Program-made: the position numbers and the translations under genes
Part shown: one piece after another, positions 1 to 55,194 of the stretch
How positions within the stretch are numbered: the stretch's first letter is position 1
How the letters are laid out: each line of letters starts with the position of its first letter
The notes under the pieces: model-generated
What the model was told of the DNA's origin: nothing
Databases searched by the model: none
What the model saw: the letters and a program-made list of their open reading frames with translations, nothing else
IMG/VR virus record: IMGVR_UViG_3300027734_003122
Span: 1 to 55,194 of that record
Reading direction: 5' to 3' (one strand)
Length of the DNA: 55,194 nt
From: a virus

Positions 1-462
1 ATCAATTGTTCTACCAATTGTTGGTAAACTATTAATGGTAGATGAGTTAAATTGTGTTGCAGCACCTGTTCTATTGGAAGAAAAGATGTCACTCTTGTTT
101 GCACTAATTGTAACTTCAGTTAAACCGTACTCAACTACATCAAGTGAGTAATTTAAGTTTGCAGTTGTCCCTAAGTTCAATATAATGTTTGATTGGGTTT
201 TTGTGGCATAACCAACATAACTAACTGTAACTCTATAAGGACCACCAATACGCATGCCTGAAATTCTATAAGAGCCATCAACATCTGTGGATGTGCCATA
301 ACTTGTTCCAGATGGTAGATGAACTGCTTCAATGGTTGCACCAATAAGCACCTCATTGCTTGCATCTTTGATTGTTCCTGATATGGCAGAAGTTGTTACT
401 TGACCATAACCAATTGTTAACGTTGCTAATGACAACAACAACGTTTTAAAAATGTTTTTCAT
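1..462 (-). CDS. TonB-dependent outer-membrane receptor, N-terminal part (cut by window edge)
   Basis: The reading frame is open from an ATG at 462 down to base 1 (154 codons) and continues outside the window. Residues 1-21 look like a signal peptide: MKN, a hydrophobic Leu-rich core, then a cleavage region near GYGQ. Residues about 25-110 read as a carboxypeptidase-regulatory-like beta-sandwich domain (SGTIKD, then DVDGSYRISG and VSYVGYAT), which precedes the plug in many Bacteroidota receptors. The last residues (ANKSDIFSSNRTGAAT, then SLPTIGRTIDD) match the start of a TonB plug. Such proteins sit in the outer membrane and import siderophores, glycans or peptides using TonB energy. The gene diverges from the phage genes that start at 591. 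It lacks a close TATTTATA box; the nearest similar sequence is about 35 bases upstream. It could be a captured host gene, a true host flank or an assembly junction. Family call is strong; its status as a phage gene is open. Confidence 0.85.
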   Translation of the reverse strand, partial: MKNIFKTLLLSLATLTIGYGQVTTSAISGTIKDASNEVLIGATIEAVHLPSGTSYGTSTDVDGSYRISGMRIGGPYRVTVSYVGYATKTQSNIILNLGTTANLNYSLDVVEYGLTEVTISANKSDIFSSNRTGAATQFNSSTINSLPTIGRTID

Positions 463-570
463 AGTAAAATTGTTTTGTTTAAAAATTTTAATTTATCATA
501 AATAAGACTTTACAAGTATAGCCAAACAAAATATTTTAGGCAAGTTTTTTTTGAATTTATATTTTTCATA

Positions 571-578
571 TATTTATT
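571..578 (+). promoter_or_regulatory. Candidate late promoter box (TATTTATT)
   Basis: The box lies 20 bases before the ATG at 591 and runs into TTATAAATATAAT. It belongs to a co-oriented family of boxes before many virion genes in this window. Confidence 0.5.
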
Positions 579-590
579 TATAAATATAAT

Positions 591-965
591 ATGAAATTCT
601 ATATAAAGAAAGGTGCAGATTTACCTATATTAAAAGTTGAACCAATTAAGGATGGTAGGTCAGATTACAAAAAATTTATGGAGGATTTGGAGTCATCTAC
701 CATATTATTTTCTATGATTAACACAGAAAATAATTCATATAAAATCACAAATAGTGAAGCATATTTAGTTGCCAAAGAAACAACAGAACCAACCCCAACT
801 GTGGAATACTACATATATTATCAATTTAAGAAAAGAGAAACAAATACACCTGGCATATATAAAGGTGAATTCTTGATTAGGAATGAAAATGGAGACCTCA
901 TCTTGCCTTTAAGGGAAGAATTAACTATTATTATTTTAGATTCGTTTATTAAGAAGTTTAATTAA
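591..965 (+). CDS. Putative virion protein with BppU-N-like beta domain
   Basis: A 124-residue protein with no signal peptide or membrane segment. The central part (VEYYIYYQFKKRETNTPGIY, then KGEFLIRNENGDLILPLRE) has the pattern of small beta-sandwich domains in phage baseplate or fibre proteins: a Tyr-rich strand, 'T..G.Y.GEF' and an 'NGD' turn followed by 'LP.RE'. I infer a structural role from this pattern and from the late-type box upstream. It is followed 33 bases later by DNA polymerase, so it may be co-transcribed with it. The similarity to BppU-N is a fold-level impression, not a verified match. Confidence 0.55.
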   Translation: MKFYIKKGADLPILKVEPIKDGRSDYKKFMEDLESSTILFSMINTENNSYKITNSEAYLVAKETTEPTPTVEYYIYYQFKKRETNTPGIYKGEFLIRNENGDLILPLREELTIIILDSFIKKFN

Positions 966-998
966 AACTTTTAGATTTTTACCCCTAAAATAATTAAT

Positions 999-3677
999 AT
1001 GATAAGTAGTCAAGAAATTGAGGAGTTTCTTAATGGTTCTGATCCAGAAGAGTACATTGTTGCTATTGAATATGACTTTATGTCTAATTGTGTCTATAAG
1101 ATAAAAGAAATTCCCAATAAAGGAAAACAAATTGTCAAAGATACTTTTACCGCATTTTGTTGGGTGGGTAATTTAAATTCATTAAATTTCTACAATAAGT
1201 CAAAGGCTTTGCAAAAGGAAGCAATGACCAAACATAGCATTATTATAACAAAATTAAGAACAGATGAACATCCAAGATTGGAACATGGAATGAAATTTAT
1301 GGTTCAGTCATTAAAGGGTTATAGAAATTTAGCTGCTTTCTTTAAGGAAGGGGGGTTAGACCCAAAGAGTGAAATTGGTAGAACCAAAATTATTATGCTA
1401 CCCCCAGTTGACCAATATCTCATATCTAAAGGTAAAAGATTATTTAAAGGGTTTGATTCTTATGATGATATAACAAGACTTGTATTTGACTTAGAAACCA
1501 CAGCATTAGAACCAACTGATGGTAGAATATTTATGATTGGAATTAAAACCAATAAAGGTTACTCCAGAATCATAGAGTGTATTAACCCAGAGGATGAGGC
1601 AAATGGTATTATTGAATTTTTTAAAGTTATTGATGAAATTAAACCAACCATTATTTCAGGTTACAATTCAGCAACGTTTGACTGGGAATGGATTTTCAAA
1701 AGATGTGAAATATTAAAGATACATGTTCAAACTGCGTGTAAGTCATTAAACCCAACAAAATCCTTCACAAGAAGGGATTCTATGCTAAAATTAGGGGGTG
1801 ATGTTGAGAAATACATGCAGACCTCTATTTGGGGATATAATGTTATTGACGTAATACATTCCGTAAGAAGGGCACAAGCAATCAATAGTGACATCAAATC
1901 TGCTGGTCTTAAATATATCACAAAATATATAAATGCAGAAGATGCTGATCGTGTGTATATTGAACACACCAAGATTGGTAAAATGTATCAAGAGAAAGAA
2001 GAATATTTTCTTAATATAAATAATGGAAAATATAAATTAGCAACAGATTATCCTGACCTTGACATCAAATTTCCAAAAGTATATAAGCGAGTCACAGGTG
2101 ATAAACTTGTTGAAGCATATCTTGATGATGACTTGGAAGAAACAATGAGAGTTGATTCAGAATTTAGTCAAGCATCTTTCTTATTGGCAAAGATGGTACC
2201 ATTACCTTTTGAAAGGATATACACAATGGGAACAGCAGGATTATGGAAGACATTGATGTTGGCTTGGTCATATAATAATCAGTTGGCTGTCCCCCAAAGT
2301 GAGGATAAAAGAAACTTTGTTGGCGGTTTATCCAGATTGGTTAAGGTGGGGTATTCAAAGAATATCTATAAACTTGACTTTTCGTCCCTATATCCATCCA
2401 TACAATTGGCTCATGATGTATTCCCATCTTGTGACATAACTGGCGTTTTAGAAGGTATGTTAAAGTTTTTTAGAAATGCAAGGATAGATTATAAGAATTT
2501 GGCAGAAGAATGGAAGGATAAGGATCCTAAGATTGCTGCAACTTATGATAACAAGCAATTACCAATTAAAATTTTCATAAACTCTTTGTTTGGTTCATTA
2601 TCAGCACCAGCAGTTTTCCCTTGGGCTGAAATGGATAAAGGTGAACAGATAACTTGCACGGGTAGATTATATTTAAGGCATATGATTAAATTCTTTATGG
2701 ATAGAGGTTATGTTCCTTTAGTTTGTGATACAGATGGTGTTAACTTTTCAGCAACAGATGATTTTAGCGGTAGGGAATATATTGGAAAAGGATTAAACTG
2801 GAAAGTTAAAGAAGGTAAGATTTATAAAGGTATATATGCTGATGTTGCAGAATACAATGATTTATATATGAAAAAGGAGATGGCCTTAGATTTGGATGGT
2901 CATTGGTTATCTTGTGTTAACTTTGCAAGAAAAAACTATGCAATTATGAAAAATGATGGTAAAATAAAGTTGACAGGAAATACAATAAAATCAAAGAAAC
3001 TTCCCCAATACATTGAAAGATTTATTGATGTTGCTGTTAAGTTATTGCTTGAAGGTAAAGGAAAAGAATTTATTGAAGAATATTATAATTATTTTGAAAA
3101 GGTTTATAATAAGGAAATTCCCTTAATTGAAATCGCAAACAAGGCAAGGGTTAGACAGAATGTTAAAGACTACGTAAAAAGGTCAAAGACATTAAATAAA
3201 GCAGGAAGTACCACAAGTAAGATGGCACACATGGAGTTAATTATAAAGGAAAAATTACATGTTAATCTTGGGGATATTATATATTATGTAAATAATGGAA
3301 CAAAACAATCGCACGGGGATGTGTCAAAAACAAAAGATGGTATTAAATTAAATTGCTATTACATTGACCAAAATGTGTTCGAAAAGACCCCTGATTTGAC
3401 TGGGGAATATAATGTGCCAAGAGCAGTTGTAACTTTTAACAAAAGGATAAGCCCATTGTTGGTTGCTTTTAGTCCAGAGATTAGGAATAGGATTCTTATA
3501 AAAGACCCAGCTGATAGGCAATTCTTCACAACAGAAGAATGTAAATTAATAAATGGTATTCCTTATGCGGCAAAGGATCAAGATGATTTAAATGATGTAA
3601 TGACAATATCAGAAGATGAGGTTAAATTCTGGGAAAAAATAAATGTAAACCCCAATCTAATATATGAAAATTCTTAA
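999..3677 (+). CDS. DNA polymerase, family B (T4 gp43-like)
   Basis: This 892-residue enzyme replicates the phage genome and proofreads. The 3'-5' exonuclease domain shows Exo I at about 162-168 (VFDLETT, catalytic D164 and E166) and Exo II at about 220-228 (SGYNSATFD). The polymerase domain shows motif A at about 458-467 (KLDFSSLYPS, metal-binding D460), motif B at about 524-532 (KIFINSLFG) and motif C at about 576-580 (CDTDG, D577 and D579). All catalytic residues are present and the length matches T4 gp43 (898). No intein or insertion is visible. It lies 33 bases after the 591 gene and ends just before a strong terminator at 3681. It is separated from the other replication genes, which start near 34 kb. 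Confidence 0.97.
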   Translation: MISSQEIEEFLNGSDPEEYIVAIEYDFMSNCVYKIKEIPNKGKQIVKDTFTAFCWVGNLNSLNFYNKSKALQKEAMTKHSIIITKLRTDEHPRLEHGMKFMVQSLKGYRNLAAFFKEGGLDPKSEIGRTKIIMLPPVDQYLISKGKRLFKGFDSYDDITRLVFDLETTALEPTDGRIFMIGIKTNKGYSRIIECINPEDEANGIIEFFKVIDEIKPTIISGYNSATFDWEWIFKRCEILKIHVQTACKSLNPTKSFTRRDSMLKLGGDVEKYMQTSIWGYNVIDVIHSVRRAQAINSDIKSAGLKYITKYINAEDADRVYIEHTKIGKMYQEKEEYFLNINNGKYKLATDYPDLDIKFPKVYKRVTGDKLVEAYLDDDLEETMRVDSEFSQASFLLAKMVPLPFERIYTMGTAGLWKTLMLAWSYNNQLAVPQSEDKRNFVGGLSRLVKVGYSKNIYKLDFSSLYPSIQLAHDVFPSCDITGVLEGMLKFFRNARIDYKNLAEEWKDKDPKIAATYDNKQLPIKIFINSLFGSLSAPAVFPWAEMDKGEQITCTGRLYLRHMIKFFMDRGYVPLVCDTDGVNFSATDDFSGREYIGKGLNWKVKEGKIYKGIYADVAEYNDLYMKKEMALDLDGHWLSCVNFARKNYAIMKNDGKIKLTGNTIKSKKLPQYIERFIDVAVKLLLEGKGKEFIEEYYNYFEKVYNKEIPLIEIANKARVRQNVKDYVKRSKTLNKAGSTTSKMAHMELIIKEKLHVNLGDIIYYVNNGTKQSHGDVSKTKDGIKLNCYYIDQNVFEKTPDLTGEYNVPRAVVTFNKRISPLLVAFSPEIRNRILIKDPADRQFFTTEECKLINGIPYAAKDQDDLNDVMTISEDEVKFWEKINVNPNLIYENS

Positions 3678-3680
3678 AAT

Positions 3681-3717
3681 TAAAAACCCCAACCTTAACT
3701 AGATTGGGGGTTTTTAA
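3681..3717. terminator. Bidirectional intrinsic terminator
   Basis: AAAAACCCC and GGGGGTTTTT arms surround a loop of about 15 bases. The A/T tracts on both flanks let it work on either strand, between the convergent polymerase gene (+) and the 110-residue gene (-). Confidence 0.85.
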
Positions 3718-4050
3718 TTACCCTTTTAATCCATCTGAACTAACTATATACCAAGTTCCAGAACAATGCCTAAACTCAACGCAAGCCCCTTTATCTAAAT
3801 TTATTTCATCATATTCTTCATCAATCTTATTATTATCTGGTACAATAATAACATTCGTCATTGCTTTTACGGTAACAGTATCTGTATTTTTCGAACTAAG
3901 AGTTATTGTACAAGATGGAACTGCCCTAACAATTATGAAACTTTCACCAAAGGTAGTGTATTCAGTTTCTGATATAATAGACATATCTGAAACATTAACG
4001 AATGTTCCATTAATAACTTTTTGGATTGGTATTGTCTTAATTATTGCCAT
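3718..4050 (-). CDS. Small putative virion protein
   Basis: A 110-residue protein that I cannot assign to a named family. It is rich in beta-branched residues (VSDMSIISETEYTTFGESF, then TVTVKAMTNVIIVPDN) and ends with CVEFRHCSGTWYIVSSDGLK. The WYI.SSDG ending is the kind seen in small beta-structured decoration or fibre-associated virion proteins; this is inference. Its ATG is 43 bases downstream of the neck-like gene on the same strand, and it ends against the shared terminator, so it is probably the last gene of a three-gene minus-strand operon (5941 to 3718). A plus-strand ORF covers the same bases but has no supporting context. Confidence 0.7.
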   Translation of the reverse strand: MAIIKTIPIQKVINGTFVNVSDMSIISETEYTTFGESFIIVRAVPSCTITLSSKNTDTVTVKAMTNVIIVPDNNKIDEEYDEINLDKGACVEFRHCSGTWYIVSSDGLKG

Positions 4051-4093
4051 TTTTTTATTTAAAATATAATAAAAATTTAATTAACAACCAAAT

Positions 4094-5212
4094 TTAAATT
4101 ACATAAATTTGTCTGGGGAAAGCATTAAACTTTAATTGTTTGTTTAAATTTTCAGCAATAAGTGCTTCTTTTTCCATTTGTTTTTCAGGTCTTAGTCTTT
4201 CTAATCTTGTCATTAATTCTTCAACAAGTTTTGACTTTTCATCTTTGCCTTCGGTAATTAATGATTCATAATCTAGTTTTAGTTCCGAATCAGGCACTTT
4301 AATTGCCCCGCTATACTTACCCCTAACTCTACCTAAACTCTCTTTTACGTAAGCTGTAAACCACCTTCTCACCCAATGTTTTGCTGGTTGGTTTAACTTG
4401 TCCCAAGTTAATTCACTAAATGGAACATCTGATGGTAATTTTATAATATCTGGATTATCTTCCAAACATTTTCCACGGCTATCACCATCCACATCATAAT
4501 ACCAATACCAAACTTGTTTTCCTACATATGCTGAATAATTCCCCCAATTGAATTTGCCACCTGGTGTATTATATATATGAATTGCTTTTTTCCCATCTGG
4601 TAATCCTGTAATTCTATATGTTAATGATCCACCCAATATTCTTGTTAATATATTTGCTGATTGCATTCTAAGTAAATAATCAAAACCTGACATCATAAAA
4701 TAAGAACCTTGATTTCCCATTTGAGCAAAACCAGCTTCTGACGCACCCAATCCAACACCACCAAATCCAAATCCACCAACCCCACCTAAACCAAATGCAC
4801 TAAACGCTTGGTTGCTATACCATAATAATTCATTCACCTCTCGGCCAGCAGGAATTTCATACATTTGTTGATTGGCTTCCAATGTGATGTAATCTTTTTG
4901 CAAAACCCAAGGTCCCCCAGTTTGCAATCCAACAATTTTTGAATAAGCATATTCATATTGCTTTTCAAAATCCATTGTTCTTGTAATTAAAGCATTTGCA
5001 ACAGATTTTTCGCTCATATTAAGGTTAACCAAATTAACCCATTGAGATTCTGTTAACCAATCAAGCATATATTGTTCATAATCTTGAACGGATAATTCCA
5101 TTAAGGAATCCATCATTTCATCAGTTATCTCAACACCCCTTAATGGTGCACCAAGTAAATGACGAATTCTTGTATAAATTTGCGTTCTTTCTGGCTCGGC
5201 TATTACTGACAT
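4094..5212 (-). CDS. Putative neck / head-tail connector protein
   Basis: A 372-residue soluble protein. The N-terminal half is helical and acidic, with a 'D..MDSLMELSVQDYEQYM' stretch at about 28-44 like the start of T4-type neck proteins (gp13/gp14). A glycine-rich loop (about 140-165, repeated GFGGVG/GLG) follows, then an aromatic block (WYWYYDVDG, about 240-248) and a charged helical C-terminus. It sits first in the minus-strand operon with the small virion protein behind it, and has its own TATTTATA box 13 bases upstream. The neck assignment rests on general resemblance to neck proteins of Bacteroidota T4-like phages, so a different connector role is possible. Confidence 0.55.
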   Translation of the reverse strand: MSVIAEPERTQIYTRIRHLLGAPLRGVEITDEMMDSLMELSVQDYEQYMLDWLTESQWVNLVNLNMSEKSVANALITRTMDFEKQYEYAYSKIVGLQTGGPWVLQKDYITLEANQQMYEIPAGREVNELLWYSNQAFSAFGLGGVGGFGFGGVGLGASEAGFAQMGNQGSYFMMSGFDYLLRMQSANILTRILGGSLTYRITGLPDGKKAIHIYNTPGGKFNWGNYSAYVGKQVWYWYYDVDGDSRGKCLEDNPDIIKLPSDVPFSELTWDKLNQPAKHWVRRWFTAYVKESLGRVRGKYSGAIKVPDSELKLDYESLITEGKDEKSKLVEELMTRLERLRPEKQMEKEALIAENLNKQLKFNAFPRQIYVI

Positions 5213-5224
5213 ATTTCTTTTATA

Positions 5225-5232
5225 TATAAATA
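5225..5232 (-). promoter_or_regulatory. Candidate late promoter box (TATTTATA, minus strand)
   Basis: Read on the minus strand the box is TATTTATATATAAA, its first base 20 bases before the ATG at 5212. Orientation and spacing match the plus-strand boxes. Confidence 0.55.
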
Positions 5233-5239
5233 TAAGAAA

Positions 5240-5941
5240 TTATTCTTTTGGCTCATTATTATTTGCATTATCATATAATTCAAGAACAAAATCCCAATTT
5301 ATATAATTCCAGAAGTTATGTATATACTCATCTCTTTTGTTTTGGTATTTGAGATAATAGGAATGTTCCCATAAATCCAATCCCAATATTGGAAATCCAC
5401 CACCTTTAATGACATTCATAAGGGGATTATCTTGGTTTGGGGTGGTGATAATTTTTAATGTATTATTCTTTGTTGCAACAAGCCAGACCCATCCAGATCC
5501 AAAATGGCTTTTTGCCTTTTCTTCAAATTTTGTTTTAAATGAATTAATTGAGCCAAAACTTTTTATTATCTTATCTTTTAATTCTTTTGGGATATTCTTT
5601 TTGGTGGGTGATAGCATATTCCAGAATAAAGCGTGATTAAATGCCCCACCTGCATTATTTCTAATTGTTTTATTGAATTTGCTTATATTTGTTATTATCT
5701 GCTTTAAATCATAATTTGATTTATTATTTTTTAATGCTTTATTCAACTTATCAACATAACCTTTATAATGTTTGTTGTAATGAATATCCATTGTTTTCTC
5801 ATCAATAAAAGGTTTTAATGAGGCATATGAATAAGGCAGTTTTTCAATTCCAACCTTTTTCATTTCATTAATTAAAAAATTAACATTATCTTTATATATC
5901 CTTGATATTATTTCTTCTTTGATTGTTTCAAGTATTTTCAT
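5240..5941 (-). CDS. sodA: Superoxide dismutase, Mn-type (Fe/Mn family), with N-terminal extension
   Basis: A 233-residue enzyme that converts superoxide to oxygen and hydrogen peroxide. All four metal ligands are visible: H54 (MDIHYNKHY), H103 (FNHALFW), and D189 and H193 (LDLWEHSYY). The glycine four residues before H103 and the Gln in TPNQDNPLM (Q170) are the Mn-enzyme pattern; Fe enzymes carry the key Gln near the second His. The FGSGWVWL and NKRDEYIHNFWN blocks are intact, so I expect activity. Ordinary SODs begin near the LPYSYASL block; here about 33 extra residues precede it, starting MKILETIKEEIISRI. That leader resembles N-termini of other proteins in this window. The gene diverges from the LRR genes at 5974 and lies ahead of the neck-like gene. 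Confidence 0.95.
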   Translation of the reverse strand: MKILETIKEEIISRIYKDNVNFLINEMKKVGIEKLPYSYASLKPFIDEKTMDIHYNKHYKGYVDKLNKALKNNKSNYDLKQIITNISKFNKTIRNNAGGAFNHALFWNMLSPTKKNIPKELKDKIIKSFGSINSFKTKFEEKAKSHFGSGWVWLVATKNNTLKIITTPNQDNPLMNVIKGGGFPILGLDLWEHSYYLKYQNKRDEYIHNFWNYINWDFVLELYDNANNNEPKE

Positions 5942-5950
5942 AAATTATTA

Positions 5951-5958
5951 TATTTATA
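5951..5958 (+). promoter_or_regulatory. Candidate promoter box (TATTTATA) for the LRR genes
   Basis: It lies 23 bases before the ATG at 5974, inside the 32-base gap shared with the divergent superoxide dismutase gene. Confidence 0.5.
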
Positions 5959-5965
5959 ATAAATA
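5958..5965 (-). promoter_or_regulatory. Candidate promoter box (TATTTATT, minus strand) for superoxide dismutase
   Basis: On the minus strand the box is TATTTATTATAAA, its first base 24 bases before the ATG at 5941. It overlaps the divergent box by one base, so the two genes share one compact near-palindromic control region. Confidence 0.45.
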
Positions 5966-5973
5966 TTTGTATA

Positions 5974-6639
5974 ATGGATAATAGTACACTAAAAAACATA
6001 TTAGATTTTCTTGAAGAAAAAGAGAATAAAAATAAACCATTTGTTTGGAAATTAATGAATAATGAAACATTTACAGATGATGAATTAAACATTAAAGGTG
6101 ATTTGGATTTATTTGAAGAAAATATAACTTACATACCAGAAGGATTAAAAGTAGAGGGTGATTTGAATTTAGAAAGTTGTAAAAGATTAAAATCTTTACC
6201 AGATAATTTATATGTTGGCGGTGAGTTGAATTTGGAAGGTACAAGTATAAAACAAATCCCAAAAGGTTTATATGTTGGTGGTGATTTTAAATTAGTCGCT
6301 TTAAAAATAAAATCATTACCAAAAGACTTAAATGTTGATGGTGGTTTGGATTTGGGTTATTGTACAGACTTGACTTCACTACCTAACAATTTGAAAGTTG
6401 GTGGCTATTTAAGTCTATACAATACAAAAATAACCTCATTACCAGAAGGATTGGAAGTTGGTTGGGTTTTGTATTTAGATTACACAATGATAAACACATT
6501 ACCAAAAGGCTTACAAGTTGATGGTGATTTATCTATTACAAATAGCCCATTAGCAAAACTTTCAGATGAAACCATATTAAGTATGATAGAACCAGATGGT
6601 TATATAACAGGAGATATAATAAGAGAAGATAATGGATAA
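5974..6639 (+). CDS. Leucine-rich-repeat-like protein, copy 1
   Basis: A 221-residue protein. After a helical head (MDNSTLKNILDFLEEKEN) it is built from about eight units of 20-21 residues with the pattern 'LP..L.V.G.L.L..T.I..LP', for example LPDNLYVGGELNLEGTSIK, and ends with a short acidic tail. This is a parallel solenoid of leucine-rich-repeat type, normally a protein-binding surface. There is no signal peptide or membrane segment, so it probably acts in the host cytoplasm or on the virion. It overlaps copy 2 by 8 bases in a translationally coupled pair. Function unknown; a host-protein binder or anti-defence factor would fit but nothing shows it. Confidence 0.8.
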   Translation: MDNSTLKNILDFLEEKENKNKPFVWKLMNNETFTDDELNIKGDLDLFEENITYIPEGLKVEGDLNLESCKRLKSLPDNLYVGGELNLEGTSIKQIPKGLYVGGDFKLVALKIKSLPKDLNVDGGLDLGYCTDLTSLPNNLKVGGYLSLYNTKITSLPEGLEVGWVLYLDYTMINTLPKGLQVDGDLSITNSPLAKLSDETILSMIEPDGYITGDIIREDNG

Positions 6640-7102
6640 TACAACACTAAAAAGAATAATGGATTTCCTAAAATCAGAGGAAGATAAATTATCATTAAAA
6701 TGGATATTATTGCATGACATTGAGTCAATACCTGAAAAGTATTTTCACAAGGGAGCATTAGAGTTGTATGGTGAATTGATAACTAAATTGCCAAAAAATT
6801 TAGAAGTCACTGAACAATTAGATTTAAGTTTTTCAACAATAAAAGAATTACCAGAAAAACTTATAGTTGGTGATGATTTACTTTTGTATGATTGTAGGGA
6901 TTTAAAATCTTTACCAGATAACCTATATGTTGGGGGTGCCTTATCTATACAAAGAACTGGGATAAAAGAATTTCCTATTGGAATGGAAGTTAAAAATAGT
7001 ATTTGGTTGAAAGGCTCACCATTAGGTCGTTATACAGTAAAAGAAATAAAAGCACAATTAGAGGAAAGAAATTGCAAAGTTCATAAAAACATAATGGTTT
7101 AA
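6632..7102 (+). CDS. Leucine-rich-repeat-like protein, copy 2 (shorter paralogue)
   Basis: A 156-residue paralogue of the preceding gene. The head MDNTTLKRIMDFLKSEED aligns with that of copy 1. The repeat LKSLPDNLYVGG is identical in both at protein level, with close DNA similarity (around 6191 and 6905). It has about four to five repeat units against about eight in copy 1 and a different, basic C-terminal tail (KAQLEERNCKVHKNIMV). The pair is most simply explained by tandem duplication followed by loss or gain of repeat units. The gene starts inside the end of copy 1. No terminator is evident before the convergent small gene at 7109. Confidence 0.8.
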   Translation: MDNTTLKRIMDFLKSEEDKLSLKWILLHDIESIPEKYFHKGALELYGELITKLPKNLEVTEQLDLSFSTIKELPEKLIVGDDLLLYDCRDLKSLPDNLYVGGALSIQRTGIKEFPIGMEVKNSIWLKGSPLGRYTVKEIKAQLEERNCKVHKNIMV

Positions 7103-7108
7103 TGAGTG

Positions 7109-7339
7109 CTAATGGCACTCATTTTCAAAGAACTCATTATCAAATACAAAACTTCCATCATTCTCACCAAGAAACTTGGTAAAGTCTTCAAGCAATTCTA
7201 TTTTAGAATTTAATACTTCCATTTTCTGTGCAAGTATTGCACCATTTTTTTCAAATGAACCCATATCATTCAGAATTTCTCTGTGCTTTTCAATGATAAA
7301 ATTTTGCAAATCCGAGGTTTTAATTACGTGTAATTTCAT
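7109..7339 (-). CDS. Small helical protein of unknown function
   Basis: A 76-residue protein beginning MKLHVIKTSDLQNFI at the ATG at 7339. A longer frame reaches 7363 but begins with TTG and only adds a Lys/Gln-rich stretch, so the ATG is preferred. The middle (about 27-58, AQKMEVLNSKIELLEDFTKF) has a heptad-like pattern that suggests a coiled coil, followed by an acidic, Phe-rich tail (SFVFDNEFFENECH). I do not recognise a family. It lies downstream of the SNF2 helicase on the same strand with a 72-base gap and may be co-transcribed. Its end is 6 bases from the convergent LRR gene. Confidence 0.6.
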   Translation of the reverse strand: MKLHVIKTSDLQNFIIEKHREILNDMGSFEKNGAILAQKMEVLNSKIELLEDFTKFLGENDGSFVFDNEFFENECH

Positions 7340-7411
7340 TTTATTTGTTTTTTTTTGTTTCAACTAATAAATATTGTGCAAAGGTAAAAGTATTTAACCA
7401 AAAAACAAATA

Positions 7412-9178
7412 TTATTTTGTTTTTATTTTCATATTTAATATCTGGGTTAAAATATCTTCTGTGGTATCAGTTTCAAATAAGTTATCCCCAAGAACAGTTG
7501 ATATTATCTTTTTCTTTCTATCCAACATATCATATATAATTCCCTCAATGGTGTTTTCAAATATGGGATATAATACAGAAACTGAATTCTTTTGTCCAAT
7601 TCTATATGCCCTGTCTTCTGCTTGACTATGATCCGCTGGAACAAAGGATAAATCATTAAAGATAACAACATTTGCGCTTGTCAATGTAATACCAACGCCA
7701 GCTGCTTTTATGTTACCAACAAAAACCTTTATCTTATCATTTGTTTGAAATTCATCAACACTCTCTTGCCTTTGTTTTGCTGTTGAACTACCATCTAATT
7801 TAACCGCAATTTTATTAAAATGTTCATATATTTTATTTAATGAGTTTGTAAAATTTGAGAAAACAATAATCTTTTTCTCTTGCTCCAATGTATTCTCAAT
7901 AAATTCTATAGTACTCTTAATTTTTTCATCTGCAATTATTTGTCTAACTTTCATTAGTTTTGAAAATTGAACGCTCAAAGATTTTGATTCTTTTGGGTTA
8001 TTTTTAACCCATTCAAAATACTCCCCCATAACATCCTCGTATTCTTTTGATTTTAATCTCAAATAAATTGGTGTTATTATTTTTTCTGGTAAATCTAATA
8101 CATTCTCTTTTAATCTTCTTAATAATAATGGTGATGTTCTTTCCCTTAACTCATCCAAATTTGACGCACCGTTCACATTCCATACCTTATTCATCCCAAC
8201 ATTAAACTGATATCCAGCGCAGTATCTTTTAACATAGGCCATCCAGTTTTTTGATACGGGGCTATCAACCAAGGATAATAAATTAAAATAATCAATTGGT
8301 CTTGATGTTAATGGTGTTCCAGTCAATAACCATATTTTATTAATATCTTTGCAAATATCATTTATCAATTTTGTTCTCGATGCTTGGGGTGATTTGATAT
8401 AATGACATTCATCAATTATAACCAAATCAAATTTTGACTTTTGGATTATTGTTTCTTCTTTTGATTTTAATGAATGAAAGTTTTTAATAATATCATAGTT
8501 AATGATTACAAAATCAGCAGAATCATCATATTTTTTCCCCTCACAAATATAAATTTCTTTTTTAGAATAATTTTCAATTTCTCTTTTCCAATTTTGTTTT
8601 AAACTGGCTGGGCAAATAATTAAAGACTTACTTGGGTTAGCTTCGATAGATGCAATAATTGCTGAACTAGTTTTTCCCAAACCCATATCATCAGCCAAAA
8701 TGAATTTATCATTTTCAAGCAACTTTTGAATTGCCTCCTTTTGATGTTCAAATGGCATTCTATGTGAATACTTATCATAATCAACAACAATATTTCTATT
8801 TGTTTTATCTACAATAATTGCGTCTTTTGGTATCCAATATAGATTTAATTTATCCGAATCAAAAAATTTACCAACAACATGATAAGACTTTTCCTTCTCA
8901 GCCAATAATTTTTCAATCCATATTTCTTTTGGAACAGTTGTTAATAATTTATCGTCAGCAATCATATTTGCAAAATAAATGTCAAGATTAACCCATTTCT
9001 TTGCAACTTTTGGAGGGGTATTATGGAATAAGGATATATATTCAACTTGGGATTCTGTTAGGTAAAAATTTGGTTTGTTATATGACAAACTCTGTATATT
9101 GAGTAAATAATCATTCTTGCCTTTATAATTTTTTAACAAATCTAATGCGTCATCTACTGATAGTTTTTTTTTACTCAT
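7412..9178 (-). CDS. SNF2-family DNA helicase/translocase
   Basis: A 588-residue superfamily 2 ATPase. Motif I is at 163-172 (DDMGLGKTSS), Ia at about 186-193 (SLIICPAS), II is the DECH box at 256-259, III is LLTGTP at 284-289. The second RecA-like domain carries IVFSNFTNSL (about 438), the AAGVGITLT segment (about 492-500) and motif VI QAEDRAYRIGQ at 519-529. This domain order is SNF2/SMARCAL1-like. In T4 the UvsW helicase handles branched DNA and regression of forks; this protein could fill that role, but that is inference. About 130 N-terminal residues precede the helicase core and match nothing I recognise. The gene is divergent from 9260. Confidence 0.92.
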   Translation of the reverse strand: MSKKKLSVDDALDLLKNYKGKNDYLLNIQSLSYNKPNFYLTESQVEYISLFHNTPPKVAKKWVNLDIYFANMIADDKLLTTVPKEIWIEKLLAEKEKSYHVVGKFFDSDKLNLYWIPKDAIIVDKTNRNIVVDYDKYSHRMPFEHQKEAIQKLLENDKFILADDMGLGKTSSAIIASIEANPSKSLIICPASLKQNWKREIENYSKKEIYICEGKKYDDSADFVIINYDIIKNFHSLKSKEETIIQKSKFDLVIIDECHYIKSPQASRTKLINDICKDINKIWLLTGTPLTSRPIDYFNLLSLVDSPVSKNWMAYVKRYCAGYQFNVGMNKVWNVNGASNLDELRERTSPLLLRRLKENVLDLPEKIITPIYLRLKSKEYEDVMGEYFEWVKNNPKESKSLSVQFSKLMKVRQIIADEKIKSTIEFIENTLEQEKKIIVFSNFTNSLNKIYEHFNKIAVKLDGSSTAKQRQESVDEFQTNDKIKVFVGNIKAAGVGITLTSANVVIFNDLSFVPADHSQAEDRAYRIGQKNSVSVLYPIFENTIEGIIYDMLDRKKKIISTVLGDNLFETDTTEDILTQILNMKIKTK

Positions 9179-9235
9179 TTTACTTATATTAAGTATAATA
9201 ATAGTTTTTATTTTTTAATTTATCAACATAAAGCA

Positions 9236-9243
9236 TATTTATA
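9236..9243 (+). promoter_or_regulatory. Candidate late promoter box (TATTTATA)
   Basis: The box TATTTATATAATAAAA starts 24 bases before the ATG at 9260 and lies in the 81-base gap between the divergent SNF2 gene and the connector genes. Confidence 0.55.
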
Positions 9244-9259
9244 TAATAAAATAATACAA

Positions 9260-9772
9260 ATGGCAAAGTTAGTTCCCATAACAAGAATTGGTAAATTTTT
9301 TGGCGATGATGACTTTAATTTAGATGTTGAGTTGGGGATGGAATATTTGGATGGGGATTTGAATATGAGTGTTGTTCTATATAGAATTGATAGAAAGAAA
9401 ACAAAAAAAGATGATGTTTATGGTGAAGCCCCAAAAGATGGAATCGTATTTATGCCGCCAGTTGAATTAAAGGGATTTGTCCAGATTAGTGAGTCATCGT
9501 TAAAACAATTAGGCACTTCAAAAGTTGAACAAAAAGAGCCTGGTAATATGAAATTTTCATTTTATGAAAAACAATTAATAGACTTAAAAGTTGAATTATT
9601 AAAAGGTGATTATTTAGGTTATTATATTAACGAAAATAAGGTTAGGTATTATTCAGTAATTGATGATGGTATTGTTAATATGGATAACAAACATACATAT
9701 GGGGGCTATAAACCATTTTATAGGACAGTTATGGCAACATTTGTTAATAAAGACGAATTTAAAGGATTTTAA
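9260..9772 (+). CDS. Putative head-closure / connector protein
   Basis: A 170-residue soluble protein beginning MAKLVPITRIGKFFGDDDFN. The second half (LLKGDYLGYYINENKVRYYS, then DDGIVNMDNKHTYGGYKPFY) is beta-rich and aromatic and ends with KDEFKGF. The arrangement 'GDY.GY......RYY.V..DG' resembles small head-closure or head-tail adaptor proteins, and the gene heads a run of structural genes (9260-12633) with a late-type box upstream. I do not have a secure family name. Its stop overlaps the ATG of the zinc-ribbon gene by one base (TAATG), implying translational coupling. Confidence 0.5.
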   Translation: MAKLVPITRIGKFFGDDDFNLDVELGMEYLDGDLNMSVVLYRIDRKKTKKDDVYGEAPKDGIVFMPPVELKGFVQISESSLKQLGTSKVEQKEPGNMKFSFYEKQLIDLKVELLKGDYLGYYINENKVRYYSVIDDGIVNMDNKHTYGGYKPFYRTVMATFVNKDEFKGF

Positions 9773-9933
9773 TGAAAATAATAATTACAGAAACACAATT
9801 AAAGAAGTTAAAAGAAATTGTAACAGAAGATGAAGTAATTTGTGATAATTGTGGATGGTCTTGGGATTTGGCAGATGGGGGTGATGACCCTTTTATTTGC
9901 CATAAATGTGGTCACGATAACGAAGAAAAATAA
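9772..9933 (+). CDS. Zinc-ribbon miniprotein with leader-like N-terminus
   Basis: A 53-residue protein starting at the ATG that overlaps the previous stop (TAATG). The first 21 residues (MKIIITETQLKKLKEIVTED) form a charged helix like several other N-termini in this window. Two CxxC knuckles follow (CDNCGWSW and CHKCGHDN, about 17 residues apart) with a conserved-looking GGDDPFI linker, a zinc ribbon likely to bind one Zn. The same 'C.NCGWSW...GGDDP..CHKCGHDN' module is, to my knowledge, frequent in Bacteroidota phages, sometimes inside larger proteins. The next gene's ATG is one base after this stop. Role unknown; a small virion-associated factor is possible. Confidence 0.75.
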   Translation: MKIIITETQLKKLKEIVTEDEVICDNCGWSWDLADGGDDPFICHKCGHDNEEK

Positions 9934-9934
9934 T

Positions 9935-10753
9935 ATGCCATTACCAAAAAAAATAAAAAATACTCTGGATATTGTCTATGACAAAACTCTACTAGAAAGA
10001 AGACAAGAGTTATTAGAGAATATTACTGATGATGGTACATTTTTACCAAAATCTTTATTACATGAGGATTTAGATAAAGGTATGCTTAATTTTGTAAAGA
10101 ATGATTTACAAATAATATCTGATGGCAAATTAATTCCTACATTAGATAAAATTATTAGTACACAAAATTGGTCACAATATACAGAAACTTGGACATTTAT
10201 TGATGATGATAATAATGCATTACCACCTTTTTGTACATTAATTAGAACTAATGACCAAAAATACGGAACTAATCCAGCAACACAATATACTATTCCAAAT
10301 AGAAAACCATTTTATTTTGCAAGCGTTCCAACATGGGATGGACAAAGAAATGGTTACGATATATACTCGATACCACAACCCGTTCCAATTGATATAAATT
10401 ATAGTTTTAAACTAATAACAAATAGAATAAGAGATTTAAATTTATTAAACAAAAAAGTATTACAAAAATTTTCATCATTACAAGCATACACCATAGTAAA
10501 CGGACATTATATACCAATCATATCAACCAATATATCAGATGAATCACAAATTAACACTGATAGTAGAAAATTTTATATCCAATCTTACGATTTTACTATG
10601 CTTGGATTTTTAATTGATGAAGAAGAATTTGAGGTAAAACCAGCAATAAATAGAATTAGTCAAGTTTTTGAAACAGAATTGAATAATTCAGTACCAAATG
10701 TGCAAATAACTGAAACAATTCCAATAAATGATTTAAATTATGAAATATTATAA
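9935..10753 (+). CDS. Putative tail-completion / structural protein
   Basis: A 272-residue protein starting MPLPKKIKNTLDIVYDKT. A longer frame back to a GTG at 9842 overlaps the zinc-ribbon gene in another frame and is unlikely. The middle region (PPFCTLIRTNDQKYGTNPAT, then FYFASVPTWDGQRNGYDIY) and the 'QPVPIDINYSFKLITNRIRD' strand-helix segment recall tail-completion or sheath-terminator proteins of T4 gp15 type, in which a beta-rich core carries 'Y.f...T.......N..v.q.F'. The C-terminus contains LGFLIDEEEFEVKPAINR. The assignment is tentative. Its stop overlaps the start of the adhesin gene by one base. Confidence 0.55.
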   Translation: MPLPKKIKNTLDIVYDKTLLERRQELLENITDDGTFLPKSLLHEDLDKGMLNFVKNDLQIISDGKLIPTLDKIISTQNWSQYTETWTFIDDDNNALPPFCTLIRTNDQKYGTNPATQYTIPNRKPFYFASVPTWDGQRNGYDIYSIPQPVPIDINYSFKLITNRIRDLNLLNKKVLQKFSSLQAYTIVNGHYIPIISTNISDESQINTDSRKFYIQSYDFTMLGFLIDEEEFEVKPAINRISQVFETELNNSVPNVQITETIPINDLNYEIL

Positions 10754-12633
10754 TGAGTTGTGGTATAAAAATATTAAGTAATAATCTATTGAATGAGACT
10801 GTTTTCGTTTCAGTTAACCAAGGTGGTAATGTATTTAACTTGGGGGAAAAGATAATCCCTTTCAATATATATGCTATTGAAGGCACTAACGCCATTAGTG
10901 GTACATATAATGTATACTCACCTACTTATAAAAAAAATTATGAAATAATTGTACCAAATTTATTCAACATTGTACCTTGTGTGTCCCCAACCCCAACTAT
11001 AACCCCAACACGAACTATAACCCCAACTTTAACCCCAACTTTAACACCAACTATCACTTCAACTATATCTATGACACCAACTATCACTCCAACTATATCT
11101 ATAACACCAACAAAAACAATGACACCAACTGTAACAATAACACCAACAAGTCCATTATTATGTAATACATTAATTGATTATAACGGATCTGAAGTTTATC
11201 CGTACATATCATATATAAATATTGGATATACTATTAACACAATAGCATCATTTGAGTATAGTGCATATACAATTGCTGATAGGTTTATTCTATATTATGC
11301 TAATAATTTATTACTTGATACTGGATATATAGGTTCATTTGTTTATGATTATGGGCAAATGTATAGAGAAAACTTTACAGAACATTTAATGGGCAAAATT
11401 GATCCTTTAACTAGTTTAGAATACCCAAATATAAATGTTACAAATTCTGCTCCAGATGGCTATCCATTTGTTAATTCAACAAACGAAGGATTGTTTAGTT
11501 TTGTAAAAACATCTACAAGTCAAATTGCTAAAGTTGAAGTTTATTCTTGTGCTCCTTTAAATATATGGACATTTAAATTAAATTGTCCAATAGAACCATC
11601 AGTAACCCCAACAATAACACCGACAATAAGCGTAACACCACCAATATCAATAACACCAACAATAAGTGTAACGCCAACCATATCAGTAACACCAACTATA
11701 TCAATAACTCCAACCAATACTATAACACCTACAATAACACCGACAATAAGCGTAACCCCACCCATATCAATAACACCAACAATAAGTGTAACGCCAACCA
11801 TATCAGTAACTCCAACCAATACTATAACACCTACAATAACACCAACAATATCAATAACGCCAACAATATCAGTAACTCCGACCAACACTATAACACCTAC
11901 CTTATCAATAACACCAACAATAAGTATAACACCTAGTATTACACCAACAAAAACAATAACACCTAGTATAACTCCATCAACATCAATGTTTGTACCTACT
12001 TTAGTATATGACTTAGATGCTATAAATTACTCATCAGTACCAACTAATGGAACTACGGTTGATGGATATCCATTAAGCGTATCAAACAATGGTAATAGCA
12101 TTAGTTGGCAATCAACTAATAGTGGGTTATTTAGAAAATCTAACAATGTGGGTACTGATTTTATTTATGGTGGACCAAATTATGTTTCTAGCCAGAGTTA
12201 TAGTGTATTTATGGTATATAAACTATCAGCAACCTCATCAGGTAGATTATTAAACACACAAAATGAGGGGGTTAAAGATTGGATGATGGGGGCATATAAT
12301 GGTCGTGCAAATGCTTTTTATCCTAACTTTACTGTTAATCTAAGTAGCGGACCAATTGATACTATATGGCATATGGATTGGGCTACTTGGGATACTGTGT
12401 CAAGTGTGGGTAGATTATATACCGCAACACCATCATCAGCAGCACCTACCACTCATACATATACCGCAACTAGTGGTAGTGGGGGTGGATTTAATCAACT
12501 AAGATTATTTAGCCGTTTTGCTGCAACTGAAGTTCAAACGGGGGATATTGCATTCATTAAGGTATATAATGGAGTATTAAGTTTAGCAACTATTCAATCA
12601 CTACACGCTAGTTATTCAACTAGATTCCAATAA
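10753..12633 (+). CDS. Tail fibre/adhesin with Thr-Pro repeats and a LamG-like C-terminal domain
   Basis: A 626-residue multidomain protein. Residues 1-75 form a small beta domain. Residues about 77-135 and 282-411 are low-complexity Thr/Pro/Ile/Ser stretches (units such as ITPTISVTPT). Between them (about 136-280) is a beta-rich globular domain containing ADRFILYYANNLLLDTGYI and a PDGYPFVNST motif. Residues about 415-626 resemble a concanavalin-A/LamG-like domain (VYDLDAINYSS, then YSVFMVYKLSATSSGRLLNT), a common carbohydrate-binding fold. The Thr/Pro stretches are probably extended, protease-resistant linkers or stalks. I infer a host-surface binding role. The gene is translationally coupled to the one before it (TAATG). 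Confidence 0.75.
   Translation: MSCGIKILSNNLLNETVFVSVNQGGNVFNLGEKIIPFNIYAIEGTNAISGTYNVYSPTYKKNYEIIVPNLFNIVPCVSPTPTITPTRTITPTLTPTLTPTITSTISMTPTITPTISITPTKTMTPTVTITPTSPLLCNTLIDYNGSEVYPYISYINIGYTINTIASFEYSAYTIADRFILYYANNLLLDTGYIGSFVYDYGQMYRENFTEHLMGKIDPLTSLEYPNINVTNSAPDGYPFVNSTNEGLFSFVKTSTSQIAKVEVYSCAPLNIWTFKLNCPIEPSVTPTITPTISVTPPISITPTISVTPTISVTPTISITPTNTITPTITPTISVTPPISITPTISVTPTISVTPTNTITPTITPTISITPTISVTPTNTITPTLSITPTISITPSITPTKTITPSITPSTSMFVPTLVYDLDAINYSSVPTNGTTVDGYPLSVSNNGNSISWQSTNSGLFRKSNNVGTDFIYGGPNYVSSQSYSVFMVYKLSATSSGRLLNTQNEGVKDWMMGAYNGRANAFYPNFTVNLSSGPIDTIWHMDWATWDTVSSVGRLYTATPSSAAPTTHTYTATSGSGGGFNQLRLFSRFAATEVQTGDIAFIKVYNGVLSLATIQSLHASYSTRFQ
11596..11985 (+). repeat. Coding tandem repeat, Thr-Pro-Ile/Val units
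   Basis: The stretch repeats short units such as ATAACACCAACAATA. A stretch of about 90 bases beginning at 11611 recurs at 11731, exactly 120 bases later, with only a few third-position changes, so a segmental duplication built part of the array. A shorter, more diverged array encodes the first Thr/Pro stretch at about 10981-11155. Confidence 0.85.
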
Positions 12634-12722
12634 CTATATTCAATAGAAATTCTATTATTCTTTTTTGGTTTATTAGGAAATAAAATAAATATTAAAATTA
12701 AGTTTTTAATGTTAAATTAATA

Positions 12723-12730
12723 TATTTATA
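12723..12730 (+). promoter_or_regulatory. Candidate late promoter box (TATTTATA) before a miniprotein
   Basis: It starts 17 bases before the ATG at 12740, the closest spacing in the set. It supports the short ORF behind it being a gene. Confidence 0.45.
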
Positions 12731-12739
12731 TGTAAAAAA

Positions 12740-12901
12740 ATGGAATCAAAATTAAATAGTACGCCACAAAAAAACATAAACCATCTTTATAAACCTTTAA
12801 CAAAAAACAATTTAACTATACAAAAAGAGGAATCAAATATATACACCTTAAATAATAATTTTAAAACAATTTATATGTATATTCCAAACAAAAAAAAATA
12901 A
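12740..12901 (+). CDS. Miniprotein of unknown function
   Basis: A 53-residue ORF beginning MESKLNSTPQKNINHLYKPL and ending in a Lys run. It is polar and Asn/Lys-rich with no membrane segment or recognisable motif. Support comes from an ATG at the usual distance from a TATTTATA box and from filling the gap between the adhesin and sheath genes. Low-complexity composition in AT-rich DNA means a chance ORF is possible. Confidence 0.4.
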   Translation: MESKLNSTPQKNINHLYKPLTKNNLTIQKEESNIYTLNNNFKTIYMYIPNKKK

Positions 12902-12927
12902 AATGCTTTTTTTCATTTTTTCTTAGA

Positions 12928-12935
12928 TATTTATA
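12928..12935 (+). promoter_or_regulatory. Candidate late promoter box (TATTTATA) for tail sheath
   Basis: The sequence AGATATTTATATAAATAAAA lies 28 bases before the sheath ATG at 12956. Confidence 0.55.
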
Positions 12936-12955
12936 TAAATAAAATAAATAAAATT

Positions 12956-15900
12956 ATGGCAAATCAAAAAGTATTTGTATCACCAGGTGTATATACTTCA
13001 GAAACAGATTTAACATTTGTTTCGCAAAGTGTTGGTGTTACAACATTAGGAATGGTTGGTGAAACATTAAAAGGCCCAGCTTTTGAACCTATATTTATAT
13101 CAAGTTATGATGAATATCAAACATATTTTGGAGGTACGTCACCAGAAAAATATGTTAACACACAAATACCTAAATATGAATCAGCATATATTGCTAAGTC
13201 ATATTTGCAACAATCAAATCAATTATATGTAACTAGAATATTAGGATTATCAGGATATGATGCTGGTCAATCATGGTCAATAACTACTATTGGTAATTGT
13301 GATACAACAACAGTTGACTATACAACTGAAAGTGAAAACTTTGTAATAAATTTTTCAGGAACAACAGCAGGTGCACTTTTAATAAATTTATCAAGTAATA
13401 GTTATATTACATTAGCTAAATTTTCTGGAAGCACTTACCAAGGTAGCGATGGTTCATTTTCAACGTTCTATGATGATTTGAAAAATTTCACTAATGAGTT
13501 ATATCTGAATAGAACATTATCCGCACAAACACAATATTATGGTTCAATACCAGCATCAACTTATAACACATTAACAGCTTCAACATTTACATCAGGTATA
13601 ACATATAATTATTTTGATACAATAGTTCCATTAAATAGTGATGGTACACCAAAATCAGAAAATTTCCCTTGGTATTACGCTACATTTACAAATACATTAG
13701 ATGGCGGATATTCTGGCTATTCTTTCTATTACTATGTTACTAGTTATTCAGCTAACACCCCAACCCATAAATTTATAGGAACAGCTATTGGTCAAATATT
13801 TGAATTTAGCGGTAAAACTTTTCCTAATTATGATAATGTTGTTGTTGCCACATTAAGGTCAAGAGGTTTAACAAGTTACTCATCAACTGAACATGGACCT
13901 ATTTACGAAGTAGAAGGTAATAATTTAAAAATTGATTCTGCAAATAGTTCTGTAATAACATCAAATCCTTATGGCGATTTTGTTTTAAGTGGTAAAACTA
14001 AAGAAAATAAAACATTTACATTTGATGTATCTATGAAAGATACTAACGCTAATTACATTACTAATGTTATAGGTGTAGATAATTTCGGAAAACCTAAAAA
14101 TGAAACCCCTATTTTTGTTGAAGAACACTATCCTAATTTGTTAAATCAAATGTATAAAATGGGATACATTAGGGGATTAAGATTTAATTTAACTTATTTA
14201 GGCACTGCTAGAAGTGGTAATGCTAACTCAATTGGTTGGTATTTAGAACAATATCAATCACCAAAATCACCTTATGTTGTTTCAGAATTGAGGGGTAATA
14301 AAGTATATAATTTATTTAGATTCATTTCTATATCTGATGGTTCGAGTGCGAATACTGAAGTTAAAGTGTCAATTGTTAATATGTCATTTAAGAATAAAAC
14401 ATTTGATGTTTTGGTTAGAAGTTTTTACGATTCTGACTCTGCGCCAGTTGTTCTTGAAAAATATACAAATTGTACATTAGATGAAACTACGAATAGTTTT
14501 ATTGGTAAAAAAATAGGTACTAGCGATGGGGAATACAATTTAGTATCTAAGTATGTTATGTTGGAGATGTCTGAGGAATATCCTAATGACGCATTACCTT
14601 GTGGGTTTATGGGTTATCAGCATAGAAAATATGGTTCAAGTAAAACTCCTGGACCATTGTATAAAACACAATATTATTACAATAATCAAACTGTTTATAA
14701 CCAACCTTTTGCAACTAGTAACGTTGTTACTTCCGATAATGTTAAGAGAACTTATTTAGGTTTTTCAACATCATTCGGATATGATAACGCATTCTTATCA
14801 TACAAAGGAAAAGTTAATCCAACAAGTATTATATCTGATAGTGTTGATTGGAACGTAATTACAAAAGGATTCCACATGGATTCTGGTGCTACAACTGTTA
14901 CAATAGCAAATTCATATACAACAAGTGGTGAAACAGCCTTTGAGGTTGGGGCATCTAGTTTTAACTCTGAACCAGAAGATAATACAAATGTATACTATTA
15001 TTTATATTCAAGAAAATTCACATTAATGTTAGAAGGTGGATTTGATGGCTGGGATATCTATAATGAGAAAAGAACAAATGGTGATGAATATATAATTGGT
15101 GGAACTGGTTATATGAGGGGAGCCAAAAGCGTTACTGGTAGATATGCTGCGGCAACTGGTCAAGGTACATTTAAGCAGATTGTTGAAGGTGATGGTACTA
15201 TTGATTTTGCAACAACAGATTATTATGCTTACTTAAAAGGTGTTTTAACATATAAAAACCCAGAATCAGTTAATATTAATGTATTCGTTACCCCAGGTAT
15301 TGATTATGTTAATAATAGTAATTTGGTTGAGGCAGCTATTGATATGGTTGAAAACGATAGAGCAGATTCAATTTATATAACAACAACGCCAGATGCTGAT
15401 TTATTAGATACAAATACAAAAGCATATATATATCCACAAGAATCAATTGTTTCTTTGGAGGAAACAAATATTGATTCAAATTATACCGCAACATATTACC
15501 CTTGGATTTTGGTTAGAGATACAACAAACAACACACAAGTTTATATTCCACCAACAGGAGAAGTTTGTAGAAACTTAGCATTAACTGATAACGTGGCATT
15601 CCCTTGGTTTGCATCCGCTGGTTATAGTAGAGGTTTGGTTAATTCAGTAAAAGCAAGACTTAAACTTACACAAGACGAAAGAGATATATTATACCAAGGT
15701 AGAATAAATCCAATTGCAACGTTCTCTGATGTGAATACCGTAATTTGGGGTAATAAAACATTACAAGTTAGGGAGTCTGCATTAAATAGACTTAACGTTA
15801 GAAGGTTACTATTGCAAGCACGTAAATTAATCTCTGCGGTTGCCGTGAGATTACTTTTTGAACAAAATGACCAGATAGTCCGCCAACAGTTTTTGGACAC

Positions 15901-16096
15901 CGTAAATCCAATCCTAGACGCTATCAGAAGGGATCGTGGCTTAACTGATTTCCGTGTTACAGTTTCATCTGACCCAGAAGATATTGATAGAAATACAATG
16001 AGCGGTAAAATATATATTAAGCCGACTCGCAGTCTTGAATTTATCTCGTTGGAATTTGTGATAACACCTACGGGTGCTTCGTTTGAAGATATATAA
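12956..16096 (+). CDS. Tail sheath protein (T4 gp18-like)
   Basis: At 1046 residues this contractile sheath subunit is longer than T4 gp18 (659). The N-terminus (QKVFVSPGVYTSETDLTFVS, then TLGMVGETLKGPAFEPIFIS, then 'YFGG') is the sheath signature. The C-terminal domain (NRLNVRRLLLQARKLISAVA, then GKIYIKPTRSLEFISLEFVI) is the conserved core that contacts the tube and neighbouring subunits. The extra length lies in the middle (about 200-750), an aromatic and Ser/Thr-rich insertion expected to form protruding domains on the tail surface. It has its own late-type box and is followed by a terminator, so it is probably monocistronic and highly expressed. Confidence 0.95.
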   Translation: MANQKVFVSPGVYTSETDLTFVSQSVGVTTLGMVGETLKGPAFEPIFISSYDEYQTYFGGTSPEKYVNTQIPKYESAYIAKSYLQQSNQLYVTRILGLSGYDAGQSWSITTIGNCDTTTVDYTTESENFVINFSGTTAGALLINLSSNSYITLAKFSGSTYQGSDGSFSTFYDDLKNFTNELYLNRTLSAQTQYYGSIPASTYNTLTASTFTSGITYNYFDTIVPLNSDGTPKSENFPWYYATFTNTLDGGYSGYSFYYYVTSYSANTPTHKFIGTAIGQIFEFSGKTFPNYDNVVVATLRSRGLTSYSSTEHGPIYEVEGNNLKIDSANSSVITSNPYGDFVLSGKTKENKTFTFDVSMKDTNANYITNVIGVDNFGKPKNETPIFVEEHYPNLLNQMYKMGYIRGLRFNLTYLGTARSGNANSIGWYLEQYQSPKSPYVVSELRGNKVYNLFRFISISDGSSANTEVKVSIVNMSFKNKTFDVLVRSFYDSDSAPVVLEKYTNCTLDETTNSFIGKKIGTSDGEYNLVSKYVMLEMSEEYPNDALPCGFMGYQHRKYGSSKTPGPLYKTQYYYNNQTVYNQPFATSNVVTSDNVKRTYLGFSTSFGYDNAFLSYKGKVNPTSIISDSVDWNVITKGFHMDSGATTVTIANSYTTSGETAFEVGASSFNSEPEDNTNVYYYLYSRKFTLMLEGGFDGWDIYNEKRTNGDEYIIGGTGYMRGAKSVTGRYAAATGQGTFKQIVEGDGTIDFATTDYYAYLKGVLTYKNPESVNINVFVTPGIDYVNNSNLVEAAIDMVENDRADSIYITTTPDADLLDTNTKAYIYPQESIVSLEETNIDSNYTATYYPWILVRDTTNNTQVYIPPTGEVCRNLALTDNVAFPWFASAGYSRGLVNSVKARLKLTQDERDILYQGRINPIATFSDVNTVIWGNKTLQVRESALNRLNVRRLLLQARKLISAVAVRLLFEQNDQIVRQQFLDTVNPILDAIRRDRGLTDFRVTVSSDPEDIDRNTMSGKIYIKPTRSLEFISLEFVITPTGASFEDI

Positions 16097-16151
16097 TGAT
16101 GGATATATCCAACATTGAGCCTTATAATAGGGTATAATGATGGAATTTTAC

Positions 16152-16190
16152 AACAAACCCCCACTTCAGCTTTGAGGTGGGGGTTTTGTT
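16152..16190. terminator. Intrinsic terminator after tail sheath
   Basis: The arms AAACCCCCAC and GTGGGGGTTT flank a 12-base loop and are followed by TTGTTTT. It lies between the convergent sheath and peptidoglycan-hydrolase genes and can act in both directions. Confidence 0.85.
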
Positions 16191-17024
16191 TTAGAACTCT
16201 TCTATTGGGAAATTCTTTGTTTTTATTTCCCAGTATTCAGCCATAAACTCTGCTCTGAACTTATACTTGGGGTCAGTATGATAACCTGATTCATAAATGC
16301 ATTTACATATGCTTTCATATAAATCTTTTTTTGGTAACTTATAATTTGCCTTTTTACAATCATAATACCTACCAGAATTTAATATTCTAGCCCAAGCCTC
16401 TATACCTAATTCCGTTGAACTAGCACTATAAAATTTATCTTTAATCATTTTATTTTTACCTTTGATTACTTCACGTGTTCTGTAAGTAACCGTACCAAAA
16501 CCTTTTATTGCTTTACCCCCACCTGCATTAGCATGAATACGCCATAGATTTGTTTCAATACCTTTGTTTGTCGCTTCAATTATAAAGAATGAGTATATCA
16601 TTGATATTGGAAAGTCAGTTAAGTGATGAACATTCATAAGCATATCATCGTAGTTAAACGCCATCCATATTCTTCTCATTTTAAATAGATTAGCATTTTT
16701 CAAATTTCTAAATCCATACTTTTCAAGGTATGCTTTTAATTGAACTCTATTTAAATTACGTATATCATAACCATAAGACCTACCAGCATAAGCATATTTA
16801 TCTATTTTAGATTTATTATCAACTAAAACTTTTTCTTCTTTTTTTGGTTGTATTTTAGATTCAAGATATAATGTATCAACTTTAATAATTGGAGTCATTT
16901 CTATTAACGCTGGGGATTGTTTCTTTGGGGAGAATAAGAAACCTATAAATATTAACCCCCAGAATCCCATAACCATAGACAGACCAAATCCTTTTTTTTC
17001 TGGTTTTTGTATATTTCTTTTCAT
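16191..17024 (-). CDS. Membrane-anchored peptidoglycan hydrolase (glucosaminidase-like), probable endolysin
   Basis: A 277-residue protein. After a basic head (MKRNIQKPEKKG) a single hydrophobic segment at about 13-31 looks like a signal anchor, followed by a charged linker (to about 80) and a catalytic domain. That domain resembles glucosaminidase (GH73)-type hydrolases: FPISMIYSFFIIEATNKGIE gives the catalytic Glu candidate E150, a Gly-rich segment with GFGTVTY follows, then AWARILNSGRYYD, and the C-terminal ESGYHTDPKYK matches the usual 'GYATDP.Y' block. It would cleave cell-wall glycan at lysis. The uncleaved anchor suggests a signal-anchor (SAR-like) endolysin that needs no holin for export. 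It is a lone minus-strand gene between tail genes. Confidence 0.75.
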   Translation of the reverse strand: MKRNIQKPEKKGFGLSMVMGFWGLIFIGFLFSPKKQSPALIEMTPIIKVDTLYLESKIQPKKEEKVLVDNKSKIDKYAYAGRSYGYDIRNLNRVQLKAYLEKYGFRNLKNANLFKMRRIWMAFNYDDMLMNVHHLTDFPISMIYSFFIIEATNKGIETNLWRIHANAGGGKAIKGFGTVTYRTREVIKGKNKMIKDKFYSASSTELGIEAWARILNSGRYYDCKKANYKLPKKDLYESICKCIYESGYHTDPKYKFRAEFMAEYWEIKTKNFPIEEF

Positions 17025-17117
17025 TAAAAAATTTAATATAAAAATAAAAATTTATACTTTATAAGTAAAGATATTGCAGTAAATCTATTTTATATTTAAT
17101 AATTCAGTAAAAATGAA

Positions 17118-17125
17118 TATTTATT
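17118..17125 (+). promoter_or_regulatory. Candidate promoter box (TATTTATT) deciding the start of the HAD gene
   Basis: The sequence TATTTATTATAAAAAA begins 22 bases before the ATG at 17140. An upstream in-frame ATG at 17113 would place this box inside the coding region, so 17140 is the better start. Confidence 0.5.
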
Positions 17126-17139
17126 ATAAAAAAATAATT

Positions 17140-17943
17140 ATGATAGTTGAAAGTTTTGATATTAATAACACTCCTGATATGAAATATTATGCATTTGATT
17201 GGGATGATAATATTGTTTTTATGCCTACTGAAATAATTTTATTAGATAATAATGATGAAGAAGTTGGTATGTCAACCCATGATTTTGCTAAATATAGGGG
17301 GGATATTGGTAAGAAAGATTTTAAATATAGAGGAACAACAATAGTTAATTATGCCAATTTACCATTTAGACAATTTAAAGTTGCAGGCGATGAGCAGTTT
17401 TTGAAAGACATTATGATAGCAAAAACAGGACCAGCGTTTTCAGATTTCAAAGAAGCAATTAATAATGGTTCAATATTTTCAATTATAACAGCAAGGGGAC
17501 ACAACCCAGAAACATTAAAAAAAGCAGTTAGAATTTATATTGATAATGATTTTAATGGGATAAGTAACAAAAGAGTTATGCATAACCTTAAAAAGTATAG
17601 AGATTTAACTGACCTTGAAAGTGAGGGTAATATTATTGATGATTATTTAGATTTATGTAAATTTTATCCTGTATCATTTGGGTCAGGCAGCGCTGCTAAT
17701 CCTGAAGATGAAAAGGTTAAAGCATTAAATGAATTTTATGATTATTGTAAATCAATGGCTAAAAAAATAAAAAAAGCATTTTCTTTTAAAAATGATATTA
17801 AAGGAGAGGCTTTAAAGAATTTAAAATTTTCAATTGGTTTTTCAGATGATGATCCAAAGAATATAGAAACTATTAAAAATAAAGTTAATAAACCAGCATT
17901 AACAATATATTCAACAAATAAAGGTAATAAAGAGAAAGTATAA
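17140..17943 (+). CDS. HAD-superfamily phosphatase-like protein
   Basis: From the preferred ATG at 17140 the protein has 267 residues. Motif I is FDWDDNIVFMPT (D20 nucleophile and D22), motif II is the Thr in SIITARG (about 117), and an acidic motif IV appears near the C-terminus as GFSDDDPKN (about 238). This is the catalytic layout of HAD phosphatases, which use an aspartyl-phosphate intermediate. The substrate cannot be told from sequence; a nucleotide, sugar phosphate or nucleic-acid 3'-phosphate are all possible. The C-terminal 60 residues are Lys-rich. It stands alone between the lysis and tail-tube genes. Confidence 0.8.
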   Translation: MIVESFDINNTPDMKYYAFDWDDNIVFMPTEIILLDNNDEEVGMSTHDFAKYRGDIGKKDFKYRGTTIVNYANLPFRQFKVAGDEQFLKDIMIAKTGPAFSDFKEAINNGSIFSIITARGHNPETLKKAVRIYIDNDFNGISNKRVMHNLKKYRDLTDLESEGNIIDDYLDLCKFYPVSFGSGSAANPEDEKVKALNEFYDYCKSMAKKIKKAFSFKNDIKGEALKNLKFSIGFSDDDPKNIETIKNKVNKPALTIYSTNKGNKEKV

Positions 17944-18125
17944 TATTATATTATATATAATTATTATATTAATAATATAGTATAATACTAAATTTTAAAA
18001 AAGAGAAAGTAAATACATTTTTTTTAAATAATATAAAAAAACAATAAATAAACATTTTTTCTAATTAGTAGATATTTATTAAATATAATAATAAATAGTT
18101 TAAAAAAAAATTAAAAAAATATATT
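17944..18125. other. AT-rich intergenic leader before tail tube
   Basis: This 182-base gap is almost pure A/T with several overlapping inverted stretches of TATAAT/ATTATA type near 17944-17990. A TATTTATT box at 18073 sits 53 bases before the tube ATG, farther than usual. I see no ORF or RNA gene in it. Confidence 0.5.
18073..18080 (+). promoter_or_regulatory. Candidate late promoter box (TATTTATT) for tail tube
   Basis: GATATTTATTAAATATAATA lies 53 bases upstream of the tube start. Motif context is good but the spacing is an outlier, implying a longer 5' leader. Confidence 0.35.
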
Positions 18126-18614
18126 ATGGCGGATTTACTTATGAAAATGCCTTTACCATATGAACCAAAAAGGCAAAATAGGTTCATTTTAAGGTTTCCT
18201 TCTAGTATGGGAATAAATGAGTGGTTTGTAGAATCAACTTCGAGACCTAGTATTAAAATGGATCCAGTTGAAATACAATTCTTAAATACATCAACATTTG
18301 TTTCTGGTAGATTTACATGGAACACTATTAATGTAAAGTTTAGAGACCCTATTGGTCCATCTGCAACACAAGCATTAATGGAGTGGGTTAGACTTCATTC
18401 TGAATCTGTTACTGGTAGGTCTGGTTACGCTGCTGGATATAAGAAAGATGTTGACTTGGAACTTTTAGACCCAACGGGTGTTGTTATTGAAAGATGGATA
18501 TTACAAGGTTGTCTATTGACAAATGTTAATTTTGGTGCTTTGGGTTATTCTAATAATAATTTAGTAGATATTGATGCAACAATGCAACCAGATAGATGTA
18601 TTCTTGTTTATTAA
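18126..18614 (+). CDS. Tail tube protein (T4 gp19-like)
   Basis: At 162 residues it matches T4 gp19 (163). It begins MADLLMKMPLPYEPKRQNRF, the usual 'P.E....NRF.LRFP' start of T4-type tube subunits. It continues with FVESTSRPSIKMDPVEIQFL, then FRDPIGPSATQALMEWVRLH and a C-terminal beta region ending in DATMQPDRCILVY. Stacked hexameric rings of this protein form the channel for DNA ejection inside the sheath. It has its own terminator, so like the sheath it appears monocistronic. Confidence 0.93.
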   Translation: MADLLMKMPLPYEPKRQNRFILRFPSSMGINEWFVESTSRPSIKMDPVEIQFLNTSTFVSGRFTWNTINVKFRDPIGPSATQALMEWVRLHSESVTGRSGYAAGYKKDVDLELLDPTGVVIERWILQGCLLTNVNFGALGYSNNNLVDIDATMQPDRCILVY

Positions 18615-18634
18615 TTTAATATTCTATTCAATTT

Positions 18635-18668
18635 AAAATCCATATATTAATTTAATATATGGATTTTT
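18635..18668 (+). terminator. Intrinsic terminator after tail tube
   Basis: An AT-rich hairpin with arms AAAATCCATATATTA and TAATATATGGATTTTT, followed by TCTATTT. Confidence 0.75.
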
Positions 18669-18711
18669 CTATTTATTTTACTATTTTTAATTATATTTTT
18701 ATTATAAAAAA

Positions 18712-19461
18712 ATGGAAGATAAGACATACGAATATGCTCAAGCCAATTTTGACTTACCTCACGATGTAGTAGAGTTACCATCAAGAGGTATTTTTTATAA
18801 AAATAAAAAAAAGTCAGTGAAAGTTGGTTATTTAACAGCATCCGATGAAAACCTTTTGCTAGGTGCATCAAAAAATTTCACATTACAATTGTTAAAGAAT
18901 AAAATATACGAACCAGATTTAAGACCTGAAGAAATGATAGAAGGTGATATTGAAGCAATATTAATCTTTTTAAGAAATACTTCATTTGGTTCTGATATGG
19001 AAATTATGGCAGTTGACCCCAAAACAAATAATAGATTTAAAGTTAATGTTAGCTTGGAAGAGTTAACCATAATTACTGGTTCGCCTCCAAATTCTGAGGG
19101 TTTATATGAACTAGCTTTACCTAAGTCTGGGGATGTAATAAAATTAAAGCCTTTAACTTACGGAGAAATTTTACAAATAAATGATATTATTGAAAGCTAC
19201 CCCCAAGGTAGAACTGCACCAAGAGTAACATTAAGATTATCCAAAGAGATTATTAGTATTAATGGTAGTGAGGATAAGGCATATATTGCAAAATATGTTG
19301 AAGGAATGCCAATTGCTGATTCAAAATTCATTAAGAAATTTTTGAGTAATAACGAGCCTAAACTTGATTTAACAAGAGATATAATGACCCCATCAGGAGA
19401 TATGACCACAGTGTATGCTGGGTTTGGGGTGGAGTTTTTTCGCCCTTTCTTCGGAATATAG
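18712..19461 (+). CDS. Baseplate hub / tail assembly chaperone (T4 gp26-like)
   Basis: A 249-residue protein. The start (YAQANFDLPHDVVELPSRGI, FYKNKKKSVKVGYLTASDEN) is typical of the gp26-type hub proteins in Bacteroidota T4-like phages. It continues with EAILIFLRNTSFGSDMEI and LPKSGDVIKLKPLTYGEILQ. The C-terminus ends in FGVEFFRPFFGI. In T4 gp26 is needed for the central hub of the baseplate. The last 47 bases overlap a second ORF in the +1 frame (19415-19591), and the tape measure gene follows, the usual place for a tail assembly chaperone pair. Family assignment is fairly firm; exact T4 equivalence less so. Confidence 0.75.
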   Translation: MEDKTYEYAQANFDLPHDVVELPSRGIFYKNKKKSVKVGYLTASDENLLLGASKNFTLQLLKNKIYEPDLRPEEMIEGDIEAILIFLRNTSFGSDMEIMAVDPKTNNRFKVNVSLEELTIITGSPPNSEGLYELALPKSGDVIKLKPLTYGEILQINDIIESYPQGRTAPRVTLRLSKEIISINGSEDKAYIAKYVEGMPIADSKFIKKFLSNNEPKLDLTRDIMTPSGDMTTVYAGFGVEFFRPFFGI

Positions 19462-19591
19462 ATTAGGTCAACTAACTGAATATTATTATTTAACTAAGTT
19501 ATTACATGTATCCTATTCTGACTTCTTAGCAATGCCAATCTTTATAAGAAAATTTTTAATAAATAAATGGATTGAAGATAATAAGGAATGA
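19415..19591 (+). CDS. gp51-like baseplate/tail assembly factor, overlapping +1-frame ORF
   Basis: A 58-residue ORF in the +1 frame relative to the gp26-like gene, with an ATG at 19415 inside that gene. The protein (EYRLGQLTEYYYLTKLLHVS, then FLAMPIFIRKFLINKWIEDN) is helical and has the 'S..D...MP...R..LI..W' ending common in small tail-assembly chaperones. It may be translated independently, or by +1 frameshifting at the TTT TTT C run at 19435-19441, which would give a gp26-gp51 fusion. Its stop codon lies in the stem of a hairpin. The position just before the tape measure gene agrees with a chaperone role. Confidence 0.65.
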   Translation: MLGLGWSFFALSSEYRLGQLTEYYYLTKLLHVSYSDFLAMPIFIRKFLINKWIEDNKE

Positions 19592-19612
19592 TTAAAAATC
19601 ATTCCTTATTCT
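19580..19612 (+). terminator. Hairpin at end of the gp51-like ORF
   Basis: A perfect 13-base stem, AATAAGGAATGAT and ATCATTCCTTATT, with a 4-5 base A-rich loop. The stop codon is inside the left arm. The following sequence CTATTT is only a weak T tract, so it may be an attenuating or processing hairpin rather than a full terminator. Confidence 0.6.
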
Positions 19613-19619
19613 ATTTATA
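19612..19619 (+). promoter_or_regulatory. Candidate late promoter box (TATTTATA) for tape measure
   Basis: TATTTATATATAAAA begins 22 bases before the ATG at 19634, directly after the hairpin. Confidence 0.55.
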
Positions 19620-19633
19620 TATAAAATGTAATA

Positions 19634-21454
19634 ATGGTAGACAATAAAGATAAAGAAAAAGGTAAAGGTGTTTTAAATGCACTAGATGAAATAATTGGGT
19701 TTTTTGGGGTTAAAGTATCTGAGTTAACAAAAGATTTTTTTGATTTTAAAAACGCTTTTAATGAATTAGAGAAAGGAGCGTCAGCAGTCAATTATCAATT
19801 ATTACTTTCAAGATCAAGAATAAGTGAGTTTAAATTAACAATTGCTGATACAGCACCTTTGGTTGCCAAATTAGGTGGAAATTTACAAAATGTTGTTGAC
19901 ATTATTAATGACTCTACTTCTGCTATGGGGAGAAATGTTATATTTGACCCAGAAGTTTATGAAAAATTATTTGCGGCACAACAATTATTAGGTAAGGATG
20001 CTGGAGGACTTATTCGTAGTTTTTCCGAGGCTGGTATTATGGCTTCTAAAATTGGTGAAAATTTAGAGAAATCATTACAATATGTTAGAACTGTTGGTGT
20101 TGATGCTAGAACTGTTATAGGTGATGTTGTTGATAATACAGAGTTATTGAATAGATTTTCATTTAAAGATGGTGTTGAGGGTTTTACAAAAATGGCAGCG
20201 CAAGCAAGCATCATTAAAGTTAGTATGAGGGACATAGCTTCGTTTGCAGACAAAGTTTTTGAGCCAGAGGGTGCAATAGAGACCGCAGCAGCGTTCCAAC
20301 GTCTGGGGGTATTTGTGGGCGATTTAGCAGACCCTTTTACTTTAATGAATAAGTCATTAAACGACCCAGAAGGGTTAATAATGAATTTAGCTTCGGCAGG
20401 CGAAAAATTTACACAATTTAATGAAGAGGCTGGCAGATTTGAAATAAATCCAAGTGCTATGGGTCAAATGAAGGCTTTGGCTGAAGCGGCTGGTGTAGGT
20501 GTTGGTGAATTTAAAAAAATGTCATTAAATTTGGCTGAATTTAATGCTAGGGCTAGTGAAATTGATATTAAGTTTAATTTGAGTGATGACCAAAAAATGT
20601 TTATTGCCAATCTAGCTTATTTAGATACTGATAATGAATATAAAATAAAAGTTACTGATGAGAAAACAGGTGAGAGTATTGCTACAGCAGTAAAAGATTT
20701 GACAGATAAACAAATTAATAAGTTAAATGAATTATCAAAAGAAGAACCAAAAACATTAGAGGACTTAGCTAGGGACTCTATGAGTATTGAACAACTTATT
20801 AGAAATGATGTTAGTGCAATTAAAAATAAATTACTATTTGGTTTTGTTGGTGAGCAATCAGTTGTTGGTAAATTCCAAGAGGGTGCAAGAACAGTTGCTG
20901 GTGATTTAGGTGATATAGTTTATAAAGGTATTCCGAATGCTGATTCGGCTAGAAAAACAATAAGAGGTGTTGCTAACCCAGTTGGTCAAATGTATAAAGG
21001 TGGAGATTTTGGTGCAGAAATGGTAAAAATATTTCAAGCGGTTGGGGGTTATATACAAGAGATTCCAAATAATATTTCTAGGGGGGTGAAAGAATCTAGG
21101 ATTGGCAGTGAACTTAACCTTGAAAAATATATGATTCAACTTAATACTCTTTTTGGTGACTTAACTGATATTATAGGTAAAGGATTCAATTTACCCCCAC
21201 CGCCACCAAAAGATGGTGCGATGTCATACAATGCAATGAATGATAGAATAAATGATTTAAACAAATTAAATGTCGGTCTGGGTAAATCAGAGAGTAAAGG
21301 TACATTATCAATAACTATTGATGTTAATCAAAAAAACCAAGATGGTTTGCTTTCAAGTAACCAAAAGATGATTGATAAAGCAATAGATATAAATGATTTA
21401 AATAACTATACAAAAAATATAAAATACAGCCTAGACATGAAGGGCAATGCTTAA
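19634..21454 (+). CDS. Tail tape measure protein (T4 gp29 position)
   Basis: A 606-residue, mostly helical, Ala/Lys-rich protein, close in length to T4 gp29 (590). It contains long helix-forming stretches (GLIRSFSEAGIMASKIGENL, AIETAAAFQRLGVFVGDLAD, MGQMKALAEAAGVGVGEFKK) and a Pro-rich turn (NLPPPPPKDG, about 518-526). No enzymatic domain or clear membrane segment is present. Position between the gp26/gp51-like genes and the giant baseplate genes fits a tape measure that sets tail length. Recognition rests on composition, length and synteny rather than on a signature motif. Confidence 0.75.
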   Translation: MVDNKDKEKGKGVLNALDEIIGFFGVKVSELTKDFFDFKNAFNELEKGASAVNYQLLLSRSRISEFKLTIADTAPLVAKLGGNLQNVVDIINDSTSAMGRNVIFDPEVYEKLFAAQQLLGKDAGGLIRSFSEAGIMASKIGENLEKSLQYVRTVGVDARTVIGDVVDNTELLNRFSFKDGVEGFTKMAAQASIIKVSMRDIASFADKVFEPEGAIETAAAFQRLGVFVGDLADPFTLMNKSLNDPEGLIMNLASAGEKFTQFNEEAGRFEINPSAMGQMKALAEAAGVGVGEFKKMSLNLAEFNARASEIDIKFNLSDDQKMFIANLAYLDTDNEYKIKVTDEKTGESIATAVKDLTDKQINKLNELSKEEPKTLEDLARDSMSIEQLIRNDVSAIKNKLLFGFVGEQSVVGKFQEGARTVAGDLGDIVYKGIPNADSARKTIRGVANPVGQMYKGGDFGAEMVKIFQAVGGYIQEIPNNISRGVKESRIGSELNLEKYMIQLNTLFGDLTDIIGKGFNLPPPPPKDGAMSYNAMNDRINDLNKLNVGLGKSESKGTLSITIDVNQKNQDGLLSSNQKMIDKAIDINDLNNYTKNIKYSLDMKGNA

Positions 21455-21471
21455 ATAAAAAATAAATTTGA

Positions 21472-21479
21472 TATTTATA
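21472..21479 (+). promoter_or_regulatory. Candidate late promoter box (TATTTATA) for the interrupted baseplate gene
   Basis: GATATTTATATATTAAACAA begins 23 bases before the ATG at 21495. There is no comparable box in the 726 bases between the in-frame stops and 22536. Confidence 0.55.
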
Positions 21480-21494
21480 TATTAAACAATTGGA

Positions 21495-21806
21495 ATGCGT
21501 AGTCTTTTAGATTTTGGAAATAGTGAAGAATTTAGAAAAAAATTAATGTTAAGGAATTTAGTTCCTTATAGCAAATCCCCCTATGGTAAAACTCCACCAT
21601 TTACATATGAAGTATCGCCTCTAAATGATTATTCTGTTATAGATTCACCAGACTACTTAATTGATACAAAAGTGTTAGCAGATAAGGCTTATGTGCTAAA
21701 TCAGTATGGTCGAGATGGTGGTTATCAATTGGTTACTGATGTTGGTACATTAAAAAATGATAAGACCAATTATGGTGAATATAACTTTAGTAAACTAATT
21801 TACTAA
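21495..21806 (+). CDS. Giant baseplate protein, N-terminal segment (ends at tandem UAA UAA)
   Basis: A 103-residue ORF beginning MRSLLDFGNSEEFRKKLMLR and containing YGKTPPFTYEVSPLNDYSVI and LNQYGRDGGYQLVTDVGTL. It stops at TAA 21804, and the next codon 21807 is also TAA. The same frame then stays open for another 4.4 kb. The N-terminal motif of this segment is, to my recollection, the start of a single protein of roughly 1,500 residues in related Bacteroidota phages, so I read this as the first part of one gene. As a stand-alone product it would be a short, probably incomplete domain. See the next two entries for the interruption and the continuation. Confidence 0.75.
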   Translation: MRSLLDFGNSEEFRKKLMLRNLVPYSKSPYGKTPPFTYEVSPLNDYSVIDSPDYLIDTKVLADKAYVLNQYGRDGGYQLVTDVGTLKNDKTNYGEYNFSKLIY

Positions 21807-21827
21807 TAAATAGCTTTACCTAAACTA
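21792..21827 (+). other. In-frame stop cassette bounded by direct repeats (candidate bypass or readthrough element)
   Basis: The 8-base sequence TAAACTAA occurs at 21791-21798 and again at 21821-21828, exactly 30 bases apart, so AAA CTA (Lys-Leu) occurs in the same reading frame on both sides. The 30 bases starting at either repeat include both stop codons (21804-21809). Omitting exactly 30 bases joins ...NFSKL to NDNIVNNFYS and restores one continuous frame. Confidence 0.6.
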
Positions 21828-24800
21828 AACGATAACATTGTAAATAACTTTTATTCAGGTGTTAATACTAGTCAAGATATATATGCAGATGCTGGTGTTT
21901 TTATAAACAGCGATGATTATTGGTTTGATACAAATTTAAAAAAGAAAGATATATTATATTATTGGTTAAATGGTAGTTCATCATTTAAGCCATCAGAATA
22001 TACAGCATTTGATATTTTTACGGAGAATGCAAATACGGTATCAAAATTAAAAGAAGATTCTTATATTGTTAGATTAGGTGCAGAAAAATTAAGTGGTTAT
22101 TTTGAAGATAGGATTGGTAGATTTATTGACAAGTACAATATCTTAACAAGATTTGAAAATGCAATATCTGATATTAATGACCCCTTAGATGTTTATAATT
22201 TAATAACTGGGACAAAACCAATTATTGAACCTATATGGACTATAACTAGGACAAATAATTTTATATTTGGAGCAGCACAATTAGCCTTAGAATTAGCTGG
22301 AGCAGAATTACCTTTCCCTACAATAGTTGGAAGTTACTTTGACCCCACGATTAGTTTAACTGGTAAAGGAACTAAAGGTTTTCTAGGGGGAATATTCCAG
22401 CAGAAAAAAACAGGAAGCCAATTATTTTTTGATAACACAGGTAAGGGACAAAAATCAATATTATTTTCAAATATAGAATATAATTTATATAGACCAAACT
22501 ATAAGAAAAATAGTGTATTAGGTGGGTTTACTGATTTGTTCACAAAGAATAAAAATGGTTATTATGTTGGGAGTTATGATTTGGATCCGACAGATGTTTT
22601 AAGTCCACAGAAAGATTTACCAGAAGACCAATTTGGTAGAAAAGTACAAACTCCTGTTTATGGACCATCAGAGATATCAAAGTTATATGAAGGTGAATCG
22701 TTTAACCCAAAGATAGGTGCAAATGGTAAATCGTTTACAGATGGCGGTAGTATAGAGGGGGGGTTGACTTGGGTGTCACCTAAATATAAAAACAATGCAG
22801 GAAAGAACGTTGGATTAAATGGTCAAGTGTTTGGGGATTCAAATACCAAACAAACAACATTTGAGACTACCGAAACAACTGAATATGATATGAAGCCTGG
22901 GTCAATAATGTATGATACCCAGAAGTTAGTTGAATCACAACCAAATAATGGCAATAAGTTAAAGCATGTAGGTAATGCAATAGACCAAGTTAGTAAAGTT
23001 TTTAATGATGGTTATAAAGAAATAACAAAAGGTTCTAGGGTTAGAAAATACTCACCAAACGTTAATGGGGGTACATTTGAAGAATATTGTAGATTATTTA
23101 CAAAAGATACTCCTTTTCTAACATATAGCAGATTACAGAAGAAAGATGGTATAGTTAGCGAGGGAAGACAAATGAAAAATTCAGTTTTAAATAAAACATA
23201 CGATTTGAGCATATATCCTAAAAAGGGTAATGATAGTAAAAAATTTATGTTGTCTATTGAGAACTTGGCTTGGAGAACATCTAGCCTATATTTGGATTTA
23301 CCTGAATGCGAGAAAGGACCAAATGGTGGTAGAATAATGTGGTTTCCCCCTTACGATTTGAAATTTTCAGATTCATCAACAGCAAGTTTTAGCCCAAATG
23401 AATTTTTAGGAAGACCAGAACCTGTGTATACATATAAATCAACTAGTCGAACGGGAACATTAGATTTTAGTATTGTTGTGGATCACCCATCAGTTTTAAA
23501 TGTATTAACTAACAGAATATTAGATAATCAAAGTGACGCTGAACAAATTAATGGTATATTAGAATCATTCTTTTCTGGATGTCTAAAATATGATTTGTAT
23601 GAGTTAGCTAAAATATATAATACGATGACTCTTTCTGAGTTAGAGGAGATACAGAAACAAGTGCAAGAGAGTTATGAGATAAAGGATGAGGTTGAATTAA
23701 TAAATAGAACATTTATTACAAGTAAAGACCCCTCAACTACGGCTGAAACTGGTGAGCCTGTTGTTGAAGACAAATCAAGACAATTTGATGAATTTAAATC
23801 TTTAGCTTTTTATTTTGACAATGATATACCTTCTATAGGTAATACAAAAAAATATCAGGATATGTATAATGATTACATTAATAAAAGTGCGTATACAGAG
23901 GGGAGTTTGAAAAAATTTATGGAATTGTATGTTAAAAACAATTTTCTTGGAATAGATGAGTTTATTAAAAGAGCCAATATGTTTTTGGAAGATAAGAATG
24001 CTGAGATAATTATTGATTTAGTTGGTTCAGCATCAAAGCCACAAACACCTGAGTATAATATTTCTTTAAGTGATAGGCGTATAGCTAATGCTCAAACATA
24101 CATTAAATCTAAAATAAACTACAATGACAGATTAAAATTTAAAGTTTTATCTTTAGGTGAAAATACACAGGTTACGGCAAAAACATATATCCGAGGAGAA
24201 ACTTCTGGAACAACTTTTTCTGTTGGAAATTGTTCCACATTTGCAGAAGATAAAATATTTAGTCAACAAGCTATGGCTTGTAGGAGGACATCAATTTCAA
24301 ATATAACAGCAAGAATATCAACAAAACCAACTAAAAAAGAACCAACTACTACTACAACATCATCAGATGTTGCAATAAAAAAACAAACTAAGGAGAAAAA
24401 AATATCAACGGTAGAAACTAAATTATATAGGAATGTATCTAAGAAAGTTTTACAAAAATTATTATCAGAATGTGATTATTTTCAAACAATTGAAGAAACT
24501 GATCCTTTCTTATATAGTAATTTAAAAGAAAAATTAAAGTATTTTAATCCAGCATTCCATTCAACAACTCCAGAGGGGTTAAACGGTAGATTAACATTTT
24601 TACAACAATGTGTTAGACCAGGAAACACTATACCGACAATAAAGAAGGATGGGGTAAAAGATTTTAAAGATGCGAAAAATACATCTTTTGGTATTCCACC
24701 AATATTAGTATTAAGGGTAGGTGACTTCTTTCATACGAAAATAATACCAAACACATTAGGTCTTACTTATGAAAAACTGGATTTAAACCCAGAAGGAATT

Positions 24801-26201
24801 GGGGTTCAACCTATGATAGCAAAGGTTAATTTAGGATTTACATTTGTTGGTGGACATGGGTTAGGAAATGCAATAGATAAATTACAAAATGCTTTGAACT
24901 TTAATTATTATGCTAATACCGAAGTATATGATCCAAAAGCTGATGTTACTGATGAAAGTTTAAATGATACTGATAAAAAAATATTAGATTATATTAAAGA
25001 AAAAGAAAAAGTTGCAGAAGAAAATAATAATCCAGACCAAACAACAAATTCCTATACAACTATTGGGTTAATAGAGGAGTCGGTTAGCTTTGGTGTGATA
25101 GATGAAACATCTGGAATGCTTAATTATTCTACTATTGCTAAATTAATGAAAGATGAAACTATTGCCTATATATCGACAATAAGTTCAATTGTGGAAGAAA
25201 ACTTAAAAAGGTATAATTCTGATTTTATAAAATATATACTAACTACTGTTAATAATAGTATTGGTGTGTATTTAACTAATTCTAGTGATGCGTTTTCGTT
25301 ATTAGGTATTCCAACTAGTTACCAACCAAGTTTAGAGAGTATATTAAACGAGATTAAAAAAGCCATTCAAAATGGTAGTGATTTATTTATTAGTAAAATA
25401 AAGATAGAATTTAAAAATAAAAAAGAAATAGAATCCGAGGTAAGTGCAAATTATATCAAATATCTTGACGATGAATTTGGTAAATTAAAAGAAGATGTTA
25501 ATTCATTTGTTAATTCGTTAATAAAAGCACAAGAAAACTATCAAAGAGTAGTATCAAAATTATTGTTTGTTACATCTACATATCAAGGTGCTGAAGGTTA
25601 TGATGGGTATTTGGATAAAGATGGTAATAGTAAGAGTTATAAATTGACTATGGATCCAAAACCTATTAAAGATTTATTAGGTAGCGCCAAAAATGAAATT
25701 AAAAATATTATTAATTATATTAATAATGGAAAAGTTAATCCAGATACAATAAAATCAGACAGCAAACAAGAAAGTTTAATATATTTTTTATTTTATGGTA
25801 TATTAAAGAATAAAGAAAATTTAAATGATTTTAAAACTAAAATTTTATTAAAATCACTATCTAATGATAATGTTATTTATAATAATACTATCAAAAAAAT
25901 ATTTGATGATTATTGGAATAGTTTGATTAGTAATTATGATACATTAAAATCTGAAGGTGAATCTACATATAAAACAACATTAGTTTCAGAAAAAACAAAA
26001 AGTGTTAATATAATTAAAGGAATAGAAATTACAGAAGATAAATTTAAATATTCTTACTTATTTATACAAAACCCAGATAATAATATAAAAGATGCTTTGT
26101 TTAATCTAAATAGTAAGTTAGATTATGATTCTACAAATCATAAAACTTGGAATATGAATAAAAACAATTTTATTTTAGTTAAAAATAAATTATCAAAATA
26201 A
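21810..26201 (+). CDS. Giant baseplate protein, main segment, with OmpA-like domain; no usable start codon
   Basis: The frame is open from 21810 to 26201 (1,463 codons). It has no ATG, GTG or TTG until a TTG at 22536; the first in-frame ATG is far inside, in a DMKPGSIM segment near 22889. The 242 codons before 22536 are clearly protein-like (EDSYIVRLGAEKLSGYFEDR, then VGSYFDPTISLTGKGTKG), and they continue the first segment in the same frame. Further on are YGPSEISKLYEGESFNPKIG and NAIDQVSKVFNDGYKE. An OmpA-like block (about residues 828-880 of the joined frame, DLVGSASKPQTPEYNISLSD then RRIANAQTYI) may bind peptidoglycan. The C-terminal 450 residues are helical and Lys/Asn-rich. It directly abuts the LysM-like gene. 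I infer a baseplate or hub component expressed by decoding past the stops. Confidence 0.75.
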   Translation: MALPKLNDNIVNNFYSGVNTSQDIYADAGVFINSDDYWFDTNLKKKDILYYWLNGSSSFKPSEYTAFDIFTENANTVSKLKEDSYIVRLGAEKLSGYFEDRIGRFIDKYNILTRFENAISDINDPLDVYNLITGTKPIIEPIWTITRTNNFIFGAAQLALELAGAELPFPTIVGSYFDPTISLTGKGTKGFLGGIFQQKKTGSQLFFDNTGKGQKSILFSNIEYNLYRPNYKKNSVLGGFTDLFTKNKNGYYVGSYDLDPTDVLSPQKDLPEDQFGRKVQTPVYGPSEISKLYEGESFNPKIGANGKSFTDGGSIEGGLTWVSPKYKNNAGKNVGLNGQVFGDSNTKQTTFETTETTEYDMKPGSIMYDTQKLVESQPNNGNKLKHVGNAIDQVSKVFNDGYKEITKGSRVRKYSPNVNGGTFEEYCRLFTKDTPFLTYSRLQKKDGIVSEGRQMKNSVLNKTYDLSIYPKKGNDSKKFMLSIENLAWRTSSLYLDLPECEKGPNGGRIMWFPPYDLKFSDSSTASFSPNEFLGRPEPVYTYKSTSRTGTLDFSIVVDHPSVLNVLTNRILDNQSDAEQINGILESFFSGCLKYDLYELAKIYNTMTLSELEEIQKQVQESYEIKDEVELINRTFITSKDPSTTAETGEPVVEDKSRQFDEFKSLAFYFDNDIPSIGNTKKYQDMYNDYINKSAYTEGSLKKFMELYVKNNFLGIDEFIKRANMFLEDKNAEIIIDLVGSASKPQTPEYNISLSDRRIANAQTYIKSKINYNDRLKFKVLSLGENTQVTAKTYIRGETSGTTFSVGNCSTFAEDKIFSQQAMACRRTSISNITARISTKPTKKEPTTTTTSSDVAIKKQTKEKKISTVETKLYRNVSKKVLQKLLSECDYFQTIEETDPFLYSNLKEKLKYFNPAFHSTTPEGLNGRLTFLQQCVRPGNTIPTIKKDGVKDFKDAKNTSFGIPPILVLRVGDFFHTKIIPNTLGLTYEKLDLNPEGIGVQPMIAKVNLGFTFVGGHGLGNAIDKLQNALNFNYYANTEVYDPKADVTDESLNDTDKKILDYIKEKEKVAEENNNPDQTTNSYTTIGLIEESVSFGVIDETSGMLNYSTIAKLMKDETIAYISTISSIVEENLKRYNSDFIKYILTTVNNSIGVYLTNSSDAFSLLGIPTSYQPSLESILNEIKKAIQNGSDLFISKIKIEFKNKKEIESEVSANYIKYLDDEFGKLKEDVNSFVNSLIKAQENYQRVVSKLLFVTSTYQGAEGYDGYLDKDGNSKSYKLTMDPKPIKDLLGSAKNEIKNIINYINNGKVNPDTIKSDSKQESLIYFLFYGILKNKENLNDFKTKILLKSLSNDNVIYNNTIKKIFDDYWNSLISNYDTLKSEGESTYKTTLVSEKTKSVNIIKGIEITEDKFKYSYLFIQNPDNNIKDALFNLNSKLDYDSTNHKTWNMNKNNFILVKNKLSK

Positions 26202-26525
26202 ATGAATTTAAAATATTATAATAGATATTCACAATTCTCTGTGAATGGGGAACATAAAACTGTTCCTTATGTTACTTTACCAAGTAAAAGTAGTGATAAT
26301 GTTTATTTTTATAAAAAGAATATAAGTAGGCTAGATAAGATATCACAACAATATTATCAAACCCCCTTCTTTGGGTGGTTAATATTAATCGCTAACCCCC
26401 AGTTTGGAGGATTGGAAACCAATATATATGATGGGGCAATGTTGAAGGTACCGTACCCCTTAGAAACATCATTATTGGATTATAAAACAGAAGTAGAAAC
26501 ACATTTTTTTTATTATGGTAAATGA
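26202..26525 (+). CDS. LysM-like baseplate protein (T4 gp53-like)
   Basis: A 107-residue protein that starts on the base after the previous stop. The segment NISRLDKISQQYYQTPFFGW, followed by LILIANPQ and GAMLKVPYPLETS, is the LysM-like pattern ('D.IS...Y....W..I...NP......I..G..L.IP.P') used by baseplate wedge protein gp53 and tail protein X of contractile tails. It would help lock the hub to the tail tube. The stop overlaps the next gene's start by 11 bases, so the three baseplate genes are translationally linked. Confidence 0.75.
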   Translation: MNLKYYNRYSQFSVNGEHKTVPYVTLPSKSSDNVYFYKKNISRLDKISQQYYQTPFFGWLILIANPQFGGLETNIYDGAMLKVPYPLETSLLDYKTEVETHFFYYGK

Positions 26526-29500
26526 GCAAGGGGATATTAAGGTTATATATGATTACCAAAATGTGATATATATTGACCCAAATAAAATTGTTAGTAGTGA
26601 TGGTACGGTTAATGATAGGGGTGTTAGACATGAAGATTTTGTTATGTATGCAAATCTCGAAACTAAACTAATACCTAGAACTAAATTATTAGTTGGTACG
26701 AATGTTAATGATGATATTAGAACAATATCTTTAGCTAGTATTAATTTTTTGAAACCTAATACTGGGGATGATTTTTTCACCGCTAGTTATTATGATGAGT
26801 TTACGGGTAGGAACTCAATGAGTAACAATGGGGTTAATCAAAAAGAATCTAAAGTTGTTGTGGATGAGAATAGGTCTTATTTTAAGAATGATGCTATTAA
26901 TGTGCAAGATAATAGTTTGTTTGGTATAAAGAATATATCAATAAAAACGACATCATCATTTATTCCAACGGTTAGTATAACTATGGAAGATAGTCAAGGC
27001 AGGGCGTTATTTAGTTTAGGTAATAAATCACCATATTCAGCATTTTTTAATTTGCCATATCCTCCATTTTATTTAACAATTAAGGGATACTATGGTAAGG
27101 CGGTCAGATATGAATTAGTTTTAATTAAGTTTAATTCTAGGTTTAATTCTTCATCTGGGGATTATTCGGTTGATTTGGAATTCCTTGGTTATAAGTATAA
27201 TGTTTTAACTGATATTAGTATTGGGCATTTATTGGCTTGTCCCCATATGTATACTAAGAAGTACGAAGTATCTACTGAAAAAGCATCAAACAAAAGTATT
27301 GAAAAATTTGAAATAAATACTGAATTAGGATATCAAAAAGTAATAGAAGTATATAAAGATTATAAATCAAAAAATTTACTAGACCCCTCATTTCCAGAAT
27401 TAACTTTATCTCAATTAATTTTTAAATTAGAAATGTTTGAGCAGAACATTTTAAATTCTTTAAATAAAATCCAGGTTCAAAAATTAACTGATGGTAAAAA
27501 ATATAAATCAAATATTGAACTTTACTATAAATCAATAAGGGGTAATACCAAGTCTTGGTTTACTAAGTATATTGACTCAAGACCTATTATATTAAAGACT
27601 GATGTGAAAAATACATCTATATCAACCGAGGAAAATTTAATTTACACATTCAAAGATGATATAACAAAAAATCCAGCGGAGAATAAAATAGAATTAGCAA
27701 TAACTGAATTAAAAAAGATTATTGATGATTTTAATAGAATTTTGTTAGAGAATGAAACTTTTGGTGAAAACAAAACGCATTCAATAAACAATAATATTAA
27801 ATACGATTTACTTGTTACGACAATAATAGAAGACCAAATTGACTGTGCTAAAAGTTTTGAATCTAGGGGTGGGTTTATTAGTCCAACAGTTAACACTAAT
27901 GAGTATTGTAAAAATATTAGAAATAAGATTTTTATTGACTATACATTAGATGGGGTTAAGAAGACTGCACCTTTTTTTGTAATGAACAAATTTATAAAAG
28001 AAATAAATAATATTGAATCAACATTCATTAGAGAATACAATAATATTGAAAGAACATTAAGTCTTGAATTAGCCAAGAAAATTGAAAACAAAGAAACGGG
28101 TATAGGTTTTAGTCCAACGATTAAAAATATTATTGCTGTTATTATGGCATCAACGGAGGCGTTTTTGCGATTACTTGAAGATGTACATGAGAATGCTTGG
28201 TCAGTTAAGGATGATAAAGATAGATTTAATAGTGTTATTAATGATGATAGTCAAGAGATTCCAGAAGCAGAAAAAGTTGTATTTCCTTGGCCTCTAGTTT
28301 TCTATGAAACAAATAAGGAAAAGGCTAATAAATATGAATTAATATATCCAGGGGATCCAAGTATCATACAAACGACAAAGGCATATTACTATGATAAGTG
28401 GCCCGAAGTAGAATTTGTTGAAGAATATTTAAAGGGTATGATTAAAAGTTTTGATGCACCTTCAATTAATGATGTGCTGAATAGCGATGAATATATTAAT
28501 ACTAGATTTACTTTAAACACTAATGAATATCCATTTAGTAATATACCGTATTTCTCAATATCAAATTCGCAATTTTTATATGAGATATGGGATAGGCATT
28601 TTTATTCAATACATACATCTGGATTAGCCTTAATCCCCCAAACAAGCGATACAACTATTATTAATTTTATTTCAAAAAACGAATCAAACAATATTAAAAC
28701 AAGTTTGGAATCAAATTCTATTTTGTTTTTACAAAAATTACAAAAATATCTTAATTCAGATGGGGGACTTAATGGGGATAATTATAATGATTTATTATTA
28801 CAAATATCTAATGGTGTTTCAGAAAACTACCAGAGGTATTTAGATGGTTATTATAACACAAATTACATAAATAATTTAGCAACATACCCCAGCCAAATAT
28901 ATAATATTGATACATTTACTAAATTAAGTGATAAATTTATAAATACATTAACTAAGTCCCAGATAGATGAAATATCGAATAAAATTAAACAAGCACCAAT
29001 AATTGATAATATTAATTGGTTTTACCCTTACTCATATTCTGCTTGGACTGAAACAAATTTAAATTTTAAAATAAGCAATATAACAGATTCTTATGATACT
29101 AAGGATACTGTATTTTTTAATTCTAGTAGAAATGTTATAACTAATTTTAAGGATGTAAACGATATTATCAATAATAGACCATTTAAGTATTTTGCTGATC
29201 CTATTGATAATAACTTAATGTATGGGAATGTATATCAAGAAAACTACGAATCTAGTAAGACGATATCTCTATTAAACACCCCTATTTTTACAAATGCAAT
29301 AATTTCTGGTATTCAGAAGTGGAGGTCTAATATTGATTATCCATTTATTGCAGCATCATATATTTTCTTAAACTCGCTACCATTATCTAATCTTAGTGAT
29401 TTTTTAATTAATAAAAATACAAATAAGAAAAACGGATTTTTATTTGCATCGTTTATAAAATATTCTGCTATTCATAAATTACCTTATGCTTGGATTTTGA

Positions 29501-32500
29501 AATACGGTTCAATATGGCACAGGTATAAAAACTATGTAAACACAAATACTGACATTCTGGATGAGGTTTGGAAAGATTTTGATTATAAACAAAATTATAA
29601 TACAAATCCAGATTTTGATTATTTTGTGAATGGGGATAAAAAAATCTCATTAAAAGATAATAAAAACATTAATACAGGATTTTATCCAAAGTTAATGAAT
29701 GATTTTAATGTATTTGTAAATGGCTTTGATTTATTTAAGGATTATTCTAAGGAAGAAATAATTGATTTGCAGAATAGGGGGCTTAAAATTATAAATAATT
29801 ATAATTACAATTATAGTGGATTGACCTTCAACAATTGGAGCGTACTTGTTCCAAAAAATATTTATGATGGGTTATTTTTTTCTGGATATTGTTTTGATAA
29901 CCAGTATGGGGTCGATACAAATTATTATACATTACCATCATTCAATTCTGGGAAACAAACAATATCAGGCACAACACAACCATTAACAGAAGATGATTTA
30001 ATAAAAGTAGCGCATAATGGATCTATTAAATTATTGTATAATGACGAGGTAAATAGTTTTGATTTCACCGACTTAAAAAAACCAAATTATAATGAATATC
30101 TAAATACGCAAAAGGATACAAATAATGCTTATACTTTGGGTATGGATTTGGCTACCACATATAGTAGTATTGAAGATATTTTTTCGGTATTTGACTATGA
30201 TACGTTAAACTTATTTGAGAAGGAGTTTTTGGAATTTAGCAAGTCAATATATGATATTAATTATGTTGAAGATGATGCACAAATAAGTTTACTTGGTTTA
30301 GATTATCAAGATGAAAATACACAATATAGGAATTTCCAATTATTATTTAGGCAACTAATGGAAGTTCCCCCTAACTTTAATACTAATATTGATTTTATTA
30401 CTCAATCAGCGACATATCAAGATACCAATGTTAAAAGGATTATATCTGGGTTGTTAGATTATGATGTGTTATTTAAGTTTGGTAATCCAACGCAATACAA
30501 TAATATAACATATAATTCGTTAATGAAACATATTAGCAACAAGTCTAATATATCAAACCCCCTAACTTTCAGACCATATGTTAAGAATAGTTTACCTAAA
30601 GATGTTTCTTTATTAACCTCAGAAGCAATAAATCCAGCAGCTTGGAAGGCGATTAAATTACATGTTGGGTTTTCAACAATAGATGAATTAAAGTATGATG
30701 ATACGGGTTCTTATATTACAGATTTCTTTATTGATAATAGTATTGAGTTTACTGAATCTAATGTAATTAAGTTTTCGCATTTTATAAAAATGTATGCAAC
30801 ACAAAAATTAAAATCACCCCAATTAACATCAAATAATTTTTATACAATTTTAAAAACAAACCAAGATGTTTTGCTGGGTTTGGTGTCAGATACTTTAACA
30901 CAAACTTTAATAGAAGTTAAGAAACATGTTAGTAATGTTGAGATTGCTCAAATTAATGTTGTGGATACGGCTGTTGATAGTAAATTATCCAAGTATGATT
31001 TATATGAAACATTTAAGGCAATAAATGATAAATGGATTTCAGGATCGGATTATAAGAACAGAACTTTGTTTGAGGATGTGTTATTCTTGGATAGGGGTTC
31101 AAGGAATATAGGGGATTTATATTATGCTGATATTTTTGATTTAAAAAAGATTTTTAACGATAGAAATATAAATCTTAATATGCCCATCTTTAATTTTATT
31201 GGGGGTATTCTAAGGAAGAATAATTTTAATATTTTCCCAATGCCATCCTATGTTAATTTTTATGGTGCGTTATCACCAGGGGATTCTATAAATGATGTTG
31301 TGCAAAGTGCAACAGAGGTGGCTAATGATACTTGGGGAACATTTACTGACGTTGATTACAGAAAGTCAGGACCTAAATTGGTTTGCGTTTATTCTGGTAG
31401 GGATTCTACAACATTAAAAGGAAATAGAGATTTTAGATTTCACGATGATTCTTTTGATTGGGATAGGTCACAAGAAATTCCTTTTTTGGAGGATCAGACA
31501 AACAAAACAGATTGGTCGCAATCAAATAAATGTGTTAGCTTTCTTGTTGATGTTGGGGTTCAAAATCAAGCAATATTTCATGGTGTTGATGTTGACCAAA
31601 ACAATGGGGCGGCAACAGCAGAATCACTACAAATGATTGAGAATATAAGAAATTCCGTATCGAACAGAGGCGTGGCGACACAAAATGTTTCTATGTTTAA
31701 TTTATATAAAAATTTGAGTTATACCGCAACCATAAGAAGTATGGGTAATGCGTTAATTCAACCAACTATGTATTTTAAATTGCAACATTTACCTATGTTT
31801 GAAGGACCTTATTTCATTACCGAGGTTAGTCACACAATAAGCCCCGGTGCTTTTGAAACGGTATTTAAAGGGGTTAGGCAAAGCATATATGCACCCCCAA
31901 CGATAGATACTTATCTGGCGAGTATTAATGAAAATTTATTAACAAAAATACAAAGTCAGTTTTCAAAAACAATAAAGACTGATATAATAGGTACGGATAC
32001 CCCAACAAATAACAACCAAAGTGGAAAGAGCGTACCAACAAGCAGTAGTGGTTGTGGTATTCTATTATATTCAACATATACTGGATTTACACAAAATAAT
32101 GAAATTAATATTAAAACATTATCTTCAAAAGAATTATATGCTGCAATAACAGCAAAAGTTCCAAATACAAATTATTCTAATTTAATTTATATTATTTCAT
32201 ATTTGGCATCATTTGATAATAATAATTTCAAGGCTAATCATTATAATTTTGGTAATGTTTGGTTAACCTATAATCGAGGTACTATAACTAATTATAATCA
32301 AAATATTGAACAATTCTTTTGCTCAAAAAATTTGATTACATCAAGCGAGCAACCGTATGCAATTTTCCCATCATTAGATTCATATATTGATTATATGGCT
32401 AGGGTTATTGACAGAGTTTATGGGAAATTAGATTATTATGAGCAAGTTAATGAGGTTGATGCTACCAGAGCGCCTATTGTTGATGCTTATATAATATCTT

Positions 32501-33195
32501 GGTTATATGGGGAGGATTCAATTGGTGAAGTTAATGCTTCAAATACTTATGCTAAATTGAATGCTAGCGGATATTATGATAAATTAAAGTTAAAAACAAA
32601 AGCCGCTGGGGATAGTATAAAAGCAATAAATCCAAAAGCATTTGAGAAAGAAGTAGAAAATTATGTTAAAGTGGAAAATTCCTTAAATAAGGAGAAGAAG
32701 ATAACAACAGTTGAAGAAGGTTGTATTTTTTCATATAAAGCACCAAATGTTGTGACAAGTATGCCGATAGGTGTGATAATAGTTCCATATAATATTACAA
32801 TTAAATATAGCGCCAAGAAAATTGAGGAATTATTTTATACTGAAAATGTTGTAAAAGAAATTGAAAATGCTTTAATTAAGATATATGCTTCAAATATTAA
32901 TCCAGAAATTGTTAAATTTGATGTCATTGTTAAATCAGGTTCAACTGGTTATGATATAACATTTATTGCTGACATTAAAGAATCAACTGGGTTACCATAT
33001 ACTGGTATAAAAATATTGGGGGGTAAAACACCAAATCAAACAACGGTGGTTGATTTAGAAAATAAGATTAAATCTTCACAAAATTATGATAAAGATGATA
33101 AGATTATAGTAGAGATTATCCCTATTTCACAGTTTAGTATAAATTATTATTATGCTAAATATACAAAATTAAAGTTATATCCTGAACTTGAATAG
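26515..33195 (+). CDS. Giant baseplate hub protein (2,226 residues)
   Basis: The N-terminal 250 residues include a hub-like beta domain (SFIPTVSITMEDSQGRALFS, then FFNLPYPPFYLTIKGYYGK). A long Asn/Tyr/Lys-rich central region (about 270-1570) follows without known domains. A second hub-type domain at about 1600-1810 contains YTATIRSMGNALIQPTMYF and LPMFEGPYFITEVSHTISPG, the pattern of gp27/late-control-D-type hub proteins. After a Ser/Thr linker, residues about 1845-2080 (FDNNNFKANHYNFGNVWLT, then YAIFPSLDSYIDYMARVIDR) resemble a lysozyme/glucosaminidase fold, but I see no convincing catalytic Glu. A final alpha/beta domain closes the protein. It may combine the roles of T4 gp27 and gp5 in one chain: hub plus cell-wall contact. 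Confidence 0.75.
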   Translation: MVNEQGDIKVIYDYQNVIYIDPNKIVSSDGTVNDRGVRHEDFVMYANLETKLIPRTKLLVGTNVNDDIRTISLASINFLKPNTGDDFFTASYYDEFTGRNSMSNNGVNQKESKVVVDENRSYFKNDAINVQDNSLFGIKNISIKTTSSFIPTVSITMEDSQGRALFSLGNKSPYSAFFNLPYPPFYLTIKGYYGKAVRYELVLIKFNSRFNSSSGDYSVDLEFLGYKYNVLTDISIGHLLACPHMYTKKYEVSTEKASNKSIEKFEINTELGYQKVIEVYKDYKSKNLLDPSFPELTLSQLIFKLEMFEQNILNSLNKIQVQKLTDGKKYKSNIELYYKSIRGNTKSWFTKYIDSRPIILKTDVKNTSISTEENLIYTFKDDITKNPAENKIELAITELKKIIDDFNRILLENETFGENKTHSINNNIKYDLLVTTIIEDQIDCAKSFESRGGFISPTVNTNEYCKNIRNKIFIDYTLDGVKKTAPFFVMNKFIKEINNIESTFIREYNNIERTLSLELAKKIENKETGIGFSPTIKNIIAVIMASTEAFLRLLEDVHENAWSVKDDKDRFNSVINDDSQEIPEAEKVVFPWPLVFYETNKEKANKYELIYPGDPSIIQTTKAYYYDKWPEVEFVEEYLKGMIKSFDAPSINDVLNSDEYINTRFTLNTNEYPFSNIPYFSISNSQFLYEIWDRHFYSIHTSGLALIPQTSDTTIINFISKNESNNIKTSLESNSILFLQKLQKYLNSDGGLNGDNYNDLLLQISNGVSENYQRYLDGYYNTNYINNLATYPSQIYNIDTFTKLSDKFINTLTKSQIDEISNKIKQAPIIDNINWFYPYSYSAWTETNLNFKISNITDSYDTKDTVFFNSSRNVITNFKDVNDIINNRPFKYFADPIDNNLMYGNVYQENYESSKTISLLNTPIFTNAIISGIQKWRSNIDYPFIAASYIFLNSLPLSNLSDFLINKNTNKKNGFLFASFIKYSAIHKLPYAWILKYGSIWHRYKNYVNTNTDILDEVWKDFDYKQNYNTNPDFDYFVNGDKKISLKDNKNINTGFYPKLMNDFNVFVNGFDLFKDYSKEEIIDLQNRGLKIINNYNYNYSGLTFNNWSVLVPKNIYDGLFFSGYCFDNQYGVDTNYYTLPSFNSGKQTISGTTQPLTEDDLIKVAHNGSIKLLYNDEVNSFDFTDLKKPNYNEYLNTQKDTNNAYTLGMDLATTYSSIEDIFSVFDYDTLNLFEKEFLEFSKSIYDINYVEDDAQISLLGLDYQDENTQYRNFQLLFRQLMEVPPNFNTNIDFITQSATYQDTNVKRIISGLLDYDVLFKFGNPTQYNNITYNSLMKHISNKSNISNPLTFRPYVKNSLPKDVSLLTSEAINPAAWKAIKLHVGFSTIDELKYDDTGSYITDFFIDNSIEFTESNVIKFSHFIKMYATQKLKSPQLTSNNFYTILKTNQDVLLGLVSDTLTQTLIEVKKHVSNVEIAQINVVDTAVDSKLSKYDLYETFKAINDKWISGSDYKNRTLFEDVLFLDRGSRNIGDLYYADIFDLKKIFNDRNINLNMPIFNFIGGILRKNNFNIFPMPSYVNFYGALSPGDSINDVVQSATEVANDTWGTFTDVDYRKSGPKLVCVYSGRDSTTLKGNRDFRFHDDSFDWDRSQEIPFLEDQTNKTDWSQSNKCVSFLVDVGVQNQAIFHGVDVDQNNGAATAESLQMIENIRNSVSNRGVATQNVSMFNLYKNLSYTATIRSMGNALIQPTMYFKLQHLPMFEGPYFITEVSHTISPGAFETVFKGVRQSIYAPPTIDTYLASINENLLTKIQSQFSKTIKTDIIGTDTPTNNNQSGKSVPTSSSGCGILLYSTYTGFTQNNEINIKTLSSKELYAAITAKVPNTNYSNLIYIISYLASFDNNNFKANHYNFGNVWLTYNRGTITNYNQNIEQFFCSKNLITSSEQPYAIFPSLDSYIDYMARVIDRVYGKLDYYEQVNEVDATRAPIVDAYIISWLYGEDSIGEVNASNTYAKLNASGYYDKLKLKTKAAGDSIKAINPKAFEKEVENYVKVENSLNKEKKITTVEEGCIFSYKAPNVVTSMPIGVIIVPYNITIKYSAKKIEELFYTENVVKEIENALIKIYASNINPEIVKFDVIVKSGSTGYDITFIADIKESTGLPYTGIKILGGKTPNQTTVVDLENKIKSSQNYDKDDKIIVEIIPISQFSINYYYAKYTKLKLYPELE

Positions 33196-33214
33196 ATTAT
33201 TTTAACATTTAAGA

Positions 33215-33222
33215 TATTTATA
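33215..33222 (+). promoter_or_regulatory. Candidate late promoter box (TATTTATA)
   Basis: AGATATTTATAATAAAAATA begins 23 bases before the ATG at 33238. Confidence 0.55.
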
Positions 33223-33237
33223 ATAAAAATAATAATT

Positions 33238-33462
33238 ATGAGCATTATTGAAAATCTAAATAATTACTTAGATGATACAAAAAACAAAAAAAATTCATTA
33301 CTAGATGATGGTTCACATGAAGTTTGTGATTTAATAACTGGAGAGTGTTTTGTTGTTAAAGAAAAAGATGGATTGATTGAGCGTAATGATATTAACAGAG
33401 TTGCAAATAGAAATGTTAAAGTTAAAACCAATGGCGGTTTAAAAGAACTATTAAATGACTAA
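33238..33462 (+). CDS. Small conserved-looking protein of unknown function
   Basis: A 74-residue polar protein. The middle segment SHEVCDLITGECFVVKEKDG has two Cys seven residues apart (CDLITGEC) followed by 'KEKDGLIER', a pattern I have seen in small proteins next to structural or replication genes of Bacteroidota phages. No membrane segment. It is 18 bases ahead of the acidic coiled-coil gene and shares its promoter box. Function unknown. Confidence 0.65.
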   Translation: MSIIENLNNYLDDTKNKKNSLLDDGSHEVCDLITGECFVVKEKDGLIERNDINRVANRNVKVKTNGGLKELLND

Positions 33463-33480
33463 GTTTTAAAATAAAAAAAA

Positions 33481-34194
33481 ATGAAGATAGATCAGAAAAT
33501 ATTAAATGAAATTAATCGTTATCACAAGATAAATAATTATATTATTGAGCAAGCTGCACCCCCACCCCCACCTCCACCTCCAGGTGATGAACTAGACCCA
33601 GCAGCAGGTGGTTTGCCAAATGCATCAGTTACACCTCCTGGTGAGGTTTCACCTATCCCCCCAACAGAACCAGGGGGCGTGGATCCATTAAGTACAGCAG
33701 AGCCAGAGGTTATTGATGTTAATATGGATGATGATGTTACCGCAATTGACGATGAAGGCGGCAATGAAGAAAGTGTTGATGAAGGTGGTGGTTCTGAAGA
33801 GTTAGATATCACAGACTTGGTTACTTCACAAAAAACAATGGAAACTAAGCAAAGCGAATACTTTGATAATTTATTTGGACAATTAAATAAGTTAGAAACA
33901 AAGTTGAGTGAAATGGATAAGATTTTTGATAAGTTAACAGCAATGGAAACTAAGATTGAGAAGTATAGAGAAAAAACACCAGAAGAGAAATTAGAGTTAA
34001 GGACTTATGATTCATATCCATTTAATCAAAAGTTGTCTGATTTCTTTGATGACAAAAAACAAGACATGGAAAAAAGCGGTAAGAATGAATATATTCTAAC
34101 ATCTGATGATGTCATAGATATAAATCCTGACGAGGTTAAAAATAGCTTTAATCAAGATTATGAGGATGACGATTCATTTGGTATGAAATTTTAA
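33481..34194 (+). CDS. Acidic Pro-rich coiled-coil protein, candidate internal/scaffold virion protein
   Basis: A 237-residue protein. The head MKIDQKILNEINRYHKINNY is a charged helix ending at IIEQ, similar in style to phage capsid-targeting leaders. It is followed by a run of eight prolines and an acidic, Gly/Pro-rich disordered region (about 24-110). A coiled coil at about 112-165 (LFGQLNKLETKLSEMDKIFD, then LTAMETKIEKYREK) and an acidic tail (YEDDDSFGMKF) complete it. Acidic disordered plus coiled coil is typical of prohead core proteins, but no protease or capsid gene is in the window to support that. It ends at a terminator just ahead of the SSB gene. Confidence 0.6.
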   Translation: MKIDQKILNEINRYHKINNYIIEQAAPPPPPPPPGDELDPAAGGLPNASVTPPGEVSPIPPTEPGGVDPLSTAEPEVIDVNMDDDVTAIDDEGGNEESVDEGGGSEELDITDLVTSQKTMETKQSEYFDNLFGQLNKLETKLSEMDKIFDKLTAMETKIEKYREKTPEEKLELRTYDSYPFNQKLSDFFDDKKQDMEKSGKNEYILTSDDVIDINPDEVKNSFNQDYEDDDSFGMKF

Positions 34195-34224
34195 AAAAAA
34201 GGGGTGAATAACCCCTTTTTTTTT
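34192..34224 (+). terminator. Intrinsic terminator between structural and replication genes
   Basis: AAAAAAAAGGGGT and ACCCCTTTTTTTTT arms with a GAATA loop and a long T tract. It overlaps the upstream part of a longer SSB frame (from 34204), which argues that SSB starts at 34279 instead. Confidence 0.9.
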
Positions 34225-34278
34225 GGTATAAAGTTTCCTATACTTGTAGTATTAAATAATAAATCAAAAAACATAAGT

Positions 34279-35139
34279 ATGGGAAGTTTAGATGCCATTA
34301 TGGCGCAGTATGACAAAAATCAAAAGGGGAAGACCCAATTAACGGAAGAGGAGAGGATGAAGAGGTATTTTACATTATTACTAAGCGAGAAAGAAACTAC
34401 TGGACAGAGACGAATTAGAATTTTACCGACAATTGATGGTAGCACTCCTTTTAAAGAGGCTCATTTCCACGAAGTTAGAGTTAAAGGTTACACTCAAAAA
34501 TTTTATGACCCAGGTTTGAATGACAATGAAGCTTCACCATTAACTGACATTTACAACACTCTAAGAGCAACTGGTAAAAAGGAAGATGAAGAAATGGCTA
34601 AAGAATATAAGCCAAGATTATTCTATGTGTTAAAGGTGATTGATAGAGACCACGAGGAAGATGGTCCGAAGTATTGGAGATTTAAGCATAACTACAAGAA
34701 AGATGGTATCTTAGATAAGATTATTCCAATTATCAGAACAAAGGGGGATATTACCGATATAGATAATGGTAGAGATTTAATTATTGATTTAGTTAAAACT
34801 AAAACCCCAAAAGGTAAAGAATATACAACAGTTTCAACAATTATGTTTGATGACCCAACGCCATTATCGACTGATGCGGAGTTAGTTAAAAAATGGTCAA
34901 ACGATGAATCGACTTGGAAAGATGTTTATACAAAAAAACCAAAAGAATATTTAGAAGCTATTGGCAGAGGGGAGACCCCACAATGGGATAATAATCTAGG
35001 TAAATTTGTGTATTTAAACACAACAAGTGATGACAATTCTTTTGGTGGTGGGGCAACCGTTGCAAAAAATGCAACAGTTCAAAAATCAAGTGTTATTGTT
35101 GATGATGCGGACTATGCTGATGATGATTTACCATTTTAA
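34279..35139 (+). CDS. Single-stranded DNA-binding protein (T4 gp32-like)
   Basis: From the ATG at 34279 (MGSLDAIMAQYDKNQKGKTQ) the protein has 286 residues. A longer frame from 34204 would run through the terminator hairpin and is rejected. The core has the OB-type gp32 pattern, including QRRIRILPTIDG, HFHEVRVKGYTQKFYDPG and PRLFYVLKVIDRDHEEDGPK. The C-terminus is acidic and ends DYADDDLPF, the usual docking tail for replication partners. It contains no cysteine at all, so it lacks the zinc site of T4 gp32. It coats single-stranded DNA during replication and helps load UvsX. It is first in the replication cluster. Confidence 0.85.
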   Translation: MGSLDAIMAQYDKNQKGKTQLTEEERMKRYFTLLLSEKETTGQRRIRILPTIDGSTPFKEAHFHEVRVKGYTQKFYDPGLNDNEASPLTDIYNTLRATGKKEDEEMAKEYKPRLFYVLKVIDRDHEEDGPKYWRFKHNYKKDGILDKIIPIIRTKGDITDIDNGRDLIIDLVKTKTPKGKEYTTVSTIMFDDPTPLSTDAELVKKWSNDESTWKDVYTKKPKEYLEAIGRGETPQWDNNLGKFVYLNTTSDDNSFGGGATVAKNATVQKSSVIVDDADYADDDLPF

Positions 35140-35154
35140 TTAAACTAAAATAGA

Positions 35155-35197
35155 TTTTTTGCGCAAAGTATTGTTTTATGGTACTTTGTGCAAAAAA
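35155..35197. promoter_or_regulatory. Long stem-loop upstream of uvsX
   Basis: TTTTTTGCGCAAAGTA pairs with TACTTTGTGCAAAAAA (16 base pairs, one G-U type) around an 11-base loop. The T and A tracts are inside the stem and no T tract follows, so it is not a standard intrinsic terminator in either direction. It ends 26 bases before the uvsX start. Confidence 0.6.
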
Positions 35198-35223
35198 TAT
35201 CTCTTCTTAAATCAAAAAAATAT

Positions 35224-36228
35224 ATGGCAGGAATAAAGAAAAAAGCATCGGTAAGTACTATTGATGCTATTAAGGATAAGTTTTCTACAAAGACAAAGTA
35301 TAAACCAGAAGATTATTATTCTTGTGGTGAGCCTTTTTATAACGCTTGTGGTGTGCCTGGTCCTGTTATGGGGGGGATAAGTATGTTCTTGGGGCATTCC
35401 AATACTAGTAAAACAACTGCTATGATAATGGCTGCTGCTGACGCACAAAAGAAAGGACATTTACCAGTTTTTATTATCACAGAGAAAAAATGGAATTGGG
35501 CACATGCTGTTGAATTGGGCTTGAGTGCGCAAATAAATGAGGATGGTGAATGGGATGGGGATTTTATTTTTAATGATTCATTTGATTATATTGAACAAAT
35601 GACTGAATTTATAAATGAAATTTTAGATACGCAAGAAAAAGGCGATTTACCATACTCTATTCTCTTTCTAATTGATAGTATTGGTTCAATACCTTGTAAG
35701 ATGACATACGAGGGTAAAGGCGGTAAGATGCACAATGCAGCGGTTTTAGCTGATAAGGTTGGTATGGGAATACATTCTAGGATATCAAAATCAAAGAAGG
35801 AAGATTATCCTTATCACAATACATTAATTGCAATCAATCAACCTTGGGTTGAATTACCAGATTCACCATTTGGCCAGCCGACAATTAAGGCAAAAGGTGG
35901 TGAGGCACTTTGGTTGGCATCTTCTTTAATATTCTTATTTGGAAATCAAAAGAACTCTGGTATTAACCATATAACGGCAACAAAGAATGGAAGAACTGTT
36001 TCTTATGCTATTAGAACAAAGGTTTCAATATTGAAAAACCACGTTACAGGTATTGCGTATAAAGATGGTAAGATACTAGCTGTACCCCAAGGATATTTGC
36101 CAGATACAAAAGAGGCCATTGAAAAATATAAAAAAGAATATTCACAATATTGGAATGGTATTTTGTCTGGAGATGGCGATATTACCTTTTCAGAAAAAGA
36201 CGATGAAGACGCTATAATCTTTGAATAA
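35224..36228 (+). CDS. uvsX: UvsX/RecA-like recombinase
   Basis: A 334-residue recombinase starting MAGIKKKASVSTIDAIKDKF at the ATG at 35224. An upstream GTG at 35188 lies in the stem-loop and is rejected. Walker A is GHSNTSKT at 57-64, Walker B is about SILFLIDSIGS, and the Gly-rich KGGEAL segment and the AINQPW block fit the DNA-binding loop region of RecA-fold recombinases. It forms filaments on single-stranded DNA and catalyses strand exchange for recombination-dependent replication. It follows SSB and precedes the flap nuclease by one base. Confidence 0.93.
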   Translation: MAGIKKKASVSTIDAIKDKFSTKTKYKPEDYYSCGEPFYNACGVPGPVMGGISMFLGHSNTSKTTAMIMAAADAQKKGHLPVFIITEKKWNWAHAVELGLSAQINEDGEWDGDFIFNDSFDYIEQMTEFINEILDTQEKGDLPYSILFLIDSIGSIPCKMTYEGKGGKMHNAAVLADKVGMGIHSRISKSKKEDYPYHNTLIAINQPWVELPDSPFGQPTIKAKGGEALWLASSLIFLFGNQKNSGINHITATKNGRTVSYAIRTKVSILKNHVTGIAYKDGKILAVPQGYLPDTKEAIEKYKKEYSQYWNGILSGDGDITFSEKDDEDAIIFE

Positions 36229-36229
36229 C

Positions 36230-37219
36230 ATGAAGAAAACCCTGCTAATTGATGGCAACAACTTATTTACAATAGGTTTCCACGGAGTAAGAGAATATTA
36301 CGCTGATGGTAAGCACATTGGTGGGGTTTTCCATTTTTTAAATACAATTAGATTATTTCTTGAAAAACATAATCACGATAAAGTTGTTGTATTTTGGGAT
36401 GGCAATGAAAACTCATTAATAAGAAAACAGATATACCCCAAGTACAAAGAGAACCGTAAAATTTCTATGGATGACCACAAGTATGAATCTTATTTATACC
36501 AGAGAGAAAGAGTTAAAAGTTATCTTGAAGAAGTTTTTGTTAGGCAATGCCAGGCGAATCAGAACGAGGCAGATGATTTAATTGCTTATTATACACAGAT
36601 AGCCGAAGGTGAAAAGATGATTATATTTTCAGCGGACAAAGATTTAACCCAATTAATTGGAGAAAATGTAACAGTATATTCACCAAGTTCAAAGACGTAT
36701 AGTAAGAATGGGGATTTGATTCATTTTAAGGATATTGACATACCACATAATAATGTCTATATTTATAAAGTAATTGTGGGGGATACTTCTGATAATATTG
36801 ATGGGATATCAAATTTTGGTGAGAAGAAGTTAAAAGCATTTTTCCCAAACTTTGAGAAGAGAGATTACCAGTTGGATGAAATATTAAGTGAAGCGAAAGT
36901 TTTGCTTGAAGAAAAAAAGAATAAATCTCTGGATAATTTGGTATCAGGTATTAGCAAATCTGGTTTTGTTGGGGAGGAATTTTTTGATAAAATTGGCAGA
37001 ATAATTGATTTAAAAAATCCGTTATTAACGGATAATGGCAAAGAAATGGTTAATGAGGTTTGCAACGATAAGTTAGACCCAACTGATAGAAGTTATAAGA
37101 ACTTATTGAAGTTAATGAATGAAGATGGGTTCTTTAAATTCCTTCCAAAGAAGGATGATGCTTGGGTCGATTTTATTAGACCATTTATGAAATTGAGTAG
37201 AAAAGAGAAAAAAAATTAA
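36230..37219 (+). CDS. 5'-3' exonuclease / flap nuclease (T4 RNase H-like)
   Basis: A 329-residue FEN-family nuclease starting MKKTLLIDGNNLFTIGF at the ATG at 36230, one base after the uvsX stop. Metal-binding carboxylates are visible: D8 (LLIDGNN), FWDGNENS (about 59-66), NEADDLIAYY (about 115-124), and FSADKDLTQL (about 135-144). The GDTSDNIDGISNFGEKKL segment (about 185-202) is the helix-hairpin-helix region that holds duplex DNA. It removes RNA primers and flaps from lagging-strand fragments. Confidence 0.93.
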   Translation: MKKTLLIDGNNLFTIGFHGVREYYADGKHIGGVFHFLNTIRLFLEKHNHDKVVVFWDGNENSLIRKQIYPKYKENRKISMDDHKYESYLYQRERVKSYLEEVFVRQCQANQNEADDLIAYYTQIAEGEKMIIFSADKDLTQLIGENVTVYSPSSKTYSKNGDLIHFKDIDIPHNNVYIYKVIVGDTSDNIDGISNFGEKKLKAFFPNFEKRDYQLDEILSEAKVLLEEKKNKSLDNLVSGISKSGFVGEEFFDKIGRIIDLKNPLLTDNGKEMVNEVCNDKLDPTDRSYKNLLKLMNEDGFFKFLPKKDDAWVDFIRPFMKLSRKEKKN

Positions 37220-37238
37220 TAATTAAAACAAAAAAACG

Positions 37239-37694
37239 ATGAAACAAACTGATGTAACAAAAGTTGAATTCTTACTTACGCTTAATGAGAACATTATTGT
37301 GCAAAGATTTTTGAATGTAAAAAACATTAATCCTAATGTTAAGAAATCCTATGAGTTATACGAATCTGTAAGGTATTTTGCTGAAGAATTATCTTGGTTT
37401 TTGAAAACTAAAGCAGTTCAGTATTTGACTGAAAACCAAACAACTATTACAATGGATCCAGATGTTATGAATACATCTTCAACAGATGGTGTCGAACATT
37501 TTAATATTTATATTAAGATAGCAGACCAACTAGTTTCCCATAGAATTATTGATGGTAAATTGTATCCACCAAAAGTTAGATACACAGTTGATGTTAGACC
37601 TTTCATTAAAGATTATTTAAAAGAATTAACATCGGTGTTAGTTAGTCCTAATCTAACCCACGAGTATTTAGAGAAAAATTTATTATCTAACTAA
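37239..37694 (+). CDS. Hypothetical protein of the replication cluster
   Basis: A 151-residue soluble protein, MKQTDVTKVEFLLTLNENII at the start and TVDVRPFIKDYLKELTSVLV near the end. I recognise no domain. It alternates beta and helical segments and has no Cys or membrane segment. Its place between the flap nuclease and the helicase, with gaps of 19 and 13 bases, suggests a replication accessory such as a helicase loader or primase accessory, but sequence alone does not show that. Confidence 0.7.
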   Translation: MKQTDVTKVEFLLTLNENIIVQRFLNVKNINPNVKKSYELYESVRYFAEELSWFLKTKAVQYLTENQTTITMDPDVMNTSSTDGVEHFNIYIKIADQLVSHRIIDGKLYPPKVRYTVDVRPFIKDYLKELTSVLVSPNLTHEYLEKNLLSN

Positions 37695-37707
37695 TAAATC
37701 ATTTTAA

Positions 37708-39462
37708 ATGTCCAAAAATTTTGATTACTTGGGACAAACGTTCCAGTTGCAATTAATTAACCAAATTATTTTGGATAAAGAATTTGCCAGAGCAATAATT
37801 GATTTTATAAAAGTTACCTATTTTGATAATAAATATTTCAAGTTAATCATACAAATGATTAAAGAATACTATTCAAAATACGAAACTTCCCCCAACTTCG
37901 ATACTTTGGAAGTTGTTGCGAAATCTGAAATTAGTCAAGAGTTAGCATTAAAGATTGTAATTGATACTATTACAAAAGTAAGAAATGCGCCTCTTGATGG
38001 TGTTGAGATAGTTCAAGACAAGGCTTTAAAATTCTGCAAACAAGAAGAGGTTAAGATTGTTCTGGAGAAAGCTCAAAAGGTTATTAATGAAGGTGATTTT
38101 GAATCTTATGACCAACTAGAAGAATTATTAAGATACGCCCTCCAAGTGGGGGTTAAAGAATCCAATGGGTTTGAGGTATTTAATGATTTGGTTGATGTTC
38201 TTGATGAGGATTATAGACACCCCATACCAATGGGTGTTAAGGGCATAGACGTCCTCTTAAAGGGGGGTTTAGCCAAGGGGGAGGTTGGTATTATATTCGC
38301 AGGTCCAGGCATCGGCAAATCGACTCTATTGACCTTAGTTGCAAACACTGCTTTCAATAACAACTATAATGTTTTGCATATATTCTTTGAGGATAATCCC
38401 AAGATTATACAAAGAAAGCATTTAACTCTTTGGACTAAGATATCCCCAGATGAGTTACCAAATCATAAGGATATAGTTTATGATACGGTTAATAAAATAA
38501 AAGAAAATCATACTAATAAGTTAATTCTAAAGAAATTGCCATCTGATACTTTAACTATGAATCAGATTAAGAATCAAATTAGAAAGGTAATTGCTGATGG
38601 GATAAAACTTGACTTGGTTGTCTTGGATTATATTGATTGTGTTGTACCTGATAGACAAGGTAATGATGAGTGGAAAAACGAGGGATCTGTTATACGTCAT
38701 TTTGAGGCTATGTGCCACGAGTTAAATATTGCTGGATGGCTTGGTACACAAGGTAATAGGTGTGTTTCGTTAGATACTATTGTGGATATTAAAAATAAGG
38801 GTTTGATTTATATAAAGGATGTGGTGATTGGAGATAATATTCTAACACATAAGGGGTATAAAACTATTAGTTATGTATTCCCTATTGAGAAACAACCTGT
38901 TTATAAAATTAAGACAAAAAGTGGAAAGGAAATAAAAGTGTCAGCAAAACACAAATTTCCAACATTAGGTGGGGGTTTACTATCAATTGATAGTGGTTTG
39001 TCTGTTGGTGATACACTTTTTGTTAAAAACACTAATATTATTTTAGATGAAATTGAATCAATTGAATTGGTAGGTAAAGAGGATACAATTGATATTACTG
39101 TTGATGATACTCATATGTTTTACGCTAATGACATTTACACACACAACTCATCTATTTCCTCACAAGTGGTAACAAATGACCAGATGGGGGGTTCGATAAA
39201 GAAAGCGCAAGTAGGTCATGTTATCATTAGTATAGCAAAGAGTTTACAACAAAAAGAGATGAACCTAGCAACTGTTGCGATAACTAAATCAAGAATTGGT
39301 AAAGATGGCATTGTATTTGAGAATTGCAAATTTGACAATGAAATGCTTGAAATTGATACGGATACCACGGCAACATTCTTAGGTTTTGAAGAACAGCAAG
39401 TTGAGAAAAAGAAAGAAAGGATTAAAGAATTATTAGCAAAGAAAACAGATAATTTTTTATGA
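37708..39462 (+). CDS. Replicative DNA helicase (T4 gp41/DnaB-like) containing a mini-intein
   Basis: 584 residues as translated, about 455 after removal of the intein at 352-480, close to T4 gp41 (475). Extein features: an N-terminal helical domain with a 'TYFDNKYFKLI' block, Walker A GPGIGKST (about 198-205), LHIFFEDNP (about 222-230), Walker B LVVLDYIDCV (about 308-317), and the motif 'GTQGNR/SSISSQ' interrupted by the intein, followed by KKAQVGHVIISIAKS. The spliced product would be a hexameric 5'-3' helicase that opens the fork. The last 60 residues are charged (EEQQVEKKKERIKELLAKK). Activity depends on splicing. Confidence 0.92.
   Translation: MSKNFDYLGQTFQLQLINQIILDKEFARAIIDFIKVTYFDNKYFKLIIQMIKEYYSKYETSPNFDTLEVVAKSEISQELALKIVIDTITKVRNAPLDGVEIVQDKALKFCKQEEVKIVLEKAQKVINEGDFESYDQLEELLRYALQVGVKESNGFEVFNDLVDVLDEDYRHPIPMGVKGIDVLLKGGLAKGEVGIIFAGPGIGKSTLLTLVANTAFNNNYNVLHIFFEDNPKIIQRKHLTLWTKISPDELPNHKDIVYDTVNKIKENHTNKLILKKLPSDTLTMNQIKNQIRKVIADGIKLDLVVLDYIDCVVPDRQGNDEWKNEGSVIRHFEAMCHELNIAGWLGTQGNRCVSLDTIVDIKNKGLIYIKDVVIGDNILTHKGYKTISYVFPIEKQPVYKIKTKSGKEIKVSAKHKFPTLGGGLLSIDSGLSVGDTLFVKNTNIILDEIESIELVGKEDTIDITVDDTHMFYANDIYTHNSSISSQVVTNDQMGGSIKKAQVGHVIISIAKSLQQKEMNLATVAITKSRIGKDGIVFENCKFDNEMLEIDTDTTATFLGFEEQQVEKKKERIKELLAKKTDNFL
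38761..39147 (+). mobile_element. Mini-intein in the replicative helicase
   Basis: 129 residues (helicase positions 352-480), beginning CVSLDTIVDIKNKG and ending NDIYTHN before Ser481. Block A has the catalytic Cys1; block B carries a His in SAKHKFP; block F/G is DDTHMFYANDIYTHN with the penultimate His and terminal Asn. There is no endonuclease domain. It lies in the conserved QxNR motif of the helicase core, a site where loss by deletion would be harmful. It looks fully able to splice. Confidence 0.9.
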
Positions 39463-39510
39463 TAAAGATATTTTATACTCAAAAAGTGATACTTTTATTT
39501 TTTGTTTTTA

Positions 39511-39518
39511 TATTTATC
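39511..39518 (+). promoter_or_regulatory. Candidate promoter box (TATTTATC) before nrdB
   Basis: A variant box 27 bases before the ATG at 39538, in the 75-base gap after the helicase gene. Confidence 0.4.
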
Positions 39519-39537
39519 TTAACCTAATAATAGAAAA

Positions 39538-41499
39538 ATGAAAAAGAATATTTTTGAAAAAAGAGTGAATATTTTGCCTTATGAATATCCATCCTTATTG
39601 GCTTATAAGGATGCGATAAGGCACTCGTACTGGATACATTCGGAGTTTAACTTTACAACTGATATTGATGATTATAAGACAAAAATATCAAATGAAGAGA
39701 GGGAAGTTATTAAGAGGTCAATGTTGGCTATTGCTCAAATCGAGGTTAATGTGAAAACATTCTGGGCTGACCTTTATAAAAGAATGCCCATAACTGAAAT
39801 TGGTGACGTTGGTATGACATTTGCAGAATGCCATGGTGAGGGAACTGAAATACTAACACCAAAAGGCTGGGTTAACTTTAAAGATATTGATATTAACACA
39901 GAAGTTATTCAATATGATTTAGAAACCAATACAATGACATCTGTTTTACCAAGTAATGTTATCAATGAACCTTACAAGGGAAAAATGCACAGGATTGAGA
40001 ACCAAACTTATAGTGCATTGCTTACCCCCAACCATAACATTTACTACAAAACTAGGAGTGGTAATATTATAAAAAGGGCTATTAAAGATATTAATGCTTT
40101 TAGTAGTGATATGAAACTACCTTTTTCTGGTAAATTTGTTAATGAGGGGGTTGATGAGTTAACAACCATTGAAAGATTGAGAATTGCCATTCAAGCTGAT
40201 GGATCTGCTAGATTCTGGGATAAAAATGGTGAGAAAGTAAGAAGGGGTTCAGATTCAAATACTAATACATATGAAATTGGGGTTAAAAAAGAAAGGAAAA
40301 AAACTAGGCTTAAAAACCTTATTTTAGAGTCTGGATTAACTTATAGAGAGTATAATACATCAAGACCTGAATATGTTAAATATGAGATAGACTTTCCTAT
40401 TGATTATGATCTTAAACAATTTGATTGGGTTGATTTATCTGATAAGTCTGAAAAGTGGTGTAATTCCTTTATTGAAGAATTGATTGAATGGGATGGGACT
40501 AGATTAGAAGGTAAGGGTAATGCCAAGAATTGTCTTATTAGATATTCAACCACTAATAAATCATGTGCTGATAAGGTTCAGGCAATAGGATTTCTAGCAG
40601 GATATAGGGCTAATATGGGGACTTCAGTAGATAATAGGAAAGATTCTTATAAAGATGTTTATGCTATTAATTTTGTAAATGTAGAACCTTATTCCTCAAT
40701 AACATACAGACCAACTATTGAGGATTATGATGGTAATATTTATTGTGTCACAGTTCCAACTGGATGTATTGTAACCAGATATAATGATAAAGTTTTAATA
40801 TCAGGAAACTCGGAAGTAAGACATAAGGATGCTTATGCGCAATTATTAAGAATTCTTGGGTTGGAAAATGAGTTTCAGACAGTTATTGAAATTCCTGCCA
40901 TAAAGAATAGAATTGGTTATCTATCAAAATATTTGGATGGAACAAGGAGTAAGGAGAATAAAATGTACACAAAGTCTGTATTATTATTTTCATTGTTTAT
41001 TGAGCATGTGAGTTTATTTAGCCAGTTCTTGATTATGATGTCCTTTAATAAGGAGAAAAATCTATTCAAGGGTATTTCAAATGTGGTTGAAGCCACATCA
41101 AAGGAAGAAGAAATTCACGGTAATTTTGGATCAGAACTTATCAATATTATTAAGGAAGAAAATCCAGAATGGTTTGATGATGAATTTGAGCAACTGATTG
41201 TTTCTGCTTGCCATAAAGCATATGCTGCTGAATGTGGAATACTAGATTGGATATTTGAGCATGGTGAATTAAGTTTCTTATCAAAAGATACAATTAAACA
41301 TTTCATTCAAAATAGATTTAATAATTCATTAAATAGAATTGGAATGAAGCCAGTATTTGAGGTTGATTTTACAGAGATTGAGAAGACGTTATGGTTTGAT
41401 GTGGAGATTTTATCAACAAAGGAGGGGGATTTCTTCTATAAAAAAAGTACGGATTACAATAAAAAAAGTAAGAGCATAACAGAAGATGATTTGTTTTAA
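39538..41499 (+). CDS. nrdB: Ribonucleotide reductase, class I beta subunit, containing an intein
   Basis: 653 residues as translated, about 326 after removal of the intein at 98-424. Extein features: YWIHSEFNF near the start, the metal-binding 'FAE/SEVRHKDAY' block (split by the intein; E426, H429 and radical Tyr candidate Y433), and the second ligand block KEEEIHGNFGSE. The subunit holds the di-metal centre and tyrosyl radical that start ribonucleotide reduction in NrdA. It is shorter than E. coli NrdB (376). It precedes a homing endonuclease and nrdA. It must splice before it can bind metal correctly. Confidence 0.93.
   Translation: MKKNIFEKRVNILPYEYPSLLAYKDAIRHSYWIHSEFNFTTDIDDYKTKISNEEREVIKRSMLAIAQIEVNVKTFWADLYKRMPITEIGDVGMTFAECHGEGTEILTPKGWVNFKDIDINTEVIQYDLETNTMTSVLPSNVINEPYKGKMHRIENQTYSALLTPNHNIYYKTRSGNIIKRAIKDINAFSSDMKLPFSGKFVNEGVDELTTIERLRIAIQADGSARFWDKNGEKVRRGSDSNTNTYEIGVKKERKKTRLKNLILESGLTYREYNTSRPEYVKYEIDFPIDYDLKQFDWVDLSDKSEKWCNSFIEELIEWDGTRLEGKGNAKNCLIRYSTTNKSCADKVQAIGFLAGYRANMGTSVDNRKDSYKDVYAINFVNVEPYSSITYRPTIEDYDGNIYCVTVPTGCIVTRYNDKVLISGNSEVRHKDAYAQLLRILGLENEFQTVIEIPAIKNRIGYLSKYLDGTRSKENKMYTKSVLLFSLFIEHVSLFSQFLIMMSFNKEKNLFKGISNVVEATSKEEEIHGNFGSELINIIKEENPEWFDDEFEQLIVSACHKAYAAECGILDWIFEHGELSFLSKDTIKHFIQNRFNNSLNRIGMKPVFEVDFTEIEKTLWFDVEILSTKEGDFFYKKSTDYNKKSKSITEDDLF
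39829..40809 (+). mobile_element. Intein in NrdB with endonuclease-like middle domain
   Basis: 327 residues (NrdB 98-424), from CHGEGTEILTPKGWVNF to DKVLISGN before Ser425. Block B is LLTPNHNIYY. The middle has two degenerate LAGLIDADG-type motifs (RLRIAIQADGSA and EELIEWDGTR), so a homing endonuclease is or was present. The penultimate residue is Gly rather than the usual His. Insertion directly precedes the Glu and His metal ligands of NrdB. Confidence 0.88.
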
Positions 41500-41568
41500 A
41501 TGGTATCTTTTTTGGGTGTAAAAATTTATGTTATTGGTGCATATAAACTATAAAATTATAAAATTTAT

Positions 41569-42420
41569 ATGAATTGGGAAATCATATATAAAAACTTAAT
41601 AGATAAAGCAATCCTAGAAAAAAGAAGTAGGAGTACTGAAATATATTATGAAAATCATCATATTATACCAAAACATATGGGTGGGGATAATTCAGAAAAT
41701 AATTTAGTACTCCTAACATTTAGAGAACATATATTGGCACACTACATATTGTGGAGGATTTATGGACGTGAAGGTGATAAATTAATGTATTCTATTAGAA
41801 GTAATCAAACAGAAGAGTCGCAAAGATTAAGAGTTAAATTAGCAGTTGAAGCAAATAGAAATACAGGTAAAGGTTTTCAAAATTGGGTTGGAGATAAACA
41901 CCCAATGAGAGATTCAAAAAAAGTTCAGAAAATGATTGAAACAAAAAGGGAAAAATACGATGGGCATATAATATCTAATGATGCAATGAAACAATGGTAC
42001 AATTCAGTTAAAAATCATCTACAAGAAATGTCAAAAGACCCTAATATACAAGAAAAAAGGTCTAAAACCATTAAAGAAATTAATGCAACTTTAACACCAG
42101 AAGAATTTACACTAAAATATAATAATGCAGGTGAAAATAATGGAAATTATGGTTGGATTAAAGGGTATTATGAAGTAATTGATCCTGATGGTAATATTAC
42201 AAAATATGAAAATCAAGAAGAAATTATAAAGCAATTAAGGTTATCCCAATCTTTTTTAATTAGAAATAGAAACAAAGGAGTGTGTTATACAACACCAAAG
42301 AAAAACGCAGGTAAATGGAATGGATGGACGTTTAATTATTTTAAATTACCATGCCCAACTACTGGAAGGGTGCAAAAAGAGCATAAAAAACATAAATCAA
42401 CTAAAAGACAAAAAAAATGA
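41569..42420 (+). CDS. HNH homing endonuclease between nrdB and nrdA
   Basis: A 283-residue free-standing endonuclease. The HNH domain is at about 28-62 (YENHHIIPKHMGGD, then NLVLLTFREHILAHYILW). Typical active-site residues H30/H31, the central Asn and H55/H58 are present. A C-terminal NUMOD-like DNA-binding segment (about 200-265: YYEVIDPDGNITKYENQEEI, then LRLSQSFLIRNRNKG) would read the target. The placement is like that of T4 mobE, which sits between nrdA and nrdB. Its stop overlaps the nrdA start (ATGA), and it has a Lys-rich tail. No TATTTATA box precedes it. Confidence 0.88.
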   Translation: MNWEIIYKNLIDKAILEKRSRSTEIYYENHHIIPKHMGGDNSENNLVLLTFREHILAHYILWRIYGREGDKLMYSIRSNQTEESQRLRVKLAVEANRNTGKGFQNWVGDKHPMRDSKKVQKMIETKREKYDGHIISNDAMKQWYNSVKNHLQEMSKDPNIQEKRSKTIKEINATLTPEEFTLKYNNAGENNGNYGWIKGYYEVIDPDGNITKYENQEEIIKQLRLSQSFLIRNRNKGVCYTTPKKNAGKWNGWTFNYFKLPCPTTGRVQKEHKKHKSTKRQKK

Positions 42421-45170
42421 ATAAAGAAAAATATTATTGGTTAAATAAGGAGAGTAGAACTTTCTTATCAAGGGGGTATATAAATGAGACCCCCGAGCAA
42501 AGAATTAAAGATATTGCAAATAAAGCAGAGGGGTATTTAAAAATTGATGGTTTTGCTGTTAAGTTTGAGGAATATATGGCAAAAGGTTTTTATAGCCTTT
42601 CTACACCTGTATGGATTAATTTTGGTAAAGAAAAGGGATTGCCCATATCCTGCTATGGATCCAATATTGATGACACATTAGATAGCATTTTAAATGCTGG
42701 AAGAGAGATTGGTATGATGTCAAAATATGGTGGTGGAACTAGTGCTTATTTAGGTAATATTAGAGCAAGGGGAACTAAAATATCAACAGGTGGTACAGCA
42801 GATGGACCAGTTCATTATGCAAGGGTGTATGACACAGTAGTTGATGTTTGCAAACAATCAGAGGCAAGAAGGGGTGCGTGTGCAGTCTGGTTACCAATTG
42901 AACATAATGATATTATGGAGTTTCTTGATATTGGAACAGAGGGTAATCCAATCCAGAATTTACAATATGGTGTTACTGTTACAGATAATTGGATTAATGA
43001 TATGAAGGGGGGTGACCCAAGCAAGAGAAAAATCTGGGCAAAGATTATTCAAAGACGTAATGAGTTTGGTTTTCCATATATTATGTTTAAGGATAACTCA
43101 AATAACAATTCCCCCTACAAAGAGTTGGGTATGGAGATAACTGCTTCAAATTTATGTCTAACAGAAGACCAAAGAGTTGTCACATCAAAAGGATATTTAA
43201 CTGTAAAAGAGTTATATGAGATTGGTGATGAATTGGTGTTGTTTAATGGTGAAGAGGAAGTTAAATCAACTCCTATGTTATTGAGGAATGAGGATGCTGA
43301 AATTCTAAAAATAACATATTCAAATGGAATGACCCAAAAGGTAACATTTAATCATGGAATTCCAGTTTTTAATGATACTACAAAAGATATCGTAAGAGTT
43401 GAAGCAAAGGATTTGAAAATTGGTGATTATGTTGCATTACAAACAAATAAAGGTTTGTTCGGTGAATTAGATATGCAGGATGAGGCTTACTTGTTGGGTT
43501 TATATCAATCAGATGGAACTCAAGATAAGGATAATTTGATGATTGATATTTGGGAGAATGATTTTGATTTGATTGATGATATCCAAGAAAAATTTAATAA
43601 AATACATTATAAGTATGGTTGTGATACATATGATGTTAAAAATGCTTTTGGTAGAGAAAAAGTTGAATCAAGAAATAGAAAACCAGCAACTTTCTTTGAT
43701 TCAAAAGTTAGTCAATCTCTTGTTAAGAAAAAAAGATTAACATCAAGAACACTTAAAAAAGCATTAAATTTTGAAAAAGGTTATGTTCCATCTTGGATTT
43801 GGGAATCAAATGAGGATACTATTTGGGCGTATTTAAGAGGTTTATTGTATGCTGATGGGACTGTGTTTAAGAGTGATAACAAAGGTGAGCCAATACAAAT
43901 TTCCTATGCTGATATCAATAAAGAATTTTTAAGTGAGTTACAAATTTTATGTACTAATTTAGGTCTTAGTTGTTCTATTCGTCTTTTAAGAAAAGAAGGT
44001 CAAAGTTTATTACCTGATGGTAAGGGTGGGCATAAATATTATACATCTAAAGATTGTTGGAGATTAATTTTTGGAAGTAAAAATGATGCTTTAATTATTG
44101 AAGAAAAAACTGGGTTCTTAACAAGAAAGAATGTTATTATTGAAGATAGGGAGTATAGAGATAATACTAAGAAAAGAGCAAAAGTCGTTTCAATTGAACA
44201 AGTAGATAATGAACCAGTTTATTGCCCAACAGTACATAATGATGAACATATTTTTGTATCAAATGGACTAAAGACTTTTAATTGTTCAGAAATTCAATTA
44301 CCAACAGATTCATTAAACTCGTTTGTTTGTTGTTTGGGTTCATTGAATTTACTTCATTGGGATGAGATAATTGAGACTGATGCAATTGAGGTTTATACTA
44401 TGTTCTTAAATGCAGTTATGGATGAATTTATATTGAAGTCAGGTAAAATGGCTGGTATGAAAAGAGCTAATAGATTTGCGTCACAACATAGAGCCATTGG
44501 CTTGGGGGTTTTGGGTTATCATTCATTATTCCAATCAAAATTAATTCAATTTGAATCTTTGATGGCAAAGCAATTAAATCATCAAATATTTAAAACAATT
44601 AAAGAAAAATCTGAATTAGCTTCAAAATATTTATATGAAGAGAAGGGATATAAATGTTTAAGAGAGGGTTATGCCAACACAACATTAATTGCTATTGCCC
44701 CAACCAAGTCAAGTTCTTTTATTCTGGGACAAGTAAGTATGGGTATTGAGCCAATCAAATCAAATTATTTTATTAAAGATTTGGCAAAATCAAAAACAAT
44801 TTATAAGAATCCATTTTTGGATATTGAATTGGAAAAGTATGGCTTAAATACACCAGAAACCTGGGAAAGTATTTTGAAGAAAGATGGATCGGTTCAGCAT
44901 TTGGATTTCCCCACAAAAGAGGTGTTTAAATCATTTATTGAAATATCACCAAAAGAATTGATATTACAAGCAGCACAGAGGCAAAAATTTATTGACCAAT
45001 CACAGTCATTAAATTTGATGATACACCCATCAGTTCCAGCAAAGGATATAAATCAATTATATCTATATGCACATGAAGAGGGGGTTAAGACGCTTTACTA
45101 TCAGTTTAGCCAGAGTTCAGCACAATCATTCGCAAGAAATATTAATGAGTGTGTGAGTTGTGAATCTTAG
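42417..45170 (+). CDS. nrdA: Ribonucleotide reductase, class I alpha subunit, containing an intein
   Basis: 917 residues as translated, about 541 after removal of the intein at 247-622, compared with about 760 in E. coli NrdA; no ATP-cone is present at the N-terminus. Extein features: ISCYGSNIDDTLDSI (first redox Cys), MMSKYGGGTSAYLGNIR, 'SNL/CSEIQLPT' (catalytic thiyl Cys as the residue after the intein), VCCLGSLNL (second redox Cys), TKSSSFILGQVSMGIEP, and a C-terminal CVSCES tail that shuttles electrons. It reduces ribonucleotides to deoxyribonucleotides with NrdB. The lack of a cone means no dATP overall inhibition at that site. Followed by a strong terminator. Confidence 0.95.
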   Translation: MNKEKYYWLNKESRTFLSRGYINETPEQRIKDIANKAEGYLKIDGFAVKFEEYMAKGFYSLSTPVWINFGKEKGLPISCYGSNIDDTLDSILNAGREIGMMSKYGGGTSAYLGNIRARGTKISTGGTADGPVHYARVYDTVVDVCKQSEARRGACAVWLPIEHNDIMEFLDIGTEGNPIQNLQYGVTVTDNWINDMKGGDPSKRKIWAKIIQRRNEFGFPYIMFKDNSNNNSPYKELGMEITASNLCLTEDQRVVTSKGYLTVKELYEIGDELVLFNGEEEVKSTPMLLRNEDAEILKITYSNGMTQKVTFNHGIPVFNDTTKDIVRVEAKDLKIGDYVALQTNKGLFGELDMQDEAYLLGLYQSDGTQDKDNLMIDIWENDFDLIDDIQEKFNKIHYKYGCDTYDVKNAFGREKVESRNRKPATFFDSKVSQSLVKKKRLTSRTLKKALNFEKGYVPSWIWESNEDTIWAYLRGLLYADGTVFKSDNKGEPIQISYADINKEFLSELQILCTNLGLSCSIRLLRKEGQSLLPDGKGGHKYYTSKDCWRLIFGSKNDALIIEEKTGFLTRKNVIIEDREYRDNTKKRAKVVSIEQVDNEPVYCPTVHNDEHIFVSNGLKTFNCSEIQLPTDSLNSFVCCLGSLNLLHWDEIIETDAIEVYTMFLNAVMDEFILKSGKMAGMKRANRFASQHRAIGLGVLGYHSLFQSKLIQFESLMAKQLNHQIFKTIKEKSELASKYLYEEKGYKCLREGYANTTLIAIAPTKSSSFILGQVSMGIEPIKSNYFIKDLAKSKTIYKNPFLDIELEKYGLNTPETWESILKKDGSVQHLDFPTKEVFKSFIEISPKELILQAAQRQKFIDQSQSLNLMIHPSVPAKDINQLYLYAHEEGVKTLYYQFSQSSAQSFARNINECVSCES
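43155..44282 (+). mobile_element. LAGLIDADG intein in NrdA at the catalytic cysteine
   Basis: 376 residues (NrdA 247-622), from CLTEDQRVVTSKGYL to FVSNGLKTFN before Cys623. Block B is QKVTFNHGIPVF. Two LAGLIDADG-type motifs, EAYLLGLYQSDGTQ and YLRGLLYADGTVF, mark a homing endonuclease that looks intact. The penultimate residue is Phe, not His. The residue after the intein is the radical Cys of NrdA. Confidence 0.92.
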
Positions 45171-45191
45171 ATTTGGTACAATTTGTTAAAT

Positions 45192-45232
45192 AAAAAACCC
45201 CCAGTCTATTAATTTAGATTTGGGGGTTTTTA
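45192..45232. terminator. Bidirectional intrinsic terminator after nrdA
   Basis: AAAAACCCCCA and TGGGGGTTTTT arms around an 18-base loop, followed by TATCTTTTTT. It separates the convergent nrdA (+) and 86-residue gene (-). Confidence 0.88.
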
Positions 45233-45238
45233 TCTTTT

Positions 45239-45499
45239 TTATTTTCCACTCAATGTGTCATAAATACGTTCAAGTTTTTTTACATCAGCTTCACTAAATG
45301 CAAAATTAGTATTCTCAAATTTATCTTTCATTTTTGAAAGTTTATCCATAATTTTGTTAACCATAGATATTGCTTTTTTCCCAGTTTTTGCTTTACCTTC
45401 TTTATGGTAGTCCATAAAAAGGCCTTCACTTCCTTTATCTTCAACAATTCTTTTAACTAGTTTATTTAAACCAGCTTCTGTTAATCTTACTGTTCTCAT
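45239..45499 (-). CDS. Small helical protein with leader-like N-terminus
   Basis: An 86-residue basic protein starting MRTVRLTEAGLNKLVKRIVE at the ATG at 45499; a longer frame adds an AT-derived Tyr/Phe/Ile stretch upstream across the promoter region and is rejected. The N-terminal motif 'RLTE..L..LVKRIVE' is common at the start of small Bacteroidota phage proteins. The remainder is helical and Lys-rich (KAISMVNKIMDKLSKMKDKF, then ADVKKLERIYDTL). It has its own minus-strand TATTTATA box and ends at a terminator. The role is unknown; a packaged internal protein is a possibility. Confidence 0.7.
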   Translation of the reverse strand: MRTVRLTEAGLNKLVKRIVEDKGSEGLFMDYHKEGKAKTGKKAISMVNKIMDKLSKMKDKFENTNFAFSEADVKKLERIYDTLSGK

Positions 45500-45510
45500 A
45501 ATTTTTTTTA

Positions 45511-45518
45511 TATAAATA
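45511..45518 (-). promoter_or_regulatory. Candidate late promoter box (TATTTATA, minus strand)
   Basis: Read on the minus strand GTATATTTATATAAAAAAAA begins 19 bases before the ATG at 45499. Confidence 0.5.
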
Positions 45519-45560
45519 TACAATAAATTAAATTCGTTTACAAATTTATAAAAAAAGACA

Positions 45561-45568
45561 TATTTATA
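45561..45568 (+). promoter_or_regulatory. Candidate late promoter box (TATTTATA) for the baseplate wedge operon
   Basis: ACATATTTATATACAAACAA begins 23 bases before the gp25-like ATG at 45584. Confidence 0.55.
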
Positions 45569-45583
45569 TACAAACAAAGTATA

Positions 45584-46060
45584 ATGGCTGAAGGTTTTAC
45601 ATATGGGGTTGATTTTCCTTTTGATACTTCTCCAAAAGGGGATTCGTTAAAGATGACTGAATATGTGTCAGAGGAGGTAAGAGCGTCTTTGTTGCATTTA
45701 CTTTTAACCAGAAAAGGTAGTAGGTATTATCTACCTGATTTCGGCACTAGACTTTATGAATTTTTATTTGATCCTTTGGATGTTGTATCTTTTGATATTA
45801 TTGAAGATGACATTAGAAGTGCTGTTAATAAATATATACCTAATTTAGTTTTGAATAAAATAACAATTGAACCTATTTTAGAAAGTGAAGAGGTTAAAAC
45901 AACCAAATTAAATTTAGATGAAATGGGGTCAAGTTCTGTTGATAAGATTTATAGGTCGCCAGGAAAGGGAACTTATGAGAATACAGCGAAAATAAAAATA
46001 GAATATACAACAACAAATAACACTTTTAGTGGTAGCGATTTTGTAATTATAAACATATAA
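45584..46060 (+). CDS. Baseplate wedge protein (T4 gp25-like)
   Basis: A 158-residue protein with the gp25/IraD core: MTEYVSEEVRASLLHLLLTR, then KGSRYYLPDFGTRLYEFLFD and DIRSAVNKYIPNLVLNKITI. gp25 is the conserved core of the wedge in contractile tails, sitting near the sheath initiation site. The C-terminal 50 residues are longer than in T4 gp25 (132) and contain Ser/Thr-rich loops. One base separates it from the gp6-like gene, so the wedge genes form an operon with a late-type box upstream. Confidence 0.9.
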   Translation: MAEGFTYGVDFPFDTSPKGDSLKMTEYVSEEVRASLLHLLLTRKGSRYYLPDFGTRLYEFLFDPLDVVSFDIIEDDIRSAVNKYIPNLVLNKITIEPILESEEVKTTKLNLDEMGSSSVDKIYRSPGKGTYENTAKIKIEYTTTNNTFSGSDFVIINI

Positions 46061-46061
46061 T

Positions 46062-47894
46062 ATGACAGACAAGAAAATATCTTATGGTGTAAGGGATTTC
46101 CAAGGGATAAGGAGCGAATTAATAAATTACGTTAAAACATATTATCCTGATTTAATAAACGATTTTAATGATGCGTCAATATTCTCAGTATTTTTAGATT
46201 TAAATGCTGCTGTTGCTGATAATTTACACTATCATATTGATAGAAGTTTGCAAGAAACAGTTTTACAATATGCGCAGCAAAAATCATCAATATATAATAT
46301 TGCAAAAACATACGGTTTAAAAATACCAGGACAAAGACCATCTGTAACATTATGTGATTTTTCAATAACGGTTCCTGTATTTGGTGACAAACCAGATGTT
46401 AGATACGCTGGTTTATTACAAAGAGGTGCGCAAGTTACTGGCAACGGGATATTATTTGAATCATTAAATGATATTGATTTCTCATCTGATTATGATACCC
46501 AAGGAAATAAAAATAGAACAGTTGTACCAAATAGGTTAAATAATATAATCATTAACTATACATTAACAAAAAGAGAACCAGTAATTAATGGTACAACAAA
46601 GGTTTTCAAGAGAGTAATTACCCCTTCTGACATTAGACCATTTTTTGAATTATTCTTACCTGAAAAGAATGTTTTGGGCATAACAAGTGTGTTATTAAAG
46701 AATGGACAAATTGGAACCATACCTCCAAACGCTGATTTTTTAAGTGAAAATGATAGATGGTATGAGGTTGATTCTTTGGCTGAGGATCGTGTTTTTATTA
46801 TTGATACAACAAAAGATACAAGTAATGCTGGTATAAAAGTTGGTAAATACATTCAAACAGAAAATAGATTTATTAGTGAGTATACGCCAGAAGGATTTAA
46901 GAAGATTACTTTCGGTAGTGGTGTTAATACTGCTATGGAACAATTAAATAATTTCACATTAAATGGGCAATCCCCAACGTTAGAAAACATATTAAATAAC
47001 TTTTCATTAGGTAGAACATTACGCCCAAATACTACATTGTTTATACAATATAGAGTTGGCGGTGGGGTTAATACAAATTTAGGACCGAACACATTAACGC
47101 AATTAGGTGTTAATAATTTTATTATTAATGCTGGAAATTCTGCACAAGAGTCTGCGGTTATTAATTCACTTAGGGTTAATAACTTATTCCCAGCGATAGG
47201 GGGTGCTGGATTACCTAGTGTTGAAGAAGTTAGAAATTTTGTTTCATATAATTTTGCAGCACAAAAGAGGGCTGTTACGATTAGGGATTACGAGTCAATC
47301 ATTAGGAATATGCCCCCGGAGTTTGGAGCACCTGCCAAGGTATCCATTCAAGAGAAAGATAACAAAGTAGAAGTTTTGCTACTTTCTTATGATATTAACG
47401 GTAAATTAGTAAGTGATAATTCTAAGTATTTGGCGGATAATATTGCCAATTATTTATCCAATTATAGGATGTTAAATGATTATGTTGTTGTAACATCAGC
47501 AAAAGTGATTGATATAAGCATTGATATTAGTGTGGTGTTATCAGCTGGATTTGCGTCAAAAGATGTTATTAATAATATCATAACTGTTATTAATACTTAT
47601 TTTTCACCACAATCTATGCAATTGGGGACAAATGTTAATTTATCTGAATTGAAGAGTAGCATACAAACATTAATTGGTGTTGTTACAATAAGTGAAATGG
47701 TAATTAAGAATGAAGTTGGGGGGGATTATTCTGGTGGGGAAACCTCAATGTCATATTCGGATAAGGAGAATAAAATAATTCAACCAGTAGATGATACAAT
47801 TTATTCTCAACCATCAGAAATTTACCATATTCGTTATCCTGAAAAAGATATTAGAGTAAAAGCAAAACTAGCAACTGGAATGACTATTGGGTAA
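46062..47894 (+). CDS. Baseplate wedge protein (T4 gp6/J-like)
   Basis: At 610 residues it is near T4 gp6 (660). The N-terminus (GVRDFQGIRSELINYVKTYY, then DASIFSVFLDLNAAVADNLH and YHIDRSLQETVLQYAQ) is the typical gp6/gpJ pattern. The core contains PSVEEVRNFVSYNFAAQKRA followed by VTIRDYESIIRNMPPEFGAP, the conserved 'RA.T..DYE......P' segment. gp6 dimers form the iris of the baseplate that switches conformation on contraction. A gap of 80 bases with a new promoter box follows it. Confidence 0.9.
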   Translation: MTDKKISYGVRDFQGIRSELINYVKTYYPDLINDFNDASIFSVFLDLNAAVADNLHYHIDRSLQETVLQYAQQKSSIYNIAKTYGLKIPGQRPSVTLCDFSITVPVFGDKPDVRYAGLLQRGAQVTGNGILFESLNDIDFSSDYDTQGNKNRTVVPNRLNNIIINYTLTKREPVINGTTKVFKRVITPSDIRPFFELFLPEKNVLGITSVLLKNGQIGTIPPNADFLSENDRWYEVDSLAEDRVFIIDTTKDTSNAGIKVGKYIQTENRFISEYTPEGFKKITFGSGVNTAMEQLNNFTLNGQSPTLENILNNFSLGRTLRPNTTLFIQYRVGGGVNTNLGPNTLTQLGVNNFIINAGNSAQESAVINSLRVNNLFPAIGGAGLPSVEEVRNFVSYNFAAQKRAVTIRDYESIIRNMPPEFGAPAKVSIQEKDNKVEVLLLSYDINGKLVSDNSKYLADNIANYLSNYRMLNDYVVVTSAKVIDISIDISVVLSAGFASKDVINNIITVINTYFSPQSMQLGTNVNLSELKSSIQTLIGVVTISEMVIKNEVGGDYSGGETSMSYSDKENKIIQPVDDTIYSQPSEIYHIRYPEKDIRVKAKLATGMTIG

Positions 47895-47950
47895 TTTGTT
47901 TATTTTAAGCCAAACAAAGTTATTATATAATAAATAATCAATAACTAAAA

Positions 47951-47958
47951 TATTTATA
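47951..47958 (+). promoter_or_regulatory. Candidate late promoter box (TATTTATA) for the gp7-position gene
   Basis: AAAATATTTATATAATCAAA begins 24 bases before the ATG at 47975. Confidence 0.55.
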
Positions 47959-47974
47959 TAATCAAACGGTTTAA

Positions 47975-50900
47975 ATGGACAACTCTTTTAGAATAAGAAC
48001 AGAAATAGGTAAAGACAAAGTAGTAAATTTTGAGTTAAATCAGGACTTTGAATTTTTAGAAATACTATCCTTTAAAGTTAGACAATCAGATGTTTTCTCA
48101 TTAAATTGTGCTAATTATGGTGTTGTAACAGGAAGGGTTACAGCAAATACAGGCTTTGGACTACCAAATGCAAAAGTTTCAATTTTCATACCAATAAGCG
48201 ATGAGGATGTTAATAATGAAGTTATTAATGCAATTTATCCTTATAGAAATATAAAAGATACAAATGAAGATGGGTATAGATATAATCTATTACCTTATGA
48301 AGAATCTTATTTTGGACATGTTCCAACAGGTACATTCCCCTCACTAGATGATGTTTTATTAAATACCGTTGCCATTGAAGTATTTGACAAGTATTACAAA
48401 TATACGGTCAAGACAAATTCAAGTGGCGATTATATGATATTTGGTGTCCCCGTTGGCGGTCAAGTTGTTTTTATGGATCTTGATTTATCTGACATGGGTG
48501 AGTTTTCATTAACCCCAGAAGATATAATTAGAATGGGGTTGGCGACCAGAGACCAATTAAAGGATGGAAAGTTTAAGGCTTCAACTGACTTGCAAATATT
48601 GCCGCAAATTGTGTCATTAACAAAACCAGTTGATGTGTCACCATTATGGGGGGATGATGAAATATGCCAGCCAGCAATTAATAGGGTTGATTTTGATTTA
48701 AGGGATGACGCGAATATTGACATACAACCAACATCTGTTTTTATTGGTTCAATAATATCAACAACAGATAAGTTAGCAACAAAAATAAGTTGCAACAAAC
48801 CAAACAAACAAGGTGAATTATGTAATTTAATTGCAAATACTGGGCAAATATTAGCAATCAGGCAAACAATTGATGTAGATAATTTAGATAAGCCAATTTT
48901 AGAACAATACGAGATAGAAGGTGGGGGGTATGTTATTGATGATAATGGTGCTTGGATTGTAGATGTTCCGATGAATTTGGATTATGTTATTACAGACGAG
49001 AATGGGGAGAAAATAATAACAACAGATAAGACAAGGGGCATCCCAACAAAGGGTAAATATAGATTTAAGGTTAAGTGGGAGCAATCGGATGAGTTAAATA
49101 AATCAACAAAAAGAGCCACATATTTGCTTCCTAATATTAAAGAATATGGGTGGGATAGTTTGAATCCAACAGTTGACCCAATAAACTCAAATGTCGCAAA
49201 TGTTAAAGAGCAACTTAGGGGTTCTTATTATTTTGGCCTTGCTTGGTCTGGCTACACTAATTCAGTTGATGCTATATCTTGTGAGGACACATTCTATGAA
49301 TTTAATTATAATAGGGTTTATACTGTAAGTAATTTAATATATAATGACCCGATAAAAGGAATATCAGATGATTTATGCGATGCTAGGGTCAATAAGTTTC
49401 CAACGAATGATGGTATTAAACACCCCACGTTCTTGGGTAGTATTATTAATTTCTTTAATTCTCTAATTTCAATTATTACGGTAAACTTAATTGTTCCGTT
49501 AGTTTTCATTTTACATATAGTATCAGGAATCATTAATTTAATTCTCGACATCGTTACTATTGTCGGTAAAATTATGAATTTTTTAGTAAGATTATTTGGA
49601 TTTAAGTCGGTTAAATTTATTGATTTAACTAACTTAAAAATAAAAACTATAAAACTGCCTATAATATCATATCCATCTTGCACTACTTGTGAGTGCGATG
49701 CTACGGTCATTAGTGATGAACCAGTTTCACTTTTGGATTCTGGGTTTTTAACGCCAGTTAGTAACCCAGCTAATTATTATAAGAAATATTTGGATTCATT
49801 ATTGTTGTTAGATGGTCAATTTAATAAATTTTTTAATCAATACGGTATAACCATCTTCAGTCAAAGATACGACCCCCAGACAAACGAAGGTAAAGAAGAT
49901 AGACAATACTTTGCGGAGGCAGTCAGTCAAGCGCTAGGGGGCAAATTAACCATATTTGAGAATATAAATGATTATAAAGAAACAATATCTGATGAATTTG
50001 AATTCTTAAATTCAAACAAATTCTTCACGTATCAATTAACTTTGAATATCCCAGAAAGAATTAATTTATTTAATACCAGAGGGCAATATTTTTCTTATAC
50101 AAATTTAATTAAAGTTACCTTTTCAGTTGATAACAATCTTGGAAAATCGCATTACGATAATACATTAACTGTTTTAACGCCAAAGTTTTATGATTCAGGT
50201 ACATTATTGAGTTTTGTTGATCCCAAAATAACTTTTGATGAAAATAATAAAAACAATATTACTGGTACAACAGTTGGGGATGTTAATTTTAGCATTACAG
50301 TTAATTATATTGACCCTGGTAAATCTGATAAATCAGTAGTATATACAATTCCTAAGTCACCTAGTTTGGTTAAAACCCAAATTTTCCCTATGGATATTGA
50401 GTATTATCAAGTAATTACTGCTATGACTTATAGTCAATTTATAAAAATATCTAATACAAGTAGTTTCCCTAGGTCATTTCCAACAATATTAGCAGGTTCA
50501 GGAGACACTAGGTATAGTATTAAAAATAATATTAATATTGAAGGTCAGACAAACAAGAAAACTTTGGATTATTATGAAAATATTGAAGAACAATATGTTG
50601 TGATAATGCAAAGGGGGGTTGATCCGTATTCCCCCTTATTTACAAATGAATATAGTTTAGGTAGAATTTTTGGATTCCAAGATGAATTAGCAATTAAAGT
50701 GAATACAAAATGTAGATTAAACATCCCTATTCAGAAAATAACTAATGGGGAATCAATACAGAGTCATTATAATCAAAATGAGATTTTTCATCCATCTTAT
50801 TTTTTCACCCCAGGTAGTGATTTCGTTTCCATAACATTCCAGAATGGAGGTTATTATTCGGCATTTGATAAAAAATATATAAATAATAATATTAATTCAA

Positions 50901-52642
50901 ATCAAATTTTAAGTGAATTAGATGTCACCACAACTATAACACCAAAATATATTAATAATATTTTTGTTCAAAATGGTTCTTATTTATCTTTTGATGATTT
51001 ATCTGGGGGTAGTTTTTTCTTTAATAACACTAATAACAATAATGTGACAAATAGGATGGATTATTTGTCACCATCTTTATATGGTCCATTTCATGTTTCG
51101 CCATTTGTTAGATTAAATAATAAGCAGAATAATATTATGCGTACAGATAGATTGCCATCATCGGATCAGTTAGATAGACCAGATGATAATTGGAATTTTG
51201 ATGTACCATTATTGCAGCAAAACTTGGTATTTGGGGCTTACATATTCACATTGTTAAGTGGGGGTGATTTGGTTATAGATAGTGTTGGTACGGATGATTC
51301 ATTTGGTGATATTGATAATGAAGGATTGCCAGGTAGTGATTTAATATCTAGTTTTGACACTTGTTCAGATATGGTTGATTTGGATTGTTATAAAGGTGAA
51401 GGTGAGGATTTTGGGATAGATGATAAGTGCAAGGACAAAGGTAGAGTTGATAATGGATGTTATGTATTGTTGAAGAATAAAATTATTGATATTTTTGTTG
51501 ATATAGAGAATGTTTTAGAATGGAATCTTAGAAACTCTGTTATTCGTTCATTATGTTCTGGCATAATATCAGAATCATTTTTAAATAATTGGGTTAATGG
51601 TACTTTATTTGCCCCAGCATTAAAAACTAATTTCAAAATAGGTAAGAGGAATAAAATAGTAACTGCCAAATATTGTAAACAAAGTGCTTATTTTGATGAC
51701 AAAACAAATAATTTATATTATAGGTCATCCCCATATTATAATGGTAGTTTTATATCTTTTGCAAATTATGGTATAATTCCTAGACCTACAACAATTATGG
51801 ATTTGGGGAAAAAAACATTTACATATATAAAACATATAACTGATATACAAGATTTCAGATATATTATGAATAAACTATCTAATACTTCATACCAAGAAAA
51901 CGATTCGTTAATTAATTTTTATGTAATATCAAGGTTAATAAATTCAACATTCTTAAAAAGTTTGGTTGGGTCAAATGTTATTGATAAATTCTTCACAAGA
52001 AGACTTGGTACTATGAAAATGATAGATGGGGATTTAGCTCAATTATTTAGTATAAATTCACAGTTGGGGGTATTAGAATTTTCTTCTGAGAACTATGAAG
52101 ATACGCCAAACCCAGTTCAAATTTATAAAATTAATAGTAAAGTTTATATTGCTGTATTTTTTAATTCATCAGTTGAAGACTTGCAAATAAGGGATTATCT
52201 GACCCCAGGCAGAATAAATGTAAGAGATGCTGACGATTTATTAAGTAGAAAAATACCAATAAAAATAAAATCACAAAAAGTTCCAATGTTAATTTGGAGT
52301 AAAGCCGATAATACTAATATTTTTGGTAATGATAAAAATAATTGGAAAGTAGATAATAATAAATTAACATTAACAAGTAGATATTACCAAGAATTAGATA
52401 GGCTTGAACCAAATAAAGCAGAGAATAACTATTTTGCTAATTCAAGAACCTTGGCAGGTAATTTATCTGACGATATTTATAGTCGTGGTTATATATATGC
52501 TGTAGATTCACAAGGGGTAATTTCATTAATTGACAATAATTCTAGCTTGAAGTTTTTAGTTGGTGCACCATATTATTTTTATTTTGGTTTAGTAAAGGGG
52601 GGTTCGGCTATGAATTTATTTAAAAATAGATATCCATCATGA
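47975..52642 (+). CDS. Giant baseplate wedge protein (T4 gp7 position) with internal hydrophobic segment
   Basis: A 1,555-residue protein placed after gp25 and gp6 like T4 gp7 (1,032). The N-terminal domain (about 48-170) has a carboxypeptidase-regulatory/Ig-like pattern: VVTGRVTANTGFGLPNAKVS and NSSGDYMIFGVPVGG. Residues about 485-545 are strikingly hydrophobic (IINFFNSLISIITVNLIVPL, then VFILHIVSGIINLILDIVTI), enough for two membrane helices, and are followed by a CTTCEC cluster. A further Cys group occurs at about 1130-1170 (DTCSDMVDLDC, then DDKCKDKGRVDNGC). The C-terminal third is beta-rich and resembles fibre-attachment regions. The synteny gives the wedge assignment; domain functions are inference. 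Confidence 0.75.
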   Translation: MDNSFRIRTEIGKDKVVNFELNQDFEFLEILSFKVRQSDVFSLNCANYGVVTGRVTANTGFGLPNAKVSIFIPISDEDVNNEVINAIYPYRNIKDTNEDGYRYNLLPYEESYFGHVPTGTFPSLDDVLLNTVAIEVFDKYYKYTVKTNSSGDYMIFGVPVGGQVVFMDLDLSDMGEFSLTPEDIIRMGLATRDQLKDGKFKASTDLQILPQIVSLTKPVDVSPLWGDDEICQPAINRVDFDLRDDANIDIQPTSVFIGSIISTTDKLATKISCNKPNKQGELCNLIANTGQILAIRQTIDVDNLDKPILEQYEIEGGGYVIDDNGAWIVDVPMNLDYVITDENGEKIITTDKTRGIPTKGKYRFKVKWEQSDELNKSTKRATYLLPNIKEYGWDSLNPTVDPINSNVANVKEQLRGSYYFGLAWSGYTNSVDAISCEDTFYEFNYNRVYTVSNLIYNDPIKGISDDLCDARVNKFPTNDGIKHPTFLGSIINFFNSLISIITVNLIVPLVFILHIVSGIINLILDIVTIVGKIMNFLVRLFGFKSVKFIDLTNLKIKTIKLPIISYPSCTTCECDATVISDEPVSLLDSGFLTPVSNPANYYKKYLDSLLLLDGQFNKFFNQYGITIFSQRYDPQTNEGKEDRQYFAEAVSQALGGKLTIFENINDYKETISDEFEFLNSNKFFTYQLTLNIPERINLFNTRGQYFSYTNLIKVTFSVDNNLGKSHYDNTLTVLTPKFYDSGTLLSFVDPKITFDENNKNNITGTTVGDVNFSITVNYIDPGKSDKSVVYTIPKSPSLVKTQIFPMDIEYYQVITAMTYSQFIKISNTSSFPRSFPTILAGSGDTRYSIKNNINIEGQTNKKTLDYYENIEEQYVVIMQRGVDPYSPLFTNEYSLGRIFGFQDELAIKVNTKCRLNIPIQKITNGESIQSHYNQNEIFHPSYFFTPGSDFVSITFQNGGYYSAFDKKYINNNINSNQILSELDVTTTITPKYINNIFVQNGSYLSFDDLSGGSFFFNNTNNNNVTNRMDYLSPSLYGPFHVSPFVRLNNKQNNIMRTDRLPSSDQLDRPDDNWNFDVPLLQQNLVFGAYIFTLLSGGDLVIDSVGTDDSFGDIDNEGLPGSDLISSFDTCSDMVDLDCYKGEGEDFGIDDKCKDKGRVDNGCYVLLKNKIIDIFVDIENVLEWNLRNSVIRSLCSGIISESFLNNWVNGTLFAPALKTNFKIGKRNKIVTAKYCKQSAYFDDKTNNLYYRSSPYYNGSFISFANYGIIPRPTTIMDLGKKTFTYIKHITDIQDFRYIMNKLSNTSYQENDSLINFYVISRLINSTFLKSLVGSNVIDKFFTRRLGTMKMIDGDLAQLFSINSQLGVLEFSSENYEDTPNPVQIYKINSKVYIAVFFNSSVEDLQIRDYLTPGRINVRDADDLLSRKIPIKIKSQKVPMLIWSKADNTNIFGNDKNNWKVDNNKLTLTSRYYQELDRLEPNKAENNYFANSRTLAGNLSDDIYSRGYIYAVDSQGVISLIDNNSSLKFLVGAPYYFYFGLVKGGSAMNLFKNRYPS

Positions 52643-54279
52643 GTAAGTATAAAATAGTTCCAAATTCATTTAAATTTAAGACCGCAGAGGAATTAGATAG
52701 TTTTATTAATATAGATTTATCTACTGATAGAAAAGAACTTATTGAATTTGATAAGAACACAAATATTGATTTAGCTGACTTGGGGAATAAGGAAAAGAAT
52801 GAATCTTTCAGATATAGACCAACAGTTAAAATAAATTTCATATATAACAATTCATATACTGGGACAACATCTTATTCAGGGTATACATTATTTTATGAAT
52901 ATACTAGTAATTTAGATATAAGTAATAAATATGGCTATTTAAATAGTTATGATTTTGACTTCTTTAGACCCCCTACTAATGTTAAGTATGATATATATGA
53001 TACTTCGATAGCTTACAAGTATAATTGGTCATATTACTATACATATCCATTTGATGAGGTAGATAAAGAATTATCAATAGATTTGTATGATAAGAGTTTG
53101 ACATGGAGTTCTTCGGATGGAATACCTTTTGTTTCAAAATATATAAGGGCTAATGGTAAGGATTTTATACGCTTAAAGTGTGGAGTTAAACATGGCTTAT
53201 CGGCATTTGAATATATAAGTTTAACAATAAATGGGGAGGAGAATATTATAAAAATATCTTCATTAGGTGATGAAAAGTTTCAATCAGAATTTTACATATT
53301 GAATATTGAGGTTGTTGATGTTTTGAACCCAATTATACCAGAGGATTACATTGGTACATTTAAAAGAGTTATTAATCCAAATAATTTAGAAGAAACCAAA
53401 TCAAAATATTATATTAGGAGACATAAAGTAATAAAAAATGTTGACCAAATAAATGCTGTTAAATCTGGGTATGAAAAAAATATTTATGATTCGCCTTATA
53501 GTTTGGTTTTCTATGATGAAGAAACAAAGTTGGGTAGGAGAAATTCAAATACATCATATAATTTTACTATTGATGATGACATTGAGTTAGGTAATTTGGT
53601 TGATAATAAAAATAGGCCAATAACTGAATTATTTTTTACAATTGTTAATAAAGGTACTAGTGGATTCTTTAATAATCCAAATAATAATACGGGGTTAAAA
53701 GAAGGCTGGGAATTTAACATAACAAAGACACCTAATAGATGGTGGGATGGCGCTGGGGCAAATACCAATATACCAACGTCAACATATACAAAAGAAAATC
53801 TTGATTTCTATTATAATAATAATTATAAAAATGGGGATTTATTGAATGGTGATTTTTGTGAATGGAATAGTTTTGAACAAACTGAAAGAGTTATTTCAGA
53901 ATATCATCATAAAATAACACATAATCCTAGTATATTTAAAATAGGCAATCAAAAAAATGGGTATTATTATAAACCCCATAATAAAATTGTTGTAAAGGTT
54001 TTTTCTGACTATATAGAAAGGGGTTCGGTCGATGAGGTAGATAACATTCCAAGTTATGCTTTTTTCTCAAAACAAACAAATGAATTTGTATGGAGAGATT
54101 TATATGATATTGGGTATTTTGATGAAAATACAAAAGGTATTAATTACCCATTTATAAATAATACACATTATCCTTTTAATTATTTTATATTTAGATTAGT
54201 CCAAGAGGGGTATTCTTACGCTAATAAAATTAGCGGATCAACTGAAAATGAAAAACCAATAATAGATGAGTGTGAATAA
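52639..54279 (+). CDS. Putative baseplate/fibre structural protein
   Basis: A 546-residue protein that starts in the ATGA overlap with the giant wedge gene. It is Tyr/Asn/Asp-rich and beta-type throughout (YRPTVKINFIYNNSYTGTTS, then LTWSSSDGIPFVSKYIRANG). A WWDGAGANTN segment and the 'NYFIFRLVQEGYSYA' end are notable but match no family I know. Its place among wedge genes, with overlap on both sides, supports a structural role such as a wedge or fibre-attachment component (T4 gp8 to gp10 region). Confidence 0.6.
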   Translation: MSKYKIVPNSFKFKTAEELDSFINIDLSTDRKELIEFDKNTNIDLADLGNKEKNESFRYRPTVKINFIYNNSYTGTTSYSGYTLFYEYTSNLDISNKYGYLNSYDFDFFRPPTNVKYDIYDTSIAYKYNWSYYYTYPFDEVDKELSIDLYDKSLTWSSSDGIPFVSKYIRANGKDFIRLKCGVKHGLSAFEYISLTINGEENIIKISSLGDEKFQSEFYILNIEVVDVLNPIIPEDYIGTFKRVINPNNLEETKSKYYIRRHKVIKNVDQINAVKSGYEKNIYDSPYSLVFYDEETKLGRRNSNTSYNFTIDDDIELGNLVDNKNRPITELFFTIVNKGTSGFFNNPNNNTGLKEGWEFNITKTPNRWWDGAGANTNIPTSTYTKENLDFYYNNNYKNGDLLNGDFCEWNSFEQTERVISEYHHKITHNPSIFKIGNQKNGYYYKPHNKIVVKVFSDYIERGSVDEVDNIPSYAFFSKQTNEFVWRDLYDIGYFDENTKGINYPFINNTHYPFNYFIFRLVQEGYSYANKISGSTENEKPIIDECE

Positions 54280-55060
54280 ATATAAATTAATTAAACCAAA
54301 TGTTAATGACTTGTTAATAAATCTACCAATAGAGATTAATTGGGATTATCTTGGGCATCAAGATAGCATAGATTCATACGAAGAAACAATTATTGATACT
54401 ATTACAAAAGATAAAATTGATTATGAATTGACTAGATTTTCCCCCAAAAAATGTAGGGAAGGTTCTGGTGTACCTATTGAAAAATGTAACCAATTAAATT
54501 TTGAGTTTTATTTTTTCACAGGAACAACAATTGCTGATAATTCGCAGTGGATTCCTAGTTTTTTAAATGGGGATTTTTTCGAGAAGGATATTATTTTTAA
54601 TACTAACAAGTTTAAAAACTCTTTTTTTAAATTAGATTTTTATGACTCACCAATAGCGAAGGGGCAAAAAATATATTTGTCAACCATTTTTCCATTTGAG
54701 AATGGTAATAAAAATAATAATAGTGTTAAGACACCAATCTATACATTAGATTATACATCTAATAGTGAGAATTATTTTATCTATTGGTTAAAAGATAAGA
54801 ATTATTTAAATATTGATACTTTTTATGTTTCAGCGACTTATTTTAATAGTTCTGATGGTAATTTCACCAGAATGGCAAATGTTTGCCAAGGGGGTTTAGA
54901 TGCAGATAAATATAATTTAAATTCTATTTTTGATTTTTATTACAAATTAGAATTAGATTATGATGTTAAGAAATATGAATATTTTGATATGAAGGTTGAA
55001 AATTTAGTTGCGGGGTTAGTTAATAACCCAATAAAATGGTATGAATATGTTTCAATATAA
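54266..55060 (+). CDS. Putative baseplate structural protein
   Basis: A 264-residue protein overlapping the previous gene by 14 bases. It starts MSVNKYKLIKPNVNDLLINL, similar in style to the opening of the previous protein (MSKYKIVPNSFKF). It includes FYFFTGTTIADNSQWIPSFL and YFIYWLKDKNYLNIDTFYVS. No enzymatic motif is visible. The stop overlaps the next start by one base (TAATG). I infer a virion role from operon context only. Confidence 0.55.
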   Translation: MSVNKYKLIKPNVNDLLINLPIEINWDYLGHQDSIDSYEETIIDTITKDKIDYELTRFSPKKCREGSGVPIEKCNQLNFEFYFFTGTTIADNSQWIPSFLNGDFFEKDIIFNTNKFKNSFFKLDFYDSPIAKGQKIYLSTIFPFENGNKNNNSVKTPIYTLDYTSNSENYFIYWLKDKNYLNIDTFYVSATYFNSSDGNFTRMANVCQGGLDADKYNLNSIFDFYYKLELDYDVKKYEYFDMKVENLVAGLVNNPIKWYEYVSI

Positions 55061-55194
55061 TGTTATATAAAATAAAAATAACCCCAGAGTCTTTTTCGCA
55101 AATAATCAAATATGTTGATTATAATGGTAAAGAAGTTGGTGTGTATAGAACAGTAAGCGAGGTTTTAACTGGGACTACTAATAACCAACCAATT
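55060..55194 (+). CDS. Structural operon gene, N-terminal part (cut by window edge)
   Basis: 45 codons are visible, starting MLYKIKITPESFSQIIKYVD at an ATG that overlaps the previous stop and continuing open to the window end. It is coupled to the structural operon. Too short to assign a family. Confidence 0.6.
   Translation, partial: MLYKIKITPESFSQIIKYVDYNGKEVGVYRTVSEVLTGTTNNQPI

Follow-up and report, generated by a model that had tools for sequence, protein, structure and literature searches.

Gene content of the locus

The window, a whole viral record of 55,194 bases, begins inside a gene predicted to encode an Oar-class TonB-dependent transporter (positions 1-462, minus strand). The contig end cuts the gene 154 codons from its ATG at 462, leaving the 5' 14% of a frame that has 1107-1114 codons in complete relatives. 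The fragment starts with a putative signal peptide (403-462, residues 1-20, MKNIFKTLLLSLATLTIGYG/Q, read by eye from the sequence), followed by an N-terminal extension with a carboxypeptidase-regulatory-like domain (133-402, about residues 21-110; PF13620 at residues 27-107). Two Pfam families, CarboxypepD_reg (E 1.7e-21) and CarbopepD_reg_2 (E 7.5e-12), score over their cut-offs in the fragment, and the extension forms beta strands in the model of the relative L002. A candidate TonB box, LTEVTI (106-123, residues 114-119), is suggested by its position and by the L-x-E-V-x-I pattern common to bacterial homologues. It is loosely conserved, since the related locus L005 has LQGVTI, and the linker has a dN/dS of 0.27. 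The last ten residues (145-154, positions 1-30) correspond in alignments to the first part of the plug domain of full-length homologues. The original prediction had placed a host-type TonB-dependent receptor beside phage genes in a T4-like genome, with a signal peptide, a carboxypeptidase-regulatory-like domain and the start of a plug; the open frame, the Pfam domains, the alignment and the phage genes around it agree with that reading.

On the other side of the junction lies a divergent, conserved phage gene of 124 amino acids (591-965, plus strand) that marks the insertion site. The transporter-less relative L067 has it too, as do the distant relatives L073 and L074, there at 40% identity. 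The next gene, a phage family-B DNA polymerase (polB; 999-3677, plus strand; phrog_262 E 4.9e-54, PF00136 E 5.7e-14), serves as a syntenic anchor. The other neighbors in the window are also phage genes, encoding a tail sheath, a UvsX-like recombinase, helicases and ribonucleotide reductase.

A host-type promoter-like site, TTG-N20-TATACTTG, lies about 50 nt upstream of the transporter ATG (513-543, minus strand) and resembles the Bacteroidota housekeeping promoter. Between phages, the 127 bases upstream of the gene keep 88-95% identity, even though divergence at synonymous sites reaches 49-50%. In a 270-kb relative, sites of the form TTTG-N-TAnnTTTG number 46, and 26 of them fall in intergenic DNA, which makes up 69.5 kb of strand compared with 470 kb that is coding; the class is thus about nine times as dense between genes as within them. 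A host-type promoter suggests transcription by the host polymerase, and hence presumably early expression. Strong terminator-like hairpins follow the stop codon in L002 and L005. The late-promoter motif TATAAATA is too unspecific in this genome for assignment, and the phage and bacterial upstream regions have no convincing similarity that would indicate that the gene was copied along with a bacterial promoter.

Elsewhere in the window, an iron/manganese superoxide dismutase gene (5240-5941, minus strand; Sod_Fe_C E 1.7e-39) adjoins a head-tail adaptor-like gene. Multiplied genes with short leucine-rich repeats (SLPEGLKVGGDL-like; 5974-7102) form arrays at several sites, with many copies in L002, L005 and L067 and across the 270-kb relative, and their copy number varies among related phages. 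A 626-aa protein (10753-12633, plus strand) has long TPTISVTPTISITPT-like repeats in six-residue steps, and is probably a virion or fiber linker.

The junction in related phages

The original prediction had asked for the junction in independent assemblies, and it recurs in eight further IMG/VR contigs from eight metagenomes, giving nine contigs with the window; all phage copies are metagenomic, and several of the metagenomes may share sites. The shared arrangement is the transporter, about 127 non-coding bases, the divergent 124-aa gene and then polB. Six loci (L002, L003, L005, L006, L007 and L009) include the stop codon, and their frames are 1107 or 1114 codons long, uninterrupted in every complete copy. 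L002 and L009 are identical sequences from separate metagenomes, and L005-L007 to all appearance likewise, so that three distinct complete sequences of this clade (clade 1) were compared. The longest record, of 270 kb, extends on both sides of the transporter, beyond which it encodes metK, glycosyltransferase-like and other genes. A chimeric contig or host contamination at 462-590 is a negligible prospect, because, although the window comes from a metagenome and breaks off within the gene, the junction is repeated in the eight other metagenomes, long records run on past the gene, and phage codon use, dN/dS of 0.07-0.11, the conserved promoter, the terminator-like hairpin and a sister phage with another gene at the site exclude it in practice.

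That sister phage, L067, has a polB 97% identical and a 202-aa gene in place of the transporter, with the flanks conserved on both sides, which marks the transporter as a cassette with a defined site of its own. The substitute gene (L067:6879-7487, minus strand) shows a weak resemblance to SAM lyase that stays below threshold (E 0.0028), and lies two genes from a phage metK. In clade 1, metK (S-adenosylmethionine synthetase; L002:11529-12668, TIGR01034 E 1.5e-129) is directly 3' of the transporter, and with a dN/dS of 0.21 it evolves faster than polB. Two glycosyltransferase-like genes lie nearby (L002:13838-16460, minus strand), one GlcNAc-type (PF11397 E 8.4e-65) and one HtrL_YibB-like; the L067 version of the second of the pair is only 49% identical.

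Across the promoter, the 124-aa gene, polB and the genes that follow, the window is 93-99% identical to the L005 type. Within the transporter this falls to 72-82%, and the window is there 84-92% identical to L002, L003 and L004. Judged from these identities, transporter alleles have been exchanged among related phages, with a breakpoint near the start codon. No isolated phage among 50,697 records carries the transporter, the only match being a 6-kb fecal virome contig at 31-33%. A second Oar barrel was not seen in the same phage records.

Protein class and predicted fold

The complete relative L002 matches PF13620 (E 2.6e-19) and the barrel family PF25183 (E 1.5e-50), both over cut-off. By this domain content the protein belongs to the Oar class, which combines a CarboxypepD_reg N-terminal extension with an Oar-type barrel. 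An AlphaFold model of L002, of moderate confidence (mean pLDDT 65.8), has 22 barrel strands as read by eye. Its matches in the PDB include PirA (Z 28.6, rmsd 4.0, 502 aligned), BtuB (26.9), Cir (26.6) and FusA (26.3), and Z is 23-29 to some 50 TonB-dependent transporter entries. The predicted fold is thus the 22-strand outer-membrane barrel of TonB-dependent transporters. Among viral predicted structures, only the SusC of an uncultured marine phage matches the model well (E 1.4e-19), and a sequence search of solved structures returned essentially matches to the N-terminal domain only.

The Pfam Plug family PF07715 has no match in the gene, a search that is uninformative because the known gene itself is unmatched, and the model is weak there (pLDDT below 50 for residues 164-241). 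The plug segment is nevertheless the most conserved region of the protein; over 100 residues it shares 92% identity with a bacterial Oar homologue. A profile search of five clade-1 phage records did not find a TonB C-terminal domain. The immediate neighbors in L002 and L005 are metK, a MauE/DoxX-like gene, the glycosyltransferase-like genes, the 124-aa gene and polB, with no SusD lipoprotein gene among them to form a SusCD pair.

Selection and residence in the phage

Between clade-1 phage copies, dN/dS of the transporter is 0.073-0.106 at dS of 0.30-0.83, comparable to that of polB (0.069 for L002/L005). By region, the same L002/L005 pair gives 0.016 for the plug, 0.091 for the strands and 0.094 for the extracellular loops, and a further comparison of loops and strands gives 0.080 and 0.076, all by a simple counting method (Nei-Gojobori) and with region boundaries read by eye from the model. 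Bacterial homologues have 364 positions with at least 95% conservation, and the phage copies keep 356-357 of these, a number within the bacterial range. Since the plug and the bacterial invariant positions are conserved, the product quite probably works as a transporter.

GC3 of the transporter is 0.17-0.19, against a phage mean of 0.215 and 0.48-0.51 in bacterial homologues, and this phage-like value indicates long residence in the phage. The transporter is almost certainly a genuine phage gene. The idea that it marks an integration boundary or host DNA does not fit a gene that is ameliorated and under purifying selection, with a junction that recurs across metagenomes. Its absence from one close relative, L067, with another gene at the site, is what might be expected of bacterial DNA acquired as neutral cargo and carried without selection. 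This explanation is very improbable: in both independent clades dN/dS stays at 0.07-0.14 although synonymous sites have diverged widely, the complete clade-1 copies have intact frames, and the promoter region is conserved.

Origin and a second phage clade

A tree built with 27 bacterial homologues places the three complete phage sequences together in a single clade (100/100), next to sequences from Saprospiraceae/Chitinophagales. Full-length bacterial homologues are 54-73% identical, and the highest bacterial identity found is 72-74%. One related locus, L018, is bacterial by its neighbors, such as a dihydropteroate synthase-like gene (names read from the sequence). The tree points to capture of the clade-1 transporter from a Bacteroidota host, with the family not firmly indicated, and it backs the original prediction of Bacteroidota as the probable host group. 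The phage sequences nest within the bacterial homologues; together with a dN/dS of 0.07-0.14 and the locus common to nine contigs, this makes the gene host-derived, phage-resident and selected, which is one mark of an auxiliary metabolic gene.

With a bacterial homologue as IMG/VR query, three further viral contigs were found at 47-48%. Searching with one of these then yielded 42 loci: 38 had identities of 72-100% and came from 34 metagenomes, and the other four lay at 37-40%. The first alignment-based IMG/VR scans missed this second clade, which the bacterial homologue was needed to find, and further phage clades with an Oar gene may still be missed. Most clade-2 contigs are fragments, and some of the records carry a tail sheath gene or polB. 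The transporter had been thought unexpected in a lytic T4-like genome, an expectation that a second phage clade with an Oar gene contradicts. In a joint tree made by a quick method, the two phage clades are separate, each beside bacterial sequences, and two changes are needed, forced by supported branches. At least two independent captures from Bacteroidota are strongly supported by this topology.

Clade 2 is also under purifying selection (median dN/dS 0.138 over 153 pairs, plug 0.042), with a GC3 of 0.217. Its transporter recurs in at least three gene contexts: behind a UvsW-like helicase, behind a gene pair for a primase and an exonuclease, and in an Fe-S/GroEL run. In the last, NifU/IscU-like, IscA-like, GroEL and 4Fe-4S ferredoxin genes surround the Oar transporter in varying sets. 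This run was observed at L132:6744-13819, with the same context in L123, L124, L129, L140, L143 and L150. These phage-borne genes may constitute an Fe-S module, and the neighborhood, which is limited to clade 2 and is not part of the window's clade, hints at iron by association. An A/C-rich leader right before the ATG (TTTTTTAACAAAAACAAAACA-like) recurs in clade 2 despite the differing neighbors.

Proposed function

The preferred reading is that the gene was captured from Bacteroidota, is a self-contained cassette, and encodes a working nutrient importer that acts through the host TonB; for this statement as a whole we estimate a probability of about 0.5. After capture, the cassette would have been kept with its own host-type promoter and terminator-like hairpin, and upon infection a host sigma factor would transcribe the gene. 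The product would be exported by Sec and folded into the outer membrane by the host BAM, and its TonB box may couple to the host TonB-ExbB-ExbD motor. The motor would be borrowed, since Ton genes were not found in the phage records searched. A substrate would then cross the outer membrane, most likely as import of a scarce nutrient during replication of a large phage, while host outer-membrane synthesis falls. The transporter would in this way sustain or widen import during infection.

The main rival to nutrient import is receptor swapping or superinfection exclusion. Here the host Oar would serve this phage or its competitors as receptor, and the phage variant would displace it or lower its share, preventing adsorption by later phages while host transport is preserved. 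The fold matches include solved structures of FhuA bound to T5 pb5 and to Llp, the T5 exclusion lipoprotein, and crAss-like tail spikes have been docked in silico to Bacteroides TonB receptors (PMC10569736). The exchange of transporter alleles between otherwise near-identical phages may also be counted in its favor. However, the allele difference is greatest in the periplasmic parts (N-terminal extension and linker), the extracellular loops evolve no faster than the strands in the three distinct clade-1 sequences, and so strongly constrained a plug is needless for a passive decoy. Selection on the plug would likewise be expected if the phage preserves the host function while swapping the surface. 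Overall, receptor swapping seems possible but rather doubtful. Nutrient uptake is preferred because the plug and barrel are constrained as in bacteria and the extracellular loops are not diversifying. Among the functions first suggested for the gene, nutrient supply appears to fit best, a block to superinfection may be possible but is less supported, and a change of the cell surface may be possible.

An export role, in which the transporter secretes a phage or host protein, is unlikely. The Oar-class architecture would allow it, as Myxococcus Oar is needed for protein export and not import (PMC6434023), which bears against the assumed import direction. The 270-kb relative also encodes an M12B reprolysin-like metalloprotease with an apparent signal peptide (L082:7447-9252, minus strand, 147447-149252 of that record; E 1.6e-12), by sequence a phage-encoded secreted protease. 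This protease is far from the transporter, no cargo gene is linked to the latter, and a weak T9SS-type tail at the end of the protease (TIGR04183 E 0.038, below cut-off) would point to another route. A small outer-membrane barrel protein with an apparent signal peptide (L083:11820-12440, plus strand; OMP_b-brl_2 E 1.9e-15) is a second outer-membrane protein of the same phage.

Beyond nutrient import by the window's gene, a broader proposal is more tentative. Oar may be a mobile, self-expressing outer-membrane cassette of T4-like Bacteroidota phages, captured at least twice and moved among sites with its leader, that rebuilds the uptake profile of the cell, and one lineage may have teamed it with Fe-S assembly genes, ferredoxin and GroEL as an iron-supply module. 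A TonB-dependent receptor is ordinarily bound by phages and not brought by them, and a phage-owned one suggests that the uptake or the surface display of the infected cell is rebuilt. Two captures, about 47 large-phage contigs and strong selection on the plug point to a benefit from controlling outer-membrane transport, or its surface, in infection. The gene can be used to test whether phages direct nutrient or iron uptake, or replace receptors, in a phylum where TonB receptors abound.

Comparison with known systems

Bacteroidota such as Saprospiraceae, Runella and Spirosoma encode Oar-like transporters on their chromosomes, which have the same domains and form the sister group in the tree. 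They differ in their bacterial context, as in L018, and in their higher GC3, and the phage copies form two separate clades. The Oar of Myxococcus xanthus, which is required for PopC secretion (PMC6434023), likewise has a signal peptide, a CarboxypepD_reg extension, a TonB box and a 22-strand barrel, but it is cellular and has a linked Ton system, whereas the phage gene has neither linked Ton genes nor a linked cargo.

T5 Llp and other phage receptor blockers are comparable as phage genes whose action would be at an outer-membrane TonB receptor. Llp is a small lipoprotein that binds FhuA and is not a transporter. For phage porins, the open-access literature text gave no useful precedent.

Marine megaphages (Mar_Mega_1, LR745206) carry a SusC-like TonB-dependent receptor, for which the authors propose raised carbohydrate uptake (PMC9723777); the passage that describes it gives no selection, synteny or promoter evidence. 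The LR745206 gene has a CarbopepD_reg_2 domain in an 883-aa frame, as we confirmed, but gives no match to an alignment of Oar sequences, and one search of IMG/VR found no relatives of it. TonB receptors in phages are therefore already known from marine megaphages, and the present gene is of another class and is carried by other phages.
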